DNA of 64,000 nucleotides from Tubulanus polymorphus. Taxonomy: Eukaryota; Nemertea; Palaeonemertea; Tubulaniformes; Tubulanidae. The notes under the pieces were generated by a model that had not been told where the DNA came from, did not search any database, and saw nothing but the letters and a program-made list of their open reading frames with translations. The stretch lies in assembly GCF_964204645.1 (NCBI RefSeq), contig NC_134025.1:28612001-28676000 (forward strand), given 5' to 3'. Made by a program: the position numbers and the translations under genes. Positions 1 to 64,000 of this stretch are shown here, piece by piece; the first letter of the stretch is position 1; each line of letters starts with the position of its first letter.

Positions 1-1574
1 AGTTGATAGTAAAGATAGATGAGGCATATCTACTGTTGGACACCAATTAGCCATGCTTAGACGAGCTTCCAGTATTACTGGGGTGATGTCCACATCGAGA
101 ATTTTTCACGCAGATTAATTTAGCGACAAGTGACCTGTAACATCTACACGTTACAGGAATGTAATGAACAACTGAATCTTTATATTCACCAGTTCAAAGT
201 TTACAGGGTGATTGAGAGAGGCATGTTTGGGGGTCTGCCTGTCTTCGTGGACTTAGTGCAACTAGGGCGGCATTTACTCTTAGTCGTCTAAAACTCTGCC
301 ATGAATTCGCTGTGACAGTGAATGATAAAGAGTTTATAGATTGATAGATAGCTCATACATTACGAGTTATGTATAAAGAAATGATATTGTTCTCAAACCG
401 ATGAGATGCCGTCCTTAGATCAGTAAACACGACAAACCGACATTTTAAGCCTTTTTATACGTATCTGTTTCATGACACCGGTAAATTGGTATTTTATAAT
501 CTGTCGATATAGTGTTGTCGATTCTTCTGTCTTTGGTACCTAATCGGTATGTTTACAAAAGAAACAATCCATGCATCCATCAACAGACCCCACATGCATC
601 AGAAAAATTAAGGCAATTCCGATATTTATATACATAGGTTTTTAGATGGTACATTCGTTTAGACGTTTGGAAGATGTGTTGAAAATATATTTGGAATGAA
701 GATGTCATGCTGTTAATAATAAGGATCATGCAAAACTGTGTATAACCATGCCAATGCATCAGGCACCATTTAATAGTATATATATATATTTGTAAAGAAT
801 CCCTATGAAACAAATGAAATACTTAGACTATCATGCATATTTGAATTTATTTTACATGCAGCGCGTTCCACAGCGATAAAATGAGTACATGTGGATTTAA
901 CTTTATCATATATATGTACATAAAATGGATTCTATACATTGGAATATAAAATTGCGTCTAACTCTAATGAAATGTTAGTATACGTTTATATCATTGGTTA
1001 AAATGAAATCAATCGCTATAAATGGAATATTCAATAAATTAGAAAAACCTTCCCCAATTCTTTGTTGACGAACTCCTACCTTCTGGGAGATTGACTGTCC
1101 AAAAGAATATTCAATTTTTAAAATGAAATGCAAGTGATTCATGTCGCAGAACAAAAACCAATTTGTGCATCGTGATGTAAATTGATGTTTTTACTATTAG
1201 ATATATGCTAAAATCTATCAATGTTGTTAATCATTATTATTGATATTATTGATATCTACGGTAAAATAGAAGGGAAGTGTTGAAAGTAATTGATGAAATA
1301 TTATATGGAGCATTCAGTTTATTTCTGAATGACTAATTCTGATGTGTGAAGGTTGTTGTATGAAGCACCAGCCTCCGCCATCTAACGTATCGACGAAGTA
1401 TTTGAAACGTGAAACTACATCAGTACCAGAGAGTACCAGACAGTACTGACATCTACCCACAGCTCTTGAAGATATTCGTTTGAGTTGATTTGGATGGATG
1501 TAGAATGAATGGTAAAATCTTCTTCTCGAGTTGCGATCGCGAAATGAATCAAAATGAGTAAAACATTTACTTAC
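1..1574. other. Intron or 3' side of the CUB gene; no exon identified
   Basis: The CUB gene ends here in an open donor (GTAAGT, complement of 1569-1574), so this stretch should be intronic and may hold the missing second half of CUB 2. I searched the minus strand for a Cys-Asp or YCG-type CUB ending and found none. A 77-codon minus frame at 580-813 has no recognisable content. Confidence 0.4.
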
Positions 1575-4129
1575 CTTCCAATAAAACTCTCTAATTGAAT
1601 ATTTCTAAATAACAACTGGATCACTTCATCCTGCAATCCGTAGAATATGTACTGACAGTTTGACTTCGCTGGATAATTCTGCGGATACCGCGGCGAGAAA
1701 AACTGTCCATTTTTTGATTGATATAAATCGGTACTTTGAAATACATATCTACAGCTGTTCTTGTCCTTCACCCCATCAGGGGCGTATAGTTCTGAAATCG
1801 TGAAAAATAACCATCATTCGAGTTAGAAATATTTGACGCCTATCTAAACACGACAGATTACCGGCAAACTGCGTCAAATGTTATAACTGTCATCTTAATA
1901 CAAACGAGGCGAGGTACCTAGTTCAAGCTGACCTCGATGTTAATTCCTTATCTAATATAAAAGGAACTCACTTTTTTCTTTGAAGGTAAATTTGCCTCGA
2001 AACCCGCGGCATTTATCAGTATTTTCCCTCGAACCAAACTCTAACACTATTATCCTATGACGCGAATAGAATGTTTTTTGCTGCATGTCTTTTATATCAC
2101 CGCAGAATTCATAGTTCCACATGTACTTTTCATTAATGCCTAATCGTTCTAAATCCAAATAAAAACGTAAAAAGTCTGTACACCTGAAAATGAAGAGTAA
2201 CGCATTTAGCTTTAATGTCGGTAATGATTTCTATCGGGGCATTCTCCTCCATTAGATCAAAACAATTTTCAGCCCCCGAGCGAAGAAATCCGGAGTCGAT
2301 TTTGCTACCATAACGTGTTCCCAATGGTGAAATCGTGAACCTCGTAGCTAACTATCGATGTAACCAGTGGGAAATCACGAAAATCGTAAATTCCGAAATG
2401 ATCCCGAGAGTTGCAAAAACTATAAAACTGAGTTCTGTATAATCTATTGATATAACGTCAACTTACTTATATGATGTTCTATTCGTTGAATTCACTTCTA
2501 GATCGAATCTTTTCTTGGGCATCATTTCAAATTCGGTAAACGATAATTCTACTATTTCATCCGGATCCCCGACGAACATGTACAATATACAGTCTTCATG
2601 GGAGGGATATGGATCTGGAAAATCCGGTGAATGAAATGTCCCTGTATTTCCGCCTGTGCTTTGGAAGGTTACACATCTACAAGCTGAAATTGAAAATATG
2701 ATAACCAATTGAAAATAATGACTTGAAAGTTGTTATTCAGAACAGCACATTTTGATATCGATAAACAATTTTCTTTTGCCTTCCCTAAAAGAGATTAGTA
2801 TATTATCATCAACTTGTCTCATTTTTACGAACCGCTCTAGGGACATATAAGTTTAGCACTTGACTTATATTTTCTGATTCTTTCTAATTTGCAGAAAACT
2901 ATTTTCGTGTTGACGTGATTTCAAATTGTTAAAACCTTTCTCATTATATTCAGCAGTTGTTGTAAAAGAATTGTTGAAATTGTCTCTGGATCTATAGTGA
3001 CTCTATGGCATATTCTCTCCTAGGAAAGATGACCAATTGTCGTACATCGGTACTAAAGAGAAGTTTACGTTTAGATTCACTAGACACAGGCGATACCTAT
3101 TGTCAAGGTTGCCACTTGTTGCTTAAGGCAAGAACAATGTTAAGTAAGTGGTATCTTGGAGTTCTTAGTTATAACAGGAACGGCGATGGAGAGGGTCCTA
3201 CGCCGGAGCCGCATTGAGCATTCCCACATCTCGTCGATCTAAGATGCAGAATTATATCTCATAACGACGGGGTTCGAATCCGTAAATCTACATTCGTATT
3301 GTTAATTCGACCGGTTTACTCTAATAAATTAGATGCCTTTAAACACTTCGATGCCTGAAATATGTCCCCAGAGCGATCGGAACGATAACGCTCTTAGAAC
3401 GTCAACCTGTTGAAACTAAAGGAGCTTTCCTACCCTGAAAAATCATAAGCTTTAATACATATAGAAATAATGGCCTTAGAGACATGTTGTATTTTCTGCA
3501 AAAGACATCATTAATCAGAATTCAGTGGCTGTTTATATTGCGTGCCCTGTTAATTGACCATAAAATGATAGATCAACCACTGTACGTGACGTAATTTTAC
3601 CTCTCTCAATGTGATAGGTACTCTCTGTAGAGAAAACTCTACATTCCTCCTTGTCTGCATAAAATATTTAATATACATGGATAACAATAACATGTGATAT
3701 TCTATACGTCTGTCAAAAATGTCGATAGAATAAAAATAATAAACGTTAAAATGAAGAATATCTACACTAGCATGTTTAACAATGTATTCTCAAATTTCAT
3801 CAAATCTACGCTGATTTAAACCACCGAGTCTTTCTTATATCAATAGCTTTATTGAATTCGAAATGAAATCAGTTCGCTGCTGGCAGATGGCAGCTACGGG
3901 TTTGTGAAAATATTGTTTAGAAAGTAATAAACGATTCCGTTCTTAGAAATAGATTTTACTCGTCATTCGAAACGATGTGGAAATAATATTTGCTGCTAGG
4001 AATTTTATTATTTTGGGTATCATAAAATGACGGAATTATAAATCGAGCGGACTTACCTGGATTGATTGCAAGACTTACATAGATGAATGAATATAATATC
4101 ACAATAAATAGCACCTCAAATACAGTCAT
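1575..4129 (-). CDS. Secreted or membrane CUB-domain protein, suppressor-of-lurcher (SOL-1)-like; 3' end not found
   Basis: Four exons join in phase: 4129-4057, 2683-2467, 2183-1972 and 1791-1575, each bounded by AG acceptors and GTAAGT or GTGAGT donors. Together they give 239 codons and two extra bases. Exon 1 encodes a hydrophobic signal peptide (MTVFEVLFIVILYSF...). Its ATG directly follows a TTTTTCAG, so a 5' UTR exon upstream is likely. Exons 2 and 3 form one complete CUB domain: C-R-C, GTFHSPDFPDPYP, a Cys before ILY, DEIVELSF, NST and NRT glycosylation sites, YEFCGD, and a final GFRGKFTF. Exon 4 starts a second CUB (NGQFFSPRYPQNYP, then DEVIQLLF) and ends in phase 2 at a good donor. 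The remaining exon(s) were not found in 1-1570. SOL-1 proteins are CUB-rich auxiliary proteins of AMPA-type glutamate receptors. Assignment to that subfamily rests on the DEIVELSF and YEFCGD signatures and is less sure than the CUB call. Confidence 0.82.
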
Positions 4130-7100
4130 CTGAAAAACATTAATTAAAAAATCAAGATTAGACAAATTGTTCAAAAGTGAAGTTTTCTCATCGACAGTTT
4201 TCAGTAGGAGAGTATGTGATATGGGCAGATCAACATGCATATACACTAAATAGTAAAAAAAACTCAGGATCTGGGACAAGAGAGTGAATTGAATATCTAT
4301 AACTCAATGATGCTGGCTGTCGATACAACTATATCCTATTTCCTTACTTATCGTAAGGTTATCGTTGGACCGAATACAATTTATTAGCCACAAAATAGAG
4401 TTTCGTAGCAATTTCTACGCAATGTTTTTCATTCACCACAACCGTTCTCTCGCCAAATGCGAAAATAGCTTAGCTGAAGGCACTCATCATCAGAATTCGC
4501 ACATTTTCAGCCAGTCAGGTATATAACTGAAGATCACTAGGTCTGAAATTACTATTACTACTATGTTGTCTTACTTATTGCAAATGTGCGTAGCATTATT
4601 TTTAATGGTTTACAATTACTCGAGTGGAGACGAAACAAATAAAAACCACAAACAGAAAAAACACTCATCACTTTGCGGCTCTCTCAAAATCTACAGTATC
4701 TAATAAATCATCATTTTCCAGCATGGAACTCAATTTATCTATGCTTTTATCCATTACGCGTAGCACGATGAATCAATAATTAGTGAACAAAAACTATTGT
4801 GGCGCACCTTTATATTTCTAATAACTGAACCATTCTTTTAGCTCTTGCCATCGATAAGTGATGCATGAAATGATGGAATATTACAATTTCATCAAGACCG
4901 CGATACACACACACACACCTGAATAAAGCCTTTCTTTGCCATTAGTTACACGTCGGTCTACAATAACAGCGCGCAAATCATCGGTAATGATGCAGATACG
5001 CAAAATATCATTGCGTATTCCAACAGAAATAACCGGGCTATATACGTCGTAACGGTAATCAACAAGGAAAAAGAATCTGTTCATTATTTGTTTCTGCTGC
5101 TCCATCGAGAAATTTGATCGAAAGATATATTTGCGGTGTAAAGTTTACATAGAATAGTTGACATCGCTTTATCGAGGCTTATTTTACAGACCGAGGGGGT
5201 ATTTTTAACTGATTAGATGAAATGGTTGGAATCACGGACGAATGGCATGAAACCAAATCTAGAATGAATTGTTGAATAAGGAGTCAAATTCGTAATTACT
5301 TGATTCGATACGAGCAATAAGAAATGCTCAACGACAGCGTTGCTACACGAAGCGAACGATCGGAAGTAGATGACTATTTTTGTATCCGCGGTCACGATTA
5401 CACGAGGAAATGAGCTGATGTGGTTAATATGGTTTAAAGTGATTTCTACAAATGAGTTAATTCTGTTGTGAGCAACTGATATATTTATTCAAAATGGTCC
5501 AGCTTTTTGTTGTCAGGCTATCCCGCTTTCAGAATACGTGGTCGCATACAAATAGACATCTACATTTATATCTTATACACAGGAAAAGAAATAATTTACA
5601 ATTTGAGGCAATTTAGACTATTTTTACCCTTGAGGGTAGTTTCCGTGTTTTGCCACATGCGTTTAAGAATAAGTATTTCGCCTCGGGAGCCATACATCAA
5701 AATTTCTGCGCATAGATTCAGGGATTATAATTTTCGAATATACAGAACGATTCCATCATGCAGATCACAGCTGAAAGCGCATCTTTTTAGTAAACCATTT
5801 CACAAATTGAAAATACCATCTATGAAGCGATAGGTAGTTTATCTCTTCAGTCTCAGGCCAACTGAAACGTATTTCCCAGTAGAAATCTATCGGATGTGTT
5901 GATTATCTTAAAAACGCAGACGAAATAAGATCTATAGCGGCTAATCTACCCGTACAATAGGATCCTATACCATATGCCTTAAGGTAATGCCGCCCCTACC
6001 CAAACGCTACGCGATATAATTGAAATAGTACATTGAAAAACGATAACGCATCATATTCGTAAATCTGCCGGCATGCAGACAACGTTTCGGTGCCTTGCTA
6101 TTCGCGATTAGCAATCTCATAAATACCAAACATAGACGCGGCGATTAATGTGTACATGTAATTGAAAGTCGCGAAGAAAAAAGCGCAATAAAATCCGATA
6201 CTGAGTAAATCAATTAATCGGTAAGACTAGAAATGGCTACGACGAGTCTACATACCCTGACTGATAGTTAATGATATAGGTTTTGACTGTGAGACCATTC
6301 AACCGTACACGTTTGAAACAGCAGACGCTGATCACGGACGCGCAATCAGAACAGGTATATATATATATATAGATACATATATCTGTCCATATATTCAATT
6401 GACCACAAAGATTCTTCGCAAAGATTATCGCAGCACAATATAGAATAATCGATAATCAATTAATAATTAATTGTAATCACGTTATCTTCATCGAATTCGT
6501 AAGACGACTGTCTGCGTGTAAGCTGATGTTCACTATAAATAAGTCAGTAAGTATCCAACTGATGTCTTTGTGAAGTCATGGAGCAATATATATATATAAT
6601 CCGGTACTGCTAGAATTCTGAGACTGAGTATGTTTTTTTGCTAGCGCCGGAAGATATTTCGCTTCGCTTTCAACTGAAGCAGTTGGCCATGAGACATTTG
6701 CGGAATATTATATGTTCGACAGTTTCCCGGTAGCTGTTGAAGTCAAACAAGCCGATTTGCCTTAGCTAAATAGAACACAAACGGCAACCGGTAGCAAAAA
6801 GCAGATATCTCCATAACCAATATTTAGACAAAGGTGGTCAGCTGATACACGACAGTTCATCCTGATTTTCAATTGATGAAGCGTGCGATCCGGACTAACA
6901 TTACTATCGTCTACGACGTTCAGCTTTGATCGGAGACCAAATCTGAAAACTCTAAGATTTTTGAAATTCCGTATTTAGTCGAACGCGAACTGGAATCAAG
7001 TTAGTGAGTCAGGGTCCTTTGAGGGTATTTACATAAACCACTAGGATAACATTGATTCGATGTATGGGAAAGTAATAACGTGGTTTATTCGCGAGTGACC

Positions 7101-10100
7101 GCTTCAATTCACAAGACCCTTTACGACGAACGAGCAATACTGTAGGGACCTACAATTTGAAAGACGTAACACCACGGTGTCTTTATATATTTCAAATGTC
7201 AATTAGGAACATAAGCTGTATTCGTCGTTACTCTGAAAGTATTATCCGTTGAATACAGAGTCTTGTAAGTATTTGAATACGGATTACTGCGTGTATTGAT
7301 AGCCGCAAATTACAACAAGCGAAGAATCAAATGTAACGTGATGAACAGGAAGTGTAAATACTATGAATAAGGAACACTAATTTTCACTCGCGGAATCTTC
7401 CTTTTGAAACGCGAATGAATAAGAAATCAACACGAATGCAGACATCGTGGTACGCTACTGAAACCAACTGTCTATACTGTCTTGAAAGTTTCCATCTCCC
7501 TCAATTCCTGTGGGTCTCTAATTATACGGTTTAATCTCAAATTAGAAAGTAGAATTCAAATGAGGCAAATAACTACTCTCTATGCGCGTGGATGTGCGAG
7601 GGATGTGCGGGGGATGTGCGGGGATGTGCGGGGGTGCCTGGTGGGTAATTCCTGAGACGACACACACATATACCGGTACCTAGTACGTAATTCTCTACGC
7701 AGCATTCACCGCGTAGATTAATGGAGTACTATATGAAAATTTCCATTATGAAACAATTCAAGTGGAATAAAGAACCATTAGATATCAATACAGATTATAA
7801 ACATGGGAAAGTTAAAATCATTCAGCTTTTAGCTTACTGTAATTATGAATGACATTATTTTATGATGGCTTCGTCGTGAAAGATGGTTGCAATGTTACAA
7901 ATTCATCACGATTCCCTCTAATCAATGGTACTTGTCTTGATTGATAAATAATAGTTGCAATTAAGAGTACGGGCAATGAATAATTTAGGCTCGATCAGCT
8001 AGCTAATTGTTTTCTATCGATTGGAATTTACAAAATCCGCCTTCTCATGTTTCGATTTCTTTGAATTCGGCTGATATTTCGCCACTATGCCCGAAATGAC
8101 GATTGACGTGAGAGTGCTTTTATCAATTTTCTATATACACCTTCATAAGAACACATCATAAAAACATTATTGACTTCAGAATCAACATCTAAGTTATCCA
8201 TGTATATAGCCTACATATACTACAGTGGGTTTCATCGACGTCGCGAGGGATTGCCGTCAAATGTCAACTGTGACTTTTTTATGCCGGTTGTATAACTAAT
8301 ATCATTCGCGATTTATACGTTTTTCCATCACTTTTCCGGAAATAGAATTCAGGTAGACCACATATTTCGGGGCAAACACATGCGTGCACTTGTTCAACTT
8401 TGATCGGAAAGGAATTCGCAACTGAAAACTAATTAAGTTAATTAATACGATTTTTCTATCGATTTCATTCGATAACGCCTGCGTCGTTGTTGAGCTTAAT
8501 AAACCGTGCTACGCGATTTAATCAAATTATTTCAACAAAATTGGATATTTTTCTTCGGAAAACACGATCATTTTCTTCGAAGTTACGGCAACATTAAAAT
8601 TGGCAGAAACATTCAATATATGAGGACAAAAGCACACCCGCGCGTATTTTATAGGGCCATTAATTACCTACAGTTACTTAATATCAGATTAATTTGCAAA
8701 TAAGGCAATATAATCAAATTCCCTACAAAGCAGAAATCGGCTTAGGAATTCTTATTGGCTGCGACGCAGCTTTTTTGTACTCGGTCAAATACATCAATAT
8801 CGACCATTGAAAGAAAACGAGTCTCGTAAAAACCACATTACGGCACTACAACTTTATTTCAGCGCTTCCCGTGGCTTCGCTTGTTTATATAACTTAGCGT
8901 ATAACGAATATCACCCCGAATGAGTTTTTCGCCGGAGCCGCCCGCGAGCGTTGTCGTACTGAATAAATTCTTACAAACGATCTCTCCTTATAAGTAATTG
9001 ATCACCGACGGGTTGACAGAGGATGGAAATAGAATCTGAACAACACACCGGCCCAGATCATAGTGAACCCTATTAGATGAATGATCAATATTTAAAGATT
9101 TCAAAGTCATTAAGGACTATAGATCACTTAGTATAATCACCAAGCGCTGTAATCTTATTTGTGAAAGATAAAACATTTATGGAAAATGTGATCTGTTAAG
9201 ATTCAGTTCAACATTCCACTTGTGTGTGTTTCCCAATGAAAACCGAACGAAACACGAACTGCGTAGAACATGGCCTAATCGTTTTGTGAACAGAATAAGA
9301 TGCACACACATTATTGGCAAATACCCACTCGTGAAAATAGCGGCACAGTTTATTGTCTGCAAATTAGAGTTTTATGCAGATAAGCCATTAGTAAGTCCCC
9401 AACTGGTGCGAGGTAGGAATGTATCCCCTATAACAGAAGTTATTGGGCGCAGAATGTCTCGAGTCGCATTCGTTTTGTCTTTTTTTTTACATCGCAGTAA
9501 AAATGATTTGTTTCAGATGAATGGAACTTCGACCGTCTATTCTTTTTCTATACGAGGTAACTTTGTTGTGCGCGATTAAAAAATTAAGACATCTTACGGG
9601 GGCAGGCATACTTATAGAGATAATGCACCATAGCATGAATGAATTATGGCCAATAAATAATGCAAAACAGTATACAAAAAACTGTTTCAGCACCAATTCC
9701 CAATATCCATTAGAAGCCACTTGGGGTTATGTAAATGAAGCGATGCGAGTTCAAGAAAAAGCGATCCATCAAAAAATGTGATGGCTATGATTGAGTATAT
9801 ATGGAGAGGAACATTTCGAAGATAATTTTTGATCTAATAGACGCCTACATCTAATCTAAAGGATATAGTTCATTTAGGTGATTTTTATATGTCTTATGCC
9901 TACACGGCGATTGTGATAGAGAATCTTTTCTCTTGTCGAACGCAGTAATGTCGTACATCATCAACGTCTAACCTCTTTTTTGACAGAGGATTTCTCTCAT
10001 GTCTTGCTTTCTCTTTTTTACGTGATTCAGTCGCGCCACAGTTGACAAGACATCGAAAGGAAACGCGGAATCCTTGAAATCTGAGAATATTCCTGAAACA

Positions 10101-13100
10101 ATCTCACTTGATAACTTCTCCCATCAATTATGAATAACTCCGTAGCCGTCTAATCCTAGTGAAATGGAGCCTACCATTATGAATCGACGAACCTGATATC
10201 TGCTGCTTTCTACAAATCGAAGAGATGAAGCTCCTGCGAAGAAAAACCGAACGACTGTGTCTAACGAAGTTTTTACCATGTGGAAGAAGCCGGAGGCAAA
10301 GATAAAGTTTGTTTATGAATAATATATGAAGTGTGATGGATAGAAATAAAATTAGAAATGACACAAAATTCTGTTAGTTAGACACGTTTTCTGTTTAGCA
10401 TCGATCACTGCCATCCTTACAGTAAGTTGACACATCTGTACTGTTGTAAAGTGCTTGTGTTGTGTTAATAGTCAGCCGAAATTCTTTCGCAGTGTCGTAT
10501 CTAACTTAATTTTCCTGTCTCTACTCAACAACATTAAACCGGTAACAACATTTGCTACTCAATTCGAACAAAAGTACATGACAAGGTCTAAAAAGTCTCC
10601 TTTTCATGAGGAACCATCATTAAACGAAGTTCTGCCACGAAATGTACAGACATTGGCGCGTAGAATGCACTCGTCTGAAATTCTAATTTCCATACTTATG
10701 AGTTGTTTATATTCATAAATTAATTGTAAAAATCATCTCACACGAACAAACTTGAATAAATTATGGTCGCTCTTTCCTGTTGGGACATAATGAATACAAA
10801 ACAGCATTGATGAGAACACTAAGTTAATTAACTGTACAATATGCCCACAGACAATAAACACATTATCCACGAATGATGATTATGTCTGCATTAGTTGCAC
10901 AGGCAATTCGTCTTTGATTAGTAGAAAACAAGGAAAAGTAAGAGTCTAGCTCGACAGTGATAAACCAGTGATGGGTTCAGTCAAATGGCGCGCGAGTCTA
11001 TAAACCACTGGAAATTTTGTATAACGATTGGATTTTTCTTCTCGGCTCAAACATTATATTGTTATTATACATCTTATTCGCAGTCCTTTAATCAGATAAG
11101 ACCCACAATAAAAAAAGTTATGATTTTTCTGATATATTATTTTCCTATCTGTTGTTGAGGCTGTCTGTTTTTTTAAACGATCAATCTTATTTATAGAACG
11201 AATACAGAATGATTTCGTCGAAACGGAGCCTGGTAGCTGACGAATGAAAGGTAGATTTTCCGTTAAAAGATTGACCAATTCTGCGTGAACCCCTGGTGGA
11301 AATGACATATTAATAAAAGAAATAACCAATTTGGTCCATCTTCGTCGGTCGGTCATCGAAATTCACATCATTTCCGACAGTAATTTGTAATGCGACAGAA
11401 AAGTGTTGTTAGAAAGTGATAAGCTACATGCTACATCCGGGTAATCTCCTAGAAAAATAATTTACAGTAAGATAAACCAAAGAGCGAGTATCACGAACCG
11501 CCCTTTCAACGGCGCGACCAAATAATCTTCACTGCACGGCGCACGTTTATATTCTTTATCATCCCATCGTCGTTTCGCCCATTGAAAAAATATGAAACCA
11601 TGTTTTTCCCCCTGGTAATCAAGATGACATGAACAGTTCAGAAATGAAAATGTCAGTGATAGATTATAAGGTCGGGATCACAATTTCTTGACATACTATC
11701 CGGTATACTAATGAGCATACTGCGTGTCAATTCGCTATGAAAAAATATGTAAAAATGTTTTTATAAGAAAATACAACGACTTTTGATGACTTCAGAGGTC
11801 CGCCTTCCTCATGAAATTCGGGAAAATGATCTTCTATTGTGATTCGGCCTCCTCTCAAGCAGGGACGCCCCTTCCTCTTATGTTACAGTAATCAGTGGAA
11901 AGACCATTTATCTTTGACAGTGTCCGACTGGCAGACAGCTTCGACAAACAAAAAACGCTTAAGGCTATGGATAAGTTTCATAATGAACCTCTTGAGAATA
12001 AACTGTGACAATGGAAGCGTTTATTATATATAAATTTCTGATCGTACTTCGCTGTGGATGTTGTCAACGTTGGTAGAATTTTCTCCACAAACAACTGATC
12101 AAATCAAAGATAGCTTTAGTACCGACTGTGTGCCGATCTTCCTAACCAAAAAAAGATCGCAGTGACACAAAAAAAAATTAGATAACTTCGCCGAGCGTAA
12201 TTAAAGTTTATCTTGAAAATCAGCCATAAGTTTACTTGACGACTTTTGTATTTACGAAAGACCCATTAGTCTAACTTCCTGTTTTCAGCGACTAGTGAGC
12301 GATCGATGCAGAGAGATTCAAGCGGTTTTGAACGTGATGTGTGGAAAAAACAACTTTATTTTCAGTCTCCTCCATATCGCTGTATTACAGCAGACTCTGC
12401 GTCTTATAGCTAGAGACATTTAACAGTATGTGTGTCAATAAGTAAACTCAAATACAGCAACGTAACAAATTGACTTCCGGAGTTGTTTTAATGTCGTCAA
12501 ATTAACGATAATGCCAGTTGAAGCGATGTTACCACTTGTCCAAGATACTTTGCATCAACAACGAAGATAGTATTCATTTAGTCAATGAGAGTCCTGATGG
12601 TTGAACAAATGTCGTTGCAGAGCGTGAAGTAGTATATAGTGGTTCGGTTGTTTTTAGCCTTGATACAGAAATCTAACTGGAGACATATAGAACCGTATTA
12701 GCTGTTAATTCAAAACGAACGCTGCTAATATATAAATGATCAGGTATAAAGCCCGATGTAAAACCATTTACTCTCTGAGCGATACGTATTAGATATGTAA
12801 CAGCGGGAGACAACCTGGTAATGGAACGGGTTATTGTCACAGACCCAACCATAAGGGAATAGGCGTGGTGTGCTACACTATCTGCAAATATAATGGTGCG
12901 CAGGGTCTTCCTAGAATTAAGTAATATTCCTCTGCAATGTCCATGACAGGAAAATCACATTTGTTGATACTGTATCCCGGGTTATTTGTGCTCTCTCATC
13001 TACGTGTGGGTGAAACTTACTACATGTAACACTATCGGAGTCTACAGCAAAAAAACTGATTCGGGAATATTACTCATAACAATAACATACTTATATATAT

Positions 13101-13360
13101 ATATATATGTATATATATTCCATCTTTATCACGATCTGGATTTCCAAACTAAAATGATAAGGTTCGAAGTAATTCAACACTTTACTGTGACTAAGCTTAT
13201 CACGGCAGCAGCGCCGACAACTCTGGGATGGCACCAATTAATTATTCAACGCTTCCCATAATAAAGGTAGACTTATGTCCGGCATAAAATGTTCTATATC
13301 AGTCCTTCGACATGGGATTCACCACAATGATCTACGAGTTAATGCAGAAAAAAATAGATA
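4130..13360. other. Intergenic stretch without a supported gene
   Basis: AT-rich sequence with only short, low-complexity or unrecognisable frames on both strands; the longest is 119 codons at 9220-9579. I saw no splice-bounded segment with a recognisable motif. Small features are a CA run near 4905-4918, short TA runs (about 6356, 6590 and 13095) and the G-rich minisatellite at 7590-7636, listed separately. The 5' UTR exon and promoter of the CUB gene should lie just above 4130 but could not be placed. Confidence 0.5.
7590..7636 (+). repeat. G-rich minisatellite with a G-quadruplex motif
   Basis: About four copies of an 11-12 bp unit, GGATGTGCGGG. Within 7600-7634 the G runs are 3, 5, 4 and 5 long, separated by identical six-base ATGTGC loops. 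This meets the usual G3+N1-7 four-run definition of a quadruplex-forming motif on the plus strand. Confidence 0.85.
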
Positions 13361-13611
13361 CTGTCTGGGCCAGACTGAGTAATAGCGGTCTAGTCTGGGC
13401 CAGACTGAGTTATAGCAGTCTGGGGTGTGGGCCAGACTGAGTTATAGCGGCCTGGTCTAGGTCAGACTGAGTTAAAGCGGTCTGGTCTGGGTCAGACTGA
13501 GTTAAAGCGGTCTGGTCTGGGTCAGACTTAGTTATAGCGGTCTGGTCTGAGCCAGACTAAGTTATAGCGGTCTGGTCTGGTCTGGGTCAGACTGAGTTAG
13601 AGCGGTCTGGT
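13361..13611 (+). repeat. 30-bp minisatellite, eight copies, with a near-palindromic core
   Basis: Eight imperfect head-to-tail copies of a 30-bp unit read GTCTGGGTCAGACT-GAGTTATAGCG-GTCTG. Copies differ by single substitutions (gggcc/gggtc, ttatag/ttaaag) and by small GGTCT insertions. Part of each unit, GTCTGGGCCAGAC, is nearly self-complementary, so single strands can form hairpins. No open frame runs through the array. Confidence 0.9.
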
Positions 13612-16600
13612 GAAAGTTGGAGCTACGAGCAATCATCTCAACCGTTGTAGAAACTTTATAAACGATGACTACACTCATTCATTCATTCCTTCATTTACGC
13701 ACAAATAAAGCTCAAATTTCTCATTAACGCTTAACGATTAATGTTTAATGTTAACGTGTAGCAGTCGTGTTCAACTAGTAAAGTATCTGAAACACTGTTT
13801 AACAACCTGTCAAAGTGTGAAATCTAAGATGTTGATTAACTTTGTTTGTGAACTAGCGCGGGCTGAAGTTGATAGCGACTAATGCTATAATGGAGACAAT
13901 TTGATGGCCCTTCAGCTCTCCAGAGAATGTAGCATTTGCAATATGTTCGACGGTTTAACTCACGAGGACGGCATCGACGTATACTTGAAGAAAAGGAGCA
14001 CTCGAAGGATTTTCACATCTAATCACGTATAGGACTTCGCTATATTCAGCTTAGTAACGATATCCAGGCAAATACCTGAGTAATCGTAATCAACATTTAC
14101 AAATGTATCGACTGTATAAGAGGACGATCATTAACTTTAAAAGGACTGACAAAAAATACTCGGTTCAATAGTCATTATATTTCAGCTTCTTGCGTACATA
14201 TGTATTCCATTACATCGTCAACATTCAACTCAATCGAAACGAACACAATCTCGAAAATGGGTTAGAACGATATGGAATATTTATGAAAAAAAAACCGGCA
14301 AACAATTACGAAATAGGCGTTTGACTTTGTGTCAACAGAACATTGATTGCTTTGCATACTCACGTCGGAATTCTGGCCCAGAAGACAAACAACGCCGATG
14401 ATTTGGAACTTGTAGTAAATCCAATAATATTTACAATCAATTAACTATCGGTCACGTTTCGTAATCCTCCGCATCCAGATAAAATCACCATAACGTTTAT
14501 ACGCATGATCGCCACCAGCGATTGGAACCAAGCGTATAACAATCATAGGGTAAAAACAAAGCGCGCACTAATAGCATAGTTACCGCGACAATAAGTTTAC
14601 AGCTCGAATAATTATGAATTATCGATATGCGAAATTGACGCGATCACGGAGCAGTAGGTGATGCAGAGAGTGAAAGCCGAGAGTCAGGACTTCTATGAAA
14701 TAAGAATTTATCAAGAGACAAAATTGAGCTCATCGCCGCGTTATTCTATGCGACAGTCACGTGAAAGGGATACGTTTATGATATCATGAATGACTGATAA
14801 CCCAACCTCCGGTTTGTGTGACCTTTTTATAGGAAATATCTTCCTCTTGAATGATTATCATTCATCGCGGATAAAACAGAAACACGACGAGATGAACCGA
14901 TACTCGACGACGTCACAAGATTCAGGTGCACAGATACGAACGCCGTACAATAGATGTGACATATCAGATCATTCCCAGAAGGGTACCGTCTATATTTTAT
15001 TACCGGTTAATGGTGCATGCGATGCCACGAGTGTAAATACAATGCCAATCAGGATTTTTGATCGGCAAAAAATCGTCTTAAGGTTCAATAATGACGCAAA
15101 GAGAATAGATACAGAGGATGGCGATGCTTCGACTAATGTTGCTCTTGCTCTGAATTTGCTCACGGAGAAGGTGCCAAATGAGCAACTTTGCTTTCGCGTA
15201 TGTTTTAAAGTTTCCCATTTACGCGATCTACACTCAATTACGAGCTCGTGTTTCGTATTAATTATTCTATCGAGTTACAGATGACGGTCTTAACTGTACT
15301 ACTACCTAATTCGAGTGAGTAGTAGAACACGTTTGATATCGCTGGAAATCACGTTGAAGAGTGCGTATTCGATCACTCGTATTTTGAAGATCTATCATGC
15401 CTGAAAAACCGCACATAGGAACCCTATACTGATTTGTTTGCACTAATGATGGTGTTTGCTGAAGTTATGAGCTTGCATTTTATTAAGCGGTATAATTTTT
15501 ATACACCAGTAGTCCCGGTGCTTGATAAGCGGCGTGATATACGTGTTCATCGCGGATTATTCCGCGGAATCAAAAACGCCATAGATTGGAAAATGACATT
15601 TTTATCCAGATCGCTTCGAGGTGTTTCAACTTCGAATTCCTTTTCATCTTCATCTAACAGTACATATATCGATTGAAAAAGTTTTGACAAAAACCGATGG
15701 AGACGTAAAGCTCGAATGTGTGCTTAAATGTCACAAAAAGCATTTGCACGAGATAAATGTTGCCTCGTGGGCTTTAGTACTGTTGACTTAAGTCTAGCAT
15801 GAACAGATATACTTAGACACACGGTCCGATGAAGCCAGTAAATTTCAAAAAAGTTTCCCACACAATCATAGAGATCAGTCATGAGTAAAAGCCATCGATC
15901 CCGGGGATCAGGACTGGGAATATACAGTTAATTTGCCCGGTAGTAATCTACAATCTAGTGCCAGAAATACGAAAAAAGATTTACTATACATCACAGCGAA
16001 TACATCAAAAGTATCAGCATCAGTTTGGTGGCTTATATATTTATGAATCAGCCATTATTCCTTATATGATCCGGTCGTTTTTCTGTTATCGGGCCAATCA
16101 TTTCCTTATTAGTGCGTCAGCCAGGATACAGTAGCTCAACAGCGCAATGCGGCGCATTTCCTTTCAGGAAGTCACTACGTAAAAGACAACTGAAATCTAC
16201 CCTGTATGTGACAACAAGGTGGCGGTTGATGAAGCATGTATGGTTGTTAATCAGGCTGTCTGTTGGTTGAAAACAGTGCCACGAGCGTGCTATCGTATAC
16301 TGAAAATTTAATGATTCTCAGTAACAACAGTCTGACATTTGATATGAGAAGAGTAGAAATACGAATTTAAAGTTGTTCATTGGTGAATTCGACTATCGAA
16401 ATATGATTGAATCTCAACAAAACATTTATACCGAATGGGATCCAGTTCTAAGGTTCATTTTTGTCAAATCCGGAGTCAAAACTCGAAACTCTCACAACTA
16501 ATGAAGTGGGTACAAATTTAAAAGGCCGTTTTACTTTCTTTCAATTAAGCTGATTGTCCTCAAAGGTTTTCCCATTTTTCTAATGCTGTTGACTGTTCCT

Positions 16601-19600
16601 TTTGATTTCAATTATACTAAAGTAACTGTCTAATACCCCGACAACACAATCACAGTATAACAGCTCTCAATACGACTCCTACCAGACATAAACTGATGAC
16701 GTTTAAGACTTGATGAGACAACAAAACAATAAAAGATTCGCGTCATTTGCAATGAAATTGAGGCATTATCCATCAGTGATTGCTTTCACAATCAACTAAC
16801 AACTGCCTCCAGCTCATTTCCGTTGATGCACACGACGACGATAGGAGGTTTATCCGAGTAATCGTTACAAAATTGAAAACAACAGCGCAATGAAATTAAA
16901 GCGCAGCTTCCCTCTGTACTCGGGAGTTCTACCTAAAGATGTTTCAATTAGGAAGTGTTTCAATGAGGGCTGATCATATCCATCAATGTGCATAGGTACA
17001 AAGCCAAGGTATGGTCTTATCGACGAGAGACAGTAATTCGTCTACCGGAATTCATTTCTACGGTGAGATGTCCTTTAGAACGGAATGCATACGTACTCAC
17101 ATGTCCATTACCATTAATTCAAGATCTACTTAATGACTTGGATGTAATGAGTGTACAGGTTATTTCCGCAGCTCAGGAAAAAAAGATTGCCTGAATGATT
17201 GCTACAGGAAACCATACGATACAATGATCCGGCAATATTCTCAGGATGGAGAGGGCTCGCTTTAACACCATCCCGTATCTTTCCATTGAAATTTCTCCAT
17301 GACAACTAATCAAGAACATCGGCCTTATTTTTGTAACCTCACCCGCGAAATGCCATTCACGATCAAGCATCATCACCATTATCATCGACATAAACCATTA
17401 AATCTATATATCACGTTACAACATTCATCATTCATACATCGCACGCTGATTTCTATATGAAATTCACAGGAAGAAAAATGATCGATTTCGATATAATCCG
17501 CCATCATCGAAACTGTACCGGTTCTCATATTACGACATCGGAATATCGATTCAAAATTTGTTGCGAAATGTTTTTACGAGATGTCGTTTGAAAATGACGG
17601 AACACGAACAAACAGTAGAAGGCTTTATATTGTATCAAATATGGATTAATCTATCTTTTCTCGATCGACTGGAGAGATTTTGCTGGTCGCAGTTTTCGTC
17701 TGTTGTTGTATGGATTTTGTCCGATGTTCTCTCGACGCTGGTAACATTTACAAGTAGATGCCGATGGCGAACTGGTCAGTAAGTATTAGTGATCACCCAT
17801 CGTCTTCCTACTTGTTGACCACAAAACCAACAGGAACACATGCTACGGGCAATCCTTCAACACTTCAAGACCAGGAAACAATTCCTGTCTCTTGACAATG
17901 TGGTAAATGTCAGCTCCATTACTTCTCATCAAACAGTTTCTCAAACACAAGTTCTGTGCACCACCTTCTCGTACGAAAGTGATGATTATCAAAGGTTTAA
18001 TTCTAAACAGAAAGCGAGCGTTACATTATATATATTTCATTACTAGAAACATAAAAATGTTGTTGCGAAGATCGAATTCTTTAGAGAAATCAAACATTCC
18101 TATAGCGCTTTAGTTCTTGATACATGGAATGTTGAATCGGAGCGTGGATCAAGGCATGAGGTTACGTATACACAATATGAATCTGAATATTCAATCCTAA
18201 AAATCCGTTTATTAGCGATTTTAACCTCGTTGCACCGATTTCAAAGATATTTGCCGTCTAGATAAATGAATAAAGGTTGCATGCACCAGGACGGGTCAGC
18301 ACTGGACAGATGGGATGTAACAATTACTTGCTCTTTAAATAAGTGTCGGGGTTATTGACCTCGCAGCTGTCTTCTGGGATGACGTCAACTCAAATACAAT
18401 TATATCAATAACATATTATTCATTGCACTTAATGTCTATCGCGTGATCGCCAGTAGATTATCCATTGGCATCTTTTGAAGAGAACGGGCAGTTGTGATAG
18501 AGTATCAAACATTTTTGTAGGTGTGCAGTACAATCTATATTATTTTCTCGTGAAATACACATTTTCTCGCTATTTATGTGTATATGTATATGCGGCTTAT
18601 ACATTGTGTTATCTACCTGATGCACAAGCAATATAGCAAAAGTAGTATTGCCTCTAGCACGATGATCACATCAAAAACCTATCAGCGCGCATTGTGCCAG
18701 AATACCGAGTAAATTCAATTTTTTGGTTAGCCTGTTCTGCAGTCACGACCGTTACTACTGCGGTAGGCGCTGTCAGCCACAACCGGAACTCTAAACGAAT
18801 TGCCAACTTTCACAATAAACCTTGTAATCCTATCAATTTACAAATAAAATCAACATAAACCCAGAAAATTACTAGAAATACTCGACGAGTTACCATGGAT
18901 ACCGAAGTGGCCCGATAACGACACATTTTTACGAACCATTTCATTAAGGAATCGGCGAATAAAAAAGTTGTTAAAAAGCTGTTGTCTTGTGAGTAAAACG
19001 TAGAAGATCATGGCCTCGCTATACGCAGGCTGAACGCTCATCATTTCTTGCCTTACGTGACATTTAAGGGCGCATAACACCGTTAATTATGAATAAAAAG
19101 CTTTGAAGTCGAAATATGTGGTAGAATTCCAAGTAACAGAATCTTCACTTGACATTTAAATCCAATTATGAATCAATATAGAATTTGTCTCCATTAAGCT
19201 TATTTTCCTAAGGCGGATACGACTGTAAATTTAGATGTTTAAACTTTCAAACATAGCCGTTAGGTCATTGATTATGATATTTATAATCGATGTCGCTGAC
19301 TACTCCAGCCTCCGGTAACACGCATAAAAAACACATATTCATTTTAATTCGTTTTGATCGAAACCGATGTATAAACTAAACATACACGTTTATACCACGT
19401 ATATGTATCGCGGCGAAAGAAATTACGCAGAAATAAATCGGTGAAGCCGATGAAATACAGTGGAACAAATAATTATTCACGCGTCTAATATCAACTACAT
19501 ACACGCTTTCATAAAGCAATACCACGACTTGATGTGTTTCTCTATCCCACATTTGGCGATTACGAAGCTGATTATTTTGCCGGCTTGTCGCTAATTCTAA

Positions 19601-22040
19601 AGTCTTAATTAGATTACCCTGTGGTGTTCCGAAGAAAATGTTATTAACCAAGCGACCAAACGGTATACACCAAACACTATTCCAATTATAGCGAACATCA
19701 TAAAAGAAAAATGGCGCCCGATTTTTTGCAGGCGATTTTCTTACAATTATATCTAACTCGTTATCTAAGTTTATCCGCATGTTTGAAACGCAAAAAAACA
19801 TTAGAATTATAAGGCATACTCGTTGTAATTCGGGAAATTACCTAATGGGACTAAACTCCACATGAAGCGCAGTTTCCAATGAATTCATAGAATACTAAAA
19901 TGACAAATACACATTTCTTATTTTGACGCATTCATAATCTATGGCATAAGTGCGCGCCATGGGAATATACTGAGCATCAAATTCAGCGATGTAGCTCGGA
20001 TAGAAAATGAGTTGATAGCATGACAACTGCATCTGGAACTGTGTATAACTACTAAAACAGACACTGTTACAAGATGAACTTGTCACATTTTCCGAAGAGA
20101 AAAACAATTTTACGCACGCACGAAAATTGACCAATAATTACATCAACCGTTCCTATAAAGTGTGGGAGAACCACTTCACAGTAACTGTGAAGAAAACGAA
20201 TTTAAAACATGCGTTTTGAAAAACGAAGGAATTTGACTGAGAGGAGATTCCCGCTGAGTGAAATAAAGCTACACGAGCAAATTTGATGGGTTAAACACGA
20301 TGGGTGAGCACTTTAACCGTATCGACTACCTGTTTCTTACAGATGAATAACACAATTCCCATTAACCTCGAAAAACCTGTTTCTTGTTTTACATCTGTTT
20401 AAAGGCAATTCACATCACTTAATAAATCACATATCTCCACCACCTGTTTCTGGAATTAAATGATCGCTTGTGTTGGATATCTTTTTATCTTCTTGTCACA
20501 GTGAATTTAATGGAGAAGAATCGAAATTACGAGCCGTGTTTGTAAAATACGACAAGTCATCTCACTTCGATTGGAAATTAACGGTTCAGTTATAATCGCG
20601 GGTAAATAGAATGTAGCGAATCATCTCATGGGTTAATAATCGACATGCTTCTAGAGAAATCAATTCATATCTTCGTTTTTAAGATTGGGCATATCGGTTT
20701 CAAAATCTTGCTGCGCGGGGTATAAGATTACATATATCAGATGAATAAACTAATCGATGGATCGATTTAATCGGCCTACGAACCGAACTGAGATCAGGTA
20801 GTCCTGAACTATTTGACAGAAGATCCCAGCAGCTCAGCTCCTGTCATGAACACTGACAATAACAATGACAAATCTTCGTTAGTAAGTTCATGGTTTTTCC
20901 AGTTAAGACAAGAGACGACGGTCGTTCGTCAATGTACGACGTGAACTAACAGGCGTTGGTTACATAAAACGGTCATATCGCGCGGATTGACGGTGATGTT
21001 GTCCTCGATAAAACCGGTCACCCAATGAATATGCGATAAGACATTAATCAGTTTTTATACACAGTAACGATTGTGAAGCAATGATGTATAGGTATTTTGT
21101 GTATCGGAAGCCACTGAATTCACGTTCATACGACCGCCATGAAAATACATATTTAGTCACTTTTTTCTTTATTTTCCACATGGCCGGCAGAAGCCAAATG
21201 AATCTATTAGGTCTAATCTCCGTTACAAAGCTACTATTAATCAAACTTTCCTTTTGACAGAACGGTAAAGCGACCACAAACCGATATGTACTCAAAATCA
21301 ATAAAATCTATCTCTCGACCATTTCATAAATGGATAACGGAGTCTATATGGGAACCTCGATTGCAGAATGTGTACATTCCAATCAAAATATACTCATCAA
21401 CTTCCATTACTGAACGGATCCCTCTAAGCCTGAGGATCAGTGTTATGGCCCTGAAATGATGACGTCGATACTAGGTTCACATGAGTCAACGTACCAGGCC
21501 GCAGTCGTCATAGCTGGAAAAACTGGATGCAATTCGAAATAGAGTTGTTGATAGGATAACGAGTTGGAAATTGAACGATGTTGATAGCAAGATTGGATAA
21601 ATGATACTTCGAGGCCGCTGTGTCGAAGTGGACCGTTTACGAAATATAAATCTACTCAAAACATGTATTTCTACCGATGATTTTCGAACGTGACGCTGTC
21701 GTGGGACCTTTCGTAATTTTTCGAAATTAGTGACGATTAGAGATTGATTAATGCTAATAAAACGACAGACGACGCGAAGAAACGTCACATTCAATCGAAC
21801 TTTCAATCTGTTCGCTGCGAAACTCCTTTACTTTCCCGACCCCGTCTAATCTCAATCAGATCATCAGATAACCCTACTAAACTATAATCACTCCCAGACA
21901 GAAACTTGTATTTGATCACAACTTACCGGTACTGTTTGTTAGATATCCACTTAAAAAATCCAAAATTATTCAAGTACAAACTTAACGACCATATTTCACT
22001 GAATACGAATTAACTGTAATCTCAACAATGAAATCATCGC
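13612..22040. other. Intergenic stretch without a supported gene
   Basis: The longest frame is 164 codons on plus at 14790-15284, followed by an 80-codon frame at 15434-15676. Neither has a recognisable domain, a signal peptide or convincing splice edges, so I do not call a gene. A 68-codon plus frame at 16988-17194 has protein-like composition but no family I recognise. The rest shows nothing beyond AT-rich unique sequence. Confidence 0.45.
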
Positions 22041-23135
22041 TCACTTCGCACGTTTTATAGAGAAAAAGCCACTTCTATCTCTAATAGTGTTAACCATCAA
22101 ACCAGACAAGCCAGCATCATCTATACTGTAAACTGCATCACACTCAATAGCACGCCATACAGCCATTGGCGTATGCGTCAACCAATAAAAACTATGCAAA
22201 TTGTCGAATAAGGTCTCCTCATTATATTGTAACAAATCTTTCACAGGTTTATCGCAACGAAAACAATCTTGTTCAAATCAGCTTCGTTTTAGATCTACTC
22301 CGATCGTTAAAAAGCGTTGTGAGCGTGTCGATGTATATATATATGTATGTCTATGTCTATTTGGGGACGTTGTTTTTTGCATATACATATATGTATGGCG
22401 GATAAAATGTCGACGGTATTATAGCGACGATAAATTGCGGCGCTAAGTGAAAATCACTCCCTTCTAAACAACAGCTCGAAGTCACCGAGATCAAATAAAG
22501 TTCATTGCAATGCGACATTTTATGATTCGTTCGTAGTGTTGATAGATGAAAATACCACTGATCAATATTCAACCATCAAACTTTATCAGCAGAAATGTAT
22601 TACATCATATCAATTTACAACTGCACCGAATAATAAAAGAAGTATATACGGATTTATTTCATTCTCTTCAGACGATTCTGTTGTGGGAAATACGTCGTAG
22701 GACATAGATTTTTGCGATCGGAACTGCCGGTCAACAGCGCAGATCGTGTTTCTGACACATTATATCGTAGGTGGTACAATATTGAAGGGTGATGTTAAGC
22801 AAACCAATTAACTTTCGCTCAATAAAGTGGATAAGTAGCCACCAAATGACCCGTGCAAAGATGACCATCCGGGAAACCTGGATGTGCTTTCACGTCTTGT
22901 ATTGACTTATATCTCCGGCGTTAATCAGTAAAAGAGACTATTTGGTAAAACCATGGCAGCCAGGAGGATCATAAAGATCGGTTTTAATGTTCATTAATTG
23001 GGACATAAAACAGTATAGCTACTGCATACCGAATCGCGTGAGCCAAAGGAGTACGGCCACTTCTATTCCGTGCACAATCACTGATGAAATAAACAAACTT
23101 TGATTGGCGATGATATTATTACGCAACCTAAAAAA
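22041..23135 (-). pseudogene. Decayed ankyrin-repeat coding relic
   Basis: Minus-strand pieces read like successive ankyrin repeats but are broken by stops and frame changes. At about 23115-23025 is RNRSGRTPLAHAIRY, matching the repeat core GxTPLxxAxxxG. About 29 residues on, at 22985-22955, is PIFMILLAA, then after a frame change CHGFTK and LLLINAGDIS (about 22958-22893, with an internal stop). Further on comes TGHLVATYPLY (about 22856-22822). The open frame 22244-22041 holds THTPMAVWRAI and DAVYSIDDAG, again ankyrin-like. Spacing near 33 residues and the order of half-repeats support one array on one strand. No intact exon set could be built. This is pattern recognition only, and some pieces could be chance. 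Confidence 0.4.
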
Positions 23136-26100
23136 GTGAATACTACTATTCAAACAAAATAATGCGAAGCAAGTTTTATAGGCTCGATAAATAAACACAT
23201 CAGTATTCATCATCAACATCTATTAGTGTGACTTGAATTCATTTCGATTCAATATTTTAAGATCGAGAGAAAGAAAAGTAATAAATCATCGTGTGTAACC
23301 GCAAGATGCTTTCACACGTGCATCGCACGATAAACACAGAGCACCAGATTCGCACTGAAGAAACTGCAAGAAGTGAGTACGGTTTAATTTGTCGGTCGTC
23401 ATCCCCAGAGGACCGAGCTATACGCGACGAGCAATACGCTCACTGAATACGCAACTGTGGATAAACCATCGTCAGATGACACAAAATATGAGTTAGTTCA
23501 TGCATAAATGTTGAGCGAACTAACTCCGCGAAAGTGTGCGATAACTAGAAAATGGGAGGCTATGTTTGTGACAGGTTTATCCAGATAATCCTCAAGTTAA
23601 TATATAACTGATATGACCTGGGTATCAGTTATCCATTTGCTCAGTTGGGTGTAAGCACACTATACTGATTGTCGTTCAATGATAATATACCCGTCGCTGA
23701 GTCCTGTCATATTGAAAGAGAGAAAAAACGAAGAAATTCAAATTAAATTTCTTAGAAACAAGACGCGTTATAGGTTTTTGGAACGTTAGATTGTCAAACA
23801 CTTCTCCTTTACAAAAAAACATGCATGAGCGTGCACAACTGTTTTGAAAAATTAATGAAACCAGCGCGAAAACTTGTTGCAATTGACTGAAATCATAATT
23901 TTCTGTAGCCAGTTGAGTCGGTGTGAAGCGAAACAGAGTCCAAAATGACTCGTGGGTATAAAAAGCCAGACCATGTTTGCAGCAAATAATGGAGATGAAT
24001 AAAATCATTTATCAGCGAACAGAGCCCATAAAAATGACTGATCGCATCATACTGCTTCGTATAATACACTAAATATATAGCTCTCCTCCATGTTTATGCG
24101 AGGGAATAATTATGATTTGAAGTATTGTGGTTTTCGGTCGGATCAAGACCATTCGTGGTTATCTGGCTTAACTCTTCCTACAGTATTGTATATCGACGTC
24201 ACGGCGAATCGATGATAAAAAAATCCGAATACGTCCACAGGAAATGATTTTCCATTCGTAAGTTTTTTCGTTGATCCAGACGACTCTACAACTCGGAAAG
24301 CACTACGAAAAAGTATACTCGTATCTTTTTTGAAAAGGGAATATACATGTTATGTTGATGGGAACAACCAGCAGCAGAGGTGGAAATATGGAATGAATCA
24401 TTCCGCGATTTCAGAACTCAGCCTCCGAGATGACCATTCGACCCTTCATCACACACAATACAAACATTATAAATTCATAAGAATCGTCAAATTACTAAGA
24501 ACATGGAATATCATCAAAGGAAGGAGAATTGACCATATCTGTATATCAACAGAAACCTCTGAAATTCACCTGCAACGAGTATGAATTTCATTTATCAGTT
24601 CGACGCGGCAAGAAATGGAAAAGAATTGTTATGAATGTTACTGATGATTACATTATTCATCATAGTTTGGTTGAGACTGCAGAGGTCGAAACTGCAATAA
24701 GATAGGCCAATCATCATTAAGTGTATTCAGTAACCAGAGAGATGAGCTTTACTCGCTATAATCAGATGAAGGTGACAAATACCGGGGGATATTATATTAA
24801 TGGATTTTATACGAAAGACCTTTTCGTAATCGAAATAAAATGCATGGCAGATGAATAACATTATTATTGAGTTACGAAATAAAATCATTAGAAAATTCAT
24901 CCAATTTCGTTGTACATATAGGTGTATATGGCCCTGCGGCATTTCTAGGCAAAGTTATTGCTTTCAAGCAAACCTCAAAAGCCATTATCCGTTCTCTGAA
25001 GACTGCGAAAAAACTTCTCGATTTTGATCTAAACTATGAAAAAAGATGAATTGTCGGAAGTTTTCTGGTCTCGTTAGAATTATATCTGTTCTATATTTAG
25101 AAAAAAAACAACTCGCTGTCAGTGAGAAATTAAATTAGGATTGCTTTTACGCCTTGTAACGAACACGATCAAATGATGACACTTAAACGGCGTTTCTGAT
25201 CATCTAATTTCATCAAGGTATCTTTGTAGCGAAGAACGACAAGGCGTCACCGGTAAGCTATCGGTTCCACGCTACTGATCCGACTTCAATATCAGCATGC
25301 ATGTTGATAGGTTGCATGCTTGAGCAACTACTGGGACTATCGCAACACTCCTTTGTTATTTGGTGACTCCCTGGTTGGAGAAGAGCTAAGCGAGGATTCA
25401 TAAAGAATCGGAATATTCATGCTGAAAAGGCATATTTTTATCTTTGGGAATTAGCGGGAATTAGTGGCGCCACAGTGTATTGAATGTCAAGGTCAACTGT
25501 AACTTTCCTTCAGTTACATTTGATGCTGACGCGCTGTCACGTAAAAAAGCTCTTTGCGTGGATCAGTTCGCGAAAGGTTTAATTCTAAATCAATTCAGTT
25601 TCTTCATTAATTCAGTTTTTGTGATTGAAATTGGGCGTTGATCTAATTTCATCGTCAATCACTTCGAGCCTGTAGGTGTTTAAAAAAATTTAAAACTTTC
25701 TTACAAAATATGTCCTCGAAGGGAAACGTGATGAGCGTTTTGTCGAATCGGGCAATTTCCAGATAAATGATTGTCGTCGGACACGTTGAAAATACTTGTT
25801 GAAAATGTTTGCATGGAACGATACCCTCAGGAAGCTACACGAACATGCTCTAATTATAAACGCCCGAGGTAGTTCATGACTTAGTCTTCGTACAGACGTT
25901 ATACTCCGTAGGATTATCTAGTTTCAATTAATGATGAATTGCTTTTACAACTTGACGCAGGATCATCTTTCCCCCATATCAACATGACCGCGAATAATTT
26001 CTTCCGAGACAAAATCATATTGCGCGCTGCAAGCAAATGACACAAACTGGCAAATTATCTTGTGGCATCAATAGTTAATGGAAATCCCATATTACCCTAG

Positions 26101-29100
26101 AGTTAAGGGAATGTGTATAATCATTGCTGACGAAATGACTAAACTGGCCAGTTGAGAAATAGCCGTATAGATACCCTAGAAAACTGGACATCATGGTGCT
26201 ATACTGCAATGCCTAGCTGTTGACTCAATGGTCAGCTACTGCTTTCCATATACGTATGCTACGGGTATAACTGAAATAATTATGCTTTCCACTTGAGTTC
26301 ATAAATACGAAGTTTCTTAATATCTTATATCTTTCTTTCTTCACTTTTTTGTTGATTTGGAAAGGCTACTTGTCCACTTGATGCACGTACAATAATGGGA
26401 TTACATCGACTCGGTATTACTGTAAATGTAGCTCGAGGCCTGCCTCTAGATATTGAATTACCATTAACGTCACCCACTTCGTCGATACGTTCTGCTTGAC
26501 CTTCTTAAAACTTCTAGGTTTATTTTTCATGTCGTAAATGGAAAAAGAAGAATGTGTATAAGCTCTTATAGCGGCAATTCATCAACGATGCCAGTCGTAG
26601 ATAATGTCTACTGTGGGAATGACCGAAGATAAACTTAACACTCGCTGACCACAAAATGTCGAGATGATATGACAAATTGCTCATCTAGCAAAGTCGGCAG
26701 CTTTGCTTCCAAATGCGATCAACATGCTGAATCCGAAATTTTTCCGTGTTTACACCGCATTAGTTTCTGAAAGTAAAGGAATCAGCACGTCTGTCGTAAC
26801 CAGAACGTCAGACTATATCATGTGTTCAGCCCGCAGTAAAAAACCGATCATATTTCACAGTCCAGAATCTAATGCGTCATGCAAAGGGAATATCTTTGAA
26901 TAGTTTTAGCTTCTTTTAGTCGATAACTTTCTCTATATTCATAACACCAGTCGGGTTCATTTGGGAAATGGGTGTAGCTTTGATAAGTCACATTATATCA
27001 TATCTACCATAGAAGCCAGAATTGTTTTTCTTCTTCGGTGGATTACGAACATTTTTATTTCGTCAGTGGATCATAAGAGTTTCTTAATTGAACTACGTCT
27101 CATATTCATTTGTCACTCATTTATAGTCTAGTTGTTAGGCAACCCTAATTTCACCTATCAATGATTTCGCATGCAACCAGACCATGAACAATATCTAATG
27201 ATTATCGTCATACCTCATGCAAAATCCCAATGAATTTTGACTGCGATAAATCAATTTAAATTGAAATATTGAAACATTTTATCCTCGTTGACGTCCCAAA
27301 TCCAAAGACACCGATTACGTGTGTGAGCTATATGTCGAACGTTATATTTTTTACGATGCGTATCAATTTTACGTAATATTCTGTACAAGTCAAGATAAAC
27401 CGGTAAGGAAGACATATCTGACGACTGTCACCGCAATTTCTCTCATGCTTCCTGAACATTTCAGTGATAATCTAGATTGATCACGTTAATTGCAAGTGAA
27501 ATACTAAAACCTATTCATCAGCGATCATTAGATACATGTCATATGATTGTAGCTTACCACTTTCACCTAATGGATACTTTCATTCTAAAAGTAACTATTT
27601 TCATTAAAAACCATTTCACGCGAAAATAACATCTTTTTATTCATCCAGCGCGGTGGTGGCCATTTCTACAATCTAGTAATGACGGGAGTAGTATTCGAAA
27701 ATGACACGAAGAAGACCTAGAAAATACCACTCTTTAGCAAGTTCGCTATCGTTCAACTGATACGCTTTGGCTGCTGGTATGGGTATAAATCGATGACTCG
27801 TGCAACGGACTAACGGTTATTTATTTCAATATCAGATGTAAAAGACATTTTCCCGAGCACTACTGGTACATACAAGTGTTATATGGCTGACTGATGCCAT
27901 CTTACTTTATATCCAAAACATGTTCTTTGTGGAATTGATGTTTGAACCCGGTGGAATTGTAGCCAACCACGTGGCATACGAAAAAGCCACATAGTTGGCT
28001 ATGCACCACTAAAGACTGAATAATCACACCACCTTCCATGACACAATCAATTGGCTGCAAAATTACAACCGTAATGGACCCGGCCATCCTAACGTTCTAA
28101 TAGCAGCTGGCGAGAGGGTCGTAAAGCATCAATAACCCTTCCGACTATCGACAGGGGATAGAAACATTCTAGAATAAAACACGTTCAATATATCATTATA
28201 TGTCCATAATATTTCTCACTATTCACATATTGGAAGCTGCAGATGAATCGAACGAAGACATATCTAATACTGCAGATGAAAAGTACAGGCGTTGGACGTC
28301 GTATCGAAAAATGTGTATACCCTAAATCAAAATACTGTGTAATTGTTCACGTCAAGCACCAGAAGGATCGTAACTTTCTTTACCAAAAAACCCTGATACT
28401 ATATACGATAAACCGAATCATAAAATGAACGTGTATATGCAATATTATACAACGGATTGTTTGATTAATTTCTATGTGTGTTGGCTGTTGAAGAGAGTCT
28501 ATCATGACAATGACCGTTGATGCAACAATATGTTGATGATCATTGAACGGACATTATTTCAGCCCGGTGGAAGCTGGTCTGTACCGAGACTGGTACACAC
28601 ATCGCCATAAAGATTTGATGGTATTTATCTCGTCTTTTTAAGCCACAACGAGGTCAACTCGTCCATATTGCCGACGAAGTTCCGTAATCAGATTATCTTT
28701 TATTCATAAGGAACAACTGATCTCGACTCTTCGACTCGCGTCTCTGCCATCAATGTCCGATCCCTCGCAGTTTCGACAAATTTTGCCGTCGCATCGTGTA
28801 ATGAATTTAGTCTATTGACGGTTTAAAATCTATACCACATGAAGCAAGTCTGATGATAATGGCTATTCTGTCAGGAGAACGTGATTTTTTAGATTCACGT
28901 CACACCGCGTAATCCTGGTCTGAATGGTAATATACCAGGTTATAGCGCCACGATGACCACACAAAATCCTCATGTACAGTTATATATTATCTATAAATTG
29001 CTACCGGAGGCTATACATCGGCTTCAAAGGGTAACCCGGTCGCCACTGCCGCCGATATTTCCGTAAATTGAGAACTAAAGACGAGCTAATTTTATTTACT

Positions 29101-32100
29101 GATGAAGTCGATGACCTACGGTGCAGTCAAGAATGGAAACAATCGAAGACATAGTAGAAAACCAATAACGACGTATATGCGATTTCACCGTGAACGCTTT
29201 AATGAATAGCAGTCAGACTGCGGTATCGAAATGATCATACTGGCCTCTCGATTTACTCATGAGAAACAAAAATCTAATCAGACTAAAAGCTTTCTGCAGT
29301 TATATAGATTATCCCGTGAAATAAATGACTGACGCGTTGCTCAAGTATCGAGGAAATATCGCAGAATCCGAACGCAATCTTTTATCATTGCGTCGATGAA
29401 ACTAATCCTTATTTTCACAAACTTCATTGAAATCTTTGCGAAGAAAGGTCACACGGGATGAAACAACATAAATTAGAAAACGATCCGATAAAGTTCATTT
29501 GTCGAGATATTCACAATTAATCGCGACAGACTTAGTGTCACACGACACAGGAAAAGTACTATATTGATGCGGTGAGATTTAGGAAAAAAAATAATTGAGT
29601 CTTCGCTGTATGCAGGGAAAGGTTAGTACAAATACATAAAACAACCTATGCGTAGGTTATTTTTGGACACGTATTTGTGCTCGAATGTGTACATCGCATG
29701 ATCAGAGCCAATATCTTCTTACTCTCATCTCGTTAGCTTTTATCAACAGCTTATATACTACATAAATGACCAGCCATATACACACATTCATCCGTCGCCA
29801 TAATTACCTAAAATATATCTTTCATTTTCCGCGTATACGGAATGTATGTATATCTATTTTGTCTGCGTAGGCGACACATTAAAAATGAATACTTACTTTT
29901 TTCCTGGCGTCTGTGTGCTTTCCGTTAAGTGACCTAAAGTATAGTACATAATTGAAGCGAAATAATTAACACATTCCATCCATAAAACTTTTTTGATAGT
30001 TCCCCGATGTACAGCGATATTTGATCAGATGTCACTACAATAGCCATTTGCAGCATCCCTTTCTCGTCGGTCTGACAGTAATTTTCCCTCACCACGCGCT
30101 ACCCTCAACGCTTTTGAATAATTTATCTCATGTCAGGCACCTAAGAGACTTAACGTGTTTGACTTTCTGAAGGAATATCGTTCCACGCAGGTTGTAATTA
30201 GTTGTGCATACATAAGAGATAATAACAGGTGAACGATATTTCAAATTGTGCTGCGCATCTCTTAAAATTCATCTACAGTAACATGTATTACTTATGTAGG
30301 GTTTTACTCAATTGGCAGCCTTTGTTTATCATATATGTTCTAATATTTTGGTTAATCACATATCAGTTATACGTCGATTTTAGTCGAAAAATAAAGATAA
30401 TGATATACTAATAACGATAATTGTAATTATGTACGTCGGTGGAAATAGCAATTGCGTAATTGAATAATTGGGTAATTAGTGCGTTATTTGCTTAGATTCG
30501 AATCGAGCGTCGCACAAAATCGTCGATCATTATTCCGTGCCAGTTTTTATGAGGTAGAATAGAAGAGCCTCCATCCAGCCGTTATGGGTCAACATATGTC
30601 CAAATAGCCATAAAACCTGCTACACGAATATTGGGAAAACTTCCTTAAACGTACATCGGAGAATCATTCAAACAAATTATCAATCTCTTTTCCCGCACTG
30701 CATTTGCTAAGGTTTCTGCATAAACGGCTTTTATTTCTTTATGCGGCTTATCAAAAAGGCTGAGTCGCGAGATATAAGGTCAAAAAGACCGAAGTAGCCA
30801 ACGTCTGATATATAAAGTGACCGTAATGATATAAGCAAACCAATGGGAACATGAAACAAGTCAAGTAGTAGTGTGATTCATACGGTCTCACAGATCTAGG
30901 GGTGAACGTATCTTTTTAATAGCGTATATCTGTCTATCGGATAATAGAACCAATGCGAAGGGCGTAAGGACAATGATATCTGAGAGTGTCCTGAAATATG
31001 GTTATAGAATCAAAATGAATCATTTTTCTTACTCAAAATGAATCATCTTTCATACCGAAACGATTTCATTTCTGATCGGTTTACAATGAAATAATGAATC
31101 CGATGACTCTTTATGGTTTTACTTTTCACTTTAGTGTAATTTGTTAACTCAACTATAAGCCTTCTTCAACTTAATGCATTTTCAAATACCCAGGGAAATT
31201 AGAAATTTGATATAGAGATTTTCTCTTTATCTGACAAGCACTGACCATCTATACCACTCATCTAGGTTTGAATCTTCATAGGAAGTAATTTCTCGATACT
31301 TTGATAACTAAGTTACCGGAAATTTTCACCACACTGGTTCTTGAAACGCCTCGGAATTATGAATACGACAAACCAGTATTCTATCACGATAATCCACGAA
31401 AAACCACAGCGCAATGTTTGCCGCTCATTGTGCAGATGCGATCCCCCGAAGGATACAAACGTCTACAACATGCTATATGTTTGTAAAAACAACGACGTCT
31501 CGGCTGAATATAAACATAAGGATATTGTCACAATATCAGGTCGTATTCATATCATGTAAGATATTAATTCAGTTAGATATAGCGGGCTAGCGGCGTAATG
31601 ATAAGGTAAACAATTGAGGACAGATTGGGAGGAATGGCAAATGACCACTAGCACCCGGACACGGAGAAAAGTTTTTGCTATGCCGGCGAGGTACACGTTC
31701 CTGTTTGGCGCTGCAAATCAATTTATAGGCGAGAATTCGGAAGAAATTTCGACGCTCTGTAAAATGCGATGTAAAAGGTGGCAAAATACATAATTGATGC
31801 CGACATTAGATATCATCATACGATAATGATAGCTTGTGATGGTGGATGGATTTGAGTAGCAGGCATCAGCCTTGTAAATAATTGAGTACACATAATCTAA
31901 CCGGTCCCGCTGTGCTCTAACATAAATCAAATTGATGCAACGCTTTTAGTCGGGTGAATGTAATTAAAATATTCCCAAGATGAATTTTATAAGAGATTAT
32001 TCCCATTTACATATTAAACCCCATTAGTAAAAGAGCATCAATGTATCGGAGAATCAAAAAGGTTCTCTGTTATTATCCCCGTATAGGGCACGAAATCCAC

Positions 32101-35100
32101 ACTTCCAATATTAAAAATCAATCGAACTTGAAACATGAAGTCGAAAGAAATTGCATCTCTATTTGGTATTGTTCTATTAACGTAGCTGTTTGAGCGAGGG
32201 CTTAGTTTGAACGCGTGTAAATTGATCGCATAAACCACCCACAAATTCCATTTCAGTAAATCTCCAGCTATATCATACTTCTGTGGAGGAGGATGATCGA
32301 CGTAATTACTGATATCGATAATAGTCAAACGTTGAACACATCGAAATGATAACGAGAAGGAAGGCGTCTGCCATCTATCCACCAGAATCAGCGGTATCGC
32401 GTCAAAATGATTCGTGAATTCATGCATCTGAAGAAATACATGGTATATATAAGTTTTGCGTGTATGATTTAATTCATTTATTCGATTGAATCTGTACAAA
32501 ATCAATGCAAACTGAAAGGTTAAGTTAAGAGTTGGCAGTGGTGAAATTATGTTTTACGCTACATTTCCCTTGCCCCATCTATCGTAATATCGCGTAACGT
32601 TCCGAGCGATGAAACGGTTGCGCTTACGGAGAAGGGCAGCTATAAAGAGTTGTTGTATGATAGATTTTCTGCCGCCGTGAAGACATTATTATAGGCAACA
32701 TTTTTCTATCGGTTTAGACAACGGTTTTATTTCTAGACTTTACCAGAGAAAGGAATGCCGAGGGCGGTCGATTCTAGATTTTTTTAGATAAGTTTAGATT
32801 TCGTCATTTGAAATTAATAATTTGATTTCCGAGTGTCGTTGTACATCAGTAAAAGACGCCAAAATTACAACATATACGAACAACGACAAATATAAGCTGA
32901 TTTATAACGAATAACGACGACAAAATACAACTAACACGTGATAATCTATGGGATACATTGAGCCTACAGCGACATAAACAAGCAGAATCAGATAGATAAC
33001 AATTCAACATTCCACAGTGGTACATTATGATTTTTTTCAGTATGTTTTATCGATGATGATAATGAAGCAGGTGGTATTTGGGATAGAAAAATCGATAGGA
33101 TATTCGACGACCTTTCATCCCAATTGATATGCATGAGAGGAAACTAATGATTTCATGTTCAAAGTCTGCTTTCAGGAAAAGCTTATGGCATTATTTTCAG
33201 GTCGTATGATCTTTAAATCGCCACTAAACACACGCGTTCATACACACGTACTTATCTCAGATCGATTTAGTTTTAATATGAGAGAGGCGAAAAATGTAAT
33301 AGAGAAGATTCCCTTCTAAGAGGCGATTTTCGGATCAATGCCGCTAAAACTAACCCCCTGTTTCGCTCCCGACAGGTGTGGTGGGTCTGTAAGGGACACC
33401 CAATCAAAAAATCAAACGAAATTTACCAACCAAATAAATAACAGGGATAATCCCTATTTTAAGATAAGAAAAACTATCCCATTGCTGTTTTCTACCCTTG
33501 TCATTTTGTTTGGTTTTTATATCGATATCGGTGTGGTGTCAATATTTGTGACCAGTTTCATAAAATGCATATCGTGTTCATTATTCGATTTATTTCTACA
33601 TCAAAACATATAATGCACGGTTTTTTAGTGGAGAACAAACACAACGCAGGAAGAAAAACGATTAAGCCGACAACAACAAAAATACGTGTCCATAATAATT
33701 CTGGTCATCATCGGTCCTGCACGATTCATACAGCAAACTACGGACGATCTGAAAATTGGGGAAAAGAAGACGATATCAGTGATAGGATGTTAGGAATACT
33801 GACGACCAAACAATGGCCATCAATTCAATGTATGAGACTATAAATATGTAATATATCGATCGTTCAATCAGTCAATCAATCAATCAATCAGTCAATCAAG
33901 CGATTATATCGTCTGTTTCGATTTATTCCAATCTGACAAGGTTCAACTGAAAAATACCGTCGAACCGAAAAAGATTTATACAGTTTCACGAAAAAGATAT
34001 CTGAATAAACGTATATGAACTATAAATTTCTGTATTTGGTTGAAACGAGCTCTGAATATATGAATATCTCATCGACAATCATTGATCGTATACACATCAG
34101 TAGACATTTTCACTTTGTGTGAACAACATTATCGTAAATCTTACTTATCTACGCTTTATACGAACTTCATTATAGAGAATATTTCTTGAAATTAATAAAT
34201 CAGCGATACTGAAAAACAACGAAATTGGAAATTATGTTCTAAGCTCGTGATATCCATCGCGGCGTATCAATATTCGCATGAAGATGTCAGTAACTGTGAT
34301 TGTGAAATGCGTGCTCTTAAACTGGTCAAACCGGAAAGAAATTAGAAGAGGGGATTACAAGAAACATTCATAGGGACACGTCATCCAAACATAAACGTAT
34401 GTCATTTTCCATACATTGTTTGTTTAAGGATGACAACAGTTAGAATGAGTTCATTTAGAATAATTCAACCCTGGATTCACAGTTTGACACCGTCTTGTAG
34501 TTAGAGATCGACTTATCGAAGTAATCAACTTATTTTGACACTAAGCCTAATTCAACTCGCAACAACAGACCTGATGAGCACTGGAAACATGTAGACGAAG
34601 TGAACATAGTCATAGAAATACAACCTAACATCGTAATGAAAATAATTTCAATTTCAACGTGTTGGTTTACTCGTCTCTTCCTCAAAATAAGAGACCATAT
34701 CCGCCAAGCATGCCGCAAAGGAACCGGTTCAACTAACAAGCCATGAATCAGAAAATACTAACGACGAAACCAGCCTAATTGCATCAATCTCACTGGCATT
34801 CATCTCCGTCAGTTACTCACCGTCACTTTCTTTCACATCACCACAGATAGAGGATCCTTGTCGCTGAAATATCTCCAATTGTGCAAAGATCGAAGTAGAC
34901 CACGTGGGATCATGGTAAATTACCGCGCTAAATAACTTGTAAATCCAGTAACAAACACCCAATTCTTTAAGAAGACGACTCACGCTGATTATTTGGAAGA
35001 TGCTGGATATGAGGTTTCCGTCACAGCGAGGAAACCAAACGTATAGAAATGTTTCGATGAATAGCGACAAGGTCATAATCTCCTAGAGGTTGTAATTTCA

Positions 35101-38100
35101 ATCTTACACACATTAGTTGAATGTCCGCGTATATATGTTCTTGCAATCGACCAAATAGCCATGCGAGGACATATCAACCACTCATACGGTTTTCTTTTAA
35201 TTCGTGAAAATACTTCTGAATTTCTTCTTTAAATGTTTGTATGTATTTAAGAGTTTTTCCTACGTATTTCCTATAAGATTGTGAAATGAAATATCCATTT
35301 TCAGCTTTAGAAACACGTCTCACATTTATAAATGTAAATCTATCTGCTACTTATCTCCACAAATCACCAACCCCTCAAGCATCTTCCAGCTCTACGCGAT
35401 GTTAGTAGTTAGATATCTCCGAAATGTAAAAAGCGTTGATGACTAGAAAAACAAGGAGCGCGTCTTGGTTTAAATTACTTATTGATATTCTATAGAAAGT
35501 TATATCAAGCAGGAGAGTACGTCATTGTGAAATAATCATTAGGCGAATGTAATAGTGTGTGTGTAAGGTCAACAACTACAACATCATCTTCACTTACATC
35601 AAGGAACCGCAAAATGTGTTTCTTAACGACGCTTGAACAAATATACACAAGCAGTACATGTATGATAGTGACAGAACATAATGATTAAACTTCCCCAAAA
35701 TTCTTCAGAGAATGAATCATGCTTTGTATACTCCTAGAAACCTATATTCATTTCAGTCGACCTTAGCAAACGAAACTTCAAGGGAAGACATCTACTAATT
35801 TACCACCATATTTGGATTAAGTCACCAGATCCTTCTTCTTGTCGTTCGGTGTATGGTGGATAACTCTGATAAAGGTCAACGAAACTCGTCGATGATGCTG
35901 AAGATTTAATGGTTTTTTCAATGAATAATCGACAGGTATATGTGTACCCAGCCAGACTATAAAAATGTGTTTACCTTTTCCTACACGCAAATCTTGTTTG
36001 GCCAGGCAATGTAGCTTAATGTACCATAAAGGTTTTCTGTTTGTTTTGCTCATCGTACATTTCTCCCGAAGGAAGTATGAACCACCAACGATTAACTTGT
36101 TGAAATACCTGGTTAAATTTGAAATCTACGGCACAAAAAAATCCTCAATCCCGTTTATGATTCAATAATGTAAACAGGAAACATCGTCTGAAATATTCTG
36201 ATTAACTGCGTCAATTTGTGCGCGATCCGTGCCTCAATCAAGAGTCAAAAGCAGATCTGAGAGCCGTGTAAGCCATTTCATATTGAAGCTGCATTCATTT
36301 GAAAGCCCATCGAGGAGTTCTTAATACCAGCTATTACAAAAAGCAACTTGGATTCTAATGGAAATTTGTAGTTGATGGAAAGTGTAGGAGGTGGTGGCTG
36401 AGATGAAAATAACGCTACGCAGTTCATTCTATTCCCAATTGTTCACGAGGAACAATTAGAACAGCTTTGTGATGTAAGAAAAAAATATCGCGCTGAAAGT
36501 TGCGTTTGATGGACAAAATTAACACTGCCGGCTGCATTTACGACAAATATTGCAAACCGCGTGTGCGCAGAAAACCTAAGTAGATTAAGAAGACAAGTGT
36601 TAAAATCAGACTTCCCTCTTTCGATCTCAGTAACCATTGATGTCTGGCTCGAGGGACAGCTTTGAACGGATTAATTTGGCTTGTTATGAGTTAGCATCAA
36701 GACGGCGCGTAGCTGATTTACACAACCGCCACAAACCTGGACAAACGCAAACAGCTGAAACGGGCTCTGGTGGTAATGTATATGGCCAATTTCTATCGAA
36801 CAAGTGTCCTTATTGTATCATATGAACGTGGAGCCGCCATATCAAGATGCGCAAAAAACTAATGACTGAAAATCTGAAGTAGTATACACACCTACGTGTC
36901 AGACATTATAACTATCACCTATAGAGATATACGTAACAAACAAGCCTTTAATGTATCAAATAACATACATCGCATTAGGAGTAACTTTGTCGAAAAAACT
37001 TTCTATGTTGAGATTCGGGAAACATATTTCGTTTTTAAATTGATTTTTAGATGCGTCTCTGAAAGAAGAGTAGACCGGATAAAATACGACATTTCTTTAC
37101 TGAATTCATGATGTAAACATGCTTGTGCAGTAAACGATGAACAGAAATTCAATTCATGTGAGATAAGATGGCCTATGTTTGAAATAGATTTACATGGCGC
37201 ACTTGCGTATCAAGTATTTCTGAAAGATCTATTCAAATAAAAGAACTCCATTAAAAGTGTATCACATTACGATATACTGAACACGACGACTACAAGAACC
37301 GCAGACTGAATACAGGAATTCATTTTAACTGTCGAGGTTTTAATGACGTTTCTAAGAAAAAGGGTCCCAGATTAGAAATAGCTGATTTACCGGCAGTGAA
37401 CCCCGGCTACAATAAAGCCTGTGGGCGGCGAATTTCAGATGCGTTTTTGTCGATGTTTTTCATGTAATTGGCCAAAAACTTGTGAAGCGCAACCTGTCAG
37501 TTATAAGCAAGAAATTCAATGTAGAATTGAGAAGAAGATTAGTTTCAAACATCATCGAAAAATTGCTTTAGTGCGGAAACTATCTCTGAGCTATATTTCA
37601 TTTTCAGTTAATGATCCGTACAATATTCAGCACATATGTCAAGAACATTGTCAAATGGTAATTAGCCATGTCCCCATTCCACGTCGTAGCTCAGACACAA
37701 TTTCTATCACAAGCTGACATTTAAAATTTACTTCTCAGAAATCCTCTTCTATATGTCTATCACAAAAACGTTATGAAACTGCATGAATAAATGGTTATTT
37801 TCTACATGCATTTGAGCCGATGAAGATTATTTGAAAAAAGGAATCTTTGTTCATGCTGAAAATGAGGTGTGCCGAGTGTAATTGATTCCAGGATGGAGGA
37901 AGCTGGTAATTTGAAGTTTTCATCAGTCAAACATTGACAAGATGCAAGTTAGGAGAACCGCCATTTAAATAGTTTATCATCCGAAATCATTAATTACTCA
38001 CATCCCACTTCATTGATCAGCAAACACCGGATCGTATTAGATATTTACTTTGAAATCGATAAGACAAACTAGGAATGGGTTAGTTACTAGAAATTGGTGA

Positions 38101-41100
38101 TTATTTCTGAGTAGAGTAGACTTTTGTCGAACCATCATTGAGATGATGCAAAGACGTCAGCTGCAAACCACTTGATTTACGTTTTACACTTGAAGAAGTT
38201 GATGAAAGAGTTGACGGGAACCTACCACCTTGAAACCGGGGACGGATTTGCGTAACATATTCCAGTAATTAATACTGTATGTAAATTGATGCAGAGTTGT
38301 TCGATAAGACGTCCACGGATAGAGCTCTCCTGTCACCAAATGCTCTACGTGATAAGTAACAAATATCTGAACTGTCTCAACACATCTTGCCATTAATGGA
38401 CACATCAACCGGCTATATGGCTATATGTGTCCGTGTGAAGTGACACATCTGGATTTATCTACCAATATCAAACACGACGATGGATACCTCTGAAATCGGC
38501 TAAGAAACGGAAGGGACCAAGAAATGCACATCGACCTATTGATGCACACGCTAATGGGTCAGGGACGTGTGGGAATATGAAATAGGATTAGGAAGAATCA
38601 CAGAAACCATCAATTTGTAGTCATCTGTCCATCATATATAAATAAAGGTTTCATGCGAAACATCTTAAGGGAATACCAAGTCCAGAAGTTACAATTGTAT
38701 ATCGATGTGTACATCAATTTGATAGATATTTCGTTTTCTCCTTTCCGAGATTAATGCGTATAGCCTACGATAGCGAAATCATTTTGGTCTTTTTATAGGT
38801 TTACATCAACAACTTACGTAATGTTTAGAAATTAATTGACATTAGAATTATTTGACTCAGTTTGTAAAATTGGCAACAAAATAAAGCATGTCATCTTTGA
38901 TCAACTGTAATATTCTTCTAAAAATAAAAGTACGTGCTTGTTTTTAATACTCACTCAAGTTTTGCGATCGTAAATCCCGAATCATGCACTTTTTTTCCGG
39001 TTAATGTCTCTTTATATGAGCAGTAATCTATATATCCCGCAATGCGAGTATAATCAACAACCAGACAGTCTCAGACGATCGAGTCGCATCCAAGATCCAA
39101 TCGTGATGCCGCTGCTGCACTGATTTTTAACGATAGATTTTATTCGTTTAATTGAGACGAGAGACCGTTTATATTGGCTACTGTTACACGTGCTGAATTG
39201 ACGGAGGAAAGCGTGTGTGTGCTGGTTTTACGAGGACACCGAGATCACTAACTCGCACACATCATCAACGACAAAATCAATAGAACACGAACTCTCAACT
39301 ATTCCCATCAGATAGATCTATAACATTTCGAAATCAAAACAACTAATCTATATCTTACGCAAGTTACTTCGTAAAAAGCTACAAGATTTAGTATTTTGAA
39401 CAGATAATTTTGCGATTGCAGTTGTAGGCTCCGGGAAATTTTCAGTGGTTCGTGAGATGAGCGTTGAAACTTCTCGATTGTCAGTTTCGTAGGCGTAAAC
39501 TGAATTTGATTTTCAAGGTAATGTTATTGTTATCTAAAAGTTGCGAGTAGTTGAAGTAAAGGTGTCACGCTAAAAAAAGGAACAGCAATTTCCGACGAAG
39601 AATCTCCATGAGCCGCTTGTCCACTTATACAAACAGCTGAGGACGTGGAAGTAATGCACGGCTGAAAATTGGTTTCACATTACGTGTCTCGCAGAAAGAT
39701 AGACATCTTACTTTCTACCATTAGCATCAGATATAGCAGACCGGATATTCTCTAAACCTCGCGCGTTAGGGCTCCGATGTCAGCGGTATATTTTCTTTAC
39801 ATACTTTCAACTTTCATCGAAGTCTAATAATTTTCACTACGATTGTGAAGGAAGCGCCCACGATAATGCATTTAAAATATTTGGTTTTGAAAACATATTG
39901 GAGATGTATCTTAACCTTGGCAAACTTCGATTCATGTTCACGCCTTTCACGATATTCTTACACGGTAGAATCGATGGAAGACATGCCTCACTACTTTAGT
40001 TTTATCTTACGAGTATAAACAAAGAAAATGCGTTCTCGAAGACAGAGAGAGAGAGAGAGGTTCATATCCAATTGCAAGGCATTATCGCAATCGGGACATA
40101 ATGCTATGACTTTGTATAAAAGCTGCAAATGTCATCTGATGGGAAATAAATAAATAGAAAGGTAGGTATAAAGGTTGTACAGTGACGCGTCACGAACAGT
40201 CGAAACAGATTATACGGATGACGCATCGTAGAGGCGGAGGCGTAACTTTACTATGACGCAAAGATGAAAATCAAAAACATCTTTTTTTCACTTATGACAG
40301 AATCTGGTGCTTGCGTAAAGAATTGAAGCTTTCCAATAATTAACGTTTGCTTCAGGTGCTTAATTGCTAAACGGTAATTCCGATATAGAATTTCCGTGGC
40401 GCAACCGAGAGCGGTACATGACGTTCCTCAGATGCAACCAATTTTCCCGTGGAATAGGTGTACTTGATACAACTACCCAGTGAATCAGGACGCGTATTGC
40501 ATCTCCCTAGAAGGCATTCAGTTCTTTATTCGCTTGAATGTTTTAGATTAGATTCTGTACGGATAGATAGCAATTAGTTGAAGCAAATTTCAAGCAATTA
40601 TTCCCCGAAAACGTTCGATTCAACAGAGCCACTTCACTGCGCTATCCTGTTGATAACACCTCTGGAATCAATTTTTTCTTTTTTAGAACTGCAATGCAGT
40701 GGAAATACAATTATTGGAATACAATTTTGAGGGCAGAGCCTAATTTTTGTAGGTGCCCGGAAAGAGAGGCGTACAACATTTATTGTAAGATGTAGTTCTA
40801 CAAAACCATGTTTCCTCCATTTGGAAATACGGGGTCTCATTACGAGGAAGGAGTTATCAATATGAAAACCATCCGTGTTTAAATAGGAAAAGTCGTCCAC
40901 GTCAGTTTAAGTTTAGAATACTAAAATGCGCGCTTCTGAACAGCGTTATGTGATATTTTGATTTCACCGCGGATCATGAACCTCATAAACGAATAACACC
41001 CGATCCGCCCCTTCAATTCATTATCATCGTCATCCGAATGACAACGTTTTCGAATTCGATATCTCCGCACTCCGGAAATGCATTGAGAAATTATTTTTAG

Positions 41101-42557
41101 AAGCGAAAAACGTCGCATCAACTCAACTTTCTGCATTGATCTCTACCGGTGAGGCTGCATTCGGGAAAAATTTCACCGTCAATATGAATTTTTGAAGTCT
41201 CTCTCGAAGGCTTTTTTGTTTTTATTTTTATTCCCATCGACAAAAATCAAGCCTCAGGTGCAAAGAATGTTACGACGATATTACGTGTCCATTACATTAC
41301 AGTATGACTCAATCTAACATTCTCCGCTAACAATAGCCAGTAATGCATTCAATACTTGGAGCATAGAAAAAATACATTAATCAGATTACTAGCAATCAAA
41401 TCGCTTTCATCAACGAACGCTTCACTGACCGCTGTTGATTGATTGATGATATGCCATATCCCTTGACCACGCAATGGCAAAATATATCGTTCAGCTACAA
41501 GCCAATTGGTACAAAACATATTGCATATTTCTATGAGGTGAATACGAATTTTGAAATCATCTTAATGTGGTTCGATGAAAGAGTTGTTTGGATTTTATTC
41601 ATTTTTTTACGCACAATGTGAATTGATTCCAGATTCAGGAATCCAGATACGAATCTCAAGTTGGTTGAGTATCTAATGATTCGGCGAGTTTAGTTAACCA
41701 GTTTGTTACGTCATCCGTGAAATTCTATCAGCGTCAGTTATTTATGAAGCTGCAGAATGAAGATCAATTCAGCCGAGCTCAATCTATTGATAACACGGAC
41801 TAAGGCACGATTGCTACCATTTCACGTACACAAACCGAAACGTTTTTTCACACATAATGGATCGCCTTTTTACTAACCAGTCATGCTGTAATTCTAGCCT
41901 GAAAACGATTGCAGTCGTGTGGGTGGGCGAAAATGCTTTCCCTCGATCGCAAACTGCAGCTGTCCCGATATAAGATTCCTGTCTCCGTTTGACCGTCACT
42001 GCATGTCAATCGTTTGCTAACGGTAGCGGGATCACAGTCTGATATGCGCCACTAGGCCGCTTATTCGGTTCGGGTATCGGGATAAGTTGCGACAAACGCT
42101 AATGTTAAGTGAATTAGATCCTTATCGAACGATTATTGCACGATGAAAACTGAAGTATTCAATTAATCTAGAATAATTTGTAAATAAGTGTAATAGGATT
42201 TATAAGAGTCACAATCAGCATCCAGAGTTGGGCTTCTGGCTTCTGAAAGCCACGTGATTGCGGCTGTAACTGCTCGATATTAAGAAAAGTGTTAGGCCTA
42301 CACGCAAGTTACCAAAACACGACAGAATGCAGATTGATGTGAATCGTGCTGTTTTTATATGGCTTGTATTTTCATCGATTATTTTTGACCGTATTTTATA
42401 TTTTCGCCCGGAACAGATACGTCTTTCATATGGGGGTAAATGATCAGACCACGAATAATAAACTTGATCTTATAATTTAATAATCTCAGAATCTACAAAT
42501 TATTTATTCACTGGTTTTGTAAATCAAATTTATTGTTAGTGAATTTTTTGCGATGAT
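23136..42557. other. Long gene-poor stretch without a supported gene
   Basis: Nearly 19 kb with no recognisable domain on either strand. The largest frame is 155 codons on minus at 32038-32505; it has protein-like composition but no family I know. Others are under 115 codons. A minus segment at 38955-39078 is open and ends at a GTGAGT donor, but lacks a good acceptor. Simple repeats are a TCAA tract at 33863-33900 and a GA run near 40047-40060. Any introns or small exons of an unseen gene would be missed here. Confidence 0.4.
33863..33900 (+). repeat. TCAA tetranucleotide microsatellite
   Basis: About nine units of TCAA, interrupted twice by TCAG. The tract has no coding context. Confidence 0.85.
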
Positions 42558-43141
42558 TCATTCTCATTGCGAAACCAAGTGAGATGGTCGTAACCTGGGT
42601 TACCGTCCATCCAACGGGGAAAAATGGCGGCAACTTGAATACGGACGTAAAAAACCTTCGACCAGAATCAACGGAAAAGTTACAGGTTTCAAAGATGACG
42701 GATCTGAGCGCAGGATCCTGTACTCAGGGCTGTTATGACCGGCTATGAAATCGGGATCTGGCTAGAGTCGGATGTTCGTTGTTTATGGTGATCTCGACAG
42801 TAAGAATGCCGTCTCTATCCTATTTACGAGAGGAAACTCGACGAAGGCATGTCGATTCGATCTTACACGTTAGTAATAATCAACCACCATTTATCACAAC
42901 ATGAAATATTAGTTTATGCGGATTCTGAAAATTCCAAAGAATTTTCAAAATATATCTTTCTGTATATATCATTTCAGGAGATATCGCCTACAATATGGCA
43001 ACGGTAAAACATAATCACGTCCCGGATGGTTTTTGATAATGTGCTCGCCCACGTCAGATTTTCTTACGTTATAGGATAATGCAAGAATAGGAGATTGGCT
43101 TATGAGACAATCGTTTGTGTTGGTAATCACGAGGACGCGTA
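42558..43141 (+). pseudogene. Purple acid phosphatase (ACP7-like) pseudogene, two exons retained
   Basis: Two exons of a metallophosphoesterase are visible despite frame damage. Exon 1 (about 42558-42872) shows KPSEMVVTWVT in one frame, then EYGRKK and FKDDGSERRILYSGL in another, then SRMFVVYGDLDSKNA and finally DSILHV in a third. After an intron of about 105 bases with an ATTTCAG acceptor, exon 2 (42978-43141) begins GDIAYNM and ends YETIVCVGNHEDAY at a GTAAGT donor. These are the family's metal-site motifs: GDxxY and GNH(E/D) are intact, while the first motif reads GDLD instead of GDLG. The copy is broken by in-frame TGA (42736) and TAG (42763), TGA-TAA (43034-43039), and at least three frame changes. 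No later exons were found before the GST gene. Retained introns mean a decayed gene copy, not a retroposed one. The family hydrolyses phosphate monoesters at a two-metal centre. Confidence 0.78.
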
Positions 43142-43838
43142 GTAAGTCCATATGCAAAAATGTCGGAGCCATGTTTCTCTTCTGACATATGGTTCGCAAA
43201 CCCTACAGATAGGCCTAGCTATTTCACCAATTTTACAAGTGTTACCATTAAAAAGAGGAAAAATCGCCATGTTTTACTCTCTCTTCCTAAACGTGCTTGC
43301 CTTTTATAACAGGGCTGCCAAGAGGGAATGAGTAAGAAATTTAGTAAAGGTATACCATATCCTTATAGCGCTTTCAGATCATCTGATCACCTGCATATAC
43401 GCGAATGCAGATATTCAATTCGACATCTTTCCTCGCAGCAACTCTCAGTTGTTCAGGTAAAAAAAAAAGAATCAGAAAAGAGTCATCTTAATGCGTCAGT
43501 ATACGATTTTTTACATGGGTAAATCAACTTTCGATTTCATACGAATCATCACGATCTGAATTGATAGTTTGTTCTCCATTTTCTTTAGGCTGACAAGGTA
43601 ATAGACGAGATAATGTATATACACGAGAAACACGGGGCAGGTCTGTAATAGATGAATACAATGACTGATTCTAAAACATCGACCCGATATGAGGTAGTAT
43701 TGAACAATGAAGCTGATTTTTGTGCAAAATATATGAAATATCTATAATTTCTATGTATACGTATTTTTATGATTTAATATTACTCTATATATTCCAAGAA
43801 TTATATAACAAATATTCTTTTGGAGACATGTCATTGTT
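43142..43838. other. Spacer between the phosphatase relic and the GST
   Basis: About 700 bases. Exon 3 of the phosphatase relic should start here but no matching sequence was seen. The plus frame 43328-43522 is unrecognised. The part next to the GST stop is AT-rich and would hold its 3' UTR. Confidence 0.4.
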
Positions 43839-45059
43839 CTAATCCTCTGATTCGGTTTCGTCTTTATTTTCTTTAGCTTGTTTGAATTTTTCCTTCACCA
43901 TGTTTAAACCCGGTTCGTTGCATTCATTCCAATAAGGCAACGACTTCATTCGTTTCATGTAAGCTACGATATTACCCCAATGAGACAAGTCGTAGTCCAA
44001 TGGCTCTAAACTCGAGATCGATGCTGCTATGTGAAGATCAGCAATAGTCATATGTGCTCCGGTCGTGTATGCCTTCCCTTCCAGATATTTATCAAACGAA
44101 TTGAATGATTCTTCCAGCGCTTTTTTCGCCTCGTCACTAGGCTCGGAACCTTCACTAAAAAACGATTTCTGAAAAAATACATCGAGAATATTGTGGAAAT
44201 TCGCGTTTGAAATTTATTTTACACATATATAGTTGATATGGAACTATATGAAATGAAAATATTGAATAAAACATCGTTATTCATGAAATTATGTCAGCCG
44301 CTGTACGATTGCTGTACGAACCTGTCACTCTTCTAAGAATTGACCTTACCCGACTGTGTGTACGTTATAAACCCACCCACCGCCCCCCGTCTACCACACA
44401 CTAAAGGACATCATAGCATTAAAGATTTCTAAAGATCTAAACTATGTGCCGGCGTTTGAACGGCGTTTATATCCAAAGCAACTTACCAAATAAGGTATAA
44501 TTTTACCAAATATTTGTTCCATATCGTAGAACAGGAGCCTGTTAACTAATCCACGTTTTTGGGGATCCGCTGGATACAGTGTATCATTGATACTGTACCT
44601 ATCTGCTAGATACATATTCACAGCCCGACTGAAATACGTGCGATGCAAATTAATTTTTCACAGTCCGAAGACATATACAATTCGAATTTCAAAAATTACG
44701 TGTGTAAATTCGTACCTTTCCCATAAATGGTAACCATTATCATCGATTGTAGGTAAAGTATGATCTGGATTTACCTGTGGGAAAATACGTGCATATACAT
44801 TTTACAGAATTGGAGATGGCGATTTAAACTATCTGGAACTTATCAGTTGTAATGAAGTACCCCCCCCCCCCCCCATTATTTCATTTTATAGGTTTATAGG
44901 TTTAACAATTACCTTCAAAAATTCCGGATGAAACTGTTCCTCAGAAAATAAATCAACTGGTAAAAGTTTTATCTGTAATTTAAGTTCCTTGATTGTAAGT
45001 AGCACAGCACGACTCGGTGGTCCAGCAGGCTCAAAATACACAAATATCGGATCCTTCAT
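43839..45059 (-). CDS. Glutathione S-transferase, Delta/Epsilon-like, complete, four exons
   Basis: Exons 45059-44913, 44774-44716, 44628-44487 and 44168-43839 join in phase to 678 bases, 225 residues plus TAG, the usual cytosolic GST length. The N-terminal thioredoxin-like domain (about 1-80) carries RAVLLTIKELKL, HPEFLKVNPDHTLPTI with its cis-proline, DNGYHLWESRAV (the glutathione-binding E-S pair) and YLADRY. The helical C-terminal domain contains a MTIADLHIAASIS segment, the conserved N-capping box region, and a final KSLPYWNEC. Known family role: conjugation of glutathione to electrophiles in the cytosol. Oddity: Delta/Epsilon enzymes normally have a catalytic Ser in a PxS motif near residue 10, but here the local sequence is EPAGPPSRAV, with Gly at the aligned place and a Ser two residues after the next Pro. 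The acidic, lysine-rich tail (KENKDETESED) is also unusual. Every splice site is GT-AG. Confidence 0.93.
44862..44875 (+). repeat. Poly-C tract in GST intron 1
   Basis: An uninterrupted run of about 14-16 C bases (G on the coding strand) lies in the first GST intron, between the exons ending at 44913 and starting at 44774. Length is uncertain because such runs are prone to assembly and replication slippage. Confidence 0.8.
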
Positions 45060-45918
45060 TTTGTTCCCTTATATAGTTGCCACTGGTATCATACCTATAT
45101 AACAGCGGTGTATTTCGGTTTGACGACCGGTTTTTCTATCACGCTCATAGTTTAATGTCAAACAACACAGTATTTATCGAGCCCTCACGGTGTTTAAAGG
45201 AAATTCGACAAAACAATATTCTCTTTAGAAAAAAAACACTCAATAGAATATTCATGCCCTCACGCGACGTGGCCACTGAAATATATCTCTCGAATACATC
45301 CTCAAGAATATCTACGTAAGGCATTAACTAGAAAACATGAAATATTATCAGAATTGTCAACAAATAAACCAAGAAAAATGCGATATATGCCAAATGCAAT
45401 GCCATGCCGGTTTTAGCAGACCCACATATCAGAATTTCTCAGGCTAAATCTGGTATGGCATTTGGTATTTGGTATTTGGCACAGCATTATTCTCTCTATA
45501 GTAACCTTCTCTGATATTGTCTGTACAGTCTTTGACCTAATATATAATGTCTTTTTCTGCTTTGCTTGAGGGGACGTTGGGTGCCCTGGCTCAGTCGATT
45601 TTGGTGGGGTCCTCTCGGGTCGGGTTGAAATAGACATTGAAACGTATATTCTCTTTATCTTCATGTAAAATATTACAGTAGAACTCGCTTACGTAGTTAT
45701 AGATTTTTTAAAGTCCGGATTTACACCGATTCGGGTTAAATTTTTAGGTCCATTTGGCCCGGAGCCGTGTGAGCTGTTGTAAGTGGTTCGGATTTTACGA
45801 GGTCACTGAGCAGTCCACACTGGTCATCCGAGTGTTGAGTGAGTTCTATTGTTCTAGTGTACGTTGTGTTCGTAGCACTGTTATGCAGTTTACTTGTTTG
45901 TATGTATTTGAACCTGTT
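45060..45918. other. Upstream region of the GST; no gene
   Basis: This should hold the GST promoter. TATATAAGG on the minus strand (45076-45068) lies only about 10 bases before the ATG, too close for a normal TATA box unless the real first exon is elsewhere. A second TATA-like GTTATATAG lies at 45103-45095. Sequences at about 45389-45409 and 45452-45480 are imperfect inverted copies of a TGCCAAATGCAATGCC-type motif. I see no coding sequence. Confidence 0.4.
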
Positions 45919-46293
45919 CAAGACAACATGGAATTTTATAAACTGTTAGCGATAAAGTGAAACAAATGGGGAATCCCCTCATACTGGGAACTGGCGGCCG
46001 TACAGTAGGCCTACACAGCGCCATCGATTGACTGCACGTTGTTGAATCCAGACAGAGGAACCGTACGTAAGTCATTCCTCGAATGTCGTCTGAGGTCTTC
46101 CATACAAGACAACACGGAACTTTATATACTGTTAGTGATAAAGTGAAACAAATGGGGAATCCCCTCATACTGGGAACTGGCGGCATGAAGCCGCCACTAG
46201 TGCTGTACAGTAGGCCTACACAGCGCGCACAGCGCCATTGATTGACTGTACGTTATTGAATCCAGACAGAGGAACCGTACGTAAGTCATTCCT
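45919..46293 (+). repeat. Tandem segmental duplication, copies of about 161 and 190 bp
   Basis: Copy 1 spans 45919-46079 and copy 2 spans 46104-46293. Both run from CAAGACAACA(T/C)GGAA through AAATGGGGAATCCCCTC and GTAGGCCTACACAGCG to CCGTACGTAAGTCATTCCT. Copy 2 carries about 21 extra bases (CATGAAGCCGCCACTAGTGCT) and a GCGCACA insertion. Otherwise divergence is low, so the duplication looks young. Both end with a perfect GTAAGT donor-like site in plus orientation. No long frame is shared. Confidence 0.88.
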
Positions 46294-46472
46294 TTCCTGT
46301 TTGATTTAGTTTGTCTCTAAGACTCCATTTCGCAATATGCTGCCGCTGCCGTTCATTCTACCGAGAAGGCGTACATTATTGTATCGTGTGTTTGTATCTC
46401 TTAAAATCACAGGGGCTCGTATCACAAGCTTGGGGATGAACTGTAGCTTAGATCATCCAGTATCCCTGGTAC

Positions 46473-46554
46473 TATATATATATATATATATGTATATATA
46501 TACACACACACACGCACACGCACGCGCACGCGCACGCGCGCACGCACGCACACG

Positions 46555-46594
<40 letters not shown>

Positions 46595-46596
46595 CA
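46473..46596 (+). repeat. Compound TA / CA / CGCA microsatellite
   Basis: About 28 bases of TA (with a TG) pass into CA, CGCA and CGCG units and back into a run of CA. The whole tract alternates pyrimidine and purine, the classic sequence pattern for left-handed Z-DNA. Apparent frames here encode only Tyr-Ile or Cys-Val runs and are not genes. Confidence 0.92.
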
Positions 46597-46996
46597 TCCC
46601 CGCCAAAACGAAGTTTCATTTTGACGCCCCCGACAGCACGAACTTTCGTTTTGGCGCCGCCACCAAAACAACGAAAAACGTCCAATTTTCTCTGAAAGTT
46701 CGTTTTGGCGCGCCAAAACAAAGAAAATATAAACGAACTTTCATTTTGGCGCCCCACCAAAACTAGCATTCAACCACTGAAATTATTTTTCAATTTGGCG
46801 CGTTGATCCTGTGTGTAATTTGCATTCATTTGCATATATAGAATTATTTTACGTGGTTGAAAGTATTTTGGCGGGGGCGACAAAATGAAAGTTCGTTTTG
46901 GCGGGGGCGCCAAAACGGAATATTCTTTGTTTTGGTGCGCAAGAACGGACTTTCGGAGAAAATTTGACGTTTTTTTCGTTTTGGCGTTCTGGCGCC
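46597..46996. repeat. Foldback (long imperfect inverted) repeat
   Basis: The left arm at about 46662-46771 is complementary to the right arm at about 46864-46986, separated by a loop of about 92 bases. Both arms carry the module CGAACTTTC(A/G)TTTTGGCGCC and ACGTC(C/A)AATTTTCTC(T/C)GAAAGT. A further diverged module copy lies at 46597-46660. The arms match imperfectly, with small indels. No frame encodes a transposase, and target-site duplications were not identified. It may be a non-autonomous foldback or MITE-like element. Confidence 0.8.
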
Positions 46997-47223
46997 CTCA
47001 TTTACATACCAAGAATTTTACGCTATGTCCCTTATCAGCCACCATAGGAAAGAGTTTTTCGCCAGGTTTTTTACATAGAATTAGATCGTGCTAAAATCTA
47101 GTCAACTCTTACACTCGAGAATTAGCGAATACTTCAGTTAGTCCAGTACGGTAGTGTACCCGTCGTTCCACGAATTCAGACTAATACCGCATTGTACTCG
47201 TTTTTACAGCCATTTTCCGTAAG

Positions 47224-47762
47224 ATGTCTCACGAACTCCTGATACCAGGCTGTAACACTGTGTGGTTGACTAGAAATAGTGGCTGCCCTGCAGTTAATGC
47301 TGTCGCATTAGGATTCCAGCCTAACGCGGGCCCGCTGTATTCAGCTGTAGCCGATACACCCGTGGGTAGAATCCCCGGTAAAGCAAAAGATAATACGTGT
47401 TGGTATTCGTTGAACGGAAGAGAGGAATGTACCGATCAATTTTGGTGGGTTTGCAGTCCCAGTAAAGTTAGTTCATATGTAAGTATGAAATAATAGAATT
47501 ACATTGTAATGAATTCACAGCATGATTTTGTATGGAAAAAGTCATAAAACAGTCATATATTTCACAGCGTGGAAATTTCCCGAAGAACCCAATTACTGGC
47601 GGTTACCAACACGATGGAACTGGTATCTACTACCTGGTTGTAGCGGACACACCTTACGGTACAATACCCGGTAAAATTCGTCCTGGAAGTAATCAGTGCA
47701 GTTACGCGTACGGAGGTAGAGAGGAAACTTCTTCGCAATTTTCATACGTCGTTTTGAAATAA
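47224..47762 (+). CDS. DM9-repeat protein (DUF3421), candidate mannose-binding lectin
   Basis: Exon 1 is 47224-47478 (donor GTAAGT) and exon 2 is 47568-47762 (acceptor TTTCACAG). They join in phase 0 into 149 residues ending in TAA. There is no signal peptide, so a cytosolic protein is expected. Two DM9 repeats are clear. In repeat 1: AVALGFQPNAGPLYSAVADT, then RIPGKAKDNTCWYSLNGREE. In repeat 2: GGYQHDGTGIYYLVVADTPY, then GTIPGKIRPGSNQCSYAYGG. The PGK motif followed by a Cys and a GxEE turn is typical of the family. In oysters two-DM9 proteins bind mannose and take part in pathogen recognition; that role is known for relatives and inferred here. An AATAAA overlaps the stop (47758-47763) and another lies at 48077-48082. 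The start ATG (AAGATGTCT) has a good context. Any 5' UTR exon was not placed. Confidence 0.93.
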
Positions 47763-47763
47763 A
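47758..47763 (+). terminator. Polyadenylation signal AATAAA overlapping the DM9 stop codon
   Basis: The hexamer overlaps the TAA stop at 47760-47762. If used, the 3' UTR would be only about 15-25 bases. The alternative AATAAA at 48077-48082 would give a 3' UTR of about 330 bases and is the more usual arrangement. Confidence 0.4.
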
Positions 47764-48024
47764 GAGAGCCATTTATTCCGCTTACGATGTATGTAAATCA
47801 ATACAAGCCCTTCCATATATACCACAAGGCAGTGTTGATAAATCATATATGATGTATAAAATAAGAATCTTGTTCTAAAATGTTTTAAAATGCTAACTCT
47901 TTTTTTGTCTAGAAGTATTAGGAATACCAGTCCGTTCCAGTCCGGAATACCAGTTTTTATTTGTTAATTGCCCAGAAAATAACATGTCGTTTAGTATTTT
48001 TGTATTCAGATCATAATCAAGATT

Positions 48025-48084
48025 TATATTACAATTTAGTTATTGTGAAATTTATATTACAACTTAGTAATTGTGAAATAAAAC
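48025..48084 (+). repeat. Direct repeat of about 28 bp, two copies
   Basis: TTTATATTACAA(T/C)TTAGT and (T/A)ATTGTGAAAT occur twice back to back, about 48031-48082, downstream of the DM9 gene. The second copy ends in the AATAAA hexamer. Confidence 0.75.
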
Positions 48085-48351
48085 ATACTATTGATTATCG
48101 TCTATGAATTACTGATGTTGTTGTTTATTCTATTACCACAATATGTGTACCTCATTTTACACTTCTATCTGTTTTCATTAGTATGGCTCATTAAATAATG
48201 TCTGTTTTGAAAGACGAATACAAATTATTTTTCTGCTTAATTCTTTCGGTGCAGAAAAATGGCTACCGGGTAGAAATAATGAATTTCTAGAAATAATTTC
48301 ATAGAAATAATTATGTTTCTGGTAGCCACAAAAAGATAGTATGATTGTGGT

Positions 48352-49329
48352 ACTTTGCTGCGTATGAAATGGCCTCGTGATTTCTATCGTTTCAAGAAAG
48401 GATTCTGCGCTGGTTTATGTAACTCTGCAGCCAAAGATCAATGTCGTTGTTCGTGTCAGTTTTACCGCAGGGTTACATATTTGATCATTCGGACGCGGAT
48501 TATTACCAGACGAATGGTACTTTGTTTAATCAGCCGCGAGGACTTGTGGCCATTTAGCTTCACGAGACTACAGTAAATGTAAAACCACACACAGATTTGT
48601 AGCGGTTCGTAAAACAATGCTTCGGGGCCGACATACTACCTCTTTATAAATTGGGAAAACTTACAGAACCTGAAATAAAGATACCGCTAGATGATCCGCT
48701 GCTGGATTTCAGCGTGGGTTCTGAAATGAAACTATGACATCGACACACCCATCACCTTGAAACTCCTTTAGTTGAGCCCGTTGTTCCGGGTACCAATGAC
48801 ATAAGTCGGGTTACAGGGTGCCGTATACCACAGATGGGCATCAACTTCAGTCAGACATTTAAACACCTGAGCTCTCTTAACAAGTTCAACAGATCTGGCT
48901 CAAGTCTTATTTCCCCTTACATAGTTTTTTGGTGGAGCGATGAACTTTCATTTAATGAAATTCGAACCACGCTCAAAACCGTCGAACGGAAGGACATCCT
49001 AGCCGATCTACTGAAAGGTAGCTTTTACAGCGGCCAGCCCAGCAGTTAGAAGACGAGCAGAGATACATTGTCTGTCAGAGGAGCGATCATATCGATGATC
49101 ATGCGGGGATTGATGAGACATTTGGGGCTATTTGTGGAATCCAATCTCGCTAATTCAATCGGCACTATACTGAGGAAACATCAGGAAATGTATTTTGCCA
49201 TATTACCTGATAACATTGTTAGTCTAGTTGCCGAACCACATAGGAACCGAATTCAGTGTCCGTACCGTCTTGGCGAGACCCATTTTAACTTCTCTCTCAA
49301 ACGGCATGCGAGTTCGGATTCTTTCTAGT
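48352..49329 (+). pseudogene. Frameshifted relic of an unrecognised protein-coding sequence
   Basis: Several plus-strand stretches with protein-like composition follow one another in different frames: 48352-48450, then a second frame to about 48553, then about 48610-48738, 48760-49047 and 49068-49329. Each is broken by stops or frame changes. The GC content and the density of long open pieces exceed the flanks. No splice signals separate the pieces, which suggests an intronless source such as a transposable element, a retroposed copy or an old viral insertion. I do not recognise the family. A large-DNA-virus structural gene is one possibility I cannot test, so I give no product. Confidence 0.45.
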
Positions 49330-51873
49330 TGTTAGCATTACGTATACTATTTCTAGTAATTTACGAGTTGATTCTAAAGAATGGTCTCAAAGAATGCTAT
49401 AAATATTTCGCTATTTGTTCGCGTTTATTCGGAATTTTTCGGATTTCAGGCCACCACACGTAGTATACAGTACTCTATAAGATATATTCCATGCGTAATA
49501 CGTAGCACCTCTAGAGTACTAATCTCAAGTCTTCTTATGGCGATATCGGTGGATTTTTGACGGGATGTAATTTACGGCGCCGTCGCTAACAACCGACCAG
49601 AGGACACACACGTATTTTTACACTGGTTGCCGCTGAGCGTGGACGACACGTTTAGTGTTAACTGAACGCTGTGGGCGTTATGAGATTAGCCCGGAATCAA
49701 TCAATCTTTGTTTATATCCATCTGTATCAATCTGTACCTTAATTAATTGATTGGGCCCGCTAAATGCTCGCCAATCCATTCATTATATACTGGCATATTG
49801 CTGCTGACCATATGTTATATTGCAGTTGTTAATACTTGTCTATTTCCATCATGATTTTCATTTCATTAGGCATTCTGTAAGAATGGGTAGTATAAGTTTA
49901 GGTCTCTACAAGAAGTAACCATGGCTGAGAGCAGGGAGATAACTGGAGATAAGTAAAATTAAAAAGGACTTATGTGAGTAGTGCCATGATGATCGGGACT
50001 GCATGGTCATCTGTATCCCAAACACATACTGCGAACAATACACAACTGCTCATAGAATCGGGCCTTCTCTTAAGATAGTTAGGAGATTTTGAAATGAATA
50101 TTTCATTGTACGTACGCGAATACATTATTGATTTTCAAGTTTACTTAAAGATAATAAGGAAGAGAATTATACTTCAATTACCAAATTGAAAATGATATTC
50201 AAAAAGATTTCGATGAATCACTGGATTCAGTGCATTGATCCAGCGCTAACTAAACATTACGTTGAGTGAATTTGAGCTATGCTTCTTGAGTAAATATCTA
50301 CAGCAGAACCGAAACTTACACCGATCAGTACCGGGGGCAATCGCGTGTTTTCGTAGGGATTTTTAGGAATGGTGGTTTTTGCGTCGTCGTAAAATGACTA
50401 TTTACTCTGCGTAGATACCCATGAGGAATTGATGACGGTTTGTAACAACAACATCATACGATGCCTTCAGGTTTCAAATAGCTGAATGAAAACAAAAGAT
50501 TAACAACTACAGACGAAGACATCATTCTTATATTATTGCTAAAGTTCTCTAATGTATACTCTCAGAATTGCAGGCATGCGCAGATTACACGAATTACACT
50601 GTTTACTAAAGCATTTAGAATGAATTGATTGAATATGAAGCTTTGCTGTTATCAAAAGAACCTTACATGGTATACATAATATTGAGATGCTATCCTCGCA
50701 GGATGTGAATATATATTTTTGCAACAAAACGACCCGAAGACATATTTTGGTGAAAAGGCCAAGCGCCCTAGCTGCTTGACGTTTATTATATATATGGCCT
50801 AATTAATTAGGTAATACGGCAGTGGGCTAAAACAATGATAACGTGTTGTCTATAATCTGTGAAAAACTATAAAATTATATGATACGTATCTGATACATGC
50901 ATTTTATATTTCATAACACAAAGCTATTAAAACGGATAGGAGACCACCTGTTTCACTCGTTTATCGTCAAAGGGAAAGGATTTGAATAATAAAAGCGTAA
51001 CCCGTATGATGTTCTTATACAACTTGCTAAGCGATCCACAAACCGCTGAAGTTTCATGAGCGAAGATTGATGATCATTCCAAATTGGGTAAGTTCAAGCG
51101 ATCCGATTTATAGGATGTTTCGCTCAGGTAATATGGTCATGATGGTGTCACTGCGCGTCACATTGACCGTCAAGCGTAAGCGGTTAACCGAAGTCAAAAA
51201 TGATTACTGTCGGTTTTTTGTGTTAGTCGACTATTTGCGAACTAAAGCTCAACGCAAACGAAACTGCGACACGAAAACAAACATGTTTGGGCTCGAAAAC
51301 TTTGTTCTCGAAAAGCCATGTTTCTCGCTACAGCGGTCGACACGGCGAAACGCTCGTTTCTGTCTCCGTGTTCCGTGTCTCCATATACACCGTGTGCGTC
51401 GGGGTGTAGTGAAATCGAATGTCAGTTATAGCCGAAAATGTAGTCCGAAAATAGCGAACCACGCAACTGAGCACGATTGCAGTAGTTCGGACTTAGTTCC
51501 AAGATGGCCGACTATGAAATTCGTATGACCGAACTATTGCGCGTTCGATTATTAACTGCGACCACTAGTCGAGACTAATTACGAAGTTCGCCCAGTATGA
51601 CGCATATAATCGATAGTCTATTCAAACATTAATTTGAACATAAGTTTCTCTAACGGCGGGTATGACGTAATTCTTTTGCTGAAATGAAGTAAAACAGACA
51701 TCGACTTTAATCAGAATCTTTTAAAGTGCGCGCAATATTAGAACACTGCAACATCAATCCAACACTGTAAGCGTCGTCACTCTGTATCATACAGGTTTTA
51801 ATTGCAAGCCAGCTCAGAAATGGTCTCCGACACCCCGGAATAAGCCTAGTACGGAATAATAGCACGCGCCAGT
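49330..51873. other. Intergenic stretch without a supported gene
   Basis: The longest frame is 153 codons on plus at 51067-51528; it is Arg-rich and unrecognised. A short 24-codon frame starts at 51504 with a strong context (CCAAGATGGCC) and ends before any donor. The AAGATGGC word is also a YY1-type promoter motif, so this GC-richer patch could be a promoter. Nothing else is supported. Confidence 0.4.
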
Positions 51874-52314
51874 TTAGTTTGAAGTCACTTGATTAATTTT
51901 CGAGGCGTATTTCAGTTTGATTTGGTTTTTAGCGTGTCTTCCGCGTGTCTTTTTTGGACGTTTCGGTCTGTGGCGATGATGAACTTTTCTTTCATGTTTT
52001 GAAATCGCCGGGTGATGATCGCGTGACCTTTGGCCTTTAGTCTTTATAAAGTGTAATTTGTCCTCGTAAATCATGCAACCATCGTCCACCTGTGCTCCTC
52101 CGCTAGACCAGCAGCCGTCTTGACACGTTGATAAGTCGTAATGAATCGTCATTTCATCGCAATAAACGCATTTTAAGAGACAATGTTCGATCAAAGAGCT
52201 TTTCATCTGTTGCTCACGTTTACTGATTGCTCCCGTCGAATATGGCAGGTAGAGCAATATATGCGACGATAAAACAGAAATGAAATATTTAAACCACTGC
52301 GGCGACATCTTCAT
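51874..52314 (-). CDS. Secreted Cys-rich prohormone with eclosion-hormone-like cysteine spacing
   Basis: One coding exon of 146 residues begins at an ATG placed directly after a TATATTTTCAG acceptor, so an upstream 5' UTR exon is likely. Residues 1-29 form a signal peptide with a hydrophobic core (FISVLSSHILLYLPY). A dibasic Lys-Arg at 32-33 is a candidate prohormone cleavage site. Six cysteines at 45, 49, 52, 64, 68 and 80 have the spacing C-x3-C-x2-C-x11-C-x3-C-x11-C. Arthropod eclosion hormones have C-x3-C-x2-C, about 12, C-x3-C, about 10, C, a close match. The rest of the chain (from about 94) is very basic and rich in Lys, Arg and His, with several more dibasic sites. Family membership rests on spacing alone, because little other sequence agrees. 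The alternative is an unrelated secreted Cys-rich peptide. Confidence 0.6.
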   Translation of the reverse strand: MKMSPQWFKYFISVLSSHILLYLPYSTGAISKREQQMKSSLIEHCLLKCVYCDEMTIHYDLSTCQDGCWSSGGAQVDDGCMIYEDKLHFIKTKGQRSRDHHPAISKHERKVHHRHRPKRPKKTRGRHAKNQIKLKYASKINQVTSN

Positions 52315-55680
<3,366 letters not shown>

Positions 55681-56037
55681 GTCCACGCCTACGTGTCATT
55701 TTTCATCTGCTAAACGAAGTGTATATATATAGTGGATGCTTTGTGCGGACGAAGCGCTCGGTGACAGATTGGCAAAACACTGGCAAAAACATACACCTGG
55801 TGCATAAGTGTATTTTCATTGCTTTTAATTTTTGCGGTATGCCATTTATTCAAATGATAAGAAGATTGAAAAGTCTATCAGACCAATGGTTAAAAATAAT
55901 GAATAGCAGAGTATTTGTGTTTAATAATTGCTGTGAATCATTGTTATCTTTTCTTAAACCATTATTTAGTCTAACCACGGTCACGTCCCGTCTCCATTTG
56001 TTGCTTATCTTAAAACCTTAAAAATTTCTAAACGATC

Positions 56038-56046
56038 TATAAAAGG
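56038..56046 (+). promoter_or_regulatory. TATA box of the Cys-rich repeat gene
   Basis: TATAAAAGG, a perfect TATA consensus, lies 84 bases before the ATG at 56130. A start about 30 bases downstream, near 56070, would leave a 5' UTR of about 60 bases with no splice site needed. No other TATA match this good lies in the interval. Confidence 0.6.
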
Positions 56047-56129
56047 AATAGGTAGTTTGGTGACGTGTGGTATTGAGTTGTCGCTCGTTTTCTGCCAACC
56101 TGAATATTTCTACTCGTGAATACCGAATA

Positions 56130-57173
56130 ATGAAGTTACTGGTATCGGCGTTGTGTTTACTGGTTGTTTTACATTTTGGTAAGTATACATTTACGATTAA
56201 AATAAAAAAAGAGCTTATTTAGAATCAATCAACGAAATATTCTGGTTCAATGAACGTGTGTCATATACATTCTAACACGTTTAGTAACACGCAACCGAAA
56301 TAATGAAGGGGAAAATTTTAATCTTCAGTGAAGAATAATGAATACAACTGAATGAATGAGTCAAAAAGCCAGTTCATAGCCTTGGAGCCATTTACTATTT
56401 AGTTTAGAGCCTTTAACTATTGTGCGCCATTTCTTAGGAATAAGTCACTACGTACCGTTTACATTTTTCAGCTTCTTCCAAAAAACCATGCAGTGGAAAA
56501 TATCCGTGTGAGTATTAGTATTAAACTATGGACGAATTAGAGGTTTTATACGTGCTTTTAGCGGTAATAGTTCTTGAAGCAGTTTGTTAAACTGTGTTGG
56601 TTAATTACAGGCATCTGTCCTTCAAACGTGCCGATATATCAATGTCTAATAGATCCGTGTGATGTTGTTACATGTCCCGGTTATCCAAATGCAGTGTGTC
56701 GGTAAGTTCTGTAATGATCTCGAACATTCATTCATTTTCCGGGTAATCTATAGAAGAAGAGTCTTAATTTCTAGATCTAACTTTTGCGGTGGCTGCAACT
56801 ATAACTTTTATTTGGGCAAAGGAAACAGAGATGTCACCGATCTGTGTAAGTGCTATTAGGGATGAACTGATCTTTTGACGTGTGCTTTGATGAAGATTTC
56901 GAAAGATTTTATGAAAACATTTTTTAAAGGCGGGTGTCCTCCTGGCGTGCCACAAGTGAAATGCTTCGCAGACCCTTGTGAGGGTAAAACATGCCCAAAT
57001 TTTCCAGATGCACAGTGTGTGTAAGTTTTGCCACAGCGGTATGAAATATTCAACATTATGCTTTTACGACAGGAAATAGAAAAATATTTGTATTTGATTT
57101 TAGCGCCAACTATTGCGGCGGTTGTAACTATGAATTCTACTTGGGTCAAAAAGACGTAACGAAACGGTGTTAA
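56130..57173 (+). CDS. Small secreted protein with two CGGC-type Cys-rich repeats, complete, six exons
   Basis: Exons 56130-56178, 56472-56507, 56611-56701, 56775-56845, 56930-57020 and 57104-57173 join in phase to 408 bases, 135 residues plus TAA. All junctions are GT-AG. Exon 1 is a signal peptide (MKLLVSALCLLVVLHFG) and exon 2 a short linker. Exons 3+4 and 5+6 each encode one repeat of about 50 residues: CP(S/P)xVPxxxC, D-P-C, TCPxxPxAxC, then (S/A)N(F/Y)CGGCNYxFYLG, DVT and a last Cys. Exon sizes 91+71 and 91+70, with matching phases, show the second repeat arose by duplication of an exon pair. Similar C...DPC...CGGC repeats occur in secreted proteins of marine invertebrates, including biomineral-associated ones; that is recalled, not searched, and no function can be assigned. 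An ATTAAA at 57264-57269 is the likely poly(A) signal. Confidence 0.92.
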
Positions 57174-58189
57174 TGATGCAACGAATCCTTACGACGGATA
57201 CAGCGATCCGTTTATGAGACAATAGAATACTTAATACTCAGATAAACATACATCTGGGTTCAAATTAAAAGTCTAATTTTGAAATGTACGCGTTCTTTTT
57301 TTATCATGATATTACGTTAGATGGCGGCTTCGTCGGCAAAGAACAAGTCGAGGTTAGAATTGCTGAAAACGAAAAACGACTGCTAAGTTTTCACCAGAAA
57401 AATAATGCTTTATTGTTCCCATATAAACAATGCTTTCACAGACAAGCAATCAACAGAGTTACAAAAATAGTTATCAGTTCAATGACATGAGTCTAACAAC
57501 AATCATTAATAACTTATTCATATCACTATACATACAAAAATGAGGACATCATTTTTGTCCAGTTTTGATAATATCAGCAAATCCTAAAATATATCAATCA
57601 TAAACACGACTGTACAATAGACACGGAGTTCAGTATCATTAGATAGAATCTGTAGCATATTGCGCCGAGATTTAACTCAAAGATCGCGTGTATTCCTGGC
57701 GAAAATGAATACTTCATTCAATGTCGTATGGATACAACGTGAGAATTAGAAATTTAAAAAATAACAAGTGCTTTTTTAATGAAAATAGAAAATATTGTGA
57801 AAAATTCAAATGATGATGATGATATAAAGGTATGTAGAAGATTGATAAAAAAAATTTAGGTGCATCTCGAACATGTCATGGATTGAGTTTTATGTTGCTG
57901 TTCATACCTGTGGATTTGACTGAGGATTCACGGTGCAGTCACCACAGAAGCAATGTATGTACATACATGAAATATAGCACCGAGCCAGGACTTCCGTCAA
58001 AAACTACATTTAATTGATGAAAATTATATAATAATGTGCGTCATTAGACATCGAAATTCATCATATAAACACGATAACACAATAAATGTGTAACAACGAA
58101 CCACTCATTGAATAGATTTGCTCCACACGTTTTGTATGATCAAAATACAGAACCCATTATTTTCCTCTTAAAACCTTTCGGTTACGCCG

Positions 58190-58250
58190 GGTCTCACCAT
58201 GGACGTATAAACTAGACGTAGAAACTAGTTTATACGTCCATGGTCTCACC
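58190..58250. repeat. Perfect 19-bp inverted repeat inside 9-bp direct repeats
   Basis: Arm 58197-58215 (CCATGGACGTATAAACTAG) is exactly complementary to arm 58225-58243 around a nine-base loop. GGTCTCACC occurs at 58190-58198 and again at 58242-58250, overlapping the arm ends. The layout resembles a very small foldback insertion or a template-switch event. Confidence 0.9.
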
Positions 58251-58275
58251 TTGAAGACCTGTACAATTTACTAAA

Positions 58276-58317
58276 AAGCCGCGATAAAACGCGCGTTCTA
58301 AACCTTCGTCGCGGCTT
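58276..58317. repeat. GC-rich hairpin with 9-bp arms
   Basis: AAGCCGCGA at 58276-58284 pairs perfectly with TCGCGGCTT at 58309-58317 across a 24-base loop that contains ACGCGCGT. It lies about 30 bases after the longer hairpin. No run of T follows and no gene is attached. Confidence 0.75.
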
Positions 58318-58588
58318 ATATACGTGCAACGTGTTCCTCTTTTTTACGAATATATTTCGGTCACAAATGATTTGCGTAATTGTACTGCATTTTACACTAT
58401 TCATCATGTTCTCACACTAGAAATCACACTTAGATCGGGTGTGGTATTAACAATAATTGACAGCAGAAACCACGTTTTAGCAGACATAATGAATATGTTC
58501 AAAGGTGGGTAGATGAATTATACGTATTTATACACACCGGTTATGCATATTTAGGGGTAATAATAATAACTTACACCATCACCACATC

Positions 58589-59375
<787 letters not shown>

Positions 59376-62300
59376 TCAGGTATAACGAAGAGGATGCCAC
59401 ATGGCAATAGCTTTTCTATGATTACTTATCATATCTAACCAATGTTTCTCTCCGATCCCCTCGACATCGCGAGCCACGTTACAGTGACCAACGGCATCGT
59501 TATGACCCAGCAAATCGTAATCTAAAACGGTGATCTCCAGCGCTACTTTTTGCAACATTTCTGCCGGAATATTGAAGACGAGGGCTTCATTCCATACCGG
59601 GTTGGTCGTTCCTTTCCGCACGGCCGTTTTCTTCTTCTTCACGCGTTTGCCATCAACGATCAGCGAGACTCGCACGTACGGATCTGAATTGAATTGATAA
59701 ACACACGTCTATAATACATGTATTTTTTTTTAGGAAAAAATCGCCTTCTAAACACCAGAAACTTTCGACGATACATCATATAATCGACAATATATAATTA
59801 AGCACATTTCGCCCGTGGTCTCAATGCTATTCCCTCCCTTCTGAGTAAAGTCGCTAGTTCTATGAAAATGGAAGTTGAAATTACAGTAATCGGAACCCGG
59901 AGGCACGGCTGATGGTATCCGGCGAACCTGCCGTGTGATTCCGTAAATTGAATCCGCCAAATCGCGGAAGGAATACCGACATAAGTGTACCGTTATACAA
60001 TTTCAAGGTTTCGTCATCAAGGGCGCCTTCTCAGATTGCTGAAGATCGGCTCATCAACATTCCATACAGAAAAGGAAGATTCCAGTGAACTACACTTACC
60101 CGAAGATCCAGATTCTGAGGTCACGCGAAGATTTTGAGCTTTCATGATTACAACAGTCAGTCGCTCAGCGGATGGTAGATAGCTCAATGAGACCAGTAAT
60201 TCACCGAGAGGACTTTCAGTCTAAAATATATAGAATGATATTACGTTAAAATCAAATGCCATCGATGTACAAAACGTGTGATTTTTCCACCAGAAAAAAC
60301 TTTCAATTAACGGTTTTACAACTCTTTTTGTCACTAATTGTGTGTAATGATGCTTGGGAGTATATGTAGTGCTTGGGAAACCAAGACCCAAGCGACTTTA
60401 AGACAAACAAACAATAATGGGCGGTTAACGGACTCATTGTCGATTCTTTGCGCTATTCTACGGTGACGTCATTCGTAGCATATAAGCTAAGCGAAAACGT
60501 CTCGAGCTTTTGGGGGAATTTTTCAGGCTAGTGTTCTATATAAAAAATCGTGATCTGTTGTAACCTCAAGTATTAAACTCTAATATCCTAGAATAAATTG
60601 CGTACAAAACAATCCTTTATAGTTATTCACACGCAGTAATAAATCCACAAAATAAACACACATTACATCGCTCTGACGTCAGATGGCCGGATATTTTCCG
60701 GCTGTCTTTATTCTATGGTGTCTCGTGTCGGAAAACGATGTAATCGGAAAGTTTTGACGATAGCTCAAGGGTTTTTATAAATTAGATTTTCGGAGTTTGT
60801 TTTATGTGAATTGTCTTATGTAGGCTACCGGGTAGATGAGGGTATATATTTCTAACGTCCTTCCTTACGGCCAGAATCCGGCTAATTATGAAAGAGTTTT
60901 TCATCTCACCACCAGAATGACATTAATTATTTATTAGTACCTATCGGATGATAATTTCCGACCTCGTAGGAATCGAAAGCCAGTGGAATTACGACAGGAA
61001 GGACAACGGACGGAAATCAACCTGTCGCATACGTAAACATCGAACGAAAGCGGATACCACCAGATACAAGATATCAACAGACAATCATTTCCCGTTAGTT
61101 ATAAAAAAGAATAGATAAATACAAATACAATCATAGATGATAAAGAGATGATCGCATTTATATCACCAGCATTTATCAGAAATTACATTCGAGCGCCAAA
61201 TCGTCGACCGAATTTTCTCCTAAGGCTTCGCCATTCTGAACTTGATCCCAAACAATGGGCTAATATCTGTTTGGTTGCGGGTTTATCTGTGGCGGCCACT
61301 GTAAGGGGTCTTCGAGCGCACGGGAAGAGGGAAGATCATCCATACGACGTTTCCATGTCAACTGTGACGTGTGTAGTTCACACCGAGTATTCAACAAGAT
61401 TACCCGATTCACGAGGACATTATTAAAAGAAAGGGACTTCAGGAAGATAGAAGTAGAACCATGAAAGATTCGGTGAAATGAATTTAAATTTTCACCAATA
61501 TCTAGTAGAATTACGTATGCGCACGGTAACCACTAAGCCACTGATGATATTAAACACCGCTCAGATAAATACCCTCCCAGTAGTGAGAATAAGTCTTCCA
61601 GTAGACGACTCAGTTTAAGCCGCAGGTGATATTAAAGTACCCTGTAGGTTTAATGGTAAGTTCGTTATAGATAAGTAGTGCGTGGCTCTTATCAGCAACC
61701 GAATTAGATGTTGATCACATCAGCTCGCGGAATCTGACACCTCGTTAAAGCTACGGTTATCAATGTACGACAAATTGACAATTTCAGCCATATTCGAGCG
61801 CAAAGGAGATTCTATCGTGAGAATTCTTGGATGACTAGTGTGATTGGTTATTTAAGTATTCCCACTGTTCTAATGCCGTGCATCGGTATAAATTGAGGCG
61901 CTGCGTGTTCGAAAATTATGTCGCAGAATTTTGCTGTCGTCAGATGAAGACGAATGCTTACCTGTTGATACTGTTGAATATCACTCCAGACCTCGATGCT
62001 TGTGCTGATATCAACTGACTTCAAATCCAGTGTGACCTGACCTATGCCCTCGTGGCGAGAAAAACGATCGAAATTGTTCACATGAAAAACTAACTGTCTC
62101 TCTTTCACTTCCTCGTAAGTTATCGGAAACTTGAAATATTCGTCGAAAACCGGATGACAGGTTTTCCGTTTGACGGATGATTGTCGAGGTTTCGAATCGA
62201 CTTGCGGCTGTAGGGCGATCTTTACGTAAGGGTCGCTGAATCCAGTCGTTAAATCTACTGACGGTAAATCTTGAGCTGAAAAACAACAAAAAAACCGTCC

Positions 62301-64000
62301 TCAACAACATAGCGTAAACCGCGGTGAAAATGTAAAAGCAGGATGCGCGTGCTGCTGCCCTTTAATGGCTTTTGAAGACAGGTTTTGTAAAGACGTAATT
62401 TAAACATACACTTGCTTTCCATAAGAAGGCAGGGAAAACATCCGGACAATAATTAGTTCATTGACATTCAGTGAATATGCGACTGGATAGTTCATTAGTA
62501 GCGAAATCTCTACCGGGAACACATAGAAAATACAAATCTCTCTCTTGTACAGAAAAAAATTTCGTAGCGCGTTCCCTTGATTAAACTGACTAATCATATT
62601 GAATTTTTTGTAAGTTCTCCTTCGAATCGTAGTTCATCGGGAGGTTTTTTGTCATATTCGCCGGAAATATTACAACCAATCCGATTAGATTTGTCCTTGA
62701 CATTTAAGTCTTAATCTTTCAACGAGGTCGAAAAGCTTTCTCATTTTGTAATTCCGCGTTATCGGCTTTCTTTTGAACTGTCCCTTTTTTATCGCTTAAG
62801 TCATCGCGAACTTAGTGTCATTCAACCTAAAACTTGATTACGATGCTAAATCTAGCGCCTGTTTCTAAGAATCAAACAAAAAGTACGGTTTCAGAAGATT
62901 ATGAAAGTCACGTCAACTACGACCTCTCGGAACGTTTATCACATCCTGAATCCCTTTAATACGATGATGCATTTGCACTTTTGTCGCGCACGTTATATAG
63001 TCTTACAAAATCACGGCAAAAATTAGCTGAAATTTCGGAAGACTTACGAATTTAGTTTGAGTTTTTGCGTACGAAGTGCGGGGGCCTAATACAATTTCAG
63101 AATTCCTATATTACGAAGCTTACACGACTGGTTCGATCGAGTAAAGTTGCAGAGCGTGCAGATGAACAGGAAATGTCAAACGTATTGTATTTCAAGGGTG
63201 TGGTGACACAACATTCAAAACTAGAGCGGGATAAAACAGCGCTGATAGAAAACCTCTTTGTCATAGAAACAATAATGACATTATGAATTCGACGTCATAT
63301 GTAAAATAATCTTATTTTCTTGAATATTTATCATAAAAGTGAAATACATGATCTACACCTCGCAAAATTGGGCCACCAATCTGGTAATGTTTCGCGTATT
63401 TGTTACTGTTTGACATCAAAGGCGTGGAATCCGATAAGATGTTCGAAACGTGTGGAACTCTTAATTACTTCAAGCAGTCATCTCAACTGACCATTTTTAA
63501 CATCTTATTTATTATATCCTTACCTTCAATAAGATGTACCACTAGATCGGATGTTTTGAACTCGTATTTCAATCTGACATGTAAACGACCGAGTCTTTTG
63601 ACGCTGTCACCGGATTCCTGGCGTAACACGGCGTCTTTCTTCTGGTACAAATCTGGCTGTATCGTTCCTGTACAGAGAAAGTGAACATATCATGTAACAA
63701 AAAGAATAAATCGGTCATAGATAGAGAGAAAATGAATCAATTGATTTTTTCATCGAAATATTTTCATGGGGTAAAATGTGGTAAAATTGAAGTAAGTGAA
63801 GGAAGTAAGTAAATTCTCAAATATCTTAATATAAGTATGAATATCGGTAGATGATACATCACAAATTCAATCGAAAATTTACATTATTTAGAGGCTTAAG
63901 TGCTTTTTCTTTCGGGGATGAATAACCTACCAAGGGGTACGTCAAACCCGGAACTATTCAGACTGCTATTACTACACGCTCCAATACTGATATTATCATC
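59376..64000 (-). CDS. Synaptotagmin family protein, C2A-C2B part (5' end outside the window)
   Basis: Five exons join in phase: >64000-63931, 63667-63524, 62275-61962, 60220-60100 and 59683-59376, ending in TGA. The first holds a linker; the second starts with TIQPDLY before C2A (LGRLHVRLKYEF). C2A continues with DLPSVDLTTGFSDPYVKI and FDRFSRHEGIG; C2B runs from GELLVSLSYLPSAERLTVVI through SDPYVRVSLIVDGKRVKKKK to TTNPVWNEALVFNIP, VLDYDLLGHNDAVG and a final WHPL. The transmembrane N-terminus must lie upstream of the window. Synaptotagmins are vesicle proteins that bind membranes and SNAREs, many through calcium held by aspartates in the C2 loops. Here C2A loop 3 has Asn and Glu in place of two Asp and loop 1 is one residue longer than usual. 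C2B loop 1 lacks its first Asp, while loop 3 and the polybasic strand are intact. Calcium binding may be weak. The paralogue (Syt3/6/9/10-like or Syt12-like) is not settled. Confidence 0.92.

Follow-up and report, generated by a model that had tools for sequence, protein, structure and literature searches.

A constrained five-gene family with an eclosion hormone-like cysteine framework and a basic tail in the nemertean Tubulanus polymorphus

In the 64,000-nucleotide stretch of Tubulanus polymorphus DNA analyzed here (the window), a short minus-strand exon encodes one member of a real, constrained family of five genes whose products share a six-cysteine framework like that of eclosion hormone (EH). 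The reading that we favor, at a probability of about 0.45, is that the product is a small secreted signaling protein from an old and dispersed lophotrochozoan family, with a basic tail that either tethers it to the matrix or is clipped once. EH is a central molting hormone of insects, and this family offers a concrete, testable set of candidate ligands in a lophotrochozoan, among animals that do not molt. It may also be an instance of a hormone design turned into a local, matrix-bound signal.

The coding exon

The coding sequence occupies 51877-52314 of the minus strand and is followed by a TAA stop codon at 51874-51876; the ATG-to-TAA frame encodes 146 amino acids. The original prediction had placed the gene correctly at 51874 to 52314 and had left its strand unstated. 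A plus-strand reading was rejected, since the plus-strand frame that we translated contains many stops. On the minus strand, the frame stays open upstream of the ATG to 52425, and the motif TTTTCAG directly abuts the ATG, so a downstream exon probably starts at that codon. An AG or AGA lies immediately 5' of the ATG in all five paralogs. This acceptor-like sequence could mark either an intron in the 5' untranslated region or a site of spliced-leader trans-splicing, and because all five copies retain it, retroposition of the copies is unlikely. Scans of the window against Rfam and for tRNAs gave no matches.

The six cysteines, at residues 45, 49, 52, 64, 68, and 80 of the window protein, are spaced x3, x2, x11, x3, x11, exactly as first described. 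A scan of the window in all six frames yields a single instance of C-x3-C-x2-C-x11/12-C-x3-C-x10/11-C, and none of 150 first-order Markov windows of the same length contains one. These Markov windows, the four paralogs, and the divergence by codon position described below led us to reject a chance cysteine pattern. The features of the gene and of the rest of the window are collected in Table 1.

Table 1. Features in the window, with positions counted from its first nucleotide
Feature	Position	Strand	Basis
Coding exon, 146 aa plus TAA; window copy of the five-member family	51874..52314	-	ORF, four paralogs, codon-position constraint, pattern above chance
Hydrophobic N-terminus (residues 1-29), probably a signal peptide, with ...YSTGA at its end	52228..52314	-	Hydropathy only
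Lys32-Arg33, dibasic site N-terminal to the core	52216..52221	-	Site found by eye in three of the five paralogs
Residues 40-80, acidic six-cysteine core with two CX3C motifs	52075..52197	-	Invariant residues, charge
Residues 81-113, linker that differs among the copies (rich in Thr and Pro in L002 and L004; window copy not)	51976..52074	-	
Residues 114-129, basic block RHRPKRPKKTRGRHAK	51928..51975	-	RGRH in 4 of 5 paralogs, common P-K/R-R site
Residues 130-146, tail end, unconserved	51877..51927	-	Five-copy alignment
AT-/pyrimidine-rich stretch with CAG end at the ATG, probable 3' splice acceptor	52315..52330	-	Sequence only
ATTAAA downstream of the stop, possible poly(A) signal	51797..51802	-	Sequence only
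CUB-domain stretches	1574-1813, 2466-2732	-	
Glutathione S-transferase C-terminal domain stretch	43842-44213	-	
DM9-repeat stretches	47185-47490, 47526-47759	+	Second over the Pfam cutoff
Two C2-domain stretches, perhaps synaptotagmin-like	59379-59708, 61851-62300	-	

A dispersed family of five genes

A protein search of the animal's own genome (267.8 Mb, 77 contigs) recovered the window gene and four others (L002 to L005), all on contig C1; the five genes lie near 4.1, 5.3, 27.7, 28.7, and 31.3 Mb. The paralogs are 39 to 53% identical to the window protein over the matched parts. With L003 and L005 as queries (E values up to 10), the same five genes and no others were returned by this search, which scores the best candidates only, exon by exon, so that more distant members could escape it. 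Likeness among the copies at the DNA level is mainly confined to the coding exon, and the copies therefore look old.

Within the core, divergence in 10 of 10 pairs increases in the order of codon positions 2, 1, and 3 (0.10 to 0.26 at position 2 versus 0.45 to 0.71 at position 3). Together with the existence of four paralogs, this third-position-heavy divergence implies a constrained protein-coding gene, and the order is as expected if purifying selection acts on the protein. Twenty core residues (S40, E43, H44, C45, L46, C49, Y51, C52, Y59, D60, C64, C68, W69, S71, G73, Q75, D77, D78, G79, and C80) and one tail arginine are invariant across the five copies. The third cysteine gap is x13 in L005; the other four members keep x3, x2, x11, x3, x11.

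About 2 kb from L004, we also noted an open frame of 342 residues encoding a rhodopsin-type G protein-coupled receptor (L017:8048-9073).

An acidic core followed by a basic tail

A hydrophobic N-terminus is found in all five members by hydropathy, so the signal peptide that was first proposed is probable; the maximum 11-residue hydropathy ranges from 1.98 to 3.44, with the window copy lowest at 1.98. The Lys-Arg site claimed from the sequence is indeed present after the hydrophobic N-terminus, at Lys32-Arg33. Because a dibasic site precedes the core in only three of the five copies, the family as a whole is not characterized by the Lys-Arg seen in the window copy.

In all five copies, the net charge (Lys and Arg versus Asp and Glu) is -4 to -6 in the core and +10 to +21 in the tail after the sixth cysteine. 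The strongly basic tail is 36 to 69 residues long across the family (66 in the window copy), with 12 Thr and Pro residues in L002 and 12 in L004, 6 in the window copy, 5 in L003, and 1 in L005. Four copies share a 16-residue RGRH block, in which 7 to 12 residues are identical per pair and third codon positions are the most divergent in six of six pairs. The L005 tail lacks RGRH and retains only its basic charge, being rich in Lys and Arg. That charge is kept while the tail sequence changes favors electrostatic binding over the release of a specific peptide.

After the core, L002 has one non-overlapping dibasic site, and the window copy, L003, and L004 have three each. The description of a tail full of dibasic sites was thus overstated, with three in the 66-residue window tail and one in L002. 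One dibasic site, P-K/R-R, occurs at a common place in the four copies counted (the window copy, L002, L003, and L004), reading RPKR in the window copy and RPRR in L004. Both of these sites match the furin consensus, R-x-K/R-R. We found no support for the suggestion that the tail is cut into several peptides; the one common P-K/R-R site leaves a single cut possible.

These charges also bear on the idea that the family encodes precursors of cationic antimicrobial or defense peptides, in which the acidic domain would neutralize a basic peptide freed at P-K/R-R. An acidic core with a tail of +10 to +21, one common dibasic site in the four copies counted, and a small gene family would all fit such a precursor. 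However, the core is conserved better than the tail, unlike a mere pro-region, and defense families are absent among the Pfam matches, so we regard this origin as highly improbable.

Relationship to eclosion hormone

The EH-type cysteine framework proposed in the original prediction was upheld, in that four of the five members have gaps of which the two long ones lie one residue from those of insect EHs (11 and 11 here versus 12 and 10 there). The likeness includes the count of six cysteines, the C-x3-C-x2-C start, the fourth gap of x3, and a probable secreted precursor. In addition, three of the five copies resemble the insect EHs in having a Met three residues past the third cysteine. The mature EH peptide ends in an ASIAPFLNKL-type motif. 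This motif is absent from all five family members, which have the basic tail in its place. The family differs further in a conserved CWxSxGxQxDDGC motif, which the insect EHs lack, and in consisting of five dispersed copies with PF04736 scores below the cutoff.

The Pfam EH model, PF04736, has a curated cutoff of 25 bits and is arthropod based. None of the five members reached this cutoff, compared with scores of 120 and 113.3 bits for Manduca and Drosophila EHs. When cores were trimmed before the Pfam search, PF04736 was the sole match of the L002 core (17.1 bits, E 0.0045) and of the window core (13.8 bits, E 0.05). At full length, it was the only Pfam match of L002 (14.9 bits, E 0.023), and the window protein had no EH match up to an E value of 10, giving only NCD3G (E 0.13); the profile search suggested at the outset thus yielded a sub-cutoff match for the trimmed window core and none for the whole protein. 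L003, L004, and L005 had no EH match, whole or trimmed; trimmed L003, trimmed L004, and a typed family consensus had no Pfam match of any kind, and an NCBIfam search of the five proteins returned nothing. Furthermore, when the L002 core was shuffled with its cysteines held in place, 2 of 40 shuffles matched PF04736, the best at an E value of 0.0012 versus 0.0045 for the real core. Because shuffles match the model too, we rejected the Pfam score as proof of EH membership.

A whole-genome search with PF04736 gave five sub-cutoff matches, the best at 18.2 bits with an internal stop; the family genes were not among them. That the family genes were passed over indicates that the first look of this search can miss such genes. 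In a control of the same search on 14 genomes, one (a bacterium) had a match and none had a match over the cutoff.

We then compared profiles directly. A profile of the family scored 16.0 bits against Drosophila EH, 10.3 bits against Bombyx EH, and 8.3 bits against Manduca EH. The mean of these scores was equaled in 9 of 600 permutations of the non-cysteine columns; taken singly, the score was reached in 3 of 600 permutations for Drosophila, 28 for Bombyx, and 51 for Manduca. Cysteine-preserving shuffles reached the family-profile score in 1 of 2,000 trials for Drosophila, 54 for Bombyx, and 81 for Manduca. In the reverse direction, with a profile of these three insect EHs, the counts per 2,000 shuffles were 5 for L002, 8 for L004, 32 for the window copy, 58 for L003, and 382 for L005. 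A profile-profile comparison of the family with the three insect EHs gave a probability of 42.6%, and the profile alignments with EH stop short of the sixth cysteine, except for L004. The shuffles and permutations imply that the likeness to EH is mostly cysteine spacing with a marginal remainder. The proposed EH link holds for the cysteine framework, and the PF04736 scores, below the cutoff and matched by shuffles, support kinship weakly.

EH is already known outside the arthropods. According to the excerpted text of PMC6660194, an EH ligand occurs in cnidarians, acoels, hemichordates, molluscs, annelids, nemerteans, phoronids, and onychophorans, and the excerpts of PMC6425005 and PMC8398477 report a molluscan EH and an oyster EH with two units per precursor. 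Echinoderm EHs are described in the excerpt of PMC5627052 as keeping the cysteines with "little sequence conservation" otherwise. The excerpt of PMC5577450 mentions EH in passing only, and the word eclosion does not occur in that of PMC8557429. The idea that a mollusc EH would be notable in itself is thus outdated, as ligands from molluscs, annelids, nemerteans, phoronids, and echinoderms are already in these published excerpts. In the running text excerpted from this literature on EH peptides, figures and supplements aside, we found no mention of a basic-tailed EH-type family. A search for the family's motif strings in paper texts, likewise apart from figures and supplements, returned one unrelated paper, which leaves absence from the literature unproven.

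Compared by their descriptions in these excerpts, the closest parallels differ from the family in their architecture. The echinoderm EH-like precursors Spnp11/15 and Arnp11/15 are likewise small, and their six cysteines follow a dibasic site (PMC4772807, PMC5627052). In them, an acidic spacer precedes the peptide, the mature forms are proposed to be 47 to 57 residues long, and the excerpts describe no long basic tail of the kind found in the family. The oyster precursor Cragi-EH is likewise a lophotrochozoan six-cysteine EH-like precursor but carries two EH units (PMC8398477).

One could read the family as a genuine, divergent group of EH orthologs, in five copies and with an added C-terminal tail, that act as circulating ligands of a guanylyl cyclase receptor. 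That four of five members have cysteine gaps no more than one residue away from those of insect EHs speaks for this, as do PF04736 being the sole Pfam match of two cores, the 9 of 600 column permutations, the EH ligands of molluscs, annelids, nemerteans, and phoronids (PMC6660194, excerpt), and the divergence beyond the cysteines that echinoderm EHs also show (PMC5627052, excerpt). The scores nevertheless fall under the Pfam cutoff, where shuffles of the L002 core do equally well, the C-terminal motif of EH is replaced by a long basic tail, and the genome search found nothing over the cutoff or at the family genes, which that search can miss. We do not grant EH membership, given the score below the cutoff and the missing C-terminal motif. 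Orthology in this strict sense seems unlikely to us, and common descent of the family and EH is plausible, short of proof.

At the other extreme, the proteins may be growth factors or matrix proteins specific to lophotrochozoans and unrelated to EH, with convergent CX3C motifs and a glycan-binding tail. This would agree with an EH similarity that comes mainly from the cysteines, with the acidic core and basic tail of all five copies, with the CWxSxGxQxDDGC motif, and with the lack of a credible relative by sequence in the PDB. We consider it doubtful and, if anything, slightly harder to accept than EH orthology, because a marginal EH similarity beyond the cysteines may remain (9 of 600) and nothing positively ties the family to any growth factor family. 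If the likeness is convergent, it follows that six-cysteine spacing plus weak profile matches can be mistaken for EH.

The Tim10/DDP match and structure prediction

The twin CX3C spacing also resembles that of Tim10/DDP proteins (PF02953), which are mitochondrial and have no signal peptide. The trimmed L005 core (match at L005:1558-1701) scored 22.4 bits against this model, with a cutoff of 22.3, and full-length L005 scored 20.7 bits. When this core was shuffled 30 times with its cysteines kept in place, no shuffle matched, so the match is not reproduced by spacing alone. Small-Tim membership for the family as a whole, which this one score and its shuffles would favor, was rejected because only one of five members passed the cutoff, marginally and only when trimmed; the other four gave no Tim10/DDP match. 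The hydrophobic N-terminus (by hydropathy), the two extra invariant cysteines, and the long basic tail also set the family apart, and we give a small-Tim identity almost no credence.

AlphaFold2 with a five-sequence core alignment gave a mostly helical model (mean pLDDT, 59.7), which is contradicted by the mostly stranded model from a shorter alignment (mean pLDDT, 59.3); both are of low confidence. With the helical model, Foldseek found no match in the PDB, and the best PDB relatives by sequence had E values of 0.81 and 0.4, neither credible. Helices would suit the cysteine spacing, which is i, i+4, i+7 and i, i+4. The disulfide pairing expected for EH is 1-5, 2-4, and 3-6.

Proposed mode of action

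In the favored reading, a small secreted signaling protein with a tethering or once-clipped tail, the signal peptide would be removed and the protein secreted. The core may fold like EH, as a helical hairpin tied by three disulfides, with the cysteines on one face of each helix. It would then bind a receptor at the cell surface, which may be a receptor guanylyl cyclase like that of EH; an EH-like mode of action is possible for the family. The basic tail, with its RGRH block in four copies and Lys/Arg-rich stretch in the fifth, would bind glycans like heparan sulfate and keep the signal near its source. Alternatively, the tail may be clipped once at P-K/R-R and so release the core. A narrower and more tentative form of this reading, which we consider less probable, is that an undescribed lophotrochozoan family combines the EH-framework core with a conserved glycan-binding tail in short-range, matrix-tethered ligands, encoded by five dispersed copies on one chromosome.

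Genomic setting

Lox5, Lox4, and Lox2 genes mark the Lophotrochozoa, and the lophotrochozoan host suspected in the original prediction was borne out by genes of these types in an ordered Hox cluster. The cluster, at C6:5318228-5634747 (L020 to L028 and L031; ~316 kb), contains ten homeobox matches in one orientation. Judged by eye from signature residues, their order is presumably Post2-, Lox2-, Lox4-, Antp-, Lox5-, Scr-, Dfd-, Hox3-, pb-, and lab-like, and the Lox5-like gene has KLNGP after its homeodomain. Genes near C5:5.59-5.61 Mb are, by the same kind of signatures, presumably Xlox- and Cdx-like. The Hox genes place the animal among the Lophotrochozoa without pointing to the molluscs suggested in the original prediction, and the molluscan hemocyanin model PF14830 matched neither this genome nor the control genomes, so that its silence carries no information. 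The genome likewise gave no COX1 match and no exact match to an 18S primer. Over positions 1-64000 of the window, the observed/expected ratio of CpG is 1.25, a lack of depletion unlike that of a heavily methylated animal genome. Long microsatellites of the (TA)n type lie at 55353-55729 and within 58461-58897 of the window; several of their frames stay open and encode YIYI repeats.
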